Source: Bacteroidia bacterium
Lineage (GTDB): Bacteria > Bacteroidota > Bacteroidia > Bacteroidales > Prolixibacteraceae
Direction: 5' to 3'
Length of the DNA stretch: 64,000 nt
Assembly (NCBI GenBank): GCA_026391315.1
Contig: JAPLDT010000023.1
Location: 1 to 64,000 of the forward strand
Below the pieces are notes generated by a model that saw only the letters and a program-made list of their open reading frames with translations, ran no database searches and was not told the DNA's origin. Positions 1 through 64,000 of this stretch are shown in pieces. Every line of letters starts with the position of its first letter. Positions within the stretch are counted from its first letter, which is position 1. Made by a program: the position numbers and the translations under genes.

Positions 1-101
1 CTTTTGGTTAGTTGTGGCTGCGAAAAGGCAATGAATTTGTAGCCCAAAAATAGCAGGATGAAGAGCAAAATGGTCTTTGTTGATTTGTTTAAGTTATTCA
101 T
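1..101 (-). CDS. Secreted protein, 5' end only (runs off left edge)
   Basis: An ATG at 99-101 on the minus strand opens a frame that is still open at base 1, giving 33 codons. The peptide starts MNNLNKSTKT, continues with a hydrophobic stretch (ILLFILLFLGYKFIAF) and then SQPQLTK. This is a classic Sec signal peptide with cleavage likely near FSQ/P. Only the leader is visible, so no function can be assigned. The ~310 bases between its start and the next gene hold a repeat island and a REP-like element. Confidence 0.6.
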   Translation of the reverse strand, partial: MNNLNKSTKTILLFILLFLGYKFIAFSQPQLTK

Positions 102-150
102 AAATAGGAATATAAATTCAACAGCCATCAAAATGGAGATAAATCGATAT

Positions 151-260
151 AGTTTGAAATAGTTTGAAATAGTTTGAAATAGTTTGAAATAGTTTGAAAT
201 AGTTTGAAATAGTTTGAAATAGTTTGAAATAGTTTGAAATAGTTTGAAATAGTTTGAAAT
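151..260. repeat. 11 perfect copies of a 10-bp tandem repeat (AGTTTGAAAT), left arm of island A
   Basis: Eleven uninterrupted identical copies of AGTTTGAAAT run from 151 to 260. There are no spacers, so it is not CRISPR. The unit is one DNA helical turn long. It faces a degenerate inverted arm at 321-370, so the transcript or single strand could fold into a long A/U-rich hairpin. Confidence 0.97.
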
Positions 261-320
261 AGATAGTTAGTATTTCATCGATCATTTCAATTACTATTCA
301 AACAAAAAACTTTGTATAAC

Positions 321-370
321 AATCTATTACTATCTATTTCAATTTATTTCCCTTTATCTCAAACCATTTC
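321..370. repeat. Degenerate inverted arm of island A
   Basis: Five consecutive 10-base blocks (321-330, 331-340, 341-350, 351-360, 361-370) mostly end in TTC or TCTC, consensus near AAACTATTTC. That is the reverse complement of GAAATAGTTT, the phase-shifted unit at 151-260. The arm is much more diverged than the left one. Confidence 0.75.
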
Positions 371-377
371 CTGTTGA

Positions 378-403
378 CCCTTCGGCTACGCTCAGGGACC
401 GGT
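378..403. repeat. REP-like element, copy 1
   Basis: CCCTTCGGCTACGCTCAGGG followed by ACCGGT. It is a variant of the element at 2427-2451 (CCCTTCGACAGGCTCAGGGACCGG) and of the inverted copy at 15298-15322. It directly follows the right arm of island A and lies just beyond the 3' end of the suf operon. Confidence 0.85.
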
Positions 404-411
404 TCTCTTCC

Positions 412-714
412 CTACATAAATCCCAACTCCAACCTTGCCTCTTCCGACATCATGGACTTGTCCCAGGCCGGATCGAAGGTAATTTCAACTTTGCACTCCT
501 CGATCCCTTCGATTTTCTTGGTCATGTACTCGACATCGGCGACAATCATATCGGCTGCCGGACAACCGGGAGCAGTGAGTGTCATCAGTACTGTAGCGGT
601 GGTTCCTTCAACATCTACGCTGTAAACGAGACCCAAATCGTAAATATTGACTGGTATTTCAGGGTCGAAAACCTCCTTGAGGTTTTCTATGATCAGATCT
701 ATTTTATTGTCCAT
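412..714 (-). CDS. DUF59/MIP18-family Fe-S assembly factor (SufT/PaaD-like)
   Basis: 100 aa, the usual length of stand-alone DUF59 proteins. The family signature DPEIPVNIYDLGLVY is near residues 17-31 and the conserved cysteine lies in LTAPGCPAADMI. Members act as accessory factors in Fe-S cluster maturation or transfer in the cytosol. It is the last gene of the suf operon, one base after the end of sufE. That fits the common Bacteroidota arrangement in which a DUF59 gene closes the suf cluster. The exact role (SufT-like maturation) is inferred from family and context. Confidence 0.93.
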   Translation of the reverse strand: MDNKIDLIIENLKEVFDPEIPVNIYDLGLVYSVDVEGTTATVLMTLTAPGCPAADMIVADVEYMTKKIEGIEECKVEITFDPAWDKSMMSEEARLELGFM

Positions 715-715
715 T

Positions 716-1147
716 TTATTTTTTTTGAGAGGCGATTTGCTTGTACGCTAAGGCATACAATTTGATTTGTTTGACCATGGCCATCAATCCATTGGAACGG
801 GTTGGCGAGAGGTGTTGTCTCAAGCCAATCTCATCGATGAAATAGGGTTCGGCATCCAGAATCTCCTGGGGAGTCCTCCCGGAAAATACCTTCAGCAACA
901 AGGCGACCAGTCCCTTTACGATCAGCGCATCGCTTTCGGCTTCAAAAATAAGAAGCTCACCTTCCAATTTTTGTTGCAGCCAAACCCTTGATTGACAGCC
1001 ACGTATAAGGTTTTGATCAATTTTATAAGAAGCGTCGATTGGTTCGAGTTCGTTTCCCAGTTCGATCAGATAGGTGTATTTGTCCATCCAGTCATCGTAC
1101 ACTGAAAAGTCGGCAATGATGGCTTGTTGTGTATCTTCAATGTTCAT
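716..1147 (-). CDS. sufE: SufE family sulfur acceptor / cysteine desulfuration protein
   Basis: 143 aa. SufE takes the persulfide sulfur from SufS and passes it to the SufBCD scaffold in the cytosol. The acceptor cysteine is visible in NLIRGCQSRVW at residue 51, the same number as in E. coli SufE. Next motifs are LLIFEAESDALIVKGLVALLL and SPTRSNGLMAMV near the C-terminus, both typical. It lies 26 bases after sufS and one base before the DUF59 gene, so it is co-transcribed. Confidence 0.97.
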   Translation of the reverse strand: MNIEDTQQAIIADFSVYDDWMDKYTYLIELGNELEPIDASYKIDQNLIRGCQSRVWLQQKLEGELLIFEAESDALIVKGLVALLLKVFSGRTPQEILDAEPYFIDEIGLRQHLSPTRSNGLMAMVKQIKLYALAYKQIASQKK

Positions 1148-1173
1148 GCTAAAAATTTTACCATAATTAGTTA

Positions 1174-2391
1174 CTAAAACATCAAACGGATGCGTTTAAG
1201 CGCTGCAACAAAGCTATCAATTTCTTCGATCGTATTGTAAAAAGTAAAAGAGGCACGGGTCATAGCTGTGACACCGAAATGATCCATTACCGGATCTGCG
1301 CACAGCCTTCCCGTTCGAACGGCAATGCCCAGCTGATCGAGCAGTGTTCCTAAATCGAACGGATGTATCTGATCCAATTGAAAGCAGATTACTCCTGTTT
1401 TTTCAGGAGATTCACCGAAAATTTTGAGATTTTTCAGCGCCTTCATCTGATCTGTCGCATAGTTTAAAAGTTGATGCTCGTAAGATGCAATTTTGTCTAT
1501 GCCAATGTTTTCAATGTATTGGATGGCACTCCCCATGGCAATGGCGCCAACATAGTGGGGCGTTCCTGCTTCGAATTTGTGGGGCAGTTCATTGTAAGTA
1601 GTTTTTTCGAATGTGACCCGGTCGATCATCTCCCCGCCTCCAAGGAATGGTGGCATGGCATCGAGCCATGAGCGTTTTCCGTACAATACACCGATCCCAG
1701 TAGGTCCATATATTTTATGTCCTGAGAAAGCGAAAAAATCGCAGTCCAGATCCTGAACGTCGATGGTGGTATGTGGAGCGCTTTGTGCACCGTCTACCAG
1801 TACCGGGATGTTGTGGCTGTGTGCGATCCTGATTATTTCTTTGATTGGATTTACCGTGCCCAGGGTGTTGGAGACGTGCGCAACGGCCAAAATCTTGGTT
1901 CGATCGCTAATCAGGCTTTCCAATAGTTCAGTTTTCAACGTTCCATTGTCTGCGAAGGGCAGCACCTTCAAGCTGGCATGATGACGTTCGCATGCCATTT
2001 GCCAGGGGACTATGTTGGCATGATGCTCCATCTCCGTAACAATGATTTCATCTCCCTCAGAAAGAAATTTTTCACAAAAAGATCTGGCGACCAGGTTGAT
2101 GGATTCGGTGGTGCCATGTGTGAAAATAATCTCCTCCCGCTCCTTTGCATGGAGAAAATCCCTTACAATATCCCTAGCATTTTCATAGGCTTCAGTTGTC
2201 CTGATGGCATGTGCGTGGGTTCCCCGATGAATGTTGGCATTGGTTTGTAGAGAAAATTCACGAATTTTTTCTACCACCGGCAGGGGGCGTTGCGTTGTCG
2301 CAGCGTTGTCAAAATAGACCCATGGACGTTTATTGACCTGTTGGTCAAGAATGGGGAAATCTTTTCTAATATCTTGATAATTAAAGTCCAT
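1174..2391 (-). CDS. sufS: SufS cysteine desulfurase (PLP-dependent)
   Basis: 405 aa group II cysteine desulfurase; it removes sulfur from L-cysteine to give alanine and an enzyme persulfide. The PLP lysine is K226 in AFSGHKIYGPTGIG and the catalytic cysteine is C364 in AVRTGRLCADP. Both numbers match E. coli SufS. HGTTESINLV near residue 92 is the cofactor-phosphate loop. sufD is upstream, but the 145-base gap to it contains a REP-like element and a pyrimidine-rich repeat, unusual inside this operon. Confidence 0.98.
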   Translation of the reverse strand: MDFNYQDIRKDFPILDQQVNKRPWVYFDNAATTQRPLPVVEKIREFSLQTNANIHRGTHAHAIRTTEAYENARDIVRDFLHAKEREEIIFTHGTTESINLVARSFCEKFLSEGDEIIVTEMEHHANIVPWQMACERHHASLKVLPFADNGTLKTELLESLISDRTKILAVAHVSNTLGTVNPIKEIIRIAHSHNIPVLVDGAQSAPHTTIDVQDLDCDFFAFSGHKIYGPTGIGVLYGKRSWLDAMPPFLGGGEMIDRVTFEKTTYNELPHKFEAGTPHYVGAIAMGSAIQYIENIGIDKIASYEHQLLNYATDQMKALKNLKIFGESPEKTGVICFQLDQIHPFDLGTLLDQLGIAVRTGRLCADPVMDHFGVTAMTRASFTFYNTIEEIDSFVAALKRIRLMF

Positions 2392-2426
2392 TGTCTGCGA
2401 ATTTTGAATATGGTTTGAAATGTTTG

Positions 2427-2451
2427 CCCTTCGACAGGCTCAGGGACCGGT
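2427..2451. repeat. REP-like element, copy 2 (inside suf operon)
   Basis: CCCTTCGACAGGCTCAGGG plus ACCGG, immediately preceded by GGTTTGAAATGTTTG. The same sequence occurs inverted at 15298-15322, also beside TTTGAAATGTTT. It lies between sufD and sufS, so it would be transcribed within the suf mRNA. Confidence 0.9.
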
Positions 2452-2460
2452 GCTTTTTCC

Positions 2461-2525
2461 ATCCCTCAGTCCCTTCCGTCTTTCCGTCTTCTTAGTCGTC
2501 CCAGTCTCCCAGTCTTTTTACCGTA
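2461..2525. repeat. Pyrimidine-rich degenerate 9-11 bp repeat
   Basis: Units such as CTTCCGTCTTTCCGTCTTC and GTCGTCCCAGTCTCCCAGTC repeat with a period near 9-10. Related pyrimidine-rich tracts occur at 15596-15665 and, as the purine-rich complement, at 7547-7630. Confidence 0.7.
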
Positions 2526-2532
2526 TGCACTC

Positions 2533-2612
2533 CAGTTTACAGTCGTGGCACCTCGAGACTTCGCCCCTCAGTCAGTTTACAGTCGTGGCATCTCGAAACC
2601 TCGCCTCTCAAT
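2533..2612. repeat. 40-bp tandem duplication at the 3' end of sufD
   Basis: Units 2533-2572 and 2573-2612 both begin CAGTTTACAGTCGTGGCA and differ at about 5 of 40 positions. Because 40 is not a multiple of 3, the second copy is read in another frame and forms the last residues of SufD (CHDCKLTEGRSLEVPRL). Confidence 0.9.
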
Positions 2613-3928
2613 CTTTTGTTGACCAGCCGGTCTATACTCTGACGAAGTGGTTCAACCCCGATGTTGGCAAGGACCTCGTGGGCAAAGGCGAACATCAGCA
2701 TCAACCGTGCCTCCTTTTCGTTGATTCCACGTGTCTGCAGGTAAAACAGTGCCTCCTCATTGACCTGTCCTACAGTGGCACCATGCGAACATTTCACATC
2801 ATCGTTGTCGATTACGAGTTGTGGCTTGGTATTCATTTTTGCGGCTTTGGTCATCAAAACACTGTTGTTGCGCTGGTAGGCTTCCGTCTTTTTGGCACCG
2901 GGCATCACATGGATTCTTCCGGTAAAGGCACCAGTTGAGTTATCATCCAGAACGTTTTTGAATATCTGATTGCTGTGACAACCTGGCTGGCCATGAATAA
3001 TGGAGGTAAAAATGTCGCTGTGCTGATCCTTGTCCGTCAGGGATAGCCCATAGAGCGATGCATTTGCGTGTTCTCCCTGCAAATCTACCTGAAGATGGTT
3101 TCTTGTGATGCCGCCGTGCAGAGAGATGGTGTTGGTAATCAGTTGTGAATTTCTCTCTTGTCGCACAAAAATACCGTTCAAATAGGCGGTTCCGTTGTGT
3201 TGGTTTTGAATTCCATAGATATCTGCAACGGCATCTTCGCCAAGTTGAACCTCCGTGAGATAGTTGGCAACAAAACTATGTATGGCAAGGGTATGGTCGC
3301 AAAACATCAATTTTGTCTGAGAATTGTTGCCAAGCACCACCAGATTTCGCTGAGTGACGTAAAGATCCTCTTCACTGCGCAACAGGTTGATGATCTGAAT
3401 TGGTTTTTCAATCACCACATGGTCTGGAATGTAAATAAATACACCATCCTGGGCGAAGGCGCTGTTGAGGGCAACCAACGGATCGGTTGTGGAATCAGCG
3501 ATCTTTCCGTAATATTTTTCAATCAGTTCACTGTTCTCCAGCCAGGCGCTTTTCATGCTTTTGATGATGGTACCTTCCGGGAATTGATCTGTCCTGTTCT
3601 GATCAAAATACCATCCGTTCACATGAAAAAGGATGTGTGTATCGAACTCCGGAACATCACATGTGAAAACCTCCTGCATGTCGAAATCGAACGAGGTGGA
3701 TCGAAAAGCCCGGTTGTAGTTCTCCAGTGCGAAGAGTTTGGTGAGGTCGGTATATTTATAATTTTCGACTTTTCGGCTGGGGATCCCCATGCGCTGAAAT
3801 GCTTTCATCGCTTCTTCCCTATCGTTTCGGAGCAGCGTACCCGCTCCTTCATTCAGCAAGGCAATATTCTCCGTAAACAGTTGGAAGATCCGCTGTTCAG
3901 TAGATTCAAAAGTTATACTTTCTATCAT
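2537..3928 (-). CDS. sufD: SufD, Fe-S cluster assembly scaffold subunit
   Basis: 463 aa from the chosen start MIESITFESTEQR (ATG at 3926-3928). A longer frame starts at 4063, but it would overlap sufC by 131 bases and add 45 residues of non-SufD sequence, so it was rejected. SufD pairs with SufB and the SufC ATPase to build Fe-S clusters. The beta-helix region around NSQTKLMFCDHTL and SCHSNQIFKNVLDDNSTG-like strands, then HGATVGQVNEEALFYLQTRG, is characteristic. The start lies 4 bases after the sufC stop. The C-terminal tail is altered by a 40-bp tandem duplication. Confidence 0.96.
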   Translation of the reverse strand: MIESITFESTEQRIFQLFTENIALLNEGAGTLLRNDREEAMKAFQRMGIPSRKVENYKYTDLTKLFALENYNRAFRSTSFDFDMQEVFTCDVPEFDTHILFHVNGWYFDQNRTDQFPEGTIIKSMKSAWLENSELIEKYYGKIADSTTDPLVALNSAFAQDGVFIYIPDHVVIEKPIQIINLLRSEEDLYVTQRNLVVLGNNSQTKLMFCDHTLAIHSFVANYLTEVQLGEDAVADIYGIQNQHNGTAYLNGIFVRQERNSQLITNTISLHGGITRNHLQVDLQGEHANASLYGLSLTDKDQHSDIFTSIIHGQPGCHSNQIFKNVLDDNSTGAFTGRIHVMPGAKKTEAYQRNNSVLMTKAAKMNTKPQLVIDNDDVKCSHGATVGQVNEEALFYLQTRGINEKEARLMLMFAFAHEVLANIGVEPLRQSIDRLVNKRLRGEVSRCHDCKLTEGRSLEVPRL

Positions 3929-3932
3929 GGTT

Positions 3933-4694
3933 TTACTCCCCCAGCTCTTTTTTAATCCAGTCGTAACCTTTCTCTTCCAGTTCGAGGACCAGTTCTTTAC
4001 CAGCTGATTTGACGATTTGTCCTTTGTACAAGACATGCACAAAATCAGGAACAATGTAATCAAGCAATCGCTGGTAATGTGTTACCACGATGGTCGCGTT
4101 TTCGGGTCTTTTTAACAGGTTTACCCCGTTTGCCACGATTCGAAGTGCATCGATATCCAAGCCGCTGTCGGTCTCATCCAGGATTGCCAGTTTCGGTTCG
4201 AGCATGGCCATCTGAAAGATTTCATTCTTCTTTTTCTCTCCACCCGAAAACCCTTCGTTGACAGAACGGTTGGTTAGTTGAGAATCGATTTGAACCATCT
4301 CTTTCTTTTCACGCATCACCTTCAGAAAATCTCCCGCTGAAAGTTCTTTTAACTGGTGGTATTTTCGTGATTCATTAACGGCTGTTTTCAGGAAGTTGAT
4401 CATACTAACACCAGGTATCTCTACCGGATATTGGAAACTCAGGAAAAGGCCCTCCTTGGCACGGACATCTGCCGACATTTCCAGAAGATTTTTCCCAAAG
4501 AATGTCACTTCGCCTTTGGTTACCTCATAATTGGTGTTACCGGCCAGCACATTGGCCAGGGTACTTTTACCGGAACCGTTGGGGCCCATGATCGCATGTA
4601 CCTCACCGGCATTTATAGTCAGGTTGATTCCACGCAGAATCTCTTTTCCTTCCACGTTAGCGTGTAAATCTTTAATTATAAGCATATTTTGCAT
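3933..4694 (-). CDS. sufC: SufC, ABC-type ATPase of the SUF complex
   Basis: 253 aa soluble ABC ATPase that drives conformational change of SufBD. Walker A GPNGSGKST is at residues 37-45, the SufC-specific signature FSGGEKKKNE near 150, and Walker B LAILDETDSGLD just after it. These features separate it from transporter ATPases. sufB is upstream (105-base gap) and sufD follows after 4 bases. Confidence 0.98.
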   Translation of the reverse strand: MQNMLIIKDLHANVEGKEILRGINLTINAGEVHAIMGPNGSGKSTLANVLAGNTNYEVTKGEVTFFGKNLLEMSADVRAKEGLFLSFQYPVEIPGVSMINFLKTAVNESRKYHQLKELSAGDFLKVMREKKEMVQIDSQLTNRSVNEGFSGGEKKKNEIFQMAMLEPKLAILDETDSGLDIDALRIVANGVNLLKRPENATIVVTHYQRLLDYIVPDFVHVLYKGQIVKSAGKELVLELEEKGYDWIKKELGE

Positions 4695-4799
4695 TGTAAT
4701 AAATTCAATAAATAGTTGATAATTTGTCTGTTATGCGACCTTTGCGATCATCAGACTTCACCAATTGACAATTTGTAATCTTTAATCTGTAATTTTCAA

Positions 4800-6245
4800 T
4801 TATCCCACGCTTCCTTCAAGACTGATCTGTAGAAGTTTCTGGGCTTCAACGGCAAATTCCATCGGCAATTTGTTGATCACCTCCCGGGCATAACCGTTCA
4901 CGATCATGCCAATCGCATCCTGGGTGGAGATTCCACGCTGGTTGCAATAAAAGATCTGATCTTCCCCTATTTTTGAAGTGGTTGCTTCGTGCTCGACTAT
5001 TGAATTTTGGTTACCCACTTCGATGTATGGGAAGGTATGTGCACCGCAATGTTCTCCAAGCAAAAGGGAGTCACACTGGGAGTAGTTTCTTGCATTTTCC
5101 GCTTTGGCCGCAACCCTCACCAATCCCCGGTAGGAGTTTGAACTATGACCGGCAGAGATCCCTTTCGATACGATTGTGCTTTTGGTATTTTTACCAAGAT
5201 GGATCATTTTGGTACCGGTATCCGCCTGTTGGTAGTTATTGGTCAGGGCCACAGAATTGAACTCCGCTACAGAATTATCTCCGGCCAGGATGCAGCTCGG
5301 ATATTTCCATGTGATAGCCGATCCGGTTTCTACCTGGTTCCAGTATATCTTTGAAGATTCACCTTTGCACAAACCGCGTTTGGTAACAAAGTTGTAGATA
5401 CCGCCAATCCCCTCTTTGTTGCCCGGGTACCAGTTTTGTACTGTGGAGTATTTCACCTCAGCACGATCCAATGCAATGATCTCAACGACAGCCGCATGCA
5501 GTTGATTTTCATCCCGCATTGGGGCAGTGCAGCCCTCCAGGTAGGAGACGTAACTATCGTTGTCGGCAATGATAAGTGTGCGTTCAAACTGACCGGTATT
5601 TTTGGCGTTGATCCTGAAATAGGTTGAGAGTTCCATCGGGCATCTCACTCCTTTCGGGATGTAGACAAATGAACCGTCCGAGAAGACGGCGCAATTAAGG
5701 GCTGCATAGAAATTATCGTTGGGAGGTACGACCATTCCAAGGTATTTTTGCACCAGGTCCGGATGGTGTTTCACAGCCTCGCTGAACGAGCAGAAGATGA
5801 TTCCCAGTTCTGCCAGGTTCTCCTTGAAAGTAGTCTTGACCGATACGCTGTCCATGACGGCATCTACTGCTACGCCTGCCAGCATTTTTTGTTCTTCAAG
5901 CGGAATACCGAGTTTGGCAAAGGTGCTTAGAAGCTCTGGATCTACTTCGTCAAGACTCTCGTATTTTGCCTGTTGCCTGGGTGCTGCATAGTAGATGATA
6001 TCCTGGTAATCAATTTCAGGAATCTTCAGTTGGGCCCAGTCGGGCATTTTCATTGTTAGCCATTTGCGGTAGGCCTTCAGCCTGAATTCAAGCATGAATT
6101 CAGGTTCATCCTTTTTTGCAGAGATGATTCTAACCACCTCTTCGCTCAAACCTTTCGGGATCGAGTCCGTCTCTATGTCTGTCACGAAACCAAAGCGGTA
6201 ATCGCGATCGGTTACTTCGTTTATTAATGTATTTTGATTGTCCAT
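4800..6245 (-). CDS. sufB: SufB, Fe-S cluster assembly scaffold
   Basis: 481 aa, normal for SufB. Typical blocks are [47 protein letters not shown] and the C-terminal [19 protein letters not shown]. SufB carries the essential cysteines that receive sulfur and build the cluster on the SufBC2D complex. It is the first gene of the minus-strand suf operon. A -7-like box on the minus strand at 6422-6429 (TATCTTTG) could drive the operon with a ~170-base leader. The leader holds a 9-10 bp repeat at 6253-6297. Confidence 0.98.
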
Positions 6246-6252
6246 TTGAATA

Positions 6253-6297
6253 AGTGCCTAAAGTGAACTAGAGTGACTAAAGTGCCTAAAGTACTTA
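6253..6297. repeat. Five degenerate ~9-10 bp units (AGTGCCTAA/AGTGAACTAG)
   Basis: AGTG starts recur at 6253, 6262, 6272 and 6281, with AGTACTTA at 6290. The unit sequence differs from islands A, B, D and E but the short period is similar. No inverted partner arm was found nearby. It lies in the probable 5' leader of sufB. Confidence 0.65.
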
Positions 6298-6421
6298 GGG
6301 ACACCGGACTTTTGTTCAACTGATTAAAACTATTGCCAACTGGAAGAACGTATAATTCCAAGAACTTCCAATATATATCCCAGTTATACGAATATTTAAT
6401 AAGACTGGATACAAATTGGTG

Positions 6422-6447
6422 CAAAGATATAAAATGCACTATTTTTG
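6422..6447. promoter_or_regulatory. Divergent -7-like boxes between sufB and thiL
   Basis: On the minus strand TATCTTTG (6422-6429) and on the plus strand TATTTTTG (6440-6447) both match the Bacteroidota -7 consensus TAnnTTTG. The plus-strand box would start thiL with a leader of about 30 bases. The -33 TTTG elements are weak (ATTG near 6415 for thiL), so this is a prediction from motif and position. Confidence 0.4.
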
Positions 6448-6479
6448 AGGTGCGATTGGTAAATAAATCTTAAACAAAC

Positions 6480-7538
6480 ATGACACAGGAAAGAGCACGA
6501 GGCAATCAACTCGCTGAATTGGGAGAATTTGGTCTGATCAAGAGGGTAACTGCGCAAGTAAAAATCAAAAATGAAAGTACCATAACAGGAGTAGGTGATG
6601 ACTGTGCCGTACTCAGTTTTCCAAATAAAAGGGTTGTTGTAACAACAGATTTACTGACAGAAGGGGTTCATTTCAACCTGGTCTATGTGCCAATGAAACA
6701 TCTAGGGTACAAAGCCGTGGCTGTAAATGTCAGTGATATTTGTGCCATGAATGCCATTCCGCGACAGATCACTGTCTCCCTGGCCATCTCCTCCAAATTT
6801 ACCATTGAGGCTATTGATGAGCTGTACGAGGGAATCCACCTTGCCTGCGCCCACTACGGTGTTGATCTTGTTGGAGGTGACACTACTACCTCCCTGACTG
6901 GTTTGACCATATCAATTACTGCCATCGGCGAAGCAGATGAGGCCGGGCTGGTCTACCGAAACGGAGCTAAACCTACCGATCTTTTGTGCGTAACCGGTGA
7001 TCTTGGGGGTGCATTCCTTGGTTTGCAACTGCTTGAGCGGGAAGATCAACTGTTCAGGCAAAACCCGACTGTTCAGCCACAGCTTTCCGGCTACGATTAT
7101 ATTCTAAACAGGCAGCTGAAACCCGAGGCTAGGGTAGATATGCGGGAAGTCTTCAAGACCCTGGGTGTCACCCCCACCTCCATGATTGATATATCTGATG
7201 GTTTGTCGTCCGAAATTCTGCACCTGTGTGAGGATTCCGGCGTTGGTTGCCGCTTGTATGAAGAGCGGCTCATATTTGATCCGCAAGTACGGAAAATGGC
7301 GGAAGAGATCAGTATCAATCCATTGGTCGCTGCACTGAATGGAGGGGAGGATTACGAACTTTTGTTTACCATACCTGTTAATCAACATGATAAGGTGCGC
7401 AATCATCCGGACATTACTGTAATCGGCCATATGACCAGAAAAGAGGAGGGCGCCATGCTTGTTACTACCGGTGGTATTCAGGAGATACCGCTGACTGCCC
7501 AGGGATGGAATCCGTTAAAAGGGACTAGTGTGATCTAA
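6480..7538 (+). CDS. thiL: Thiamine-monophosphate kinase
   Basis: 352 aa. ThiL phosphorylates thiamine phosphate to thiamine diphosphate with ATP. Visible PurM/AIR-synthase-like motifs are GVGDDCAV (37-44), TTDLLTEGVHF (55-65), NVSDICAMNA (83-92), GGDTT, VTGDLGGAFLGL and SMIDISDGLSSEI. It is a single gene, divergent from suf. Downstream is a repeat-rich gap of 366 bases. Confidence 0.97.
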   Translation: MTQERARGNQLAELGEFGLIKRVTAQVKIKNESTITGVGDDCAVLSFPNKRVVVTTDLLTEGVHFNLVYVPMKHLGYKAVAVNVSDICAMNAIPRQITVSLAISSKFTIEAIDELYEGIHLACAHYGVDLVGGDTTTSLTGLTISITAIGEADEAGLVYRNGAKPTDLLCVTGDLGGAFLGLQLLEREDQLFRQNPTVQPQLSGYDYILNRQLKPEARVDMREVFKTLGVTPTSMIDISDGLSSEILHLCEDSGVGCRLYEERLIFDPQVRKMAEEISINPLVAALNGGEDYELLFTIPVNQHDKVRNHPDITVIGHMTRKEEGAMLVTTGGIQEIPLTAQGWNPLKGTSVI

Positions 7539-7546
7539 GGTGTATC

Positions 7547-7740
7547 CGGGAGAATGACGGAGGGACAGAGAAGACCAAGGGACCGAGAGAAATGAGGGTG
7601 AGAAGGGGCGACTGGGAGAGGGGGAGAGTGCAACTTCGGGAAGTTGTTCTAATAAAATCGGCTTAAGGCCGATAATAACTTAGCACTGGGCAACGCCCTG
7701 TGGAATGGATATTCAATGATCACCGTCCGCGGTAGCATTT
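7547..7740. repeat. Composite intergenic repeat: purine-rich tract, three short hairpins, and CCGTCCGCGGTAGCAT
   Basis: This fills most of the 366-base gap after thiL. The purine-rich tract is at 7547-7630. Hairpins follow: CAACTT/AAGTTG (7631-7636/7641-7646), ATCGGC/GCCGAT (7657-7662/7668-7673) and GGGC/GCCC (7688-7698). CCGTCCGCGGTAGCAT is at 7723-7738. The last motif is found inverted at 15401-15416, where it is followed by a pyrimidine-rich tract, so the two composites are in opposite orientation. Bases 7741-7905 hold nothing recognisable except the probable leader of the efflux operon. Confidence 0.75.
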
Positions 7741-7905
7741 TTGAAATGGTTGATTGGTTGTACCGGATGGAAAATCAGGTATTTCAAAAGGAGCATTCCA
7801 AAATTAAAAGTTGAAATTCCAAAATTTTGTCAGTAAGGGTGTAACGATTTGAAGGAAGGTGCGTCTTATCATAAGTTATCAAGCTAAAGAACGAAAGGAT
7901 TTACC

Positions 7906-8619
7906 ATGATCAGCATTCAGAACCTTCACAAATCATATGTAACCGGAAACAACAGTCTCCATGTTTTAAAAGGATTGGACCTCGAAATTAAGGAGGGCGA
8001 ATTTGTCTCCATCATGGGTTCATCCGGTTCCGGAAAGTCTACCTTATTGAACATTCTCGGAGTCCTTGATGACTACGACAAAGGTGATTATTACCTGAAC
8101 GGGAAGAAAATCTGGGGACTTAATGAGACTCAGGCTGCCATCACCCGTAATGCCATGATCGGCTTTATCTTCCAGTCATTCAATTTGATCTCTTTCAAAA
8201 ATGCCATGGAGAATGTGGCTCTCCCACTTTATTACCAGAAGGTAAACCGGAAGAAACGCAACCTGATTGCTCTGGAGTACCTGGATAGGCTTGGAATCAA
8301 AGATTGGGCCCATCACCTTCCGAGCGAAATGTCGGGTGGACAGAAACAGCGCGTAGCCATTGCGCGGGCGCTCATCTCCAAACCAAAAATTATTCTGGCC
8401 GATGAACCAACCGGTGCGCTGGATTCACAAACATCACTTGAAGTAATGGAGATACTCAAGGAGGTAAATGACCAGGGAATTACCGTCATTATCGTTACCC
8501 ATGAGCACGACATTGCTGCCTTAACGCGGAAAATTATCCGGCTGAAAGATGGGGTCATCGGAGAAGTGATAACCAACGGAGACCTTCAGATGTACCGTGA
8601 CAAAGTAAAACAGGAATAA
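7906..8619 (+). CDS. ABC transporter ATP-binding protein (MacB/LolD type)
   Basis: 237 aa. Walker A GSSGSGKST is at residues 38-46, the signature MSGGQKQRVAIARAL near 142-156 and Walker B ILADEPTGALD near 162-172. The length and the ADEPTGALD form are typical of the MacB/LolD/FtsE group, which work by mechanotransmission rather than classic substrate channels. First gene of a five-gene efflux set: ATPase, permease, permease, HlyD adaptor, TolC. The next gene starts 9 bases after its stop. Confidence 0.96.
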   Translation: MISIQNLHKSYVTGNNSLHVLKGLDLEIKEGEFVSIMGSSGSGKSTLLNILGVLDDYDKGDYYLNGKKIWGLNETQAAITRNAMIGFIFQSFNLISFKNAMENVALPLYYQKVNRKKRNLIALEYLDRLGIKDWAHHLPSEMSGGQKQRVAIARALISKPKIILADEPTGALDSQTSLEVMEILKEVNDQGITVIIVTHEHDIAALTRKIIRLKDGVIGEVITNGDLQMYRDKVKQE

Positions 8620-8628
8620 ATCTAAGCT

Positions 8629-9894
8629 ATGTTTGACGTAGATATCTGGCAGGAAATTTTTAGCACGATCAGGAAAAACAAACTCAGGACTTTCCTGACC
8701 GGATTTTCTGTAGCATGGGGAATATTCATGCTAATGGTTTTGCTTGGTTCCGGAAACGGACTTTCCAACGGGGTAAAAGAGCAGTTTGCCGAGAATGCTG
8801 TCAATGTCATGTGGATGTGGACGGGTGAAACCTCCATCCCTTACAACGGCCTCAAAGAAGGGCGGGCAGTGAAATTTAACAACCAGGATTACGATTTTCT
8901 GACCACCAAATCAAAAGAGGTAGAAAAGGTCTCTTCCCGTTATTACCTCCCAAACGACATATTGTATTCCTACGGGAAAGAGTATGGCTCCTTTGAGACC
9001 AGCACCTGCTATCCCTCCCTGAAAGAGATGGAGAACATCAACATTAAATCAGGAAGGTTTATCAACGATCTGGATATGCTGGAGTTTCGAAAAGTAGTGA
9101 TTATTGGCGATGAAATCCGTAAAGCGCTTTTCAAAGAGGAAGATCCTATCGGGAAGTACATTAAAATTGGCGGAGTACCGTTCTACGTAATCGGTGTTTC
9201 CCAGTCAAAGAAAAGAAATCAGGATAATAACAGGTCAGCATACATGCCCTTTTCAACAGCACAAAGGATTTTCAACGGAGGGGACAGGGTGCATACTTTT
9301 ACCGTGACATCCAAAATGGTTCAGACGGTTGAAGAAGCGGAAGCCATTAATGAAAAGGTACGTCTCGACATGGCCAACAGGCATGCTTTTGATCCCAAGG
9401 ACAAAAGGGCCATGGGTTCTTTCAACATGTTGACAGAATATATTCGCACGATGAAGATCTTCCAGGCGATCAATCTTTTTGTCTGGATCATCGGTATCGG
9501 AACCTTGATTGCAGGTATTGTTGGTGTAAGTAACATCATGCTTATTTTGGTTAAGGAACGGACAAAGGAGATTGGCATCAGAAAAGCCATCGGAGCCACC
9601 CCGTTTTCAGTTATCAGCCTGGTACTGCTTGAATCTGTTTTGATTACTACAGTAGCCGGTTACATTGGATTGGTCATGGGCGTTGGATTGATGGAGTTGA
9701 TCAACTTTGGTCTGGAGCAGGCTACAGGAGCGGGTGGGGCGGAGAATGTTTTCTTCAAAAATCCGACCGTTGATTTTAAAACTGCCGTATCAGCTACCTT
9801 GATACTGATCTTATCCGGAGCTCTTGCAGGATATTTTCCTTCAAAAAGAGCAGCAAGTGTTACACCGATAGAGGCATTACGCGATGAAAATTAG
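8629..9894 (+). CDS. ABC transporter permease, MacB-like (MacB_PCD plus FtsX domains), subunit 1
   Basis: 421 aa. An N-terminal membrane segment (TFLTGFSVAWGIFMLMVLLGSGNGL, about 20-45) is followed by a large periplasmic MacB_PCD region. Three C-terminal helices then carry the FtsX-type motif VGVSNIMLILVKERTKEIGIRKAIGA. The protein ends PSKRAASVTPIEALRDEN, the usual permease tail. It probably pairs with the next permease as a heterodimer. The substrate cannot be read from sequence; MacB-type pumps export macrolides, peptides or lipoproteins. Confidence 0.95.
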   Translation: MFDVDIWQEIFSTIRKNKLRTFLTGFSVAWGIFMLMVLLGSGNGLSNGVKEQFAENAVNVMWMWTGETSIPYNGLKEGRAVKFNNQDYDFLTTKSKEVEKVSSRYYLPNDILYSYGKEYGSFETSTCYPSLKEMENINIKSGRFINDLDMLEFRKVVIIGDEIRKALFKEEDPIGKYIKIGGVPFYVIGVSQSKKRNQDNNRSAYMPFSTAQRIFNGGDRVHTFTVTSKMVQTVEEAEAINEKVRLDMANRHAFDPKDKRAMGSFNMLTEYIRTMKIFQAINLFVWIIGIGTLIAGIVGVSNIMLILVKERTKEIGIRKAIGATPFSVISLVLLESVLITTVAGYIGLVMGVGLMELINFGLEQATGAGGAENVFFKNPTVDFKTAVSATLILILSGALAGYFPSKRAASVTPIEALRDEN

Positions 9895-10002
9895 TGAAAT
9901 TGTCAGATAAGAAGTGTAGCCAATAGCTAACTGGCTAACAACTTAAAGCTTGTTATTGATAGACACAAAAAACGATTAATAGAACACATCAAATCCCGAT
10001 AA

Positions 10003-11271
10003 ATGTTTGATCTCGACAGATGGAATGAAATTTGGTATGCACTGGCTAAGAACAAAGTCAGGAGCCTCCTCACTGCCTTCGGAGTATTTTGGGGTATCTT
10101 CATGCTTATTGTGATGGCCGGAGCCAGCAATGGATTAAAAAACGGGATTGTTGAAGGGGTAGCCAAATTTGCCACCAACTCCTGTTTTATGTGGTCTCAG
10201 CAGACCGGGGAACCATACAAGGGGTTTAAACGAGGCAGACAATGGAACATGGATTCGGATGATCTCGCCTATGTTTTAGCAAATGTGCCTGAAGTTGAAT
10301 ATATCTCCCCAAAGAATTTTGGATCCAGGATGAACGGAGGACCCAATACAATTCATGGATTAAAAACAGGCGCATACAATGTCAAAGGGGATTACCCCGA
10401 ATACATTAAGATTGATCCCTACACTGTTCTTCAGGGAAGATGGATCAACGACATGGATATCCGCGACAAACGTAAGGTCTGTGTGATAGGCGAGAAGGTT
10501 TTCGAGCAGATGTTTGATGCGAAAGAGAATCCGCTGGGCGACTATCTTAAAATTTCGGGGGTCTATTATCAGGTAGTCGGTGTGATTCGTCCGGAAACCA
10601 GGATCAACATCAATGGTAGGGCAGAAGAGTCGATCTTTCTCCCTTTTACCACCATGCAACAGACCTACAACATGGGAAACATGGTCCACTTTCTGGCTGT
10701 AACTTCCAAAAAGGGCATACCGGTCAGTGTGGTTGAGGAGAAGGTCAAAAACATCATTAAGATGCGTCACTCCATAGCTCCAACCGATGTTCAGGCATTG
10801 AACAGTGTCAATATTGAGAAAGAGTTTCAGCAAATGAACGGTCTTTTTATTGCGATCGGAGTTCTGACCTGGATAGTTGGAATCGGAACGTTGATGGCAG
10901 GTGTAATCGGAGTAAGTAACATTATGCTGGTCATAGTGAAAGAAAGAACCAAAGAGATTGGTGTTCAGCGGGCTTTGGGCGCTTCACCCCGTACCATTAT
11001 TACACAAATTATGCTTGAGAGTGTCGCCCTTACAACCATTGCAGGTTACACAGGACTCTCTTTGGGGGTTGCTTTGCTGGAGCTGGTCAATAAGGTGATT
11101 GAAAACCAGCCCAAAACCGGTAACGAAGTATTTTTTCAGCATCCTGAAGTCAACATCACCGTGGCAGTTGCCGCGTTGATTATTCTGGTGCTTGCCGGAT
11201 TATTTGCTGGCTCGATCCCAGCTAAAAGGGCGCTGATGATCAAACCAATTGAAGCTTTGAGAGAAGAATAG
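10003..11271 (+). CDS. ABC transporter permease, MacB-like, subunit 2
   Basis: 422 aa, a clear paralogue of the previous gene with the same architecture. It has SLLTAFGVFWGIFMLIVMAG near the N-terminus, a periplasmic domain, then GVSNIMLVIVKERTKEIGVQRALGAS, ending PAKRALMIKPIEALREE. Two different half-permeases with one ATPase gene are common for Bacteroidota MacB-type pumps. Downstream a 259-base gap with repeat island B separates it from the HlyD adaptor gene. Confidence 0.95.
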   Translation: MFDLDRWNEIWYALAKNKVRSLLTAFGVFWGIFMLIVMAGASNGLKNGIVEGVAKFATNSCFMWSQQTGEPYKGFKRGRQWNMDSDDLAYVLANVPEVEYISPKNFGSRMNGGPNTIHGLKTGAYNVKGDYPEYIKIDPYTVLQGRWINDMDIRDKRKVCVIGEKVFEQMFDAKENPLGDYLKISGVYYQVVGVIRPETRININGRAEESIFLPFTTMQQTYNMGNMVHFLAVTSKKGIPVSVVEEKVKNIIKMRHSIAPTDVQALNSVNIEKEFQQMNGLFIAIGVLTWIVGIGTLMAGVIGVSNIMLVIVKERTKEIGVQRALGASPRTIITQIMLESVALTTIAGYTGLSLGVALLELVNKVIENQPKTGNEVFFQHPEVNITVAVAALIILVLAGLFAGSIPAKRALMIKPIEALREE

Positions 11272-11290
11272 AAAACGAATGATTGAAAAG

Positions 11291-11360
11291 AAATAAATAG
11301 ATATAAATTGAAATAAATAGATATAAATTGAAATAAATAGATATAAATTGAAATAAATAG
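11291..11360. repeat. Island B left arm: 3.5 copies of a 20-bp unit made of two 10-bp halves
   Basis: The 20-mer AAATAAATAGATATAAATTG is repeated exactly at 11291-11310, 11311-11330 and 11331-11350, plus half a unit at 11351-11360. Each unit is two related 10-bp blocks, so the period matches island A although the sequence differs. Confidence 0.95.
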
Positions 11361-11426
11361 AAATAGATGGGAACATATTGAAATATTGATTCGGTTGGAA
11401 ATTATTTAGCGAATATCTATAAACGA

Positions 11427-11468
11427 TTTATTTCAACCTATTTCTATTCATTTCCATGCATTTCCAAC
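11427..11468. repeat. Island B inverted arm
   Basis: Four TATTTC/CATTTC blocks spaced 10 bases apart, such as TATTTCAACCTATTTC and CATTTCCATGCATTTC, give the reverse complement of the GAAATA-type left arm. The island sits inside the efflux operon, between the second permease and the HlyD gene. Confidence 0.75.
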
Positions 11469-11530
11469 TGATATATCAACAACATTTAATATAAAATAAA
11501 TATCGAATAAAACATAAATCATAGCTTGCC

Positions 11531-12643
11531 ATGAAAAAATTTTTGAAAATTTTCGGACTTAGTTTAATAGCCATCCTTTTTATAGGGACACTGGTGTTTT
11601 TGTACAAAAAATCGCAGAAGAAACCTGATCAATTCGAAATAAAGAGCGGGTCAATCAACAACATCATCAAGAAAACGGTTGCGACAGGAACTGTACAACC
11701 CAGAAAAGAGATTGAAATCAAACCGCAGGTATCCGGTATCATCGAGAAGGTTTACCTCGAGGCTGGTCAGATGGTTCACAAAAACGACGTGATGGCCCAG
11801 ATCAACATCATTCCGGACATGGTCATACTCAACAATGCCGAATCGCGTGTGAAAAGATCACAGCTCAATTACGAGGATGCCAAAATCGATTACGAACGCC
11901 AGACGACGTTGTTCGAGAAAAAAGTAATCTCCAAAGAGGAGTACCAAAAAGTAAGACTAGCCTACAATTCTGCCCACGAAGAGGTTGAAGCGGCCGAAAA
12001 TAACCTGGAGCTGATCCGAAAAGGGGTCACGAAGAGTTCAGCCAAGACGACAAATACCCTAATCCGCTCAACCATCGACGGAATGGTACTTGATGTGCCG
12101 GTAAAAGAGGGTTTTTCTGTCATCCAGGCCAATACCTTCAACGCAGGAACAACCATTGCCATTGTTGCCGACATGAACGACATGATTTTTCTTGGGAAAG
12201 TGGATGAGACGGAAGTTGGTAAAATTAAGGAAGGAATGAACATTGAGCTTACGATTGGCGCCATCGATAATCAAAAATTCAACGCAATTCTCAAATACAT
12301 TGCTCCGAAAGGGAAAGTTGAGAATGGCGCTATCCAGTTTGAGATCAAAGCAGACGTATTGCTGAAGAAAGATCAGTTTATCCGTTCCGGCTACAGTGCG
12401 AATGCCAATATCGTTCTGGACCGTCGCGATAGTGTCCTGACGATTCCTGAAGGATTGTTGAAATTCGCTCATGATACTGCCTTCGTTGAGATTGAAAAAT
12501 CCAAAGATCAGTATGAGAAGCGTTTTGTGAAGACTGGATTGTCTGATGGTATCAACATAGAGATTGTTTCCGGTCTTAAGAAAGAGGATAAAATCAAAGG
12601 CAATCTGATTGATCCGAAGAAAAAACCGGAAGAAAAGAAGTAG
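11531..12643 (+). CDS. HlyD/MacA-family periplasmic adaptor of the efflux pump
   Basis: 370 aa. A membrane anchor or uncleaved signal is at about residues 7-27 (IFGLSLIAILFIGTLVFLY). A lipoyl/barrel-sandwich half motif follows (EIKPQVSGIIEKVYLEAGQMVHKNDVMAQI), then a coiled-coil hairpin (about 95-165), then the second lipoyl half (STIDGMVLDVPVKEGFSVI) and beta-barrel domains. It would bridge the MacB-like permeases to TolC. The tail is lysine-rich (DPKKKPEEKK). Confidence 0.95.
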   Translation: MKKFLKIFGLSLIAILFIGTLVFLYKKSQKKPDQFEIKSGSINNIIKKTVATGTVQPRKEIEIKPQVSGIIEKVYLEAGQMVHKNDVMAQINIIPDMVILNNAESRVKRSQLNYEDAKIDYERQTTLFEKKVISKEEYQKVRLAYNSAHEEVEAAENNLELIRKGVTKSSAKTTNTLIRSTIDGMVLDVPVKEGFSVIQANTFNAGTTIAIVADMNDMIFLGKVDETEVGKIKEGMNIELTIGAIDNQKFNAILKYIAPKGKVENGAIQFEIKADVLLKKDQFIRSGYSANANIVLDRRDSVLTIPEGLLKFAHDTAFVEIEKSKDQYEKRFVKTGLSDGINIEIVSGLKKEDKIKGNLIDPKKKPEEKK

Positions 12644-12696
12644 ATCTTCGTGATTAACAACCAAAAGCGGTAACTTAGTATAAAATTTCTAACATC

Positions 12697-14034
12697 ATGA
12701 TACGAACAATTTTCACACTGGCATATTTGCTGCTGTTGGCGCTCTTTGCTTCACTGCATGCACAGGAGTTGTGGACTCTGGATAAATGCATCAACTATGC
12801 CCACGACAACAATATCCAGATCAAGCAGAGCACTTTGAACACCCAGTACCAACTGAATATGCTCAAGGAGAAAAAGAACTCCAGATTGCCTAATCTGAAC
12901 GGGCAGGTTTCACAAAACCTGAATTTCGGCCGCTCCCTGACCTATCTGAATACCTATGAGAATGTCAATTCGTCGCAGACAGATTTTGGATTGGGTACGC
13001 AGGTTACCATCTTCCAGGGGATGCAGATGAACAATGCCATCAAGAAAACAGAGTTTGACCTGAAGGCGAGTTTCGAAGATCTGGCGAAGGCAAAAGATGA
13101 CCTTTCGCTCAATATTGCCTCCACCTTTCTCGAAATACTTTTCGCGAAAGAGCTGGTGAAGGTATCTGAAGATCAGATTCTGATTACCAATCAACAGTTG
13201 AAACAATCTCAGGAAAAGGTGAACGCCGGTAGTCTGGCAAGTGGCGCCCTGCTTGAGATTGAAGCGCAGGCAGCCAGGGAAGAGCTGAACATTGTAGATG
13301 CCAAAAATCAACTTCAGATTGCAAAATTGAAATTGGCCCAGATGCTTGAGATCGTCTTTACCGATAAGTTTGATGTAGAAATACCCATACTACCTGAGCT
13401 TGGTGCGCAGTCATCCGTGACCAATTCGCAGGATGTTTACCTTACTGCTGTAAAACAAAGACCTGAGATCAGGGGAGCCGAATATCGTTATCAAAGTACT
13501 GAAGTACAACTCAAGATGGCGCAGGGCGTATTCTACCCGACTTTGTCGTTTTATGCGAACTATTACAACAATTACAACAACAAGTACACTGATATAAAGG
13601 GGGCCAAAATCAGTTTCAGTGATCAGCTCAATAACAACCAGCGAAAAGGTTTGGGCTTGCAATTGAATATTCCAATCTTCAATCGGTTTAACACGAAATT
13701 GAATGTTGATAACGCGAAGATCCAGATGTTGAATACACAACTTGACCTGGAAGGTACCAAAAAAGTGCTGAGGCAGGAGATTGAAACAGCCCAGACCACT
13801 GCAATTACCTCCTTCAACCGTTTCAAATCAACAGAAAAGGCAGTAGCATCCATGCAGGAAGCGTTCCGTTATTCTGAAGAGAAGTTCAATGTTGGCATGG
13901 TCAATGCGGTAGATTACAATTTGGCCAAAACCAACTTGTTAAAGGCCTCTTCCGACCTGCTTCGCGCCAAGTATGAGTTTATTTTCAGATCCAAGATCCT
14001 GGATTTTTACAAGGGGATTCCGATTACATTATAA
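12697..14034 (+). CDS. TolC-family outer-membrane efflux protein
   Basis: 445 aa. The signal peptide is MIRTIFTLAYLLLLALFASLHAQ, followed by ELWTLDKCINYAHDNNIQIKQS, the canonical start of TolC/OEP proteins. Two long coiled-coil repeats follow, each with heptad-rich segments. The second contains FNVGMVNAVDYNLAKTNLLKA, matching the repeat hallmark (F-x-x-G-x-x-x-x-x-D-x-L/Y). It ends DFYKGIPITL. As last gene of the set it supplies the outer-membrane duct. A strong terminator hairpin follows at 14062-14100. Confidence 0.96.
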   Translation: MIRTIFTLAYLLLLALFASLHAQELWTLDKCINYAHDNNIQIKQSTLNTQYQLNMLKEKKNSRLPNLNGQVSQNLNFGRSLTYLNTYENVNSSQTDFGLGTQVTIFQGMQMNNAIKKTEFDLKASFEDLAKAKDDLSLNIASTFLEILFAKELVKVSEDQILITNQQLKQSQEKVNAGSLASGALLEIEAQAAREELNIVDAKNQLQIAKLKLAQMLEIVFTDKFDVEIPILPELGAQSSVTNSQDVYLTAVKQRPEIRGAEYRYQSTEVQLKMAQGVFYPTLSFYANYYNNYNNKYTDIKGAKISFSDQLNNNQRKGLGLQLNIPIFNRFNTKLNVDNAKIQMLNTQLDLEGTKKVLRQEIETAQTTAITSFNRFKSTEKAVASMQEAFRYSEEKFNVGMVNAVDYNLAKTNLLKASSDLLRAKYEFIFRSKILDFYKGIPITL

Positions 14035-14061
14035 GACCAGAGGTAAAAAACATATTTTGTG

Positions 14062-14100
14062 CAAAGGCCGCAAAGAATTCCAAACTCTTTGCGGCCTTTG
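14062..14100 (+). terminator. Rho-independent-like hairpin after the efflux operon
   Basis: A perfect 15-bp stem: CAAAGGCCGCAAAGA (14062-14076) pairs with TCTTTGCGGCCTTTG (14086-14100) around a 9-base loop. There is no long T tract after it (TATTGT), so it may act as a bidirectional or processed terminator. Confidence 0.75.
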
Positions 14101-14103
14101 TAT

Positions 14104-14250
14104 TGTAAAAAACAATGGCGTAATTTTGAAAAAGTACTTGACAGGGCAAAACTGGCCTGTAAAAACAGTGGTTATGAAATAGTTGATCATTTTGCTGAGG
14201 TCAGCAAAACGATCGAGATGCCCAAATCTGCGACCAAAGTATTCAATTGA
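14104..14250 (+). pseudogene. Fragment of a DinD-like (DNA damage-inducible protein D) gene
   Basis: After the tolC terminator a frame encodes CKKQWRNFEKVLDRAKLACK and then NSGYEIVDHFAEVSKTIEMP, ending at a stop at 14248-14250. From memory this matches the N-terminal BRO-like part of DinD proteins, where Y-x-x-W-x-x-F-x-x-V-x-x-RAK-x-x-C-x-NSG and DHF-x-x-V-x-K-x-I occur in the same order. Only about 45 of the expected ~270 residues remain, without start codon or C-terminal part. It therefore looks like a decayed remnant cut at the nucleotidyltransferase gene. Confidence 0.6.
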
Positions 14251-14254
14251 CTCT

Positions 14255-14548
14255 TTAGGCATATTCCACCTCTTTTAAGATGTACGGACCGATATACGGA
14301 CTCAACCCCTTCTCTGTCACAATATCCAGTCTGAACCCCTTCAAGATTTTTTCGAGATAATTGCAGGTATTCATGTAATTTTCAAAGGTTTCCAGGTCAG
14401 AATTAAAATCGATAAGGATATCAATATCACTCTCACTGTTGGACTGATCTCTTACCACAGAACCAAATAACCCAATACGGGTAACCCCGAACTTATTCAA
14501 TTCGGATTTACTTCGCCTTAGTTTGCTTAAGATATCAGCTTTTTCCAT
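14255..14548 (-). CDS. MntA-like minimal nucleotidyltransferase (type VII antitoxin-like), orphan
   Basis: 97 aa. The catalytic motif GS-x10-DxD is intact: GSVVRDQSNSESDID near residues 29-43. It follows IGLFG and ends with LKEVEYA. In MntA/HepT toxin-antitoxin pairs MntA adenylylates the HEPN toxin HepT, which is normally encoded just downstream and often overlaps. Here the downstream position is occupied by the dinD-like fragment on the other strand and no HEPN gene is visible. It may be a stand-alone nucleotidyltransferase or the survivor of a lost pair. Confidence 0.85.
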   Translation of the reverse strand: MEKADILSKLRRSKSELNKFGVTRIGLFGSVVRDQSNSESDIDILIDFNSDLETFENYMNTCNYLEKILKGFRLDIVTEKGLSPYIGPYILKEVEYA

Positions 14549-14652
14549 TCTGATTTGCTTTTGAACAAATGTATCATTTTTTTAAATACTTCCAGATAAG
14601 CTATTTAAGTTTGTTGGATTTTGGATTCTGATTTTTTCTGCAAAATATATTA

Positions 14653-15252
14653 TTATAAATCCAGCGAAAGCTGATCGTTGGTTAGTCTGAACGTTTTCCG
14701 GTGGTGTTCGGTAATGCCAAATCGGGAGATAGCTGCACGGTGTTTTTCTGTGGGATAGCCTTTGTTCCGGTCCCATCCATATTCCGGATAATCAGCATGA
14801 ATTTTGAGCATGTAATCATCCCGGTAGGTTTTGGCCAGGATGGAGGCGGCAGCGATGGACATATATCTGCCATCGCCTTTCACAAAACAGGTATGCGTGA
14901 TGCTTCTGTAGGATTTGAACCTGTTTCCATCCACAAGAATATGTTGGGGCTGGATGGTCAGTTTTTCCAGCGCTTTGTGCATGGCCAGAATGGAGGCATT
15001 CAGAATGTTGATTTTGTCAATTTCTAGCTGGTTACAGATTCCAACCGCCCATGCCACTGCATCTTTTAAAATCACATCTCTTAAAATATACCGCTGTTTT
15101 TCAGTTAATTGTTTGGAATCGTTTAATATTTCTGAGCTAAAGTTGTCCGGGAGAATAACGGCTGCTGCGAATACCGGTCCTGCAAGACATCCCCTTCCGG
15201 CTTCGTCACAACCGGCCTCGATCAGCCCGTGTTTGTCAAATTTCAGCAACAT
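14653..15252 (-). CDS. rnhB: Ribonuclease HII
   Basis: 199 aa. RNase HII cuts RNA in RNA-DNA hybrids and removes misincorporated ribonucleotides. The family start motif [21 protein letters not shown] contains the catalytic D16 and E17. ILVDGNRFK and [14 protein letters not shown] supply the other acidic and C-terminal elements. A second, unrelated RNase H (rnhA) lies at 36.6-37.1 kb. Confidence 0.97.
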
Positions 15253-15350
15253 TTTTATTGTTTGAAATGTTTTTCAGTTTGAAATGTTTGAAAAGTCACC
15301 GGTCCCTGAGCCTGTCGAAGGGTCGAAGGGGAATGTTTGAAATTACTCTA
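15253..15350. repeat. Island C: TTTGAAATGTTT units around an inverted REP-like element
   Basis: TTTGAAATGTTTTTCAGTTT, GAAATGTTTGAAAAG and AATGTTTGAAATTAC flank the REP copy at 15298-15322 (ACCGGTCCCTGAGCC plus TGTCGAAGGG). It is the inverted counterpart of 2410-2451, where GGTTTGAAATGTTTG precedes the REP. It fills the gap upstream of rnhB. Confidence 0.8.
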
Positions 15351-15400
15351 TATCAATATTTTTTTATTCCGTCCGAAATGATCTATTGACATTTTTCAAT

Positions 15401-15665
15401 ATGCTACCGCGGACGGCTCATCATTCATCATTCCCAACCCGGGGTTCCGCTCCTTCGTCGCTTTACCCCGGGCTATTAACATTTAACCCCTCCGGGGTAT
15501 GATTTGCAAAAGGACACCATGGTGGTCAGGAAATTTAGGATTTTGCAACTGCCAATTTCCACATTTCCCAATTATCACATCCTCAAATCAACCAATCTGA
15601 CTCGTCCTCCCAGTCCTCCAGTCTCTCCGTCTTTCCGTATTCCGCGTCTTCCCCGTCCTTCCACC
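15401..15665. repeat. Composite intergenic repeat, inverted relative of 7547-7740
   Basis: ATGCTACCGCGGACGG at 15401-15416 is the reverse complement of 7723-7738. GC-rich palindromic stretches around CCCGGGGTT and CCCCGGGCTATT (about 15436-15500) and CCCCTCCGGGGT follow. A pyrimidine-rich 9-10 bp repeat runs at 15596-15665. No coding potential was seen in the 414 bases between sprA and rnhB. Confidence 0.7.
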
Positions 15666-15666
15666 G

Positions 15667-18600
15667 TCACTGCAACAGCGTAAACCTAAAGCTCACGCCA
15701 ATGTTCGAATTGGTTGTCCGGTAGGCATTCGAAATGTATGGATTGTTCACAATCCTGTCGTAAAACAGCCGGACGATGAAAATTTCGCTCAGATTATAGT
15801 CTGCCGAGAATTTTATTGACAGGGCATCTTGTCCGGCTGTTAGTTGGGTATTGGTTTCCACCAGTTTGCGCAAAACAGTTTTGTTCTTGCCGTAGGTAAC
15901 ATCGGCCCTGATGTTGAGGTCGTTGTTCAGCGCTTTTGAAGAGCTTTTTGTCTTGATGAAGAGTTTCATATTTTCAAACCTATACCCCAGTCCCAGACTG
16001 GCTTCGTTGTTGTACATCTCCGTAGCCTGGTTGTTGGTAAGACTGAGGGTAATGTTACGCGATTTCCTGTACTCAAAACGGGTCGTAAAGTTGTTGAGCC
16101 AGGTAATATCCACGTCAAACAGCGGATTAAAGGCTTCGGTGATGTTAATGGCGGTGATGTCACGTTGCGGCAAAAAATTGTTTTGTGCATCCCGGATATA
16201 GCTAAAACCATCGTCAGTTGTCTGGTATTTCATGTTGGAGAGATAGGAACCAACGTTGTAGGTGGAACGGTAGTCGTGGATAATATTCATCGATTTCATT
16301 ATGTTTTTCAGTCCATCAATTTTGCTGACGGCGCCTGAATATTGAATTTTCCAGTTGGGCAGCATAAATCTGGCAGATGGGAACGGTGTGAGTTCCACGC
16401 TGTTTGCGCTTTTCCCGGTGTAGGCGGCAAAGAAAGCGGGGATCAATACCTCCTGCGAAGTAGGACCATAACCTACCGGGAAACTGGTGTTCGGATCAAT
16501 AATTCCGGGCTGGTAGTTTAGGCCCGGATTGGCTATTCGGCCGGCATCCAATCGTTGGGCAATGATTCTTCTGTTGGCCTGAAGGTCGTTCCATCCTTTG
16601 GAATCCTGAACAAAGGCTTTCCCCAGTTTCTCGAACGAGCTGCCAATGGTAATAATAGACATGCTGAAGTTTCCGTTGAAGGAGCTGTTGTAAGCGTCCC
16701 ATCCATTGGTAGCATTGTAGATAAAAAATTCGGAGGAGTTTTTAGCAAAGATCCTGTTGGCATTCAGCTCAATTTTCAAATCAGGGATTGGAACGATTTT
16801 GGCACGAAGATTGAGCCGGGAGTTGTGGCTCATCTGGTATGGTTTGTTGACGATGGTATCGGTGGTGATCCAGCGTTTGTTGGCGGCCTCAAGACCAAAC
16901 CCCTCATTTTGACGTCCAAGAATAAATGGCAAACCGGGGGCAAGGGAGGAACCACTGCCTCCCGAATAGTTGTTTAGGCCGAAGAAGCTACTTCCCGGCA
17001 GGTAACCGAAAAGGGAAGTTCCTCCATTCTCGGAATAGGAGATATTGACATTGTACAACATCATCAGAAACCTGGATGTAATCTCGCCGAAATTAATTTT
17101 AGGAGCAGCATCCTTATCTTTTTTGGAGGTGATCTCAACTAATGCTCCATCATAGTCGGCTATTGGCGTAAAAATTATCCTGTTATCATTTACGACCTTA
17201 ACCTGGCCTGAGATGGGTTTGCCGCTTTTGTCGGCAATTTTAACCTGAACGGAGGATGATCCCAGTTTGTGGAAGAAGGAGTAAGGCGCATTCTTTTTGA
17301 GTTTCAGATTCTGTTCTGTATATTTTTGGGCAGGTGCAGGGTTTTGTTGACCCGAATATCTTTGGCGGTTGTTCTCCTGACTCTCCCTTCTTCCTCTGCT
17401 GAATTCACCATATTTTTGATTCACACGTCTTAGATAAGGTACTTTGTTGTACAATTGCAAAAAGTCAAGCTGGCCATTCAATTGGATCGAATTCATGTTG
17501 CTGATGGAGTTGCCCAATTGATAATCACCCCGCGTAACAGGAGCAAGATTCCAATCATAACCTGCCTGATAAACGGCAGAAGCGGAAGTCCACTCCAGTA
17601 GAGGTATTTTATTGATTGGCAGGGTATAAGTGGCATTCCAGGTATGGTGGTAATGGGTATTTTTACCCCCATCCAATATAGATCTCCAGATCGAATCGCG
17701 TCTCAACTCATAGCTCCCCTGGTTTTGGGTATTGAGTTTCGACGGGTCGCCGATCCGGGAGGCATTGACAGCAGAAAAATCAAGTTTGAGGCTTCTGGTC
17801 AGGTCAAACCGCAAATCATAATAACGATTCCAGGTGAAATTATTCTGGTGCGAGACAGGTAGAATAAAATCAGGATTGGTAATATTCCGGTACTGCAATT
17901 CACTCTGCATGTCGTTCATATCTGACCGAAATGATACTTGAGCCGGGGTTAAACTGAAATTGAAATCCCTGAACAACGTCAGCGATTTAGGTTTCAAAAA
18001 AGAGAGATTTTTAAATGGATCAATGGATATAGGCCTGCTGTTAAAGTGATAATTCAACAACGTACGTGAGTTGGTAGTTCTTTCAGTAAGGGTGTTGACA
18101 TCCCCATGCTGGAATAGGTTGTAGGAGTAAGAGAGTGAAAGATTGGAAACATCGTAGAACTTTTTTTCGCCGGTTTTACCTGGTTTGTCAATCTGAACAT
18201 TGGTAAAGTTGATACTTTTCCGGGTATTGAAGGTAAGCGACATTTTCTTGATGGAGTCCCGTTCCGATTTTGTAGCAGCATTAGCAAGAATGTCAGAAAG
18301 CTTAACATCCTTATCGACAGGCGAGTATTCAGGCGTAGCTACTGATTTTGAAAAGCTCATGTACATAGGAATCTTTACTCCTGATTCGGGTTTGAAGAAT
18401 TTTCCCAATTCGAGATTTGTCGAAATATCATATTCGCGGGTATCCTCTTTCGACCGGGTCGACATTTTTGAGTCGATGTCACCGAATCCGGAGGTCATCC
18501 ATCTTCCTGCAAAGGAGTAAGTACCCAGGTCGGCAAGGTTTCCGGATACCCGGCCAATGGCCGCCCAGCCTCCGTTCTCCTCAAAATTGGTCAACCGCAG

Positions 18601-21600
18601 TTCGTTTACCCAAACCTCTGCCGAACGACTTCCGGTAGTATGACCTTTTCTGTTGCCAACGCCAATCATCATGACACTGATCTCGGACAGATCAGGGTTT
18701 CCCTTAATTTTTATCTTATTCTGGTTGCTGTTAACGCCCCGGTGTATCTGTTCAAAAATATCCCCCATCCCTATGGTTGAGCCGGTTGCATGCATCTCTG
18801 AGTTGCGATCCAGCTTCAGTTGTGGCAGCAGGTCCAACGGAATATAGACCCTGTTTTCTGTCGGCCAGACGATGTATCGATCGCTCTCTTTCCCATTGTC
18901 ATAATAGCCAGGCGGGGTCAGTTTTAGCGGTATTTCATATTCGTAGTAGTTGTACTGAAAATCCGAACCCACCCGGATGAAGAGGGATAGCTCATTATCC
19001 CGCAAAGGCATCCCATCCAGCTTTTCGGCATGGACTTCCAGTTTCAGGTTCTTGTATCGCCGCAAATCAACCGAAGTCGTTTTGTAGGCAGCCTTTGCCT
19101 CCCCCGGTTCGACATCCATAATTTTCATTACCATGGATTGCTCATTTAACTGGCGTAGTTGCGCATTGGCCGGATCGATTACCCTGTCGACCCCCGGAGG
19201 CAATACATAATTGACAGGTTTCCGGTTGCTGTTTTCCTCTATATTGACAGCCGACAGGTCGAATTGGGTTGAAACTGAAGATGGGCTTCCATCGGGATTG
19301 AGGGTTTTGTCGTATCTTCTCCAGTTGGTGCGCACCAGGTCGAGTGTGGCAAACCGCAGAACGACTGGCTTTTTCCAGCCGTTTACCAACATTCTCATAA
19401 ATCGGATCGATCTAAAGTCGTTGATGGCACCATAAGCTTTATCTGGTTCGGTGATAGGAACTTTAAACTGATACCAGGTGATATCAGATTTTTTCCCGCT
19501 TTTGAGTGTAACTTCAGATTTCTTAATGTCCGTGATGTAATTTTTTCCCAAAACCATGTTGGCCCTGTCGATCTTCAACTTGTACTGGAAATAGGCCTCA
19601 TTCTCGTTGAGGGTATTGTCATCATTGATGTCCTCCACATCAGGTATTGACGTTGCCGCAGTTGGATAACTTTCTGTCGATTGTTCGGTTGTGGGTGAAT
19701 TGCCTTCAGTGTTGCTGTAGAATTTGTATCGTTCGAGGAGATCTTTTTTCTCCTGGTCATAGTCACTTCCCCTAAAGTAATGAAAATCATCGCTGGAGGG
19801 ATCCTTCTCAACTTTTGCCATGGCTGTGGCATCGACGAGGGGAAGCAGAGAGGCTAAAAACTGTTTGTAAAAGGTTCTTTCATCTTTCGAATTGAGCCCG
19901 TCCAGACCAATATCCTGGAAGATCCTTGCCTGTGGCGAATTGTCGAAGGCTTTTACCAGCGACTGTTGCCTTGAAACCCTTCCCCAGGTGGTGATATCCA
20001 GATTGGTATAATCCCCGTTGGCCGGCAGACCATGCTCAAAAGATTTTCTTCCATCGCGGAGAATATCTTCGGAAACGCTCCCCAGATGAAAAACAAGGTT
20101 TCCCCCAGGGTTCTCATCACCTGCCTTGTCTTCGGCAAAAGGATCCATCATCCAGAATTCAATGTACTCCACGTTGGTGGCTTCAAAATCGCTGGTTTCA
20201 ATTTTACGCATGATCCCGCCCCACCGGCTTTCCGGACGCAAAAGTGAGCCATCCTTAGCGACTCCGGATGAGAGCGCCGTTGGATAGGTGTCAAAATTGT
20301 AGGGCCCTCTTTCAGTAGGATAGAAAGCCAGGTCCAGGGTAGGGATATTGGTTGGCTGTCCAATCGGATTCTGCCGGTTGGGAAAAATTTCAGACTGAAA
20401 TACCTCCCTGACACGATGGTCATCTAATTTCTCGCCCTGAAGCAGGTATGATGGAGCCGTATTCCGCTGCATGAACGGATCAATCACATACCACGAGAGC
20501 AATGCCCTGTTGTATCCATATGTAAGGTCATTGATCAGATCCCCTTCCGGGAATTGCTCGTTCCCCTGGGGAGTACTTGCCAATGACCAGCCGGTAAAGG
20601 ATTTCAGGTTGATGGGTGTGGTAGTGCCTTCAAAGTCATCCAGATAGACAGCGCCCTCTTTTGATATTGCCCTCGAATGTCCGGGAAACAACTTTGCCCA
20701 CTCCATTTCAACGGCAATTTTCGATTCCTCTTTGGTATTGATGAATGGCAAAGCATTCACCATCTTGGTAATAAAGGGGGATGAGGCGCTGTACGAACCA
20801 TTGAAGCCAAGCATGGTATTGGCAATCGGGTCTTCGCCATAATTGACCTTCTGGGTTAGCGGTTTCTCAAGGAGATACATGACCGTAGAGCCGATGTTGA
20901 AATTCTTGCTGATCTCGTAGTTCAGATGGGTTCCCAGCATGGTCTTGCGCTGCATGCTGAAAAGGTCCTGACTCTCAGTAGAGATAGAAATTGGGGTACC
21001 CGATTCCAGCAAACCCTGGTTGATCACCTTCACCCGACCCTGGGTATAGTCGACGATAAAATCCACATCTTCCTGAAGTTGTCTGCCACCGGCCATAACT
21101 TTTACGGATCCCCTGGCAATGTTGATGGCATCCAATGAGATTTCCGAATTGGAAAGGCCCTTGTAACTTCCTTTCAAATGGTACTTGTTTTTTTCCGCAT
21201 CCTGCTCCGCGACCGTCCGGGTATTGTTGTAGAGCGAAGAATAGACATATCTCTTGATGGCAGCAGCGTCACCATTGAATTTCTTCTCCAGGTTCGAGCC
21301 AAATGGCTGAACAACCGGAAAGATGATCCTTCCCTTTTGGGCATCAATGGTGATACGGTCAACAAAGTCAAAAACGCCATCCGGGTATGGGTCATGCTGA
21401 CTGTTCAGGTTATCCAGGTTCATCACTGCCAGCAGATTTTTCTCCTTTAACGGACCATCCGGAAGGTAATTAAGGTCAGTTCCGGAGGCATCATTCCGGT
21501 AGAGTACATCGAGTTTAAACTCTTCATTCGAAATTCTCTGGGAACGAATGTTGTAGATGTTTTTCATCATCAAGTCCCAGTTTTTGAAAATGGGATTGAG

Positions 21601-22386
21601 ATTTGTTCCTTTCAACAACTTAAGGACGAGTGTATTTGGCGCCTCAATGCCATCGGTTGAAAATTCCCCTACCTGGAAAGTCTCCCCATTGGCAGTGTAC
21701 TGATAGGCAACTGCCAGAATTTCGTCGGCATTGAGTGCCATGTTGAGGGAGATATACCCAAGTTGCTTATTGATAGTGTATTCGGTAGAATCGAGCCGTC
21801 TGGCATTTTCGATCTTTTCATAGTCGCGACCTGCAATGAAATCCCTTGCCGACAGGGGTTTAAGAACTTCATTCAGTTTTGAAATATCACGGATGTTTGA
21901 ATAATTGGTGGTTAGCGTTTTGTAAACACCGTTGATATTGTTATTAGGAAGCTGGTTATAGGGATAGAGCAACCCTGGTGTATCGCCAAATTCTGAAATG
22001 GTTTGATTTTGCCTGTTTTGTCCGTTCTCTCCTAAATCGAGCAGTGCAAGAATGTTGCGGGATTCCTGAAAATGGCTCGATTTATTGGTCACCCAAACCT
22101 CTACTTTATTGAGAGTGACGGAGGTTTTCAGGATGGGAATTTCAGAAAGTGCCTGGTCGTAAGTATTGTAAAAATGATGTGCAAGAAAGAAGTTTCTGTT
22201 GGCATCGTAGTTGGTGGCATTGATTTCAAATTTTGTACGCTCTGCGCCACCTTCCGTGTTGATGACCTTGGTTTCTCCTTTTTGCTGGGAAAAGAGGGTG
22301 CTAACCGAAAGTTTTCCGAATTGAAGTTCTGTCTTGACTCCGAAGAGGTTGGTTCCACCTCGGATAAGTGTTCCGGTAAGCGGCAT
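15667..22386 (-). CDS. sprA: SprA/Sov, type IX secretion outer-membrane translocon - main C-terminal piece of a broken gene
   Basis: 2239 aa. SprA is the giant (about 2400-2500 aa) beta-barrel channel of the type IX secretion system. This piece begins in the conserved block GNVSMPLTGTLIRGG and LFGVKTELQFGKL and keeps the rest of the family to the C-terminus (FIVRLFYDRIVNNPYIS, GVSFRFTLLQ). The natural start is missing: the N-terminal part lies in two other frames upstream (22301-23054). It is the third gene after pdxA and ruvA, the usual place for sprA in Bacteroidota. The ATG at 22384-22386 is only an internal methionine; without signal peptide the product would not be exported. Confidence 0.9.
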   Translation of the reverse strand: MPLTGTLIRGGTNLFGVKTELQFGKLSVSTLFSQQKGETKVINTEGGAERTKFEINATNYDANRNFFLAHHFYNTYDQALSEIPILKTSVTLNKVEVWVTNKSSHFQESRNILALLDLGENGQNRQNQTISEFGDTPGLLYPYNQLPNNNINGVYKTLTTNYSNIRDISKLNEVLKPLSARDFIAGRDYEKIENARRLDSTEYTINKQLGYISLNMALNADEILAVAYQYTANGETFQVGEFSTDGIEAPNTLVLKLLKGTNLNPIFKNWDLMMKNIYNIRSQRISNEEFKLDVLYRNDASGTDLNYLPDGPLKEKNLLAVMNLDNLNSQHDPYPDGVFDFVDRITIDAQKGRIIFPVVQPFGSNLEKKFNGDAAAIKRYVYSSLYNNTRTVAEQDAEKNKYHLKGSYKGLSNSEISLDAINIARGSVKVMAGGRQLQEDVDFIVDYTQGRVKVINQGLLESGTPISISTESQDLFSMQRKTMLGTHLNYEISKNFNIGSTVMYLLEKPLTQKVNYGEDPIANTMLGFNGSYSASSPFITKMVNALPFINTKEESKIAVEMEWAKLFPGHSRAISKEGAVYLDDFEGTTTPINLKSFTGWSLASTPQGNEQFPEGDLINDLTYGYNRALLSWYVIDPFMQRNTAPSYLLQGEKLDDHRVREVFQSEIFPNRQNPIGQPTNIPTLDLAFYPTERGPYNFDTYPTALSSGVAKDGSLLRPESRWGGIMRKIETSDFEATNVEYIEFWMMDPFAEDKAGDENPGGNLVFHLGSVSEDILRDGRKSFEHGLPANGDYTNLDITTWGRVSRQQSLVKAFDNSPQARIFQDIGLDGLNSKDERTFYKQFLASLLPLVDATAMAKVEKDPSSDDFHYFRGSDYDQEKKDLLERYKFYSNTEGNSPTTEQSTESYPTAATSIPDVEDINDDNTLNENEAYFQYKLKIDRANMVLGKNYITDIKKSEVTLKSGKKSDITWYQFKVPITEPDKAYGAINDFRSIRFMRMLVNGWKKPVVLRFATLDLVRTNWRRYDKTLNPDGSPSSVSTQFDLSAVNIEENSNRKPVNYVLPPGVDRVIDPANAQLRQLNEQSMVMKIMDVEPGEAKAAYKTTSVDLRRYKNLKLEVHAEKLDGMPLRDNELSLFIRVGSDFQYNYYEYEIPLKLTPPGYYDNGKESDRYIVWPTENRVYIPLDLLPQLKLDRNSEMHATGSTIGMGDIFEQIHRGVNSNQNKIKIKGNPDLSEISVMMIGVGNRKGHTTGSRSAEVWVNELRLTNFEENGGWAAIGRVSGNLADLGTYSFAGRWMTSGFGDIDSKMSTRSKEDTREYDISTNLELGKFFKPESGVKIPMYMSFSKSVATPEYSPVDKDVKLSDILANAATKSERDSIKKMSLTFNTRKSINFTNVQIDKPGKTGEKKFYDVSNLSLSYSYNLFQHGDVNTLTERTTNSRTLLNYHFNSRPISIDPFKNLSFLKPKSLTLFRDFNFSLTPAQVSFRSDMNDMQSELQYRNITNPDFILPVSHQNNFTWNRYYDLRFDLTRSLKLDFSAVNASRIGDPSKLNTQNQGSYELRRDSIWRSILDGGKNTHYHHTWNATYTLPINKIPLLEWTSASAVYQAGYDWNLAPVTRGDYQLGNSISNMNSIQLNGQLDFLQLYNKVPYLRRVNQKYGEFSRGRRESQENNRQRYSGQQNPAPAQKYTEQNLKLKKNAPYSFFHKLGSSSVQVKIADKSGKPISGQVKVVNDNRIIFTPIADYDGALVEITSKKDKDAAPKINFGEITSRFLMMLYNVNISYSENGGTSLFGYLPGSSFFGLNNYSGGSGSSLAPGLPFILGRQNEGFGLEAANKRWITTDTIVNKPYQMSHNSRLNLRAKIVPIPDLKIELNANRIFAKNSSEFFIYNATNGWDAYNSSFNGNFSMSIITIGSSFEKLGKAFVQDSKGWNDLQANRRIIAQRLDAGRIANPGLNYQPGIIDPNTSFPVGYGPTSQEVLIPAFFAAYTGKSANSVELTPFPSARFMLPNWKIQYSGAVSKIDGLKNIMKSMNIIHDYRSTYNVGSYLSNMKYQTTDDGFSYIRDAQNNFLPQRDITAINITEAFNPLFDVDITWLNNFTTRFEYRKSRNITLSLTNNQATEMYNNEASLGLGYRFENMKLFIKTKSSSKALNNDLNIRADVTYGKNKTVLRKLVETNTQLTAGQDALSIKFSADYNLSEIFIVRLFYDRIVNNPYISNAYRTTNSNIGVSFRFTLLQ

Positions 22387-22806
22387 GGAGACATTTCCCG
22401 GTGTTGTAATTGAACCTCATCTTCAGCCGGTCGCCGATCTCTCCATCCAGGCTCACATTGATTTTTTGGTTAAAATCGAAAGTGGTATTGCGTTGCATTC
22501 GGGTTGGAATAGCTGGATTTTCTATTTTGTTGCTTTTCAATCCCATGCTCATCTCTACATAACCCTGAGGACGGATGTTCACAATACTGCTGCCGAAGAC
22601 TTTGTTGAAGGCATCTCCGCCAATCTGAAACTGAGGAATAATCTGAGTGCGGCGATCGAAGGATTGCTGAGAAATTTTTTTCCGCCAATAGCGGTTGACG
22701 GACTCTTTCAAGTCGCTTTGAATGAACTCATGCAAGCTCAGCGATCCGGGTAACCGATACTCAATGACTCCGACTTTTTCTGTGATTAGATATTGGCCGT
22801 TTTTTT
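22301..22806 (-). pseudogene. sprA: SprA N-terminal piece 2 (frame-shifted from both neighbours)
   Basis: Read from about 22806 this frame gives KNGQYLITEKVGVIEYRLPG, then SLHEFIQSDLKESVNRYWRK and later FNKVFGSSIVNIRPQG and GDRLKMRFNYNTG, all typical of SprA N-termini. After NYNTG (junction near 22397-22402) the frame leaves SprA and ends at 22301. The family block expected between NYNTG and GNVS (about 25 residues, FDFENKIKL-like) is absent, so the break is a deletion and not a single-base shift. Confidence 0.8.
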
Positions 22807-23054
22807 AGGTACAAGGCAGTGCTGTCCCTGTCAGATAACTGAGAGAAAGGATTTTCCTTTCTTTTTGCTCGAAGGGAAGATGTAATTGTATCACCGGCTA
22901 TCGAATCGCCGGAAGGTAAAAAGAGAACATCAATGCCCCTGTGCATAGCATTTGCAGTTCCATAGGATGCTGTGCTATGCCAAAAAAGTGCAATGCATGC
23001 GGAGAGCAATGTTGCAACAAGGGTCGTGAAATGTACTTTTTTCAATTTGGTCAA
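22761..23054 (-). pseudogene. sprA: SprA N-terminal piece 1 with signal peptide
   Basis: 97 aa. It starts with TTG at 23052-23054, overlapping the ruvA stop. The signal peptide is VHFTTLVATLLSACIALFWH, followed by a linker and ENPFSQLSDRDSTALYLKK, which resembles the SprA motif before the VEYDP block. After LKK, at an A7 run (22800-22806), the frame is lost and stops at 22761. The expected block NI-x-x-x-VEYDP (about 15 residues) is missing between this piece and the next. Confidence 0.75.
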
Positions 23055-23632
23055 AAGCTCTTTAATGCCAATTTGATCAGGTTTTCAACAGAAATGGCCG
23101 GTTGCTCTGTCAGAACCTGGTCGATCAGTTTTTCAACAGCTCTCTTGTTAAAACCGAGCATCTCCAACGCTGCAACCGCCTCTGTGCGAACAGGATTCTC
23201 GACCGACCGAAACAACAGATCACCGGCAGGAAGTTTTCCGATTTTGTCTTTCAGATCGATGATCACCCTTTGGGCTGTCTTTACCCCAATGCCTTTGATG
23301 TTCTTCAGTAAGCCAACGTTCTCGGTGAGAATGGCGTTCTGAAGCTCTTCGGGTTTGTGCGATGAAAGCATCATGATGGCCGTATTGGCGCCTATTCCAT
23401 TGACAGAGATCAGCATTCTGAAAAGTTCCCGTTCCGTCTGTTCAAAGAAACCATACAAGATGTGGGCGTCTTCACGAATCACCTGATGAAGGAATAATTT
23501 CGCTTTTTCACTACCGTGAAGCTGGGAATAGGTGGTAAGTGATATGTGGATCAAATAGCCGATATCTCCTGCCTCGATCACAATCCCGGCCGGGGTCAAA
23601 CTGATCACTGATCCTTTTATATGTTCGAACAT
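23051..23632 (-). CDS. ruvA: Holliday junction branch-migration protein RuvA
   Basis: 193 aa from MFEHIKGSVISLTPAG; the ATG at 23630-23632 was preferred over a TTG two codons upstream. RuvA binds four-way junctions as a tetramer and recruits RuvB. The N-terminal OB fold contains IVIEAGDIGYLIHIS. The two helix-hairpin-helix motifs are ISVNGIGANTAIMML and LLKNIKGIGVKTAQRVI. The small C-terminal domain III contacts RuvB. pdxA ends 22 bases upstream and sprA begins at its stop. Confidence 0.97.
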   Translation of the reverse strand: MFEHIKGSVISLTPAGIVIEAGDIGYLIHISLTTYSQLHGSEKAKLFLHQVIREDAHILYGFFEQTERELFRMLISVNGIGANTAIMMLSSHKPEELQNAILTENVGLLKNIKGIGVKTAQRVIIDLKDKIGKLPAGDLLFRSVENPVRTEAVAALEMLGFNKRAVEKLIDQVLTEQPAISVENLIKLALKSF

Positions 23633-23654
23633 GGGCAACTGAGTTTGTAAGGTG

Positions 23655-24716
23655 TTATTCTCCTCCGGTACGGTCTATCTCGTGGTGCTTCAACGGATTT
23701 TTGGAAAGCGACTTGTACATTTTTCTGGCTTCAAAAACATCGATAGCCAGATAGATCGCATTCCGGAAGGAATCTTCCGATGCTACCCCGGTTCCGGCAA
23801 TATCATAGGCAGTTCCATGCCCCGGAGAGGTTCTTATGATTGGTAATCCAGCTGTAAAATTGACGCCCGATTCGAAGGCAAGCACCTTGAATGGTATCAG
23901 TCCCTGATCGTGGTACATGGCGAGTATGGCATCAAATTTTTTGTAGTCACCCGCGCCGAAGAATCCATCTGCCGCGAAAGGTCCCAGTGCGATGATCCCC
24001 TCATCATTGGCCTGTTTGATAGCCGGATAGATGATATCCTGGTCCTCCTTACCAATAACACCGTGGTCACCGGCATGCGGGTTCAATCCCAAAACCGCGA
24101 TCCGTGGTTTACGGATAGAAAAATCTTCCAATATTGTCTTGTGAAGGATACGTATGTTCGAAACTATTTTTTCCTTCGTTAATGCCTGGGGGACCTGAGA
24201 TACAGGTATATGCCCAGTCACGACCCCAACTTTCAGCTGATCGCTGACCATCAGCATCATATAATTTTTAGCAGCGAATTCGCTTGCGAAAAATTCGGTA
24301 TGCCCGGGAAATTTAAACTGATCCGACTGGATGTTCTCCTTGTTGATAGGTGCGGTTACCACCACATCAATATCGCCTGCTTTCAAATCTTTCACAGCGG
24401 CCTGAAGGGAGAGAAGAGCGGCTTCTCCTGCTTCGGGAGTAGATTTTCCCAGTTCAACCCTGATCTCTTCGTCGACACAATTGATAATGTTGACTCTTTT
24501 TGAGTTGGCGTCCCGCGCCGAGGATATCTGATTGAAGCTGAATAATTCAACATCCAGCGCCTTCCGATGGTAGGCCGCAACTTTTGGCGAGCCATAAACT
24601 ATTGGTGTACAAGATTCAAGCAATCTGCTATCCGACAGTGTCTTGATAATTACTTCATATCCTATCCCATTGATATCCCCGTGGGTAATTCCTATTCTCA
24701 ATTTATGTTGTTCCAT
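23655..24716 (-). CDS. pdxA: 4-hydroxythreonine-4-phosphate dehydrogenase
   Basis: 353 aa. PdxA oxidises 4-phosphohydroxy-L-threonine in the DXP-dependent vitamin B6 pathway. Motifs are GITHGDINGIGYEVIIK at the N-terminus, TAPINKENIQ, GHTEFFA, LNPHAGDHGVIG with a metal-binding histidine, AMYHDQGLIPFK, and TSPGHGTAYDIAGTG. It is the first gene of the pdxA-ruvA-sprA run. A -7-like box (minus strand TACATTTG, 24721-24728) sits only 5 bases before its ATG, so its use is doubtful. Confidence 0.97.
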   Translation of the reverse strand: MEQHKLRIGITHGDINGIGYEVIIKTLSDSRLLESCTPIVYGSPKVAAYHRKALDVELFSFNQISSARDANSKRVNIINCVDEEIRVELGKSTPEAGEAALLSLQAAVKDLKAGDIDVVVTAPINKENIQSDQFKFPGHTEFFASEFAAKNYMMLMVSDQLKVGVVTGHIPVSQVPQALTKEKIVSNIRILHKTILEDFSIRKPRIAVLGLNPHAGDHGVIGKEDQDIIYPAIKQANDEGIIALGPFAADGFFGAGDYKKFDAILAMYHDQGLIPFKVLAFESGVNFTAGLPIIRTSPGHGTAYDIAGTGVASEDSFRNAIYLAIDVFEARKMYKSLSKNPLKHHEIDRTGGE

Positions 24717-24818
24717 GCGTCAAATGTATTGGTATCAACGGTCGGTTCCCGACCTCTTTATTTGTCAAATTTAAACTTTTATTCAATCATTCGGGGGGTC
24801 AGGTTTTAAATTGAAACT

Positions 24819-25097
24819 GAGAGACTGTTTAAATTTAAACACAGAGAATAATTTTCAAATAATCGAGAATTTAGTGTGTATAGATATTTTTGCCTTTGGA
24901 TAAATTTCAGAGAAAAATACTGAGTTCACTGAGTTTAAAAATCGCAAGCGATTTTTCTCTCTCCCGAAGTTTCGGGACAAGTTGTGCCACTCGGGGATTC
25001 CTTAAGTGTTTCTTTGATCAGGCAACAATTTCAAAGCCATTTTTAGTTTCATTCAGGAGTAATAATTTCTCTGTGTAATAATTTTAAACGGTTTCTG
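24819..25097. mobile_element. MITE-like inverted-repeat element between pdxA and pepA
   Basis: The 37-base ends match in inverted orientation: the left end begins GAGAGACTGTTTAAATTT and contains ACACAGAGA, and the right end (25061-25097) read on the minus strand begins CAGAAACCGTTTAAAATT and contains ACACAGAGA. Between them is AAAAATCGC-AA-GCGATTTTT (about 24936-24955), a perfect hairpin, and no coding frame. The right end includes the pepA stop codon. The terminal AGAGACTGTTTAA recurs at 60326-60338 and, inverted, at 60516-60528. Confidence 0.65.
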
Positions 25098-26556
25098 AAT
25101 TCGTTTGAAGAACAAGTGAGTTAAAAAAATCGGATAATAGCCTTACTCCTGTTGCTGTTCCGCCGATAGTGCGGTAATGATCGGCTGCGTGCAGGAAAGA
25201 GGGACCGGCAATATCGAGGTGAATCCAAGGATAATCGACAAACCTTTGCAGAAACTTACCCGCTGTGATGGCCCCGGCTTCCCCGCCGCCAATATTTTTC
25301 ATGTCGGCAATGTTCGATTTGATCATCTCATCGTACTCTTCCCAGAGCGGAAGTTCTACCAAACGCTCGTTAACCCTTTCTCCTGCATCCTTCAGCAGGT
25401 CAAACAGGTTGCCACATTCGTTGTGCATGGCGGCAATTCCATGAATACCCAGTGTCATTGCAGCTGAGCCGGTTAAAGTCGCCAGATCAATGACGAGCAT
25501 CGGATCATATTTTTTGGCGTAGCACAGCGCATCTGCAAGAATTAGCCGACCCTCAGCATCCGTATTCAAAACCTCTACCGTTGACCCGTTTGAAATGGTA
25601 ATGACATCTCCCGGAGTTACGGCATTGCCGCCGGGACGGTTGTCGGTGGCAGGAACCAGGGCTACGATATGGAGTGGCAGCTGATTTTTGGCAGCGACAT
25701 GAATGGCTGTAGCAACAGCCGCAGCTCCAGCCATATCGCTTTTCATGAAGTCCATGGATTTAGCGGTAGGTTTCAGACTCAGTCCGCCGGTGTCAAAAAC
25801 AACCCCTTTCCCAACCAAAACAATTGGCTTGCTGTTCACTGCATTCACGGGTTTCCATTCCATTACTATAAACGATGGAGGGTCGATGCTTCCTTTGTTG
25901 ACGGCCAGCAAACCACCCATTCCCAATGCTTCAATTTGTTCTTTGCCAAGTACCTCGGCTTGAATGCCAGCTTCGGTGCTCAACTGATGAAGGATGGCGC
26001 CAAATTTTTCGGCATTCAGACTGATCACTGGTTCATTGACCATGTCGCGGGCTGTACAGACGGCTTCGGTCAGGATTGAAAGATGACCCATTTGTTTTTC
26101 GGTAAGCTGGTCTCCGATAAAACAGATCTCCTGCAGGCTTGTCCTTAATTTTTCAGCCTTTGTCTGATATTTCAGGAATTGGTAACTGCCCAGGACGACA
26201 CCTTCAGCGAATGCGATCAACTGCTCACTATTGTCAAGCAATGAATGAACCTCAATTGATTGCAACTTCTCCTTTTTAGCCCATTGCGCGACTTCATTTC
26301 CCTGCCTTCTCCAGGCTTCAAGGGTAGCGTTAATACCCACCGTGATTGGGATTCCCACGATCAGCATCTTGCTTGAGTACCTGTTGATTTCGACCAGTCG
26401 TTGCTCCTTGTTCAATTTGTCAATCAGGTAATTAAGCTCCTCTTCTTTTACAGGAATCTGAGAATCTACGGCACCCTCTTTGATCAGGAAACAACGATTT
26501 TGATGAATTGTCTCGGTATTGGCCTTCTTTAGTATCATGATATTATAATTATTCAT
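25084..26556 (-). CDS. pepA: Leucyl aminopeptidase, M17 family (cytosol aminopeptidase)
   Basis: 490 aa. This two-metal enzyme removes N-terminal amino acids in the cytosol. The M17 signature NTDAEGRLILADALCYA is intact, and VGKGVVFDTGGLSLKP with MKSDMAGAAAV supplies metal and lysine ligands. The N-terminal regulatory domain is diverged, as is common in Bacteroidota. It is a single gene whose last codons lie in the right end of an inverted-repeat element. ATG at 26554-26556 was used; M7 (26538) is an alternative. Confidence 0.95.
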   Translation of the reverse strand: MNNYNIMILKKANTETIHQNRCFLIKEGAVDSQIPVKEEELNYLIDKLNKEQRLVEINRYSSKMLIVGIPITVGINATLEAWRRQGNEVAQWAKKEKLQSIEVHSLLDNSEQLIAFAEGVVLGSYQFLKYQTKAEKLRTSLQEICFIGDQLTEKQMGHLSILTEAVCTARDMVNEPVISLNAEKFGAILHQLSTEAGIQAEVLGKEQIEALGMGGLLAVNKGSIDPPSFIVMEWKPVNAVNSKPIVLVGKGVVFDTGGLSLKPTAKSMDFMKSDMAGAAAVATAIHVAAKNQLPLHIVALVPATDNRPGGNAVTPGDVITISNGSTVEVLNTDAEGRLILADALCYAKKYDPMLVIDLATLTGSAAMTLGIHGIAAMHNECGNLFDLLKDAGERVNERLVELPLWEEYDEMIKSNIADMKNIGGGEAGAITAGKFLQRFVDYPWIHLDIAGPSFLHAADHYRTIGGTATGVRLLSDFFNSLVLQTNSETV

Positions 26557-26751
26557 AGTTAAATCTACAGTCTCCAGATAAGTTCAGAAATATTGATGAA
26601 AGTAGTAACTGAATTTCCCTTGCGGTTTTTTGATTTCAGGCACAATCAAGGGCAGGAACAAAACCGAAGCCCACCTTTCAATATCCTTTGGCTCAAAATT
26701 ACTACCTTTAACCCAATATAAAACAGGTTATTTTTCATTTATTAAGTTATC

Positions 26752-27861
26752 ATGTCAGACGCTTTATTTCAGAGGGCTATCCGACTAGAACCATTGTCTG
26801 CCTCAGAGGGTGTTAAACTCTTTTTGGAGGCTTCAACCGCTGATTTAATTTGGGTTGCCGATGCACTGCGACAAATTCACAAGCCGGGAAAAGTAGTTAC
26901 CTGGATGATCGACAGGAATGTAAATATCACAAATATCTGCATATCAGGATGTACCTTCTGTAATTTTCACAGAAAGATCAATGGTGAAGGAACCTATACT
27001 ACCACCATGGAAGAGTACCACCAGAAAATTGAGCAGATGATTCAACTTGGCGGCAATCAACTTTTGCTGCAGGGAGGGATGCACCCCCGATATGGGTTGA
27101 AATTTTATACCGATCTTTTTAGCGACCTGAAACAGAAATATCCGAATGTGAAATTGCATTCACTCGGTCCGCCGGAGGTAGTTCACATTGCCAGAAAGGA
27201 GCGTCTTTCCTACCGGGAAGTTCTTGAAAAGCTGATGGAATCAGGTCTTGATAGTTTACCGGGCGCCGGTGCAGAGATTCTGTGCGACAGGGTGAGAAAA
27301 GAGATATCGCCGGGCAAAGCCTCCTCCGGGGAGTGGCTTGGCGTGATGAAAGAGGCCCATCAATTGCACATGCTGACTTCCGCCACCATGATGTTTGGAC
27401 ACATTGAAACTCCGCTTGAAAGAATGGAACACCTGGTGCAACTGAGAGAACTTCAGGCGCAGAAACCAGCCGGTAGTCCGGGATTTAAAGCCTTTATTCC
27501 ATGGCCGTTTATGTCGGAAGGTACCCTGTTGGGCAAAAGCCGGGAATTCAAATCCATCCTTCCCATCGACTATATCCGGATGATTGCCTTAAGCCGGATT
27601 ATGTTGAACAATTTTGAGAACATCCAGGCATCCTGGCTTACAGTAGGGAAAGAGACCGGCCAACTTGCGCTCCATGCGGGAGCCAACGATCTCGGTTCGA
27701 TCATGATCGAGGAAAATGTAGTCTCAGCTGCCGGTGCCAACTTTTCAATGGATTCCGTTCAAATGCAAAAGTGCATACTTGATGCCGGTTTTATACCCCA
27801 ACTTCGGAACCAGGGGTACGAATTTATCAGCTTGCCGGAGGGTGTCGAAAGAGTCGGTTAG
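26752..27861 (+). CDS. mqnC: Cyclic dehypoxanthinyl futalosine synthase (radical SAM)
   Basis: 369 aa. MqnC cyclises dehypoxanthine futalosine in the futalosine route to menaquinone. The radical-SAM cluster is C63-x3-C67-x2-C70 in NICISGCTFCNFHRK, preceded by the MqnC-like WMIDRNVNITN. GGNQLLLQGGMHP, SLPGAGAEIL and TMMFGHIETPLERM follow as in the MqnC/MqnE/CofH group. MqnE was considered, but the DRN-x-N-x-TN motif and length favour MqnC. It implies menaquinone synthesis by the futalosine pathway instead of the classical Men pathway. No other mqn gene is in the window. Confidence 0.92.
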   Translation: MSDALFQRAIRLEPLSASEGVKLFLEASTADLIWVADALRQIHKPGKVVTWMIDRNVNITNICISGCTFCNFHRKINGEGTYTTTMEEYHQKIEQMIQLGGNQLLLQGGMHPRYGLKFYTDLFSDLKQKYPNVKLHSLGPPEVVHIARKERLSYREVLEKLMESGLDSLPGAGAEILCDRVRKEISPGKASSGEWLGVMKEAHQLHMLTSATMMFGHIETPLERMEHLVQLRELQAQKPAGSPGFKAFIPWPFMSEGTLLGKSREFKSILPIDYIRMIALSRIMLNNFENIQASWLTVGKETGQLALHAGANDLGSIMIEENVVSAAGANFSMDSVQMQKCILDAGFIPQLRNQGYEFISLPEGVERVG

Positions 27862-27901
27862 TGCCTGATATTTAATGGTCAAATAAAAAAAACATATTTT
27901 G

Positions 27902-27954
27902 TACATTTGTGCCGGAAATTGCAGCGATCCTTTGGATTGATCTGATTATTCCGG
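27902..27954 (+). promoter_or_regulatory. Possible speA -7 box and leader hairpin
   Basis: TACATTTG at 27902-27909 matches TAnnTTTG. About 3 bases on, CCGGAA (27912-27917) can pair with TTCCGG (27949-27954), enclosing a small ATCC/GGAT hairpin. The start codon is at 27997. No clear TTTG was found at -33. Confidence 0.35.
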
Positions 27955-27996
27955 TGTTTCTTTGTCAATTAATAATTAGAAAAAGGGATTAGTGAA

Positions 27997-29886
27997 ATGA
28001 GAAAATGGCGTGTCGAAGATTCTGCAGAGTTGTACAACATCAACGGTTGGGGTGTTAATTATTTTTCCATCAACGAGAGAGGCCACGTGGCGGTCACTCC
28101 AAGGAAAAATGGTGTGGAGGTCGACCTGATGGATCTGGTAGAAGAGTTGCAGTTAAGGGATGTTTCAACCCCAGTACTGCTTCGTTTTCCCGATATTCTG
28201 GATAGCAGAATTGAAAAGATGGCCAGTTGTTTTAAAATTGCTGCCGAAGAGTATAATTACAAAGCACAAGGCTACATCATCTATCCGATCAAGGTCAATC
28301 AGATGAGACCTGTTGTTGAGGAGATTGTAACCCACGGCAAAAAATTTAACATCGGTCTGGAAGCAGGATCAAAGCCTGAACTTCATGCGGTTATTGCCAT
28401 CAACACAGACAACGACTCGCTCATAATTTGCAACGGATACAAGGATGAAGATTACATAGAACTTGCTTTGCTGGCCCAAAAAATGGGTCGCCGTATTTAT
28501 CTCGTAATAGAGAAGCTTAGCGAGATGAAGTTGATCGTCAAAATCGCGAAGCAATTCAAAATAAAGCCTAATTTGGGTATTCGTATCAAACTTTCAAGCA
28601 CTGGAAGCGGAAAATGGGAAGATTCAGGCGGCGATGGCAGCAAATTCGGACTTACCTCCAGCGAGCTGTTGGAGGCTCTGGACTATCTGGATAAGAACAA
28701 GATGAAGGATTGTTTGCATCTTGTCCATTTTCATATCGGAAGTCAGGTGAACAAAATACGGCGTATCAAGCTGGCTATGCGCGAAGCGTCTCAATTTTAC
28801 GTGCAGATGCACAAAAATGGGTTCCTAATTGATTTTGTGGATATCGGTGGTGGATTAGGCGTCGATTACGATGGAACAAGATCTTCCAGCGAAAGCAGTG
28901 TCAATTACAGTATTCAGGAATACGTCAATGACGTCGTTTCGACTCTTGTGGATGTGAGTGAGAAAAACGGAATTCCACATCCGAATATTATTACCGAATC
29001 CGGGCGATCATTGACCGCTCATCATTCAGTTCTCGTTTTTGAAGTCCTCGAATCCACTACACTTCAACGTTGGGAGGAGGATGAAGTGGTGAGCCCGGAT
29101 GACCATGAGTTGCTGCGCGAAATCTACTCCTTGTGGGATACATTGAACCAACCCAGAATGCTGGAAACCTGGCACGATGCCCAGCAGATACGCGAAGAGG
29201 CATTGGATCGCTTCAGCCTGGGACTACTGGATATCTCCACCCGAGCCAAAATTGAACGGTTGTTCTGGTCCATCGCACAAGAGACCACACAAATGACCAA
29301 CGGGTTAAAACATGTATCTGAAGAGTTTCTGTCTTTGCCTAAATTACTGTCAGATAAGTACTTCTGTAATTTTTCTCTTTTCCAGTCACTCCCAGATTCC
29401 TGGGCCATCGACCAGATTTTCCCGATTATCCCGTTGGATCGTCTGGATGAGAAACCGGATAGAACCGCAACCCTTCAGGATATTACCTGTGATTCGGATG
29501 GTAAGATCGAAAATTTTATCTCTATTCGCAACCAATCTTATTTTCTTCCCGTTCATTCACTGAAACCAAAAGAACCTTACTATATCGGAGTTTTCCTGGT
29601 AGGGGCTTACCAGGAGATTCTGGGCGACCTTCACAATCTTTTTGGAGATACCAATGCAGTTCACGTATCCGTGGATGAAAAGGGATACTCCATCGATCAG
29701 GTCATTGATGGGGAAACAGTTGCTGAGGTATTGGAATATGTCCAGTACAATCCCAAAAAGCTGGTTCGAACAGTTGAAACCTGGGTAACCTCTTCAGTTA
29801 AATCCGGAATTATCTCAGCGGAGGAGGGGAAGGAGTTTTTATCTAATTATCGTTCAGGCTTATACGGATATACGTACCTCGAATAG
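27997..29886 (+). CDS. speA: Biosynthetic arginine decarboxylase
   Basis: 629 aa, the full length of SpeA. The enzyme turns arginine into agmatine for polyamine synthesis. It is a group IV decarboxylase with the PLP lysine K99 in GYIIYPIKVNQ. Further motifs are LGIRIKLSSTGSGKWEDSGGD and VHFHIGSQV. FVDIGGGLGVDYDGTRS and ITESGRSLTAHHSVL follow, and a C-terminal VGAYQEILGDLHNLFGDTN. The TonB-dependent receptor gene starts 12 bases downstream, so the two may be co-transcribed. Confidence 0.98.
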   Translation: MRKWRVEDSAELYNINGWGVNYFSINERGHVAVTPRKNGVEVDLMDLVEELQLRDVSTPVLLRFPDILDSRIEKMASCFKIAAEEYNYKAQGYIIYPIKVNQMRPVVEEIVTHGKKFNIGLEAGSKPELHAVIAINTDNDSLIICNGYKDEDYIELALLAQKMGRRIYLVIEKLSEMKLIVKIAKQFKIKPNLGIRIKLSSTGSGKWEDSGGDGSKFGLTSSELLEALDYLDKNKMKDCLHLVHFHIGSQVNKIRRIKLAMREASQFYVQMHKNGFLIDFVDIGGGLGVDYDGTRSSSESSVNYSIQEYVNDVVSTLVDVSEKNGIPHPNIITESGRSLTAHHSVLVFEVLESTTLQRWEEDEVVSPDDHELLREIYSLWDTLNQPRMLETWHDAQQIREEALDRFSLGLLDISTRAKIERLFWSIAQETTQMTNGLKHVSEEFLSLPKLLSDKYFCNFSLFQSLPDSWAIDQIFPIIPLDRLDEKPDRTATLQDITCDSDGKIENFISIRNQSYFLPVHSLKPKEPYYIGVFLVGAYQEILGDLHNLFGDTNAVHVSVDEKGYSIDQVIDGETVAEVLEYVQYNPKKLVRTVETWVTSSVKSGIISAEEGKEFLSNYRSGLYGYTYLE

Positions 29887-29898
29887 TTCGTCTGATAG

Positions 29899-32301
29899 AT
29901 GATAACAGCAAAAACATACAGGCAAGGGAAGTGCTATTTGCATTTGCTTTGCCTTTTTTTTGCGCTTTCTGCAGGTTCTTTTTTTTCCAGTGCGCAGGGA
30001 TACCTGCAGACAGTAAAGGGGACACTTATCGACCAGGAGTCGAGACAACCCATATCGGAGGTAACCCTGAAATTTACCAATCAGACCAAAGAATTTGCGG
30101 CTTTCACCGATAATCAGGGAATCTTCAAATTAAAAATCCCTGCAGGCAGGTGGGACCTTTTGGTATCCCGTCTTGGTTATACATCCAAAGTAATGCAAAA
30201 CATTCAGGTTGGTACCGGGAAAGAGGTGATACTGGAGATTCCGCTTGAGGCCAAAGTCTTCGAAACCGGCGAAGTGCAGGTTTCTGCGGGAAAAAAAACG
30301 TGGCTCACACCCTACAGCGGATCGAGTGTACAGACCTTGCAGAGTCAGGATGCAGCGAGATTTGCAGGAGGCTATTATGACCCCTTGCGTATGGTGGCCA
30401 ATTTCGCCGGGGTTACCAGTGGAAACAGCGACGATAGCAATGAAATCGTGGTAAGGGGAAACTCTCCCAGAGGAATTTCGTGGCGGCTTGAGGGGCTCGA
30501 AATACCCAATCCTAACCACTTGGCCAATGGCGTCGGAAACAATGGAGGCGCCTACTCCATGATCTCAACCAATGTTCTGGCAGATTTCGATTTTTATACC
30601 GGCGCATTCCCGGCTGAATTTGGAAATGCATTGTCGGGTGTGATGGATTTAAGACTGAGAAAGGGCAACAACGACAGGCATGAGTTTGGTCTGCAGCTAA
30701 GTGTTGTGGGCGCTGAAGCGGCCGCAGAAGGGCCAATTGGAAAGTCATCGGGTAATTCTTATCTGTTCAATATCCGCTATGCCAATTTCAACATTCTGCA
30801 AAAATACGGCATCATCAGCATCCAGGATCTGAGCATCATTCCAAGTTCGTTCGACTGGACCTTTAAAATGAATTTTCACGGGGACAAACTGGGAGATCTG
30901 GAGTTTTTTTCGATAGGGGGAAAAAGTAAAGCCGGAAACGAACCTTCCCATGTCAAGTCTGATATTCTGAAAGGAATCAACAGCGATGAGTTTCTGGAAG
31001 AAGATGCACTGGCAGTTTTCGGCATCAAACATTTGAAAAATTTTGAAGACGGGAAAACATATATCCGCACGATCGTTGGAATCACCAAATCCAATGAAAA
31101 CTGGCATGAAGGGGTTATTGACACCAATCTTGTTCATGTCCTTAATAAACAGGATTGGTTTATCTCTACGGTTTTGAGAACTTCTGTAATGGTGAACAGA
31201 AAAGTGAACGCCAAAAATTCTTTCAGAATTGGTGTTGAATACCACAACTCCTTTCCCGACATGTTCAGCATCAGGAGGCAATCGAATGCGAAATTCGACA
31301 CGCTGGTCGATGAGCGGTCCCGGAGTTTTTATACACAGGCCTATTTTCAATGGAAATACAAGCCGACTGATTTTTTTGAGATGGTCCCTTCCATTCATTC
31401 GACTTACACAGGTATCAACAAAGAGCTGACCATTGAGCCCAGGCTGGGAATGATCTTTCATCTTCCAGGCAACCAGTCACTCAACTTTGGAACAGGTTTT
31501 TTCTCCAAACAGGAGCCTCTTCCCATCTATTATTTCAGGGTGAAAACAGTAAAAGCAGGCAGAGTACCACTAAATAGCGACTTAAAAACCACCAAAGCAT
31601 TTCACCTTGTGGCAGGATACAGGACATCTTTCTCAAATGAACTTAAAGTCTCCCTGGAAGGCTATTACCAACATCTGTATGATGTCCCTATCAGTCAGTC
31701 CAGCAACAACACCTTTTCGATGATTAACATTTCGGAAGGACTGCCGGATATTGATCTTAGCAATGAAGGAATTTCCGACAATGTTGGTGTCGAGCTGACG
31801 CTGGATAAATCCTTTCTTCACAACTATTACTTTCTGGCAACCATTTCTCTTTTTGATTCAAGATACAGGGCTGCAAATACTTACTGGTACTCCACCTATT
31901 ACAATTCCAATTATGTTTTCAATTTTTTACTCGGCAAGGAGTTTAAGGTTGGAAAACAGGGTCAAAATAGCCTGGGCTTCAATCTCAGAAACATTGCCCG
32001 GGGAGGCTATCGGTTCACACCGCCGAATTATGCCCAGACGATCTTGAAAAAGTATATGGTCTATGACAATGAGCTGGTTCTTGGAAAGCACCTTCCTTCC
32101 TTTGACAGAATGGATGTCGGAATCAATTACAGGATCAACAAAAGAAGGTCGGCATTCAATTTTTCCCTGGATATCCAGAATCTTCTGAACCGGCACAATA
32201 TTTACAAGCGCAGTTTCAATTATGTCAAAGGGGCCGTTGTGGAATCGAATAGTAAATTGATCGGATTGGTACCTATTGCCGGGATTAGATTCGATTTTTG
32301 A
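29899..32301 (+). CDS. TonB-dependent outer-membrane receptor with carboxypeptidase-like regulatory domain
   Basis: 800 aa. The signal peptide is in the first ~32 residues (LLCLFFALSAGSFFSSAQ). A CarboxypepD_reg-like beta-sandwich is at about 37-115 (GTLIDQESRQPISEVTLKF). A plug domain follows with IVVRGNSPRGISWRLEGLEI and AEFGNALSGVMDLRLRKGN. The remaining ~570 residues form the 22-strand barrel, ending in aromatic FDF. The substrate is unknown; no SusD partner lies next to it. It is 12 bases from speA, but a shared function is not evident. Confidence 0.93.
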   Translation: MITAKTYRQGKCYLHLLCLFFALSAGSFFSSAQGYLQTVKGTLIDQESRQPISEVTLKFTNQTKEFAAFTDNQGIFKLKIPAGRWDLLVSRLGYTSKVMQNIQVGTGKEVILEIPLEAKVFETGEVQVSAGKKTWLTPYSGSSVQTLQSQDAARFAGGYYDPLRMVANFAGVTSGNSDDSNEIVVRGNSPRGISWRLEGLEIPNPNHLANGVGNNGGAYSMISTNVLADFDFYTGAFPAEFGNALSGVMDLRLRKGNNDRHEFGLQLSVVGAEAAAEGPIGKSSGNSYLFNIRYANFNILQKYGIISIQDLSIIPSSFDWTFKMNFHGDKLGDLEFFSIGGKSKAGNEPSHVKSDILKGINSDEFLEEDALAVFGIKHLKNFEDGKTYIRTIVGITKSNENWHEGVIDTNLVHVLNKQDWFISTVLRTSVMVNRKVNAKNSFRIGVEYHNSFPDMFSIRRQSNAKFDTLVDERSRSFYTQAYFQWKYKPTDFFEMVPSIHSTYTGINKELTIEPRLGMIFHLPGNQSLNFGTGFFSKQEPLPIYYFRVKTVKAGRVPLNSDLKTTKAFHLVAGYRTSFSNELKVSLEGYYQHLYDVPISQSSNNTFSMINISEGLPDIDLSNEGISDNVGVELTLDKSFLHNYYFLATISLFDSRYRAANTYWYSTYYNSNYVFNFLLGKEFKVGKQGQNSLGFNLRNIARGGYRFTPPNYAQTILKKYMVYDNELVLGKHLPSFDRMDVGINYRINKRRSAFNFSLDIQNLLNRHNIYKRSFNYVKGAVVESNSKLIGLVPIAGIRFDF

Positions 32302-32307
32302 TTTTGT

Positions 32308-32446
32308 TTTCATTGCCGTCTGCTTTAGCTGACAGGCAGGGAATGTGAATAGATTTGGGCTATAGCCAAACCCATCAGTTTATTCGGCTGGGTCTGAGTT
32401 TTGTTCTGATCCTTCGATCCGTCAGCTAAAGCAGACCGCAATGAAA
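32308..32446. repeat. 26-bp inverted repeat between the TonB receptor and nrdJ
   Basis: The arms 32308-32333 and 32421-32446 are reverse complements with one mismatch; the core is GTCTGCTTTAGCTGAC. They enclose 87 bases with an internal near-palindrome TTGGGCTATAGCCAA. Placed between two converging genes, the structure could terminate the plus-strand transcript, or be a REP/MITE-like element. Confidence 0.85.
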
Positions 32447-32448
32447 AA

Positions 32449-32470
32449 GGGAAGACCTTTCGATCTTCCC
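32449..32470 (-). terminator. Rho-independent terminator of nrdJ
   Basis: On the minus strand GGGAAGA (32470-32464) pairs with TCTTCCC (32455-32449) around an 8-base loop and is followed by TTTTTCATT. It lies 36 bases beyond the nrdJ stop. Confidence 0.8.
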
Positions 32471-32505
32471 CCCAGAGATAATTATCTAAAAACTTATGAA
32501 AACAC

Positions 32506-35052
32506 TTATCCACATTTGGAGGAGCCGCAATCCTTGCATATGAGGCAACCTTCCTGGTAAATTACGTTGTCTGATCCGCATCCTTCGCATTTCGCATCCT
32601 CGCAGCTCGTACCATTTGGAATATATTTTTTCAGAGCGCGTGCGACTCCGTTCTTCCAGGTATTGATAGATTCCACATCAAATTGAAGACTGGTAATCAG
32701 CTCGACAATTTTCTGAATAGGCATGCTGTGCCTCAATACGCTGGAGATCAATTTAGCATAGTTCCAGAAAATAGGATTGAATTTGAAGGATAATCCCTCG
32801 ATGGTAGTCTTGTATCCGCGGTTGTTCCTGTATTGGAAATCATACCGTGAAACTCCATTTTCATCCCTGTTCTTGATGATCCAGCCATCAGTAACCGAGC
32901 GTGGAAGGAGAATACCATCTTCATCATCGGCCAAACCAGTGAAGATTTCGTATGGTTTGCCGTCAATCAGGCCAATGAAGGCAATCCATTTTTCTTTGTT
33001 GTTTTGAAAGCGGACAATCTCTGCTTCCAACACTTCAGGACGTTTGGTTGGAAAAACACCCTCTTTCTTCTTGTCTTTTGTGGAGAGTAATACACCTGAT
33101 CTGGATCCTTCGCGGTAGACAGTTACTCCTTTGCAGCCACTTTCCCATGCGGAAAAGAATAACTTTCCTACCAACTCTTCGGTAGCTTCCTCCGGTAAGT
33201 TAATTGTCACCGAGATGGAGTGGTCCACCCATTTTTGAATCTGGCCCTGCATTCTGACCTTTGCCATCCAGTCGATATCGTTGGAGGTTGCTTTGGCATA
33301 AGGGGATTTGTTGACCAGCTCATCAATCTCATCGTTGCTGTATTTTTTGTTGGTTTTGTACCCTTTGGTCTCCATCCATACTTTGAATTTATGGTGGAAG
33401 ATGATGTACTCTTCCCACGAATCCCCCATTTCGTCAACAAAGTCGATACGGGCCTCTTTGTCGTTCGGGTTTACTTTTCTTCTGCGTTTGTAAACCGGCA
33501 TAAATACAGGTTCAATGCCCGAGGTGGTTTGTGTCATCAAACTGGTTGTCCCGGTAGGGGCGATGGTAAGCAGGGCGATATTTCTGCGGCCATATTTGGC
33601 CATCTCGTCGTATAGTTCAGGATCGGCTATCGCCAGACGTTTGATGTATGGGTTGTTTATCTCTTTCTTCGTTTCGTAAATTGGGAATGCACCTCTCTCC
33701 TTGGCCAAATGAACAGATCCACGGTAGGCCTCAATGGCAACAATTTTATGAACCTCGACGGAGAAGTCGATGGCATTTTCCGAACCATATTGGAGTCCCA
33801 GGGCTGCCAGCATATCGCCTTCGGCAGTGATTCCAATGCCTGTTCTGCGTCCGTTAACTGCTTTCTCTTTGATTTTTTCCCACAAATTCAGTTCAACCTG
33901 TTTGATTTCGTCCATCTCAGGGTCGGCAACAATTTTGTCGTAGATGGCATCAATTTTCTCGAGTTCAAGATCGATGATATCATCCATGATCCGTTGGGAA
34001 AGTCTTACATGTGAACGGAAGAGCGGAAAGTTAAATTTTGCCTGTTCCGTAAAAGGATGATCCACATAGGAGTACAGGTTGATTGCTATCAGGCGGCAGC
34101 TGTCGTACGGACAGAGTGGAATCTCACCGCATGGATTGGTCGAGACGGTTCCATATCCAAGATCTGCATAACAATCAGGCACTGATTCGCGGATAACAGT
34201 ATCCCAGAACAGTATACCGGGTTCTGCCGATTTCCACGCGTTGAATACGATTTTTTGCCAAAGACTCGTCGCATCAATATCTTTGGTATAGACCGGCTCA
34301 TTGCTGTTGATAGGATATTTCTGGTGGTAGGTGGCTGAATTGCGCACGGCTTTCATAAATTCATCGTCAATTTTCACCGAGACGTTGGCGCCTGTTACTT
34401 TGCCTTCATCCATTTTTGCATCAATGAACTGCTCAGAATCCGGATGCTTGACGGAGACCGAGAGCATTAAGGCCCCGCGGCGGCCGTCCTGGGCAACCTC
34501 TCTGGTCGAGTTGGAAAAACGTTCCATAAAAGGAACAATTCCTGTTGATGTGAGCGCCGAATTCTTCACAGGCGAGCCTTTCGGGCGGATGTGTGAAAGA
34601 TCGTGTCCTACGCCGCCACGTCTTTTCATCAGCTGAACCTGCTCCTGATCCACCATCATGATTCCTCCGTAAGAGTCGGCGCCATTTCCAACCACGAAAC
34701 AGTTGGAAAGCGATCCTGTCTGGAAATCATTTCCGATACCGGTCATAGGTCCGCCCTGAGGAACAATGTATTTAAAGCCTTCGAACAATTCAAACAGCTC
34801 TTTCTCCGATAAGGGATTTGGATACTTTTTCTCAATTCGGGCAATCTCTGACGATAATCTGTGGTGAAGGTCATCAGGAGTAAGTTCAAAAAGATTGCCG
34901 TATGAGTCTTTCAAAGCGTATTTATTGACCCATACCCGGGCAGCTAATTCATCGCCCTGAAAATATTTCAGGGAAGCTTCAAAAGCCTCTTCGTTTGAAT
35001 AGGTTTTAAGGGCGGTATTTTTTTTCATCGCGGAAACATCTTTTAATTCCAT
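32506..35052 (-). CDS. nrdJ: Adenosylcobalamin-dependent ribonucleotide reductase (class II)
   Basis: 848 aa. It reduces ribonucleotides without oxygen dependence, using a B12-derived thiyl radical. TGSLSNCFVVGNGADSYGG and KRRGGVGHDLSHIRPKGS lie near the N-terminus. NPCGEIPLCPYDSCRLIAINL carries the active-site N-x-C-x-E motif, and ALLTIAPTGTTS follows. The C-terminus is a cysteine-rich zinc-ribbon-like tail (CEDAKCEGCGSDNV then CLICKDCGSSKCG) typical of this Bacteroidota-type NrdJ. There is no NrdB-like partner nearby, as expected. The 268-base upstream region is extremely AT-rich with two dyads. Confidence 0.96.
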   Translation of the reverse strand: MELKDVSAMKKNTALKTYSNEEAFEASLKYFQGDELAARVWVNKYALKDSYGNLFELTPDDLHHRLSSEIARIEKKYPNPLSEKELFELFEGFKYIVPQGGPMTGIGNDFQTGSLSNCFVVGNGADSYGGIMMVDQEQVQLMKRRGGVGHDLSHIRPKGSPVKNSALTSTGIVPFMERFSNSTREVAQDGRRGALMLSVSVKHPDSEQFIDAKMDEGKVTGANVSVKIDDEFMKAVRNSATYHQKYPINSNEPVYTKDIDATSLWQKIVFNAWKSAEPGILFWDTVIRESVPDCYADLGYGTVSTNPCGEIPLCPYDSCRLIAINLYSYVDHPFTEQAKFNFPLFRSHVRLSQRIMDDIIDLELEKIDAIYDKIVADPEMDEIKQVELNLWEKIKEKAVNGRRTGIGITAEGDMLAALGLQYGSENAIDFSVEVHKIVAIEAYRGSVHLAKERGAFPIYETKKEINNPYIKRLAIADPELYDEMAKYGRRNIALLTIAPTGTTSLMTQTTSGIEPVFMPVYKRRRKVNPNDKEARIDFVDEMGDSWEEYIIFHHKFKVWMETKGYKTNKKYSNDEIDELVNKSPYAKATSNDIDWMAKVRMQGQIQKWVDHSISVTINLPEEATEELVGKLFFSAWESGCKGVTVYREGSRSGVLLSTKDKKKEGVFPTKRPEVLEAEIVRFQNNKEKWIAFIGLIDGKPYEIFTGLADDEDGILLPRSVTDGWIIKNRDENGVSRYDFQYRNNRGYKTTIEGLSFKFNPIFWNYAKLISSVLRHSMPIQKIVELITSLQFDVESINTWKNGVARALKKYIPNGTSCEDAKCEGCGSDNVIYQEGCLICKDCGSSKCG

Positions 35053-35200
35053 AGCTAAAGGATTCGTAGGAAAAATATCAAGGTTTTTCAGTTAGATTTC
35101 TTTCCATAAGGAAGTCGACCTTTCTTAGGTAAAGATAGGTTAAAAGTCATTTTTTTGGATAGTTAATTTCCTGCTCAGAAAAAAAAGTTATCAACTTTAA

Positions 35201-35246
35201 TGTGTTAATATACACATATACAATGAGATAAAAAATTAATTATCTC
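35201..35246. promoter_or_regulatory. Dyads in the AT-rich region upstream of nrdJ
   Basis: TGTGTTAATATACACA (35201-35216) is a near-palindrome reminiscent in layout of NrdR boxes (ACAC-x-ATAT-x-GTGT), but it is not a clear match. GAGATAA (35225-35231) and TTATCTC (35240-35246) form a second inverted pair. They lie 150-195 bases upstream of the nrdJ ATG. Confidence 0.3.
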
Positions 35247-35320
35247 AAAAAGTTTACAAAAAATAATTTTTTGTGATTTTTTGAATCAAAAAAAGATACA
35301 AGGAGGAAAGGGTTAAAATC

Positions 35321-36565
35321 TTACTTTTCGAAGAAATATCGTATAATCTGTTCTGTGGCTCCGCGGTTACTTTCAACGTATTGCGAAGCAAAAAGACTCT
35401 CTTCGGCTAACCTTTTTGGATCGGTCAGGTAGCTTTCGAAGAGTTTGTTCAACTCTTCATAATTGGAAACAGAATGGGCTGCTCCTAGTCGAATCATCTC
35501 AACGGCTTCGTGAAATTTGTGGTAATCGGGTCCGAAAACGACAGGCATTCCATAAACGGCAGGTTCCAGGATGCTGTGAATCCCGGTTGTGAAACCTCCT
35601 CCGATAAAGGCAATCTTGGCATATCGGTAAACAGATACCAGGTAACCGTATCCATCGACAACCAATACTTCGGCTGAAGCAAGTTGTTCGGGAGTTGAAG
35701 GCGAAGAATAAAGCACATAAGAACGTTTCAGCACAGAAGTAATCCGATCCAGAGAGCTTTCATTGACCTCATGGGGAGCCACAACAAATTTGACTTTGTG
35801 TGCACACTCATTGACATAATTTAAAAATATCTCTTCATCTTCCGGCCAGGTGCTTCCGGCAACAATTACGAGATTTCCTGCACAGAATTGTTCCAGTTTG
35901 GGCAACACCGAGGCTGCTTCGGCTATTTGGGCTACGCGATCAAGTCGGGTGTCCCCACTGATGGAAACATTATCAAATCCATATGCATGCAAGGTGTCGA
36001 ACGAACTTTGGTTTTGAACAAACAGGTGGGTGTAAGCTTTCAAAGCTTTTCTGAACCATTTTCCCCATAGCTGGAAAAAGAATTGTGATGGACGGAAAAG
36101 CGCTGAGAAAATAAAGGTGGGAATCTCTCTCTTCTTGAGTTCAGTCAGGAAATTGAACCAAAACTCGTATTTAACGAAGAATACTTTCTCCGGTTGAACC
36201 AGGTCCAGAAATTTGGATGCATTTCGGGGAGTATCCAATGGCAAATAGTAGACATAATCGGCAAGAGGATAATTTTTTTTTAGTTCGTAACCTGAGGGAG
36301 AAAAAAAGGTGAGCAATATGCGGTACTCCGGAAATCTTTTTTTGACCCCTTCAATGACTGGCCTGGCCTGCTCAAATTCGCCAAGTGAGGAGACATGAAA
36401 CCAAAGCAGATGGCCACCAGGAACTATCTCTTTTTTAATTTTTTCAAAAAGATTTTTCCTGCCGGATAACCATTTTTTAGCTTTTGGGTTTCTAAAAGAG
36501 ACCACCCAGATCAAAAATTGGTAAAAACGAATCCCTGTATTGTAAAGAAAATGCATCATTGTCAT
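35321..36565 (-). CDS. waaA: 3-deoxy-D-manno-octulosonic acid (Kdo) transferase
   Basis: 414 aa. WaaA moves Kdo from CMP-Kdo onto lipid IVA at the inner face of the cytoplasmic membrane. An N-terminal membrane-associated helix (FLYNTGIRFYQFLIWVV) is followed by LLWFHVSSLGEFEQARPVIE, LLTFFSPSGYE and VFFVKYEFWFNFL. The GT-B C-terminal half has VVAPHEVNES, FIGGGFTTGIHSILEPAVYGMPVVFGP. It is the last gene of an S46 peptidase-rnhA-waaA series on the minus strand; the gap to rnhA is 33 bases. Starts at M1, M3 or M4 are equally possible. Confidence 0.96.
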   Translation of the reverse strand: MTMMHFLYNTGIRFYQFLIWVVSFRNPKAKKWLSGRKNLFEKIKKEIVPGGHLLWFHVSSLGEFEQARPVIEGVKKRFPEYRILLTFFSPSGYELKKNYPLADYVYYLPLDTPRNASKFLDLVQPEKVFFVKYEFWFNFLTELKKREIPTFIFSALFRPSQFFFQLWGKWFRKALKAYTHLFVQNQSSFDTLHAYGFDNVSISGDTRLDRVAQIAEAASVLPKLEQFCAGNLVIVAGSTWPEDEEIFLNYVNECAHKVKFVVAPHEVNESSLDRITSVLKRSYVLYSSPSTPEQLASAEVLVVDGYGYLVSVYRYAKIAFIGGGFTTGIHSILEPAVYGMPVVFGPDYHKFHEAVEMIRLGAAHSVSNYEELNKLFESYLTDPKRLAEESLFASQYVESNRGATEQIIRYFFEK

Positions 36566-36598
36566 ACCTGGATAATTCGGTCTGTTATCCTGAAATTT

Positions 36599-37087
36599 TT
36601 AGTTCAACATCGAGTTATCCTTTAAAAATCCTTCATCATCCAAAAGATCTGATCCATTGGCTGCTGCTACTGCAAGCTGGTCGCACCTTTCGTTGCCTGG
36701 AATCGCTGCATGGCCTTTTACCCAAACAAACTTCACAGAATGAATTTGAAATATTTCGTAAAAGCGCATCCAGAGATCACTATTTTTCTTCCCCTTGAAC
36801 CGGATTCTGATCCAGTTGAGCAACCATCCTTTTTCGACCGCATCAACAACGTATCTCGAATCGGTGTAAATAGTCACCTTGCTGTTCTTCTGTTTCAGGG
36901 CCTCCAGACCGGCAATAACTGCCATCAGTTCCATGCGGTTATTGGTTGTCAGCCGAAAACCTGCTGAAAGCTCTTTTTTGTGATGACCGTAAATAAGAAG
37001 TGTTCCATATCCGCCTGGTCCGGGATTACCCAATGAGGAACCGTCCGTGTACATGATAATCGCAGGAGAAAGTTCATCACTTTTCAT
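36599..37087 (-). CDS. rnhA: Ribonuclease HI
   Basis: 162 aa. The four catalytic acids are visible: D15 (MYTDGSSLGNPGPGGYG), E53 (NNRMELMAVIAGLEAL), D76 (IYTDSRYVVDAV) and D136 (GNERCDQLA). It degrades RNA in RNA-DNA hybrids. It sits 30 bases after the S46 peptidase gene and 33 bases before waaA. Confidence 0.97.
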   Translation of the reverse strand: MKSDELSPAIIMYTDGSSLGNPGPGGYGTLLIYGHHKKELSAGFRLTTNNRMELMAVIAGLEALKQKNSKVTIYTDSRYVVDAVEKGWLLNWIRIRFKGKKNSDLWMRFYEIFQIHSVKFVWVKGHAAIPGNERCDQLAVAAANGSDLLDDEGFLKDNSMLN

Positions 37088-37117
37088 GGTCTACAATAAG
37101 AAGTGGATTACTTGTCG

Positions 37118-39268
37118 CTATTCAACAATGGTCATCTCATCAACCAGGTGCTTAGCTCCTGCATATTTATCAATGATCCACAAAACAAAACGAATGTCGA
37201 CATTGATGCATTTTTGAATATCAGCTTCATAGGCGATATCACCACTCATAGCTTCCCAATTGCCATCGAAGGCAATACCAATCAGTTCGCCATTGGCATT
37301 TATCACGGGGCTACCCGAATTGCCACCGGTAATGTCGTTGTTGGAGGTGAAGCAGGTGTGAAGTGTTCCGTCCTGATCGGCATATCTGCCATAGTCATTG
37401 GCATGGTACATGTCAATCAAATGCTGAGGAAAGTCAAAATCAGCATCCCCGACTACGCCCTTTTCTGCATAACCTTTCAGTGTGGTGAAATAGTTGTAAT
37501 GGACCCCATCCCTTGGGTTGTAATCACCAACTTTCCCGTAAGTCAGACGCATGGTGGAGTTGGCATCAGGATAGAGATTTTTTTCCTTGTTCATCTCGTT
37601 TAACCCAGCAACAAAAAGTTTTCTGCTGTTTTCGAGTCCTGCAGTCGATTTTCGGTTGTCCTCACTTACGACTTTGACTGCCTCCATGACGGAAAGCATT
37701 GTCTGGTAAACCGGATCTTTGTCCAGTATTTTTTTGGAAGGCTTGTTCAAAAAAGCTTCCAGCTTCTTCTGATCAGGGAATATACTCTTCTTGAACAGAT
37801 GAGCGGCAAAAGCAGAATAATCGCCTTTGTATTTTTTGGAAACTTCTGTCAGGAAGGAGGGATGATATTTTGGCGCAACATTCTCAGCATACATCTTCGT
37901 CAGGGCAGCAGTAATTTTTTGATCAGTTTCAGCATCAAAATCTTTGTAGAAATCTTCCAGAGAAGCTCTGACCTTTTCCGCCGCAGCCTTGATTTTTCCA
38001 GCATCATTACCTTTTAGTTCATCATACAACGAGCTGACACCCAACGAAAATCGTAAAATTTCGGGGCCACCCAAAAATGCCTCCCGGGCGTATTCCATGG
38101 CAACCTTATCGTCGATAGATTTATACGATTTTGCGAGGTTGCCCAGAACATCACCGTATTTGGCCTTTCTTACCGGATCGCTGTTAAACCAGGTTGCAAA
38201 ATCTTTTTCAACGGCCATTTTTTTGTCAATCACCTTCAGTGCCGACAGACCCATATTCTGACCGATCGAATATTTGTAATAATTGGAACTACCTGCAAAT
38301 TTAGAGGCGTACTGGATCCGGTTTTTGTCGCCTTTGGCCATGTAATCGCGAATGATATCCAGTTTGGCAGCCCTGGTTTTGATACGGATATTGTTCACGA
38401 TGTCCATCGTATTTTTGAGTCCGAAGGAGGTGAGGTAACGGTTCGTCCTACCGGGATAGCCCAGAATCATTGTATAATCGTTCATTTGCACACCTTTGAT
38501 AGAAACAGGAAGGTGGTATTTAGGATGATATGGTACGTTTTCTTTGGCGTAATCTGCTGGACTTCCATCGGGAGCACAATAGATCCTGAACATGGAAAAG
38601 TCGCCGGTATGACGGGGCCACATCCAGTTGTCGGCCTCTCCCCCGAATTTTCCGACCGACTGAGGAGGTGTCCCAACCAAACGAATATCCCTGAACGTCT
38701 CGGTAATGAAAAGATAGAAGGTGTTGGCTTCGAACAGCGACCTGACTCTGGTCTCATATTTGGTTGATCCTTTTGCCTCTTTTTCAATGGAAGAAATCGT
38801 TGTTAGCATTTTCTGCATTTTGGAAGCGGTCGACATGGTATCTGAAATACCTTTCAAAACGCGGTCAGTCACATCTTCCATACTTATAAGAAAGGTGACG
38901 CTCTTGCCAGGATTTGCCAATTCCTGATCGCGTGTTTTGGCCCAGAATCCATCCTTAAGGTAGTCGTGTTCAACAGAACTGTGTTTCTGAATCTCTCCAA
39001 ACCCGCAATGGTGGTTGGTAAGCAGCAATCCGTCGGCAGATACAATTTCAGCAGTGCAGGAACCGCGATCCAATGCGACAACTGCATCTTTCAAACTTGA
39101 ATGATTGATGCTGTATATCTGTTCAGCACTTAGTTTTAAACCCATTGAGTGCATTTTGTCGATGTTCAGCTTTCCAACCAATGAAGGAAGCCACATTCCT
39201 TCATCCCCTTTTACCTGAACTGATATAAACAGTACAAAGGCAAATAAGCCAACGAAACTTTTTCTCAT
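37118..39268 (-). CDS. S46-family dipeptidyl-peptidase, DPP7-like
   Basis: 716 aa. The signal peptide is MRKSFVGLFAFVLFISVQVKG. S46 enzymes are periplasmic serine exopeptidases that release dipeptides, feeding amino-acid fermentation in Bacteroidota. The catalytic histidine region LLTNHHCGFG is at about 82-91 and the serine motif GGNSGSPVINANGELIG has S651. The residue 18 positions after the serine is G669 in AFDGNWEAMSGDI. In the family a glycine here marks DPP7 (hydrophobic P1) and arginine marks DPP11 (acidic P1), so DPP7-type specificity is inferred. Confidence 0.95.
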   Translation of the reverse strand: MRKSFVGLFAFVLFISVQVKGDEGMWLPSLVGKLNIDKMHSMGLKLSAEQIYSINHSSLKDAVVALDRGSCTAEIVSADGLLLTNHHCGFGEIQKHSSVEHDYLKDGFWAKTRDQELANPGKSVTFLISMEDVTDRVLKGISDTMSTASKMQKMLTTISSIEKEAKGSTKYETRVRSLFEANTFYLFITETFRDIRLVGTPPQSVGKFGGEADNWMWPRHTGDFSMFRIYCAPDGSPADYAKENVPYHPKYHLPVSIKGVQMNDYTMILGYPGRTNRYLTSFGLKNTMDIVNNIRIKTRAAKLDIIRDYMAKGDKNRIQYASKFAGSSNYYKYSIGQNMGLSALKVIDKKMAVEKDFATWFNSDPVRKAKYGDVLGNLAKSYKSIDDKVAMEYAREAFLGGPEILRFSLGVSSLYDELKGNDAGKIKAAAEKVRASLEDFYKDFDAETDQKITAALTKMYAENVAPKYHPSFLTEVSKKYKGDYSAFAAHLFKKSIFPDQKKLEAFLNKPSKKILDKDPVYQTMLSVMEAVKVVSEDNRKSTAGLENSRKLFVAGLNEMNKEKNLYPDANSTMRLTYGKVGDYNPRDGVHYNYFTTLKGYAEKGVVGDADFDFPQHLIDMYHANDYGRYADQDGTLHTCFTSNNDITGGNSGSPVINANGELIGIAFDGNWEAMSGDIAYEADIQKCINVDIRFVLWIIDKYAGAKHLVDEMTIVE

Positions 39269-39432
39269 TTTATAATTTTGATAAATATGTAATCTGGATA
39301 CAGGCAGTTCAAACCGGTTGAAGTCGAAACTACTTCCTGAAATTCAATCGGTAAAATTAATTTTATTTAAACACAAATATGGATTTGGGAAAGAGGAAAA
39401 GCGATTATCAATCAGGATTTTCCCATTTCTTC

Positions 39433-40623
39433 TTACTTGATAATACCCAGTGCCTTACCAACTTTTGTGAATGCTGTTACTGCTTTCTCCAGATGAACCT
39501 GGGTGTGAGCGGCAGATAACTGAACCCTGATGCGGGCTTGCCCTTGCGCAACGACAGGATAATAGAAACCAATCACATAGATTCCTTCATCCAGCAATCG
39601 GGCTGCAAAATTCTGCGAAAGTTTCGCATCGTACAACATAACTGCACAGATAGCGGATTTGCTCGGTTTAATATCAAATCCCGCAGCCAGCATCTCCGAC
39701 ATGAAATAGCGGGTGTTTTGATGCAGTTTATCCTGAAGTTCGGAGGTCTCGGCCATCATAGCGAACATTTTTATACCTGCGTTGACTACTGCCGGTGGAA
39801 GAGAGTTGGAAAAGAGATAGGGCCTCGACCGCTGTCTAAGCAATTCGATCACCTCTTTTCGTCCGGTGGTATAACCACCAAGGGCGCCGCCAAATGCTTT
39901 CCCCAAGGTTCCGGTAATGATATCGACCTCACCGCGAATGTTAAATAATTCTGTTACTCCACGTCCTGTATTTCCCACTACGCCAGCAGAATGACACTCG
40001 TCTACCATTATTAAAGCATCGTATTTTTTTGCTAAAATATTGATTTGGTCGAGAGGTGCGACATTCCCATCCATCGAAAAAACTCCATCCGTGACGATTA
40101 TTTTGAATCTTGCATCTTTGGTAAGGATGAGCTGCGCCTCCAGATCCTGCATATCAGCGTTGTTGTACCTGAATCTTTTCGCTTTGCACAAACGCACACC
40201 ATCGATGATGGAAGCGTGGTTCAGGGAATCCGAAATGATGGCATCCTCTTCCGAAAACAGAGGTTCAAAAATTCCTCCGTTTGCATCAAAGCAGGCAGCA
40301 TAGAGAATGGTATCCTCGGTTCCAAAAAATTCTGCGATTTTTTGCTCAAGGGTCTTGTGCAGATCTGTGGTTCCGCAGATAAACCGAACGGATGACATGC
40401 CATAACCATGCGATTGCAGGGCATCGGTAGCTGCCTGTTTCAGTGCAGGATGGTTTGAAAGTCCGAGATAATTGTTTGCACAGAAATTCAAAACTTCTTT
40501 TCCTGAAGACAAACGGATTACTGCATCTTGCGGCGAGACAATCAAACGCTCATTTTTATAGAGTCCCGCTTCACGGATGGATTGAAGTTCGTTTTGGAGG
40601 TGCTCTTTGATCTTTCCGTACAT
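39433..40623 (-). CDS. kbl: Glycine C-acetyltransferase (2-amino-3-ketobutyrate CoA ligase)
   Basis: 396 aa, matching Kbl length. This alpha-oxoamine synthase cleaves 2-amino-3-ketobutyrate with CoA to glycine and acetyl-CoA in threonine breakdown. Motifs are LNFCANNYLGLSNHP, GYGMSSVRFICGT, VDECHSAGVVGNTGRG, and the PLP lysine K242 in TGTLGKAFGGALGGYTTG. Threonine dehydrogenase is not adjacent. A promoter-like pair lies upstream (40681-40712). AONS (BioF) and SPT are relatives; the near-exact Kbl signature makes Kbl the best call. Confidence 0.95.
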   Translation of the reverse strand: MYGKIKEHLQNELQSIREAGLYKNERLIVSPQDAVIRLSSGKEVLNFCANNYLGLSNHPALKQAATDALQSHGYGMSSVRFICGTTDLHKTLEQKIAEFFGTEDTILYAACFDANGGIFEPLFSEEDAIISDSLNHASIIDGVRLCKAKRFRYNNADMQDLEAQLILTKDARFKIIVTDGVFSMDGNVAPLDQINILAKKYDALIMVDECHSAGVVGNTGRGVTELFNIRGEVDIITGTLGKAFGGALGGYTTGRKEVIELLRQRSRPYLFSNSLPPAVVNAGIKMFAMMAETSELQDKLHQNTRYFMSEMLAAGFDIKPSKSAICAVMLYDAKLSQNFAARLLDEGIYVIGFYYPVVAQGQARIRVQLSAAHTQVHLEKAVTAFTKVGKALGIIK

Positions 40624-40680
40624 AACTGAATGTTTTTTAATGAATTCGAGAATTTGATTCTAAAATTGAAGATCTTAACA

Positions 40681-40712
40681 CAAAATTATGCTATTTTTAT
40701 GAAGGCTTTCAA
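40681..40712 (-). promoter_or_regulatory. Candidate kbl promoter
   Basis: On the minus strand TAATTTTG (40688-40681) matches the -7 consensus TAnnTTTG. A TTGA lies 20 bases upstream (40712-40709), where the -33 TTTG is expected. The start codon is about 55 bases downstream. Confidence 0.45.
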
Positions 40713-40821
40713 TACTTTCCTCATGTTTTGCGTAAGGTGATAAGATTTTGGCAGACAGAAGGCGGAAATGCCATTGGATTAGGCAATCTTTTTGAATAAA
40801 TATAAAGATAATCAATAGCTG

Positions 40822-42144
40822 ATGAAGAAAAAAAATAGATTTTTGCCCTGGATTATCGTCCTGGGATTGGCCGTAATAGTTCTATTGGTCATTGGTAAAA
40901 AAAGAGGTTGGTTTGGGAAGGATTTAACCCTAAAGGTCTCTACCGAGAAAGTCGAGATCAGGGATATTACCGAGATCATTACCGCCAACGGGAAACTAAA
41001 ACCGCTGAAAGAGGTGAAAATCAGTCCGGAGGTACCGGGCGAGATCATTGAGCTTCCTGTTAAGGAGGGTGAAAAAGTCAAAAAAGGAGATTTGCTGGTG
41101 GTGATAAAGCCCGATATCTATCAATCCAGCCTTAGCAGAATAGAGGCTTCTCTCAATACCCAAAAGGCGAGATTGGCACAGGCGGAAGCGCAGTTAATCG
41201 AGAGAGAACTCAATTATCAAAGGGCTAAACAGTTGCTCGAAAAAAAGACCATCCCAAAATCTGAATTTGAAACAGTTGAAGCAGCATGGAAAGTAGCTAT
41301 TTCAGAGGTACAGGCCGCCCGATATTCTGTCAAAAGTGCAGAGTCAAGCGTTAAAGAAGCCAATGAAAATCTGACTAAAACAAAAATTTTCTCACCAATT
41401 GATGGCACTGTCTCCAAATTAAACGTCGAAAAGGGGGAGAAGGTGGTTGGAACCAACCAGTTTGCAGGAACAGAACTGATGACGGTGGCTGATTTGAATA
41501 CCATGGAAGTGAAAGTGGAAGTCAATGAGAACGATATTGTCAAGGTGCAAAAATTTGACACGGCTAACATCGAAATTGATGCCTATCTCAAACGGAAATT
41601 CAAGGGGATAGTCACGGAGATTGCCAGTTCCGCTAATGTCACCGGGACGACGGTAGATCAAGTAACCAATTTTAACGTCAAAATAGTGTTGCTGGCAAAA
41701 TCTTACCAGGATCTAATTGAAAAGGATACGCTGAAATACCCATTTCTGCCTGGAATGTCGGCCACTGTAGAGATTTTGACAGATACCCGCAAAGGAATTA
41801 TCTCAGTGCCAATCCAGGCAGTTACCACAAGGGGCGATGATGGCGCTGTCAAAAAGGCAAGCGAACAGATGGAGAAAATGGGAACAAGTGATACGAATGC
41901 AAAAGAAGTCGCTCCGAAAGAACCTGAACAGCATGAAGTTGTGTTCGTTGTAAAAAATAATCTTACCTGGAAGAAGAGGGTTAAAACCGGTATTCAGGAT
42001 AATACAAGAATTGAAATTTTAGAGGGTCTGACGGTGGGAGATGAGGTGATCGTAGCACCCTACGGATTAATTTCAAAAACATTGAAAGATTCGACAGCTA
42101 TTCAAATCGTAAGGATTGAAGATCTATACCAGATTAAGAAATAG
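40822..42144 (+). CDS. HlyD-family efflux adaptor, without adjacent pump genes
   Basis: 440 aa. The membrane anchor (FLPWIIVLGLAVIVLLVIG) is at about 7-25. The lipoyl half KISPEVPGEIIELPVKEGEKVKKGD, a coiled-coil hairpin (about 95-180), IFSPIDGTVSKLNVEKGEKV and barrel domains follow. An acidic/lysine insert near 350-375 precedes EVVFVVKNN. In most Bacteroidota such adaptors precede ABC permease and ATPase genes. Here a terminator follows directly and the next gene is an unrelated surface protein, so partners must be elsewhere. Confidence 0.93.
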   Translation: MKKKNRFLPWIIVLGLAVIVLLVIGKKRGWFGKDLTLKVSTEKVEIRDITEIITANGKLKPLKEVKISPEVPGEIIELPVKEGEKVKKGDLLVVIKPDIYQSSLSRIEASLNTQKARLAQAEAQLIERELNYQRAKQLLEKKTIPKSEFETVEAAWKVAISEVQAARYSVKSAESSVKEANENLTKTKIFSPIDGTVSKLNVEKGEKVVGTNQFAGTELMTVADLNTMEVKVEVNENDIVKVQKFDTANIEIDAYLKRKFKGIVTEIASSANVTGTTVDQVTNFNVKIVLLAKSYQDLIEKDTLKYPFLPGMSATVEILTDTRKGIISVPIQAVTTRGDDGAVKKASEQMEKMGTSDTNAKEVAPKEPEQHEVVFVVKNNLTWKKRVKTGIQDNTRIEILEGLTVGDEVIVAPYGLISKTLKDSTAIQIVRIEDLYQIKK

Positions 42145-42570
42145 AAATATATCCTAATACTTTTAAAGAATGCATGACAACCTCATGCATTTTTTTTGGT
42201 CATTTTTGTAATTTATATTTGGTTTAAATAGACATAGCGGTTAACAATAATTAACAATTATTGTGTGGTATATAAGCCTCGTTTTGGTTCATTAAAATGT
42301 TGAAATTTTTGGTCAAATTCTAACATAAAATGCATGTTGATAGCTTCATTGAACAGTGCGATTTCCTCCTTATTTTATCCCCAGACCATTAGATTAAAGG
42401 AATTTTTCATTTTGAATTGTTATAAATAGAGTTTTCGAGTTATTTTTAACCGGTTAATTTTTAGTCGTTTATTAAGAAACAGGCGTTTAACTTTTTTTTT
42501 GGGGAGGTTACGATTTCTGGTAAACCGGTATTAACAATGTAGTTCAATATTTCCCTTAGATATTCAACTT
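42145..42570. other. Intergenic leader region upstream of surface cassette 1
   Basis: 425 bases without a gene. It holds the hlyD terminator (42169-42191), a -7-like box TATATTTG (42214-42221), and an 8-bp stem CAATAATT/AATTATTG with a 3-base loop (42245-42263). The rest is very AT-rich with many T runs. If the -7 box is used, the cassette mRNA would have a ~340-base 5' leader. Confidence 0.5.
42169..42191 (+). terminator. Terminator after the lone HlyD gene
   Basis: AATGCATGA (42169-42177) pairs with TCATGCATT (42183-42191) around CAACC and runs straight into a T tract, a standard intrinsic terminator. Confidence 0.88.
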
Positions 42571-45500
42571 ATGTTGTGTTCAAAATTAAGAAGGTCGGCC
42601 CATCTGATCTTTTCTATCATACTTGCATTTTGTCGGATTGAAAACGATATCTGCAAACGACAATTTTTTTGGGAGAAATCTCCTGAAAAGGTTGTTTCCC
42701 TGTTGGTCAAATATTGTATTCTCATCGCTCCATTTTTTTTACTTTCGGTATCAGTTCAGGATTCTTATGCAGGCAAATTTGATGTTTACCCACCCGAACA
42801 TTTCCTTGAAATAAAAAGCACCCTACCTGAGAATGCGGGAAATGGATTGTCGCTGACATTGACGGTTACAAATGTCACATGTTTCGGAGGGAACAACGGA
42901 TCTATATCCTCCAATCTTTCGGGTGGTTCAGGAGGAACTGTCAACTATACCCTTACTCCGGGATCGGTAACAAATACAACCGGAGTATTTCCCAATCTTA
43001 TTGCAGCTGCATATACTGTTCTGGCTGATGATGGCGGAACTACAATAAGTGCTTCCGTCAATGTTACCGAACCACCGGTGACATCCTTACCATCCATTAC
43101 GTTGGGTGCTTTCCCTGTTTATTGTCCGGGGGTCCCAAATTTTTTGCTGAACTACATTTCAACCAGCGGAACTCCGATATCCTACAGTCTGTCTGCCGGA
43201 GTGCCGGCTATGCCCGGTTTTGTTTCTTTGGTGAATGCAGCCTTGGGTGCAAGCCCGTTGACCATTTCGCTGCCAGCAGGTGTTAACAAGGGAAGCTATC
43301 AATTCATTTTGACAGTAAAGAATGCAACTGGTTGTACATCAACAGTACAAACTTTCAGTATGAATTTTGATGATACTACAAAGCCAGTTTTTACGGCCCC
43401 CAGTGATATAACCATTTTCAATGATCCTACCGGTAACATTAATGTTTTACCTGCAGTTACAGGTAATGTAGTTATACTCTCAGATAACTGTACCGCTGTA
43501 TCCAACCTAATAACAACCTATTCTGATGGTGCTCCCGTTCCGATTGGTGGAGGCTGCAATTTACCCTATACCATTACCCGTACGTGGAAGGTTACCGATG
43601 CTGCCGGTAATTTTGAAGTTAAAACACAGCTTATAACGGTAAAGGATAATATTAAACCAAATCTGACCACTCCCCCTGATCTAACACTTAGTTGTGAACA
43701 GAGTATTTTGCCTGCTTCTACCGGTACTGCAACAGCGACAGATAATAGTAGCCCAACGACTATAACCTTTGTCGATAATGTATTAAGCGGAACTTGTAGC
43801 GGTAACAATACCATCTCACGAACTTGGACAGCCACCGATTGCAGTGGAAATACCACATCCGGAATCCAGACAATTATTGTATCAGATAATACCAAGCCAG
43901 TTGCAACAGTACCAAATATATCGGTTGGTTGTCCGGCGGATATTCCTGTCCCTTATGCAACTTTGGCTCAGTTCATTACTGCCGGAGGAACAGCAACTGA
44001 CAATTGCGGAGCTTTGTCCTTAATCCTTTTTAGTGAAATAGCCAACGGATTGGCAGGGAAGCCTGGTTATTGTCCGACAAGCGTTACACGCGTTTACAGA
44101 ATTTCGGATCCTTGCGGAAACTATACAGACGTTGTTCAAACTATTTCAGTACAGGGGGAATGTGGTTGTTCCAAATGTGTTACCGGTACGAATTTCCATT
44201 TGGTGGATTTTCTCGGACAACCAACCGGTTCGATAGAATTTGACGATCAAAAGAGAAATGGTGCCTGTTGTGTAGATGCGAATTGTATCTCTTTTAATGT
44301 CAGGCTGGATCCGAATGCCATTGGTGTCGAAATTCTTGTTGAGGGGGCAACGCCATCTCCGCAGGATTGGAGAATTGATTGTGTCAGTGTTACAATCACC
44401 GGAAATACAATTTGTATGCCTACAGGGTCCTTTCACCTGTTTACCTATTGTAAACCGGGGGCAAACAAAAATGAATTTAGCTTTCGTTCGATACCTGGCG
44501 TAATTGTTCCTGGAAATATAACAACAAGGGTCGATTGTAACAGTCAGATAACTGCAACAGGGATTCAAAGCAACCCCGTTTGGAATAGTATCTCTCCTGG
44601 TTCCAAGGGTCAGTACAACTCTTATCTCTCAAGTACAACTGTTGCTAATCCTTTCTTTGTTGCCGATGTAAATTCTCCCCCTGTTATTCAATATGAAGTA
44701 TGTGGTAATATTGGTACAACAGTCTGTAATGCACTTGGTACAGATTGTGCGGTTGCCACAGTTTACGTCAAACAAAAGATAGGTTTGGTCTGGAATACCG
44801 ATCCTTCCCTCGTATGTCTTGGCAATATGCCCACGCTTACTGCAAACATATCCCCTGCCGGAAGTTATTCTTACAACTGGTACAACGGCCATGGGGCTAC
44901 TGGAGCAGTTATTTACAGCGGTTCGGCGAGTTATAAGCCCTCAGCGGTTGGCCCTTACTCCCTAACAGTGACAGATATTCTTAGTGGAGGTGCCTGTAAC
45001 ACTGCCGTATTTGATTTTGATGTCGCGGTCGACAATGTAGGTCCCTCTCTACTTGCTCCACCATCACCCTTGTCTATTCAATGCGGGGATCCTGCAGCAA
45101 ATCAACAAATTACAAATTGGTTGGCAAGTGCTACTACAACTTATACCAAACCCGATGGGACAGTGGTAAATGTAGTTCCAACCAATAATTATAGTGGTAT
45201 TACAATGGCCTGTAATTCCAGTGTAGACGTAACATTTTCAGCTTCAGATCAGTGCGGGAATGTCAGTAGTATCACTTCAAAAATTAATGTCATAGATACT
45301 CAGCCTCCGGTATTTACCTCTTGTCCGGCCAACCTAACAATAAATACCGATGCTGGAAAATGTTATGCTACGGGTGTCTCATTTGGTGTAGCATCCGTTA
45401 CTGATTGTTCAAGTGTAACCGTCACAAACAATGCACCTGCTCAGTTGCCTACTGGAGTAAATTTGGTTACCTGGACAGCTACTGATGCTTGTGGCAACAA

Positions 45501-47121
45501 AACGACCTGCACCCAAACAGTAACAGTGAAAGACAATATCAGTCCTGTTATATCCTGTCCGGCCAATGTAACCCAAACTGCCCTACCGGGAAATTGTTCC
45601 TTATCCAATGTTACCATTCCAGCTCCGGTTTCATCTGATAATTGTTCGGTAATAACCCAGAAATGGACGATGAGTGGCGCAACAGTAGGAAGTAGTCCGG
45701 CAACGGGTATCAACGATGTAAGCGGCCAAACATTCAATGTGGGTATCACAACAGTTAGCTATACAGTTGTGGATGGTGCAGGGAATACGACCAGTTGCTC
45801 TTTCAACGTTTGGATCAAAGACTTGAACAAACCGGTTGTGACCTCCGGTTGTCCTGCGGATGTAACCAAGATGAATGATCCGGGTCTGTGCTCAGCAGTA
45901 GTGAGCATTCCCAAGCTGGTTGTGAGTGATCCATGTAACGAAGGATATACGGTAAAAAACAGCTTTAACAATACGGATGATGCCTCCGGTATTTATCCTG
46001 TTGGAGTAACCACTGTCAATTGGACCATCACCGATGCATCAGGGAATAGCACTTTCTGCATACAGAAAATTACCATCAATGACAAAAATCCAAGTCTGTC
46101 ATGCACGGCAAATATTACTGTGAATGCTGATTTTGAGAAAACGTTTGCTTCCAATGTGGCCATTGCAACTCCTGTTTATGGAGATGATTGTCCGGGCTTA
46201 TCCCTTATCTGGAATATGACAGGTGCATCAACCGGGAGTTCGCCGGCTACCGGAGTAAATATTTTTCCAACACCATCGCTCTTTAATCTTGGAATAACCA
46301 CCATTCAATATACTGCGACAGATGCCAGCGGGCACACTGCAATTTGCTCCTTCACGGTAACTGTTTTGACAAAGCCCGACATTAACTGTCAGCCCAATAT
46401 TACGAAGAATAATGACCCAAGCCTTTGCTCAGCGGCTTTTGATCCTGGATTTCCTGTTAAGTTATCGGGAGCTGATCCAATAACCTATAGCTGGTCCATG
46501 ACAGGTGCAACCCCTGCTTCGGGCACAGCATCCGGCACTGGATCAATCATACCGATTCCTTATACCTTTAACGTTGGTGCTACCATCATAACCTGGACGG
46601 CGACCAATGTTTCAGGATCGGATATGTGCAGCCAGACTGTTACAGTGGTTGACAAAGATCCCCCTGTATTTAATGCTCCAAGCCCTTTTAGTTTTTGTGT
46701 GGTGAATATTATTACGGCAGCCATGGTTTCAAGTGCCCTGAAAATTAATCCTGCCCCTGATTACTATCTATTCAAAAGTGGGAGTACAGTACTTGATGTT
46801 AATCCTGCCACCTTCTCAGACAATTGCACGCCTGTAAATCAATTGGTACTTCACTGGCAAATCGATTTCTCCGCCACTACACCAGCCCCTTCTATTTCAG
46901 GAACCGGACAGCCTTCTGCTTATCCAAGCGACATTGTTTTCCCGGGGGATGGGATCACGTTTATGGATGTAACACATACAATCACCTATTGGGTAGTCGA
47001 TCTGAACGGTAATGAGTCTGTTCATAAAACGGTCCCAATCACCATTCATCCCAGACCGGCAGTTTCCGAAATCAGGTGTCCATCTTTCCTTAATTACATT
47101 GATCCCAAACTAAGAAGCTAA
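42571..47121 (+). CDS. Large secreted adhesin-like protein with SprB-like and HYR repeats (cassette 1, gene A)
   Basis: 1516 aa. A hydrophobic export signal (YCILIAPFFLLSVSV) lies at about 47-61, later than usual, so the true start may be internal. A SprB-type repeat (VTCFGGNNGSISSNL) is near 78-150. HYR/Ig-like modules begin near 268, 358, 439, 820, 908, 988, 1084, 1170, 1265 and 1361. Recurrent motifs are D-x-x-x-P-x-x-x-CPA-x-V, SSPATG and TTV-x-YTV-x-DA-x-GN. A cysteine-rich non-repeat section spans about 528-816. The last module ends HPRPAVSEI and is shared with the gene at 52364-53557. No CHU_C tail is present. The likely role is cell-surface adhesion or matrix; this is inferred from domains. 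Confidence 0.85.
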   Translation: MLCSKLRRSAHLIFSIILAFCRIENDICKRQFFWEKSPEKVVSLLVKYCILIAPFFLLSVSVQDSYAGKFDVYPPEHFLEIKSTLPENAGNGLSLTLTVTNVTCFGGNNGSISSNLSGGSGGTVNYTLTPGSVTNTTGVFPNLIAAAYTVLADDGGTTISASVNVTEPPVTSLPSITLGAFPVYCPGVPNFLLNYISTSGTPISYSLSAGVPAMPGFVSLVNAALGASPLTISLPAGVNKGSYQFILTVKNATGCTSTVQTFSMNFDDTTKPVFTAPSDITIFNDPTGNINVLPAVTGNVVILSDNCTAVSNLITTYSDGAPVPIGGGCNLPYTITRTWKVTDAAGNFEVKTQLITVKDNIKPNLTTPPDLTLSCEQSILPASTGTATATDNSSPTTITFVDNVLSGTCSGNNTISRTWTATDCSGNTTSGIQTIIVSDNTKPVATVPNISVGCPADIPVPYATLAQFITAGGTATDNCGALSLILFSEIANGLAGKPGYCPTSVTRVYRISDPCGNYTDVVQTISVQGECGCSKCVTGTNFHLVDFLGQPTGSIEFDDQKRNGACCVDANCISFNVRLDPNAIGVEILVEGATPSPQDWRIDCVSVTITGNTICMPTGSFHLFTYCKPGANKNEFSFRSIPGVIVPGNITTRVDCNSQITATGIQSNPVWNSISPGSKGQYNSYLSSTTVANPFFVADVNSPPVIQYEVCGNIGTTVCNALGTDCAVATVYVKQKIGLVWNTDPSLVCLGNMPTLTANISPAGSYSYNWYNGHGATGAVIYSGSASYKPSAVGPYSLTVTDILSGGACNTAVFDFDVAVDNVGPSLLAPPSPLSIQCGDPAANQQITNWLASATTTYTKPDGTVVNVVPTNNYSGITMACNSSVDVTFSASDQCGNVSSITSKINVIDTQPPVFTSCPANLTINTDAGKCYATGVSFGVASVTDCSSVTVTNNAPAQLPTGVNLVTWTATDACGNKTTCTQTVTVKDNISPVISCPANVTQTALPGNCSLSNVTIPAPVSSDNCSVITQKWTMSGATVGSSPATGINDVSGQTFNVGITTVSYTVVDGAGNTTSCSFNVWIKDLNKPVVTSGCPADVTKMNDPGLCSAVVSIPKLVVSDPCNEGYTVKNSFNNTDDASGIYPVGVTTVNWTITDASGNSTFCIQKITINDKNPSLSCTANITVNADFEKTFASNVAIATPVYGDDCPGLSLIWNMTGASTGSSPATGVNIFPTPSLFNLGITTIQYTATDASGHTAICSFTVTVLTKPDINCQPNITKNNDPSLCSAAFDPGFPVKLSGADPITYSWSMTGATPASGTASGTGSIIPIPYTFNVGATIITWTATNVSGSDMCSQTVTVVDKDPPVFNAPSPFSFCVVNIITAAMVSSALKINPAPDYYLFKSGSTVLDVNPATFSDNCTPVNQLVLHWQIDFSATTPAPSISGTGQPSAYPSDIVFPGDGITFMDVTHTITYWVVDLNGNESVHKTVPITIHPRPAVSEIRCPSFLNYIDPKLRS

Positions 47122-47257
47122 AGTTATGAAGCGAACATTACTTAAAAAGGTTGTAATCGGTGCGATTTTAAAAATGCGATCTATCCAAATTTCTAAAAAA
47201 TGGCCAGAAAGGCCAATTTCTATAATTAATTTTTATTCTCCCTTAAATTTTTATTTT

Positions 47258-48331
47258 ATGAAACAATTGATTCTTTTGGTGTTGTTAACCGGGATGGTTG
47301 CAACATCTGCGTTTGGTCAAGCTACCACCGGATCTGCTCCCCGACCAATTACTTGTACCGATGATCCATTGCACCCGATGGCCGGTAAACCTTACGATTA
47401 TTCGGCTATCCTGGCTCCAGCAGCAGGTTCCACTTATTGGTATGCAACTAAATCGACTACTTTTGTCACTGCCGGAGCTCGGGTTGCAACTGAAATTCTG
47501 ACGAGTGCTACAACGATTCTGAGCACAGCAACCAATTACCGTATTGCAGGAGCGGCTGCAACTTCACCCACGAAAACCAAAGTAACATGGGCTTCTGAGG
47601 TTCTAAAAGGGGTCGATGCTACCAATCCGCTTTTTATGGTTCTTGAATACACAGGGAGTGGAACCCCCTCCTGTTCGAACAACATGAAAGTGTATCAGAT
47701 TTTACCAAAAAATGCTTTTACGGTAGACATTTTGAATCTCAATAACTCCACCAAGGCTCCCCTGGCTTACGGAACGACCGATACCCAGTGTTATGCAGAC
47801 ATCGCCTCAGCAAAATATGATGCACCATCCAGCAAGATGGTCTTTGATTATGGCATCAACAAGCTTTATTTTGAGGTGGTAGCAGCCAATTTCACAGGAT
47901 CATTTACCCCCTCTTATAAACTGACAGGTTTAAAAACAGGCCAGTCGGCTTTGGTTGAATGGACAACTGACAAAACTCTTGCTTCTGGTTTAACTGCATT
48001 AGGTGCAGCACAAACTGCAACTACTGGTGCAACTTTAAGCTTTACAGGAACGGCTGTTACTCCTGATCCACTTGTTACTGACATGACCAAAGGGGTTTCA
48101 ATATACATAAGGGTAACTGTAACAAATGGTCTTTATGAAGGTTTGACGAATGACGCCGTAACATTATCAGTAGAAGCAGTCAATATTAACAACGAACCCG
48201 ATATCGACAATGCTACCTGTGCTGCTCCGGCATCGACTTACGAAGATACCGCTGTTCAAACACTTAACATGCGTCCAACAGTCACCAATGATCCAGCAAC
48301 AGGAGCATTCGTCGTTCAGACATTGCCCTAG
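47258..48331 (+). CDS. Secreted protein of unnamed family (cassette 1, gene B)
   Basis: 357 aa from MKQLILLVLLTGMVATSAFG (ATG at 47258-47260), which gives a clean signal peptide. A longer frame from 47126 would put 44 charged residues before it, so it was rejected. Not recognised as a named domain. Its paralogue at 51198-52277 shares C-x-D-x-PLHP-x-AGK-x-Y-x-YS and NAFT-x-D. It also shares DYG-x-N-x-L-x-F and YEG-x-T-x-x-x-VTLS, and both end RPT-x-T-x-x and then LP. No sorting tail. Position between an adhesin and a CHU_C protein suggests a shared surface structure. Confidence 0.85.
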   Translation: MKQLILLVLLTGMVATSAFGQATTGSAPRPITCTDDPLHPMAGKPYDYSAILAPAAGSTYWYATKSTTFVTAGARVATEILTSATTILSTATNYRIAGAAATSPTKTKVTWASEVLKGVDATNPLFMVLEYTGSGTPSCSNNMKVYQILPKNAFTVDILNLNNSTKAPLAYGTTDTQCYADIASAKYDAPSSKMVFDYGINKLYFEVVAANFTGSFTPSYKLTGLKTGQSALVEWTTDKTLASGLTALGAAQTATTGATLSFTGTAVTPDPLVTDMTKGVSIYIRVTVTNGLYEGLTNDAVTLSVEAVNINNEPDIDNATCAAPASTYEDTAVQTLNMRPTVTNDPATGAFVVQTLP

Positions 48332-48793
48332 TAATTTATTTCATACTTAGCCCCGGATGATAATCTACTTCATGTTTTTGAAGTATGGGGATTCTATACT
48401 CCGTCGTATCCATTTCGATACGAGGGTTACACTGTTGTCTTTTCTGACGATATAAATTGATATTTATATCACTGACTGATAGTGGATTATCTATTTGATA
48501 GATTCTCTGTCTTGTTCTGGTTTGTTTTTACAGACAATTAGGAAATAACACCATTTAATCCGATGATCATAGATCTGAAATCAGGTCATTTTCATTACCA
48601 TGGATCCCGATGTTCCGGGGTGCTCATGGGGTGTGTTTATTATGCAGGTATGTCAAATATAAATTAAAATATTATGTAAGATAAAAATAACATATAATCA
48701 ACTCCCGAATGAGGATAATAATGCTTTTGATGGAGATATAACTTGAATGAAGTCTATTTTAATAAGTTCATAATCAATGCGATATATGCATAG
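48332..48793. other. Gene-free stretch inside cassette 1
   Basis: 461 bases between genes B and C. TACTTCA (48366-48372) can pair with TGAAGTA (48379-48385), a hairpin that may end or slow transcription after gene B. The remainder is AT-rich without repeats, recognisable promoter or frame of interest. Confidence 0.5.
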
Positions 48794-50224
48794 TTGATGA
48801 AGTATTTCGCCATGTTTAGACTTTTCGTGCTTGCAATGCTGCCTGCACTGTTAGTTGCGGTTAATTCCGTGGCGCAGACGGGTATTGTCGTTGTGGAAGG
48901 TCAACAAAAGAGCCTTGCCGTGGTTCAGCATGCGGGTGAATTATATGCATGGCGAATTTACAACAAGTCAACGCTGCAAACGGCTGATCTCGCCACATCA
49001 ACGGAAGTTGAGTACAACATTGGCAGTACACAGGCAGTTTTACCTGTATTGTGGAAAAAGGAGGGAGACTTTTTCTACACAGTAACGGTATTTGGTGCCA
49101 GTGGTTGCAAAAACATGAAAGTAGGCTATGTTAAGGTTACTTCCCCACCAGTCTATGCTGTTGCAGGCAAGGATACAGTACTGGGTATTTGCAGTACTTA
49201 TATTCTGGATGCATCCAAATCGAAAGGAGATGGTTTGACCTATCGGTGGGATATGATTGACCCGGGCGGAGTCCTGACGCCGAACAACAGCGTGAAGAGT
49301 AACTTGTCGATTTCACCAACCTATTCAGGACCATTGCCATTTAGCATCCGGATCGTGCTGACTGTAACCGATAATTATGGTGTATCCGGGAGAGATACAA
49401 TAACTGTTAAATTTGGCTCACCACCGAGTGTGGGCATCATCTATCCGGATAATCCAAATAAAGATGGATCAATGATGATAGATGGCAAAGCCTCAACCGG
49501 ACAAGGGCTGAAATATCATTGGGCATCAACGAAGGGAGAGATTATTGGCTCTACTGACAAACCACAGGTATTGATCAGAGGTGCTGGATTTTACTCTTTG
49601 GAGGTTACCGATATCTTCGGGTGCAAATCAGTGAAAATGTTCCAATATCCATTCGAAACAAATAACCTTATCGCAAATGCCGATTACGTCAGGACTTCGT
49701 GGGTGGATTCCATTCACATACATGTACTTAACAATGACTTTGATTCAAGGAATGACATCAGCAAGAGTACCCTTTCGATCGTTAAGAAACCAAATTTTGG
49801 ATCGACACAGATCAAAAAAGATGGAACAATTGTCTATTCACCAAATACCAGAAAGTCATTGGTTGACCAATTTATTTACCAGATTTGTGATTCAGTCGGT
49901 CTTTGTGATACAGCCAGGGTAACAATTGACATATTCGACGGCCCTGTTTGGATTCCTGAGGCGATATCACCTAATGGAGATGGACACAACGAATATTTTG
50001 TCATCCGGGGATTGGAAGATTATAAAAATTCGAGCCTAATGATTTATACGCGTTCCGGGCTTTTGATATATAAATCAATGGATTATATGAACGATTGGTC
50101 TGGTCATGCACTGAATTCTTCGCTTCCTGATGATACTTTGTTGCCAACCGGAACCTATTATTACGTCTTTCATTTAGGTGGTACCAATCGATACCTCAAG
50201 GGGTTTGTCTATCTCATGTATTAG
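48794..50224 (+). CDS. T9SS type B (CHU_C) sorting-domain protein with PKD/Ig-like domains (cassette 1, gene C)
   Basis: 476 aa. The signal peptide is FVLAMLPALLVAVNSVAQ. A first beta domain spans about 28-115, and PKD-like domains follow about 120-290 (AVAGKDTVLGICSTYILDAS, FSIRIVLTVTDNYG). A cadherin/Ig-like domain is at about 297-383 (ANADYVRTSWVDSIHIHVLN). The C-terminal gliding-motility/CHU_C domain starts EAISPNGDGHNEYFVIRGLE and ends GGTNRYLKGFVYLMY. CHU_C tails direct export by the type IX system. The stop is only 8 bases from the stop of the convergent paralogue. Confidence 0.92.
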   Translation: MMKYFAMFRLFVLAMLPALLVAVNSVAQTGIVVVEGQQKSLAVVQHAGELYAWRIYNKSTLQTADLATSTEVEYNIGSTQAVLPVLWKKEGDFFYTVTVFGASGCKNMKVGYVKVTSPPVYAVAGKDTVLGICSTYILDASKSKGDGLTYRWDMIDPGGVLTPNNSVKSNLSISPTYSGPLPFSIRIVLTVTDNYGVSGRDTITVKFGSPPSVGIIYPDNPNKDGSMMIDGKASTGQGLKYHWASTKGEIIGSTDKPQVLIRGAGFYSLEVTDIFGCKSVKMFQYPFETNNLIANADYVRTSWVDSIHIHVLNNDFDSRNDISKSTLSIVKKPNFGSTQIKKDGTIVYSPNTRKSLVDQFIYQICDSVGLCDTARVTIDIFDGPVWIPEAISPNGDGHNEYFVIRGLEDYKNSSLMIYTRSGLLIYKSMDYMNDWSGHALNSSLPDDTLLPTGTYYYVFHLGGTNRYLKGFVYLMY

Positions 50225-50232
50225 CCGGATAC

Positions 50233-51162
50233 TTATTCGGACAGGTAGAAGAACCCCTTAATGATACGATTTGTACCCCCAAGATGAAGAAGATAGTAGT
50301 ATGTACCTGGTGGAATGGTCCGGTTATTGCCGTTTGGCCTGGAGTGCACTCCGTCCCAATCGTTTTGGTAGTCATCATTTTTATAAATTGTCACTCCGTC
50401 CCTGCTGAAAATGGTTAGGGAGGATTTTGGGTAGGATTTCAATCCGCCGATAATAAATTTGTCGTTATGTCCGTCCCCATTTGGCGAAATGCCATGTGGC
50501 AGATAGAGTGGTGGATCGGTTAAATTGATGTTAACCATAGCGGTATCACTTTGCGAACAGGAATCGCTTATCTGATAAAAGAACCTGTCGGAACCTACAC
50601 GGCTACGGAATGGAACATAAGTAATTGTCCCTGCTTTACAAAGAATGACATCCCCAAATTCGGGTCTTGTCAATATTTTCAAGCTTGAAGGATCCAGATC
50701 GTTGTTTATATCTTGATCATTTCTCAGTAAGTCGATGTTGATGCTCTGCATCCAATTGGTCGAAACATAATCATCATTTGCCAAAGGAATATGATTATCA
50801 AATATTTTGACCAAGAATATTTTACTGTTCGAGCAGCCACTTTGGTTATACCCTGTTACTTGCAGAAAGTATATGCCGGACTTTTCCCATTTTACACAGA
50901 CCGATGCATTGCATTTCGCTGAAAGATAGGTCACCTTGGCCGTCTCTCCTCCCTTCATTTGTCCGATGGATTCCATTGTTTTCCAGCAATAGGTGATGCC
51001 GGGTTCAGCTTTGATGCCAAACTGACTGGATTCCCCAACCATGAAGTGGTTAGTTATCTGAGAAACAACTATTTCCTCAAATAGCAGCAAAAGCAGCATC
51101 GCCAATCCTATGCATTTCAACAGGTCAAATTTTAACATCAAATGGTTAAACTCATTGAGCAT
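50233..51162 (-). CDS. T9SS type B (CHU_C) sorting-domain protein (cassette 2, gene C')
   Basis: 309 aa. The signal-like segment is CIGLAMLLLLLFEEIVVSQ. A short beta domain ends HIPLANDDYVSTNWMQSINI, then an Ig-like domain, then CHU_C beginning HGISPNGDGHNDKFIIGGLK and ending GGTNRIIKGFFYLSE. It is a shorter paralogue of the gene at 48794-50224, lacking the ~170-residue PKD region. It is the last gene of the minus-strand cassette; gene B' ends 35 bases upstream. Confidence 0.92.
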   Translation of the reverse strand: MLNEFNHLMLKFDLLKCIGLAMLLLLLFEEIVVSQITNHFMVGESSQFGIKAEPGITYCWKTMESIGQMKGGETAKVTYLSAKCNASVCVKWEKSGIYFLQVTGYNQSGCSNSKIFLVKIFDNHIPLANDDYVSTNWMQSINIDLLRNDQDINNDLDPSSLKILTRPEFGDVILCKAGTITYVPFRSRVGSDRFFYQISDSCSQSDTAMVNINLTDPPLYLPHGISPNGDGHNDKFIIGGLKSYPKSSLTIFSRDGVTIYKNDDYQNDWDGVHSRPNGNNRTIPPGTYYYLLHLGGTNRIIKGFFYLSE

Positions 51163-51197
51163 GGTATTTCACAGGAAGTCGCAATCAAACATGTAAC

Positions 51198-52277
51198 CTA
51201 TGGTAGGAAGGATTGAATTGGAGTTCCGGTATTGCTTGTGATGGTCGGACGTGCGAGTATGATCTGGGTAGCCACATCGTTGGTAAAATCATCTGCCAGA
51301 CAATCAGCATAGTGAACATCCTCATCACCATCATCAGTCGTACCGTTTAGGGATAAGGTAACGGGAGTATCAGTCGTTCCCTCATAATCATTGTTTTTGA
51401 TGGAGACCTTCAGATAAACAGCCACTCCGCCTTCGGTAGAACTGTTAGCCGGAGCAGGAACTTTGTTTACGGGAGACCATATATCAGAACTATTGGTAAA
51501 TAGATTGGTTCCGGTAAATGTGGTTGTTTCAGACCACTCGATTGATCCAATGGTTTGTGTTCCCGCTAGTCCTGCTATCTTCACAAAAGGCTTCCAGCCT
51601 CCTGAAAAATTTGTCGCGACAATCTTAAAAATCAGTTCATTGACTCCATAATCGTAAATCATCTTCGTTCCGTCAAAGTTTACTGAGGCGATATCTTTTG
51701 CGCACACACGATGCTCAATTGCCAGATTCGATCCGTTCAAACCAAGGTCTGTTGAACCATTAACATTGGTCAGATCCAACGTGAAGGCATTATAAGGCTC
51801 TATTTTATAAGCCCTTAAATTCATCGCCTCACAAGCGGTTCCATTGGTACCTTTGTAATGTATGACCAGAAAATAGGGCTTTGTCTTTGCGTTCAAAGCT
51901 GCTTTCCCGGTCCATTTGATCGAAATGGAATTGGTTCCTGTTGAGGTATCGTGGTAACCCGCCCCGGCATCGATAAATTCTTTGGAATTGGGAATGATGC
52001 TGGTCGTAATCAGCACCGATCCGGCAATAAATCCTGGATTATCAGTAACATACCAGTCGAAGATCTGGGGCGTGGTATAAGGGGCCGGGATGGTTACAGA
52101 ATAGGAGTAGACTTTTCCTGCTATCGGATGCAGGGGAGTGTCAGCGCATGCTGGAAGTCGGGGAATGGTCTGCGCATGCATAATAAGATTTATTCCAATC
52201 AACAGGAATAGCAATATTAAAACGATTAGGTTCAATCTTCTCAAGATTTTTCCAGATAACGGATCAAGTTCTTTCAT
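51198..52277 (-). CDS. Secreted protein of unnamed family (cassette 2, gene B')
   Basis: 359 aa. The signal peptide is LNLIVLILLFLLIGINLIMHAQ, preceded by a charged N-region. Not assigned to a named domain. It is a paralogue of gene B: CADTPLHPIAGKVYSYSV, YNAFTLDLTNVNGSTD, DIASVNFDGTKMIYDYGVNE, VATNFSGGWKPFVKIAGL, GVAVYLKVSIKNNDYEGTTD and a terminal ARPTIT...FLP. The gene is 86 bases from A' and 35 from C', so the cassette reads as an operon. Function unknown. Confidence 0.85.
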   Translation of the reverse strand: MKELDPLSGKILRRLNLIVLILLFLLIGINLIMHAQTIPRLPACADTPLHPIAGKVYSYSVTIPAPYTTPQIFDWYVTDNPGFIAGSVLITTSIIPNSKEFIDAGAGYHDTSTGTNSISIKWTGKAALNAKTKPYFLVIHYKGTNGTACEAMNLRAYKIEPYNAFTLDLTNVNGSTDLGLNGSNLAIEHRVCAKDIASVNFDGTKMIYDYGVNELIFKIVATNFSGGWKPFVKIAGLAGTQTIGSIEWSETTTFTGTNLFTNSSDIWSPVNKVPAPANSSTEGGVAVYLKVSIKNNDYEGTTDTPVTLSLNGTTDDGDEDVHYADCLADDFTNDVATQIILARPTITSNTGTPIQSFLP

Positions 52278-52363
52278 AATTAAAAAATTAATGATTAGGT
52301 ATAAATTGTACTGTATATCAATGCGTTGTAAATTTTTTATTTATTAAGGCAATACACTGCATC

Positions 52364-53557
52364 CTAAAAATCACTAACAATTTCTGGCCGCCTGGATACT
52401 ATCACATAGATCTGGTGCCTGAGTGGTTGAGGAGTTAGATTTCCTGCCTCGTCTTCAAGCCAGTAAATAATTCTACAGGAGGCTTCTCCTGCAGGATTCT
52501 GCCCGATGTCAATGTTTTCATTGTGAAGGGCGATTGGCCCAATCATATCTTCCAGCCTGGTACCTGCTTCATCCAGCAAAGGAGTAAGGGGATCTGCCAC
52601 AGCGAAAATTCCCCAATGGAGAATAAGTGTGGCATTTGGTGTTAAATTGTCTGAAAAATGAGTAGGTGAAAGATCAAACAAAGGACTCTGACCGGGGAAT
52701 CTGCAATAGTCAATTCTGTTTGGTATAATATCGGAAAGGGAGTCATTCCATTCAGCCTGCTCCAGATCCTTCTGACAAAGGGTTACATTTTGGGTATCAA
52801 GGTTTATGAAGCAGGGTGGTATGGTATCTGTAACTGGCGTTACGTAAATCCGCCTCGTGAGGGTTGAGGTTTCAGTGCATTGGTTACCATTTATTGTAGG
52901 AAATGAAACCCTGATTTTGTAGGTTCCTGAATCTGCTACTGCAATTTTGGTGAAATCCAGCTGCTCACGCTGACTTCCGGATAGGGTTGCATTGTCTGAA
53001 AGATTTCTCCAGTCACCTGATCCAAATTTTTTGATCCATTGATAGGCCAGCGGCGAATTTCCTGATGTGAGAACTTTTAACCACAGGTTCTCTCCCTGGT
53101 TTAGGGTGTAGGTTGCCACTCCGACCGGAGAAATTCCTGAAATCTGGTTTACAGTTAGAGAAGCATTCGTGGATGTCACCAGATTAATTTGATCTGAAAC
53201 CGTTACCTGGTATAAGGTTCCACTAGGAGAATCAGTGGCTGAACCAATATTGTACACCGCGAGTTTTGTCGAATCTTTTGCCCCGAAGCTGCTAAATCCC
53301 ACATCTAGCGGTCTTTTCCTTTGCCACTGGTAATGAATAGGACCGGTTCCCCCTTCAGCCACGACGGAGAAGGTTGCCTTGTTGCCTTTGCAATCAGCCT
53401 GATTTTCAGGCTGGACTTTTATGCCCAATATATTGTCAATGAAGGGCAAAGCTGATCCACGGTAGTTTTTCAATGCATTTGTTGCATTGATATCTGTTCC
53501 TGATACAAGCTTCAGTAACGGAAGAATGGCAAAGCCCATTGTTATGAATCTTAACAT
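52364..53557 (-). CDS. Secreted Ig-like protein sharing the C-terminal module of the large adhesin (cassette 2, gene A')
   Basis: 397 aa. The short signal peptide is MLRFITMGFAILPLLKLVSG. Two Ig/PKD-like domains lie at about 50-135 (ATFSVVAEGGTGPIHYQWQR) and 140-240 (NQGENLWLKVLTSGNSPLAY). The last ~150 residues (DTIPPCFINL..., THFSDNLTPNATLILHW, RIIYWLEDEAGNLTP, VIVSRRPEIVSDF) align with the final module of the 1516-aa protein. It is a condensed version of gene A without HYR repeats. No sorting tail. Confidence 0.85.
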   Translation of the reverse strand: MLRFITMGFAILPLLKLVSGTDINATNALKNYRGSALPFIDNILGIKVQPENQADCKGNKATFSVVAEGGTGPIHYQWQRKRPLDVGFSSFGAKDSTKLAVYNIGSATDSPSGTLYQVTVSDQINLVTSTNASLTVNQISGISPVGVATYTLNQGENLWLKVLTSGNSPLAYQWIKKFGSGDWRNLSDNATLSGSQREQLDFTKIAVADSGTYKIRVSFPTINGNQCTETSTLTRRIYVTPVTDTIPPCFINLDTQNVTLCQKDLEQAEWNDSLSDIIPNRIDYCRFPGQSPLFDLSPTHFSDNLTPNATLILHWGIFAVADPLTPLLDEAGTRLEDMIGPIALHNENIDIGQNPAGEASCRIIYWLEDEAGNLTPQPLRHQIYVIVSRRPEIVSDF

Positions 53558-53809
53558 GGCAGCAAAATTTTGGACATGAGATTTCCTGCTGCCAAAAACA
53601 GTTCGTTTGGGCAGCCAAAATCAATGGCAAGATTTGGAGGAGATATGGTTCAGATCAGGTGGTAGCTCCCAACATCAATTTGATGTGTATGGTCGGTTTG
53701 GAAGGTAATTCTATCGGATAGAAGCAAAAGGAACATACCTGTCGAACCAATCTGATTGTTTAGACAAGTTACACTATTTTGAGGAGAAAAAGAAGGGAAA
53801 GGGGAAAAA

Positions 53810-54256
53810 TCATTTCCTCCGGGCCTCGAAGAATTTTTTTAACAATGCCTCACATTCGTTGGCAAGTAAACCTCCGGAAGTTTCTGTTTTTGGGTGCAGG
53901 GTTTCAGGAGCGAATCTTTGGAATCCTCTCTTTGGATCGGAAGCTCCCCAGACAATTCTGTCGATCTGTGTCCATCCTAGCGCTCCGGCACACATCACGC
54001 AAGGCTCCAGGGTTACATAAAGGGTGCAGCCAGTAAGGTATTTTCCTCCCAGCCAGCCTGTCGCAGAGGTAATGGCCAGCATCTCAGCATGAGCCGTCAC
54101 GTCAGAAAGTGTCTCGGTTTGGTTGTATGCCCGGGCGATGATTTTGTTCTGACAAACAACGACTGCCCCTACCGGGATTTCGCCTTCCCGAAAAGCTTGT
54201 TCTGCCTCTGCCAGTGCCCTTTTCATGAAATATTCGTCATCGAACGGATGAATCAT
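53810..54256 (-). CDS. tadA: tRNA-specific adenosine deaminase (TadA-like nucleoside deaminase)
   Basis: 148 aa. The zinc site is H56-A-E58 in TAHAEMLAI and P85-C86-x2-C89 in LEPCVMCAGAL, with GEIPVGAVVV upstream. TadA makes inosine at position 34 of tRNA-Arg. Guanine deaminase relatives exist, but length and DPKRGFQ-like C-terminal sequence fit TadA. It is divergent from aspS; its -7-like box overlaps the aspS start codon. Confidence 0.93.
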   Translation of the reverse strand: MIHPFDDEYFMKRALAEAEQAFREGEIPVGAVVVCQNKIIARAYNQTETLSDVTAHAEMLAITSATGWLGGKYLTGCTLYVTLEPCVMCAGALGWTQIDRIVWGASDPKRGFQRFAPETLHPKTETSGGLLANECEALLKKFFEARRK

Positions 54257-54300
54257 CTTTTTTGTTTTGTAATTTAGCGACTTGAAATATTAATCGCTTA

Positions 54301-54331
54301 CAAATGTACAGAAATCATACTTGCGGCGAAA
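54301..54331 (-). promoter_or_regulatory. Candidate tadA promoter overlapping the aspS start codon
   Basis: On the minus strand TACATTTG (54308-54301) matches TAnnTTTG, with TTTC (54331-54328) 19 bases upstream. The same bases contain the aspS ATG (54304-54306). Confidence 0.4.
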
Positions 54332-56055
54332 TACGCATGGAAAATAACGGACAGGAAGTGCTTCTTGCCGGATGGGTTCAAAGAGTCAGAAATTTAGGCG
54401 GAATGACATTTATTGATCTTCGCGACAGATATGGATTGACGCAATTGGTTGTGGATGACCAATCTACGAATGAAGTCAAAAATGTAGCCTCCGGACTAGG
54501 CCGTGAGTATGTGGTTCAGGCTCGGGGAGTCGTCAGGGAAAGATCCAGTAAAAACTTAAAAATAGCTACCGGAGAAGTAGAACTGCACATTTCGGAATTG
54601 AATGTTCTAAACAGCGCAGCAACTCCCCCTTTTACCATCCAGGATGATACCGATGGCGGGGACGAACTTCGGATGAAATACAGGTACCTCGATTTACGTC
54701 GGGAAGCCGTTCGAAAAAATCTCGAGTTGAGGGCGAAGATGGCCCACGTGGTACGCAACTACCTCGGAAGCAAAGATTTCATCGAAACTGAAACTCCCGT
54801 ACTCATCAAATCAACTCCGGAAGGTGCCAGGGATTTTGTGGTGCCTTCGCGGATGAATCCCAATCAGTTTTATGCTTTGCCGCAATCTCCCCAGCTTTTC
54901 AAGCAATTGCTGATGGTTGCCGGGTTTGACAGGTACTACCAAATTGTCAAATGTTTCAGGGATGAAGATTTAAGGGCTGACCGTCAACCCGAATTTACAC
55001 AGATCGACTGCGAAATGTCCTATGTACATCAGGAAGATGTGCTGAATATGTTCGAAGGATTGACCAAGCACATTTTCAAAGAGCTTAAAGGGATAGATAT
55101 CATTGATTTTCCAAGGATGACTTTTGCCGATGCCTTTGAGAAATATGGCAACGACAAACCCGATCTTCGTTTTGGAATGATGATCCACGAAATGACCGAT
55201 TTGGTGAAAGGAAAAGAGTTCAAACTCTTTGATGAGGCCGAATACATTGGAGGAATCTGCGCGACAGGTTGCGGTGAATATACGCGTAAACAACTGGATG
55301 CGCTTACCGAATATATTAAGAAATCTCAAATTGGTGGTAGCGGATTAATCTATGCCAAGGTCAACAGTGATGGAACCGTAAAATCTTCGGTAGATAAATT
55401 TTATTCATCTGAAGATGTACAGAAATGGGCGGCTCGCCTGGAAGCAAAACCCGGAGATTTGTTGCTCGTCACGTTTGGAACCAAAGAAAGGGCGCTACCT
55501 GTTATCTCTGCTTTACGTCTTGAAATGGGTCGTCAATGCGGATTGATGGACAAAGAGATCTTCAAGCCACTTTGGGTAGTTGATTTCCCGTTGCTCGAAT
55601 GGAGCGAAGAGACACAGCGCTTCTTTGCCATGCACCACCCTTTCACCTCTCCAAAACCTGAAGACATAGCATTGCTTGACAGCGATCCTGGTAAGGTAAG
55701 AGCCAATGCTTATGATTTGGTAATCAATGGGGTAGAGATTGGTGGAGGATCCGTTCGTATTTTCGACAGTGCGCTACAAGCCAAAATGTTTAAAATATTG
55801 GGCTTTACCAAAGAAGCTGCTGAAGATCAGTTCGGCTTCCTGATGAACGCCTTTAAATTTGGCGCTCCGCCACATGCAGGAATCGCTTTCGGCTTCGACC
55901 GGTTGGTCTCTATGTTCGCCGGCCTCGATTCTATCAGGGATGTGATTGCCTTCCCCAAAAATAACTCCGGCAGGGATGTGATGAACGACTCACCTTCACC
56001 TATTGCCCAGACTCAACTTGATGAATTGTATCTTAAGATGGTTAAAACAGAATAG
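54304..56055 (+). CDS. aspS: Aspartyl-tRNA synthetase
   Basis: 583 aa, bacterial-type length including the GAD insertion. The OB-fold anticodon domain is at 1-105 ([22 protein letters not shown]). Class II motif 2 is [22 protein letters not shown]. The GAD-type insert lies between about 285 and 420, and motif 3 is [15 protein letters not shown] followed by IRDVIAFPK. It charges tRNA-Asp, and may also charge tRNA-Asn if no asnS exists; this cannot be decided here. Confidence 0.98.
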
Positions 56056-56067
56056 TGAACCTTTTAA

Positions 56068-56176
56068 AATATTACACAGAGTTTCACAGAGGGACCACAG
56101 AGAAACACAGAGGTTAAAAATATTTTTCTTAAACTCTACTCTGTGCTACTCCTGGTGTTCCTCTGTGTAATATTTT
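56068..56176. repeat. Island D: CACAGAG units with 10/11/10 bp spacing and inverted CTCTGTG arm
   Basis: CACAGAG begins at 56075, 56085, 56096 and 56106 (CACAG then A). The inverted arm has CTCTGTG at 56139 and 56161 with a diverged unit between. The outer ends AAATATTACACAGAG and CTCTGTGTAATATTT pair. It lies between the convergent ends of aspS and ansA. Confidence 0.9.
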
Positions 56177-56221
56177 TAATAGCTAAAATGTTCAACGAAC
56201 TGCCTGGATCTTTGAAGATTT

Positions 56222-57259
56222 TCAGCCCTCGATCTCCCCTTTGAGGTTTTTACTCAAATAATACTTGGTCTCATTGGGCATGAGGTTTTGTCCGAGCAGG
56301 AACATCAATTTTGTGATGGCCGCCTCGACGGTACTGTCACCCCCACTGATGACTCCTGCTTTTTGGAGTTCAATACTGGTTTCGTATTGACCCATCAGTA
56401 CTTTTCCACCGGGACACTGGGAGACATTCATCAGGATCAGTCCCCTTTTTGATGCTTTTTTTATGGCTGCAATCAGCCAGGGTGAAGTTGGCATATTCCC
56501 TGATCCATAAGATTCCAGTACAACACCTCTCAGATCTGGCAACTGAAGAATTGACTCAAAATAGTGGCGGTTCAGGCCCGGGAATATCTTTAGGATGATC
56601 ACCCGATCATCGATAGCCGTATTGATTTTTAATACTCCCTTGTTTTTAGGGTAATTGATCCGTTCAAAATTGTACACAATATCAACGCCGGCTTTTGCTA
56701 ATGCCGGATAGTTGTGCGAGGCAAAAGCGCTGAATTGAGCCGAGTCTTTTTTTGTAGTCCGGTTTCCACGAAAAAGCTGGGAATCAAAATAGATGCAAAC
56801 TTCCGGGACGATAGATCTCCCATCCCTTTTGGCGGCGGCAATTTGCACGGCTGTAATAATATTCTCTTTCCCATCCGTTCGTAATACTCCAATAGGCAAT
56901 TGAGAGCCGGTCATGACAACAGCCTTGTCCAGATTTTCAAACATGTAACTGAGCGCAGAAGCAGTATACGACATGGTATCAGTACCATGCAGAATAACAA
57001 AACCATCGTATTTGGTATAATTTTTCTGAATTGTTTTGGCCAGCTGAGCCCAAATAGCAGGGGTCATGTTGGAGGAGTCGATGGGTGGGTTAAATGTGAT
57101 GGAAGAGATCGAATAACCCAATTTATTCAACTCAGGAATCTCGTCGAGCAACATTCCGAATTTCATTGGGGCAAGTATTTTGGTAACAGGATCTTCCCTC
57201 ATCCCAATGGTACCGCCGGTGTAGATGATCAGTATTGATGCTTTTTCGTTGTTCGACAT
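56222..57259 (-). CDS. ansA: Type I L-asparaginase
   Basis: 345 aa. The active-site motifs are TGGTIGM (14-20) and HGTDTMSYTASALSYM (91-106), with TGSQLPIGVLRTDGKENI next. No signal peptide is seen, so it is the cytosolic AnsA type, hydrolysing asparagine to aspartate and ammonia. Its two sides are bracketed by repeat islands D and E, which share unit and spacing. A -7-like TACATTTG (minus, 57297-57290) lies about 30 bases upstream. Confidence 0.95.
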   Translation of the reverse strand: MSNNEKASILIIYTGGTIGMREDPVTKILAPMKFGMLLDEIPELNKLGYSISSITFNPPIDSSNMTPAIWAQLAKTIQKNYTKYDGFVILHGTDTMSYTASALSYMFENLDKAVVMTGSQLPIGVLRTDGKENIITAVQIAAAKRDGRSIVPEVCIYFDSQLFRGNRTTKKDSAQFSAFASHNYPALAKAGVDIVYNFERINYPKNKGVLKINTAIDDRVIILKIFPGLNRHYFESILQLPDLRGVVLESYGSGNMPTSPWLIAAIKKASKRGLILMNVSQCPGGKVLMGQYETSIELQKAGVISGGDSTVEAAITKLMFLLGQNLMPNETKYYLSKNLKGEIEG

Positions 57260-57309
57260 ACGTACTATTCTAGGTAAATTAGCCTCTTACAAATGTAGCT
57301 AAAAGTTAT

Positions 57310-57405
57310 TACACAGAGTCTCACAGAGTTCTCACAGAGTTACACAGAGAAAATTATTTTGCTCTGTGTAACTCTGTACTTCTCTTTCTTCCTCTGTGTA
57401 ATATT
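57310..57405. repeat. Island E: second copy of the CACAGAG island
   Basis: CACAGAG begins at 57312, 57322, 57333 and 57343, exactly the 10/11/10 spacing of island D. The inverted arm has CTCTGTG/CTCTGTA at 57362, 57372 and 57392 with a diverged CTCTTTC at 57383, ending GTAATATTTT. It lies between ansA and tatD. Confidence 0.92.
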
Positions 57406-57414
57406 TTTTTGCGT

Positions 57415-58179
57415 TTAGAATCCAAACAACTCTTTCGCGTTCTTCGAAGTGATGGCGGCAATATTTTCGATGGAGGTATCGTGGAGTTGAGCAATTTTCG
57501 CGGCGACGGTAACAACGTAAGAACATTCATTTCGTTTGCCCCTGTGGGGAACAGGTGCCAGCCAGGGAGAGTCGGTTTCAATCAGCAGATGACGGGGATC
57601 AATCTTTTGAATGGTCTCTCCAAGATCGGAATTCTTGAAGGTAATAATGCCGTTGATCCCAATTTTAAATCCTAACTCAATAATTTGTTCCGCTTGCCCG
57701 AGATTTCCGGTGAAACTGTGAAACACTCCCTGTAAGCCTGGAGTATGTACTTTTCTGAGTTGTTCCATCACTTCATTAAAGGATTCCCTGACATGGATAA
57801 CGATTGGTAAACTTCTGTTTTTGGCCCAGCCAATCTGTGTTACAAAGGCTTCAATCTGCTCGTCCAGAAATGATTTATCCCAGAAAAGATCAATGCCTAT
57901 CTCTCCAATGCCATAGAATTTTCTCTTTCCCAGCCAATACTCCAAAATCTGTAACTCCTTGCGGAAATCTTCCTTGACTGAAGTAGGGTGAAGACCTACC
58001 AATGGGAAAAATAGTCCGGGTATGGTATCGGTTAGATCCATCAATGGTTTGATTGAAGAACTGTCAATGTTAGGCAGGACAATGCGTTCGACACCAGCCT
58101 CCAGGGCACGGGTGATTACCTCATCCCGGTCAAGGCTGAAATCAACTGAATAAATGTGCGAATGACTGTCAACAAACAT
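57415..58179 (-). CDS. tatD: TatD-family metal-dependent hydrolase (DNase)
   Basis: 254 aa. The TIM-barrel metal ligands are visible: H6 and H8 in DSHSHIY, the glutamate in GIGEIGIDLFWD, LPIVIHVRES, GVFHSFTG, and the aspartate in LLIETDSPWLAP. TatD/YcfH proteins act as 3' exonucleases on damaged DNA or as D-aminoacyl hydrolases. Named by family only. It is flanked by islands E and F. Confidence 0.93.
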   Translation of the reverse strand: MFVDSHSHIYSVDFSLDRDEVITRALEAGVERIVLPNIDSSSIKPLMDLTDTIPGLFFPLVGLHPTSVKEDFRKELQILEYWLGKRKFYGIGEIGIDLFWDKSFLDEQIEAFVTQIGWAKNRSLPIVIHVRESFNEVMEQLRKVHTPGLQGVFHSFTGNLGQAEQIIELGFKIGINGIITFKNSDLGETIQKIDPRHLLIETDSPWLAPVPHRGKRNECSYVVTVAAKIAQLHDTSIENIAAITSKNAKELFGF

Positions 58180-58244
58180 ACTCTCAAATTTTATACAAAG
58201 GTAATCAAGCTGACAATCAGTTAGGTTAAGGGAATGTTATATCT

Positions 58245-58282
58245 GAGTTATAAGTTATAAGTTATGAGTTATAAGTTATGGG
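58245..58282. repeat. Island F left arm (GTTATAA/GTTATGA units)
   Basis: GAGTTATAAGTTATAAGTTA then TGAGTTATAAGTTATGGG: tandem 7-9 base units with GTTAT as core. The inverse complement of the arm is at 58696-58727. The two arms enclose the four-helix-bundle gene. Confidence 0.9.
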
Positions 58283-58344
58283 ATTTGCGGAAATAAAAAA
58301 TTTTGTGTAACTTGTATGTAATGTTTAACCTAATTCATCCTGTA

Positions 58345-58701
58345 ATGAAAGAATTTATAATTAAGGAAAAGAGTTTTGCTTTTGCAATTAAAGTCATTCG
58401 ATTGTATCCTGTTCTTAGAAATAGCAGAAAGGAATTTGTATTAAGCAAACAACTTTTAAGGAGTGGAACTTCAGTAGGAGCAATGGTTCGTGAGGCTCAA
58501 AACGCCGAAAGTAAAGCAGATTTTGAACACAAATTAGCCATAGCACAAAAGGAATGTGATGAGTCTCTCTACTGGCTTGAACTACTTGGTCAAACTGAAT
58601 ATTTAACAGAAATTGAGTTTAACAACTTTCATTCTGAAGCAACTGAACTTCTCAAAATGATTAGAAGCGCAATTCTCACTTCTAAATCAAAACCCAAATA
58701 A
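58345..58701 (+). CDS. Four-helix-bundle protein (S23 / 23S rRNA intervening-sequence protein family)
   Basis: 118 aa from MKEFIIKEKSFAFAIKVIRL; a TTG at 58303 or ATG at 58321 would add 8-14 residues of unlikely sequence. Typical family blocks are SKQLLRSGTSVGAMVREAQN, AESKADFEHKLAIAQKE and ESLYWLELLGQTEYL, predicting four amphipathic helices. Relatives were first seen inside intervening sequences of 23S rRNA genes in Leptospira, and the DGR accessory protein Avd has the same fold. The stand-alone function is unknown. The stop codon lies at the start of the right repeat arm and the whole unit fits between tatD and gdhA. Confidence 0.92.
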   Translation: MKEFIIKEKSFAFAIKVIRLYPVLRNSRKEFVLSKQLLRSGTSVGAMVREAQNAESKADFEHKLAIAQKECDESLYWLELLGQTEYLTEIEFNNFHSEATELLKMIRSAILTSKSKPK

Positions 58702-58727
58702 CTCATAACTCATAACTCATAACTCTA
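58696..58727. repeat. Island F right arm (inverted)
   Basis: AAATAACTCATAACTCATAA then CTCATAACTCTA: four ATAACTC units 9 bases apart. Its complement reads GAGTTATGAGTTATGAG, matching the left arm at 58245-58282. It contains the stop codons of both the four-helix-bundle gene and gdhA. Confidence 0.9.
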
Positions 58728-60062
58728 TACCAGCCCCTGCGCCAGCATTGCATCGGCCACCTTTACGAATCCTCCTACATTGGCTCCTTTTACGTAGTTT
58801 ATGTAATCGCCATCGCGGCCAAATTTTTTGCAAGTTTCATGGATATCATGCATGATCAGGTGAAGCCGTTTATCCACCTCCTCTTTGGTCCAGTTGTAGC
58901 GCATGCTGTTTTGCGACATCTCCAGTCCGGAAACTGCAACACCTCCGGCATTAACAGCTTTACCCGGAGCATAATGGATTTTATTGTCAAGGAAGTAGTT
59001 GACTGCTCCGGCAGTGCATCCCATGTTGGAGACTTCACCAATCAGGAAGCAGCCATTGGCAACCAGCTTTCTGGCATCGGCTTCATCAAGTTCGTTTTCA
59101 CAGGCACAAGGCAGTGCGATATCGACTTTTTGCTCCCAGGGTTTTGCATTTGGGAAGAAATGGCAGCCGAACTCCTCGGCATAAGGGGCAACAACATCAT
59201 TGTTTGAAGCACGAAGATCGAGCAGGTAATCAATTTTGTGTCCGGATATCCCTGCAGGATCATAAATATATCCATCTGGTCCTGAGATGGTCACAACTTT
59301 ACCGCCAAGTTCATCGATTTTTGTAATGGCTCCCCAGGCAACGTTGCCAAAACCGGAAACAGAGACAGTTTTTCCCTTCAGCTCTTTTCCCATCTCTTTG
59401 AGCATGTGCTGAACGAAATAGACGGCGCCAAACCCGGTTGCTTCAGGACGAATAAGTGATCCGCCCCAGCCCAGACCTTTGCCTGTCAACACTCCTGTAA
59501 ACTCATTGCGGATCCGTTTGTATTGTCCAAACAGATAACCAATTTCGCGGCCTCCAACGCCGATATCCCCGGCAGGAACATCTGTATTCGGTCCAATATG
59601 GCGAAAAAGTTCTGTCATAAAAGATTGGCAAAAACGCATGATCTCGTTGTCGCTTCTACCCTTGGCGCTAAAATCAGAGCCGCCTTTGCCGCCTCCCATG
59701 GGTAGGGTTGTAAGACTGTTTTTGAAGGTCTGTTCAAAACCGAGAAACTTTAAAATGCTCAGATTAACACTCTTGTGAAACCTTAAACCACCTTTATATG
59801 GACCCAAAGTGCTGTTAAACTCTATCCTGTATCCTCTGTTGATCTCAACTTCCCCCAGATCGTTCATCCAGGGTACGCGGAACATGATGGTACGCTCAGG
59901 TTCAACCATGCGCTCCAATATTTTGGCCTGTTTGTATCTTGGATTGGCATCGTACACATCCCAAACTGTTTCTATGACCTCCCTTACTGCCTGGTGGAAC
60001 TCATTTTCGCCCGGCGTACGGGATTTCAGCTCCTCCATAAATTTATCGATTCCGGCGTTCAT
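58725..60062 (-). CDS. gdhA: NADP-type glutamate dehydrogenase (hexameric)
   Basis: 445 aa, the length of the small hexameric GDH50s. Glutamate/2-oxoglutarate binding motifs are YKGGLRFHKSVNLS and the catalytic-lysine block LPMGGGKGGSDFSAKGRS. VPAGDIGVGGREIGYLFGQY and the Rossmann region VSVSGFGNVAWGAI follow, then ANAGGVAVSGLEMSQN. It assimilates or releases ammonium. Cofactor preference is inferred. The upstream region has a -7-like box and two dyad operators 30 bp apart. Confidence 0.96.
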   Translation of the reverse strand: MNAGIDKFMEELKSRTPGENEFHQAVREVIETVWDVYDANPRYKQAKILERMVEPERTIMFRVPWMNDLGEVEINRGYRIEFNSTLGPYKGGLRFHKSVNLSILKFLGFEQTFKNSLTTLPMGGGKGGSDFSAKGRSDNEIMRFCQSFMTELFRHIGPNTDVPAGDIGVGGREIGYLFGQYKRIRNEFTGVLTGKGLGWGGSLIRPEATGFGAVYFVQHMLKEMGKELKGKTVSVSGFGNVAWGAITKIDELGGKVVTISGPDGYIYDPAGISGHKIDYLLDLRASNNDVVAPYAEEFGCHFFPNAKPWEQKVDIALPCACENELDEADARKLVANGCFLIGEVSNMGCTAGAVNYFLDNKIHYAPGKAVNAGGVAVSGLEMSQNSMRYNWTKEEVDKRLHLIMHDIHETCKKFGRDGDYINYVKGANVGGFVKVADAMLAQGLV

Positions 60063-60103
60063 GTTTAATTTTTTTAGATGTTTTGTTTAGAAAAATCAAC
60101 ATC

Positions 60104-60173
60104 CAAAAGTAATTGAATTTTGCTTCCGATATTCTTAGAGGAATGTGAATTATATCATTAATTCTTAGAGAAT
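60104..60173 (-). promoter_or_regulatory. gdhA upstream region: -7-like box and two ATTCTTAGAG operator-like dyads
   Basis: On the minus strand TACTTTTG (60111-60104) matches TAnnTTTG. Upstream are two identical decamers ATTCTTAGAG at 60131-60140 and 60161-60170, exactly 30 bp apart. The second is part of a perfect dyad ATTCT-TAG-AGAAT (60161-60173) and the first of a near-perfect one. They would lie near -40 and -70 from a start close to 60097. Confidence 0.5.
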
Positions 60174-60324
60174 CAAACTATTAGTCCCGGATTTGGATTT
60201 ATTGGATTATGCTGGGATTAATTGGATTTTGATTTCAAACTGAAAGTGAAAGGAGTGGTTTTGAGTGAAGTTTTTAAATATTTCAATTTTTGGCAAGTAG
60301 AATGGTTCTTCAAATGATAAGAAT
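60174..60324. other. Gene-free AT-rich stretch with TTGGATT units
   Basis: GGATTTGGATTTATTGGATT, then GGGATTAATTGGATTTTG (about 60189-60232), are short degenerate repeats. Nothing else is recognisable before the inverted-repeat element. Confidence 0.4.
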
Positions 60325-60529
60325 GAGAAACTGTTTAAATTTTATTGTTCACAATTTATTCATCAGAATTCACTTGATCATGACTGTGCCGTAGGCACAT
60401 AATGTCGGTAGAAAGAGAATTTACCAGAAAATATCCCGTCCCTTACGGGACGGAATTTAGATCTTAATCCTTTTTCTACCGACATTATATCCCTAACGGG
60501 ACAAAAAGACAAATCTTAAACAGTCTCTG
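60325..60529. mobile_element. Nested inverted-repeat (MITE-like) element
   Basis: The outer arms AGAAACTGTTTAA (60326-60338) and its complement (60516-60528) match at 12 of 13. The inner arms ATAATGTCGGTAGAAA (60399-60414) and TTTCTACCGACATTAT (60473-60488) are perfect over 16 bp. Inside are GTGCC/GGCAC (60386-60398) and CCGTCCC-TTAC-GGGACGG (60436-60453). A TCCC/GGGA hairpin follows at 60490-60501. There is no coding frame. The outer end recurs at 24820-24832. Confidence 0.7.
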
Positions 60530-60591
60530 AGAACAAGGTTTAGTCTTTAATGAAAGGCGATGCATCGCGAAAGATTATCATCAATGAATGA

Positions 60592-60795
60592 TTAAATTCC
60601 AAGTTTATCGAAAAGATCTGCTGAATTTGCAGCTTTGGTACCCTTACCTGATTCAACATCCTGAATTGCGGTAATAGTATCGTAATTTGGGAACGGCTCA
60701 TGAACGAGATGGGAATCAACATTCATCTTACTCAGCAATTTGGTTAGCAAAGCCTCTTCTGCTCGATTTTTGGGTTTGATGACGATCGTTGACAT
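60592..60795 (-). CDS. Small conserved-looking protein, antitoxin-like, orphan
   Basis: 67 aa. It starts MSTIVIKPKNRAEEALLTKL, a form common in small Bacteroidota proteins annotated as hypothetical or antitoxin-like. It ends ANSADLFDKLGI. A -7-like box (minus TATCTTTG, 60818-60811) lies 15 bases upstream. A toxin gene would be expected just downstream (below 60592), but the 60530-60591 stretch and the repeat element beyond encode none. Function not established. Confidence 0.65.
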   Translation of the reverse strand: MSTIVIKPKNRAEEALLTKLLSKMNVDSHLVHEPFPNYDTITAIQDVESGKGTKAANSADLFDKLGI

Positions 60796-60825
60796 GGGAA
60801 ACTGTTTTTACAAAGATACGGACTA

Positions 60826-60857
60826 TTTATAAATATAGGATATTAATCTTAATTTTG
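60826..60857 (+). promoter_or_regulatory. Candidate leuS promoter
   Basis: TTTA (60826-60829), a 20-base spacer and TAATTTTG (60850-60857) fit the Bacteroidota TTTG/TAnnTTTG promoter with one mismatch. The leuS ATG is at 60893, giving a leader of about 30 bases. Confidence 0.55.
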
Positions 60858-60892
60858 CACCAGATTTTTACGTACAATAAGTTCAAAACCCG

Positions 60893-63556
60893 ATGGATTA
60901 TAACTTCAAAGAAATTGAAGCCAAATGGCAGCAGTACTGGGCTGATAACAATAGTTTCAAGACAATAGACGATTTCTCAAAACCAAAATTTTACTGTCTC
61001 GACATGTTTCCCTATCCTTCGGGTGCAGGACTGCATGTTGGACATCCTGAAGGATACACCGCCACCGATATTGTTTGCCGGTACAAGCGGAGCAAGGGTT
61101 TCAACGTACTTCACCCGATGGGCTGGGATGCGTTTGGCTTGCCCGCCGAGCAATATGCCATCCAAACGGGTACGCATCCTGCCGAAACCACCCAAAAAAA
61201 TTGCGACAATTTCAGACGTCAAATTCAGTCGCTCGGTCTGAGTTATGACTGGGACCGTGAAATAAATACCACCGATCCCTCCTATTTTAAATGGACGCAA
61301 TGGATCTTTACCAAATTGTACAACACCTGGTTTGATGCTACAGATGGGAAAGGGAAGCACATCAACGAACTGACCATACCTGAAGAAATTTCCAAAGCTG
61401 GCAAGAAAGCTGTCAGGGAATATGTCGATCAGAAACGCCTGGCTTACTATGGGGAAGCCCAGGTCTGGTATTGCCGTACCTGCAAAACTGTCTGTGCAAA
61501 CGAAGAGGTTTTGAACGACGGTTCGCACGAAAAGTGCGGCACCAAAGAGGTGGAACGCCGTTTCCTGAAGCAGTGGATGCTTCGGATACCCCATTATGCC
61601 GAAAGATTGCTCGAGGGTCTCGATGACCTCGATTGGCCCGAAGGTGTCAAGGAGATGCAGCGCAACTGGATCGGACGCTCAACCGGAGCAGAAGTTGATT
61701 TCGCGCTGGTGGGAACTGACAAAAAATTGAAGGTTTACACTACCCGTCCCGACACCCTCTTTGGCGCGACTTACATGGTGGTTGCTCCTGAACATGAGCT
61801 CGTTTCAGAAATTACTACTGTCGCTCAAAAGAGTGCTGTCGCCAATTACATCAACAGTGCCGCGATGAAAAGCGAACTCGACAGGACCGACCTGTCGAAA
61901 GGCAAAACAGGTGTATTTACCGGCTGTTATGCGATCAATCCGATAAATGGCGCAAAAATACCGGTCTGGGTTGCAGATTACGTTCTGATGGGATACGGGA
62001 CCGGCGCCATCATGGCTGTTCCGGCCCACGATCACCGCGACTTTGAATTTGCACAAACATACAATTTACCCATCGTCTGCATTTTAGATCCTGAAGAGGG
62101 TGTCGATACAGAATTGAGAAGGAAGATTCTTGCCGGGGAAGCATGTTGGAGCGAAGATGGCGCCTATATTAATTCTGTCAACAAAAATATCGGAATCGAC
62201 ATCAATGGTCTGTCCAAAGAAAAGGGAATTGAGCAGGTAACCTCCTGGCTCGAAAGTGCCGGATTGGGGAAAGCGACTGTCAATTACAAGCTGCGCGATT
62301 GGCTCTTCAGCCGTCAGCGATACTGGGGTGAGCCATTTCCCGTTATCCATTGGGAAGACGGAGATGTCACCCTGCTAGATGATGCTGAACTTCCTTTGCT
62401 GTTACCGGAAGTAGAAAAATATCAGCCCGGCGAGACCGGCGAATCACCTTTGTCGAATGCCGGTGAATGGCTTCATGTGGCAGATGCCAATGGTCGGAAA
62501 GGCCGCCGCGAAACCAATACCATGCCTCAATGGGCTGGTTCCTGCTGGTATTACCTGCGATTCATCGATCCGAAAAATGATTCAGCACCCTTTGCCAAAG
62601 CCAAAGAGAACTACTGGATGCCGGTAGACCTCTATGTTGGAGGGGCCGAACATGCCGTATTGCACCTTTTGTACAGCCGTTTCTGGCACAAGGTGCTTTT
62701 TGATTTGGGGATAGTTTCTACCAATGAGCCTTTCCAAAAATTGTACAACCAGGGGATGATCCTGGCATTTGCCTATGAAACAGCCTCCGGCTCCAAAGTT
62801 CCTTCCGATATGGTGACTGAAAAGGAGGGCAAATATTCTCACAACGAAACCGGCGAGGAGCTGCACCAGATTGTAGCCAAGATGTCCAAATCGTTGAAAA
62901 ATGTGGTGAATCCGGATGATGTTGTTGAGAAATTCGGCGCCGATTCACTGCGGCTCTACGAGATGTTTATCGGTCCGCTCGACGCGACCAAACCCTGGAC
63001 AGAGAATGGCGTGAAGGGCGTCTATAATTTTCTGCGAAGGGTAGCAACTTTCTTCGGTGAAAAAAGCAACCTGACAGAAGGCGCAGAACGAAAAGAAACA
63101 TTGAAGATATTGCATCAGACCATCAAAAAGGTAGGGGATGATGTGGAAGACATGAAGTTCAATACTGCCATTTCGCAAATGATGGTCTTTACCAACCATT
63201 GCTACAAAGTTGGAACAGTTACATCTGAAACTGCAAATATTTTTTACCAGGTGTTGGCGCCATTTGCCCCCCATCTTGCAGAAGAGCTTTGGGCCTTGAA
63301 CGGAAATTTGCAAAGCGTTGGAATCTCCTCATGGCCTCAGTTTGATCTTGCCTGCCTAACGGAGGAAGTTGTAGAGTACCCGGTCTCTTTCAATGGGAAA
63401 GTTAGGTTCAGACTCGAGTTGCCGGTCGGTCTTTCGGCCAAGGAAGTTGAGGATGCAGCCCTAAAAAGCGATCTGACCAAAAAGTGGATCGAAGGCAATA
63501 CGATTGTAAAGATCATTGTGGTGCCGGGGAAGATTGTGAATATTGTGCTTCGGTAG
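60893..63556 (+). CDS. leuS: Leucyl-tRNA synthetase
   Basis: 887 aa class I synthetase. The HIGH motif is HVGH at 48-51 ([20 protein letters not shown]). The editing CP1 domain is at about 240-440 ([34 protein letters not shown] with its editing aspartate). The zinc-like CRTC...EKCG element is near 195-220, [14 protein letters not shown] is conserved, and KMSKS is near 663-667 ([17 protein letters not shown]). The stop codon TAG is the first three bases of a 26-bp palindrome. Confidence 0.98.
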
Positions 63557-63579
63557 AGACGTTGCATGCAACGTCTCTA
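63554..63579. terminator. Perfect 26-bp palindrome at the leuS stop codon
   Basis: The half-site TAGAGACGTTGCA (63554-63566) is followed directly by its complement (63567-63579) with no loop. It includes the leuS stop. No T tract follows, so it may be a REP-type sequence or a bidirectional hairpin; a simple rho-independent terminator is less likely. Confidence 0.7.
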
Positions 63580-63623
63580 TGGGATGAATCGGATTGATTA
63601 CATTAAATTTAAAATACATCAAA

Positions 63624-64000
63624 ATGATGGCCCAAAAAATACGCGTCCGCTTCGCACCCAGCCCGACAGGTCCGCTCCACATTGGCGGCGTACGCACAGC
63701 CTTGTTCAACTATCTTTTTGCCAAACACAATGGAGGCGATTTCCTGCTAAGGATTGAAGATACCGATCAGACACGGTATGTGCCGGGTGCTGAGGCATAC
63801 ATCATGGAGGCGCTCGAATGGTGTGGCATCAAAATCGATGAAGGTCCGCTTGAAAGAGGCCCTCATGCGCCCTACCGCCAAAGCGAGCGGAAAGAACTTT
63901 ACAGCGCTTACGCACAGCAGTTGATTGATTCGGGGCATGCCTACTATGCTTTTGATACGGCCGAAGAGTTGGATGCATTGAGAACCAGGGCCGAGTCTGT
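63624..64000 (+). CDS. gltX: Glutamyl-tRNA synthetase, 5' part (runs off right edge)
   Basis: 125 codons are visible from ATG at 63624 (a second ATG follows directly). The class I HIGH motif is in [20 protein letters not shown]. It is followed by [20 protein letters not shown] and [20 protein letters not shown], standard for GltX/GlnS. The frame is open to the window edge. It may be co-transcribed with leuS, though the palindrome lies between them. Confidence 0.95.

Follow-up and report, generated by a model that had tools for sequence, protein, structure and literature searches.

Two convergent gene cassettes in a 64,000-nucleotide stretch of a Prolixibacteraceae genome (contig JAPLDT010000023.1; hereafter the window) raise the question of whether neighbouring genes for exported proteins encode separate adhesins or parts of one surface structure held by a single anchor. 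All six open reading frames lie where the first-pass annotation had placed them, with A-B-C on the plus strand and A'-B'-C' on the minus strand, tail to tail and in the same internal order. A (42571-47121, plus) is a Sec-exported giant repeat protein with a SprB repeat (Pfam, 29.9 bits), HYR repeats (92.6 bits) and a Cys-rich domain. B is an unnamed two-domain protein with a signal peptide. Its open reading frame covers 47126-48331 (plus), and the signal peptide and the relatives indicate that 47258 (MKQLILLVLLTG...) is the most likely start rather than 47126 as annotated, which gives 47258-48331. C (48794-50224, plus) consists of an N-terminal domain that we call CN, a weak PKD match, a Big_9 domain and a CHU_C type B sorting domain of the type IX secretion system (T9SS). 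On the minus strand, C' (50233-51162) carries CN, Big_9 and CHU_C, B' (51198-52277) is a second member of the B family, and A' (52364-53557) combines a signal peptide with two Ig-like domains and shares the terminal module of A. A' had been taken for an Ig/HYR protein; in Pfam it bears Ig_3 domains (34.3 bits), not HYR. The last ~110 residues of A and A' align with 27% identity (E 1e-7), B and B' are 31% identical over 339 residues, nearly their full length (E 9e-48), and C and C' are 47% identical over 215 residues that span Big_9 and CHU_C. Thus, the proposed homology holds for each pair, and CN, which the annotation had missed, is also common to C and C' (E 2e-9). Promoter-like sites occurred at chance level only.

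The gene order is conserved in relatives. We found 60 homologues of B at first and 70 later, 69 of them distinct because the loci L045 and L108 are apparently the same contig. Among the distinct B genes with upstream room, 66 of 68 are preceded by an A protein ending in the terminal module (Aend), and a CN protein follows in every one of the 64 that have 3 kb or more downstream. An automated scan of the 70 genes placed an Aend-ending A upstream in 65 and a CN protein downstream in 65. The five upstream misses comprise two loci with overlapping reading frames in which A is visible (L052, L054), one with 499 bp of room (L101) and two without a recognisable A (L099, L113); all five downstream misses have less than 3 kb of room. 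As the annotation had supposed, nearly every B homologue lies between a protein with the A module and a CN/CHU_C protein; B homologues do not occur mostly alone, the finding it had named as evidence against the trio. One of the loci without a recognisable A (L113:4944-11114, genome G017) is a variant with a 260-residue protein lacking a C-terminal sorting domain (CTD), a divergent B, a 323-residue protein, D, a CHU_C protein and PorP. D, present in many relatives, is a protein of ~205-243 residues that contains CN and in most cases an Ig-like domain. Across Prolixibacteraceae-like genomes and several other Bacteroidales families the genes follow the order A>B>(D)>C on a single strand; among close relatives, the records that bear a name are those of Tangfeifania and Prolixibacteraceae. 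In its larger form the cassette contains A, one or two B genes, D and C with CN and a type B sorting domain, often followed by PorP/SprF. Thus, the order A, B, C of the proposed trio is conserved, but the unit is often larger than three genes (D, PorP/SprF, perhaps a PorE-like protein), and the genus of the window has the short form A-B-C, twice, without D and without an adjacent PorP. Elsewhere in the family, six loci (L120-L125) have longer runs of CTD-less proteins, up to six, between a large repeat protein and a CN..CHU_C protein with PorP. In three of them (L122, L124, L125) a gene for ~670-714 residues follows PorP, and by position and size its product may be PorE-like.

B and Aend are both unnamed modules. 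Pfam and NCBIfam gave nothing convincing for B and B' of the window, an alignment of 52 B proteins (median pairwise identity 30%) matched nothing in NCBIfam or among PDB sequences, and Pfam searches with the 52 proteins gave one weak hit, in a single member. This agrees with the earlier view of B as a family without a Pfam or NCBIfam name. That B is a known pilin by sequence was rejected, as it has no PDB, Pfam or NCBIfam relatives. An AlphaFold model of B' on the 52 rows predicts two beta-sandwich domains (pLDDT 86.7). Its best structural neighbour is an enzyme N-terminal domain (Z 8.8), followed by the PorA N-terminal domain (Z 7.8, rmsd 3.7 over 123 residues) and the CfaE and CooA pilins (Z 6.8-7.4). 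For a predicted model of this common fold such matches are in the noise range, and we draw no functional inference from them.

Aend of A (46609-47118, plus) has a predicted PKD/HYR-like fold (AlphaFold pLDDT 92.2, top Z 8.5 to PKD-like structures) and belongs to no Pfam family. Its profile detects A' with 140.6 bits. The 51-row alignment had no meaningful Pfam match, and none of the 51 modules matched Pfam HYR. The Aend profile scored a median of 177 bits at 65 A termini versus a median of 3.6 and a maximum of 83 bits at 343 internal stretches. Because scores are high at A termini and low inside the proteins, Aend is not a generic HYR repeat, which the annotation had named as the result that would undo its grouping of A with A'. 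A resembles HYR/PKD repeat adhesins in its HYR repeats and in the PKD-like fold of Aend; it differs in that Aend forms a terminal subfamily of its own, restricted to B-bearing genomes. Homology between B and Aend was rejected (probability 4%). The Cys-rich domain of A, ~205 residues long (44164-44778, residues 532-736), is found again in nine or more further A proteins, has no Pfam name and could be a ligand-binding part.

B was found in 41 of 149 related genomes, in 17 of 393 genomes sampled from the order and, apart from the window's own, in none of 395 sampled across the phylum. Aend was present in 39 of the 149; all 39 also hold B, so that 39 of 41 B genomes hold Aend (Fisher p 7e-34). In the own genome the module occurs twice and no more, each time beside a B gene. 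The two B genomes without Aend are G074, in which B lies near a contig start, and G110, which has a marginal B hit only. A few Aend proteins of B-bearing genomes are not beside B; in G035 and G086 a second Aend-ending gene (L128:4092-11887, L127:11952-14281) adjoins PorP/SprF instead. Co-occurrence with SprA was discarded as evidence, as SprA is present in 144 of the 149 genomes and is therefore uninformative.

Tree comparison indicates how the cassettes were inherited. A tree of 60 B proteins does not group B with B' as sisters; it puts them in two different clades, both supported and both including proteins of genus g15. Because both clades include g15 members, the cassettes diverged before the genus of the window and g15, and B and B' are, judging from this tree, old paralogues. 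The placement of B and B' in separate clades, together with the presence of both types in a second genus, led us to reject a recent tandem duplication of one cassette. We then swapped partners 2000 times within genomes holding more than one B gene. The A-B tree correlation was 0.272 (re-paired maximum 0.268) and the A-CN correlation 0.566 (re-paired maximum 0.559), and neither was reached in any of the 2000 swaps. The B-CN signal is weaker, its observed correlation being reached in 15 of 2000. Thus, the cassettes appear to be inherited as units. It could be argued that each is simply an operon of co-regulated, physically separate surface or periplasmic proteins, which occur together because their regulation and ecology are shared. 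There are operons of unrelated adhesins, 463 bp separate B from C in the window, and contact between A, B and C is hypothetical. On the other hand, two otherwise undescribed modules co-occur in 39 of 39 genomes, and gene order is fixed, inheritance is by unit and tails and CTDs are distributed in a complementary way (see below). We consider this explanation unlikely.

Only C and C' carry recognisable sorting signals. The type B domains lie at 49952-50215 in C (plus, 84.6 bits) and at 50242-50502 in C' (minus, 81.4 bits). Pfam CHU_C gave 84 and 78 bits, Big_9 matched in both, and TIGR04131 scored 40.4 bits for C and 44.9 for C' at a cut-off of 35, as for type B substrates. Neither TIGR04131 nor TIGR04183 matched A or B, consistent with the annotation, which had assigned a sorting tail to C and signal peptides only to A and B. 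The translocon gene sprA/sov is in the window as well, outside the cassettes (15667-22386, minus; SprA_N 596 bits). It sits ~25 kb from them, and in several g1 and g15 genomes sprA is within about 12-30 kb of a B gene, which may reflect conserved linkage or shared synteny. PorP-like barrels anchor type B proteins (PMC9143113, PMC12618676). A cognate porP/sprF directly downstream is common but not obligatory, and several relatives have one directly downstream of C. The cassettes of the window are convergent and have none adjacent; the own genome has five PorP_SprF genes elsewhere, the nearest on the contig ~75 kb away. As neither the window nor its genus has a PorP/SprF gene next to the cassettes, C and C' would count as orphan substrates of type B.

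The cassettes can be compared with the known T9SS type B adhesins that have a PorP/SprF shuttle (SprB-SprF, PG1035-PorP, Fjoh_3952-Fjoh_3951). They share CHU_C/TIGR04131 in C and C' and, in relatives, PorP/SprF directly downstream; they differ in the genus of the window by a short CTD protein, conserved tailed CTD-less partners ahead of it and a PorP that is not adjacent. In the sprC-sprD-sprB-sprF gliding operon of Flavobacterium johnsoniae, a CTD-bearing adhesin and SprF are encoded with other motility genes, and this combination with partner genes is likewise similar. It is conceivable that the cassettes are ordinary type B adhesin loci of this kind with fast-evolving accessory proteins, as C is a type B substrate, PorP/SprF adjoins it in relatives, A has a SprB repeat and sprA is on the same contig. 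We regard this as very unlikely, because the sampled genomes outside Bacteroidales held no B homologue and 20 type B loci of other families had, by inspection, no comparable tail-bearing neighbours, a comparison that covered sequences other than SprC and SprD. Neighbours of the other CHU_C loci in the own genome (L048-L051) also lack tails of the cassette kind. One of these loci (L050:1911-14619) has three CHU_C proteins on one strand and a convergent PorP/SprF gene, unrelated to A and B.

The CTD-less proteins end in short proline-containing tails. In the window these are HPRPAVSEI... of A (47044-47118, plus), RPTVTNDPATGAFVVQTLP of B (48272-48328, plus), RPTITSNTGTPIQSFLP of B' (51201-51251, minus) and RRPEIVSDF of A' (52367-52393, minus). 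Such tails occur in 59 of 65 A, 64 of 70 B (R-P or P-x-P) and 28 of 32 D proteins, versus 2 of 41 C proteins and 23 of 472 other reading frames, although these counts are not independent, as the pattern was defined after examples had been seen and family members share tails by descent. A P-x4-I tail is found in 27 of 32 D proteins and in all 21 CTD-less proteins of L120-L125, many of which have CN. A further caveat is that, where Ig domains border, a proline often follows the final strand. CN lies at 48872-49144 in C (plus) and at 50797-51063 in C' (minus), matching profile A5 with 3e-24 and 1.7e-23. It is N-terminal on D and C, and CN-like domains are present on B, D and C, not on A. A type B domain (CHU_C/TIGR04131) closes nearly every complete C protein. 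In A, B and D no recognised sorting domain of type A or type B was detected, except in two of 32 proteins at the D position, which match type A. One of these, in L109, combines CN with a type A domain above the cut-off (TIGR04183, 28.7 bits). In L046 the end of the C protein matches type A weakly, at 17.2 bits and below the cut-off, and C of L045 has no such match. Apparently, the type of sorting domain on the CN protein was exchanged in two lineages (L109 and L046).

From this distribution we propose that the products of a cassette assemble into one surface appendage of several subunits, a chain A>B>(D)>C for which C would be the anchor and probably the means of export. The reading follows the distribution of parts, because A has a tail without CN, B and D have both, and C has CN and a sorting domain. 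A would be the distal, adhesive repeat protein, whose C-terminal module and proline tail would dock on B. B, and D where present, would be adaptors that receive the preceding tail in a CN-like N-terminal domain and bind CN of the next protein with their own tail. At the base, C would accept the final tail with its CN, the proposed acceptor, and by means of its type B sorting domain it would pass through SprA and be retained at a PorP/SprF barrel. The subunits without a CTD would either travel to the surface attached to C or attach to it there. Conserved gene set and order, the near-obligate co-occurrence of Aend and B, the distribution of domains and tails and the exchange of sorting domains suggest such a chain, a multi-part fibre on one anchor rather than three separate adhesins. 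There are also points against it. CN is not specific to the chain, as it is detected in 60 genomes versus 41 with B. The match of the first domain of B to the D profile (95% probability) covers just 40 columns. The tail of A (PRPxIIK) is spaced differently from P-x4-I, and A of the window runs ~18 residues beyond its PRP. We put the proposal a little short of an even chance. The tail-to-CN contact, the export route, the order of assembly and the adhesive function are all inferred. A more specific version is only tentative and rather doubtful: an order-encoded heteropolymer fibre, in which every subunit without a CTD would offer its strand-like C-terminal tail to the N-terminal domain of the product that follows, and the last protein, the only one with a sorting domain, would be the sole T9SS substrate, exporting or anchoring all.

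The same tails could be read in another way. A, B and D might each be exported by T9SS independently, without a chain, if the conserved module or tail at the C-terminus served as a sorting signal not yet described. The tails are at the extreme C-terminus like known CTDs, tails of D such as IYPNPTNSRIY resemble the start of type A CTDs, and in the L109 protein this position is taken by a full type A CTD; moreover, CTD types have been added before (type C, PMC10202324). Independent export seems improbable all the same, since the tails have 6-20 residues versus ~70-100 in the folded domains of known CTDs, the domains preceding them differ among A, B and D, and the restriction of the A module to B genomes is left unexplained. 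The shared-anchor chain is the best-supported of the candidate mechanisms. The proposed appendage recalls the type V (FimA/Mfa1) pili of Bacteroidales, which are multi-subunit appendages of beta-sandwich proteins. In FimA pili a C-terminal strand is reported as donor (PMC5954841), an analogy only for the cassette tails. The systems differ in that type V pilins are lipoproteins processed by Rgp, while A, B and D have no lipobox by eye (in B, no Cys at the likely signal cleavage site) and no fimbrillin Pfam match, for B in 52 proteins. The anchor also differs, being a T9SS CTD protein in the cassettes.

In summary, the cassette is real and conserved, is of the T9SS type B kind, contains two unnamed modules and is undescribed as far as our searches show. 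These modules, B and Aend, are now defined and co-occur almost perfectly, and a direct test of their interaction is easy to set up. T9SS export is understood to require a C-terminal sorting domain on each cargo. If the chain is true, one CTD protein would serve several CTD-less partners, which would amount to a carried-passenger or outside-assembly route for T9SS, and the order of subunits would be readable from the order of genes.
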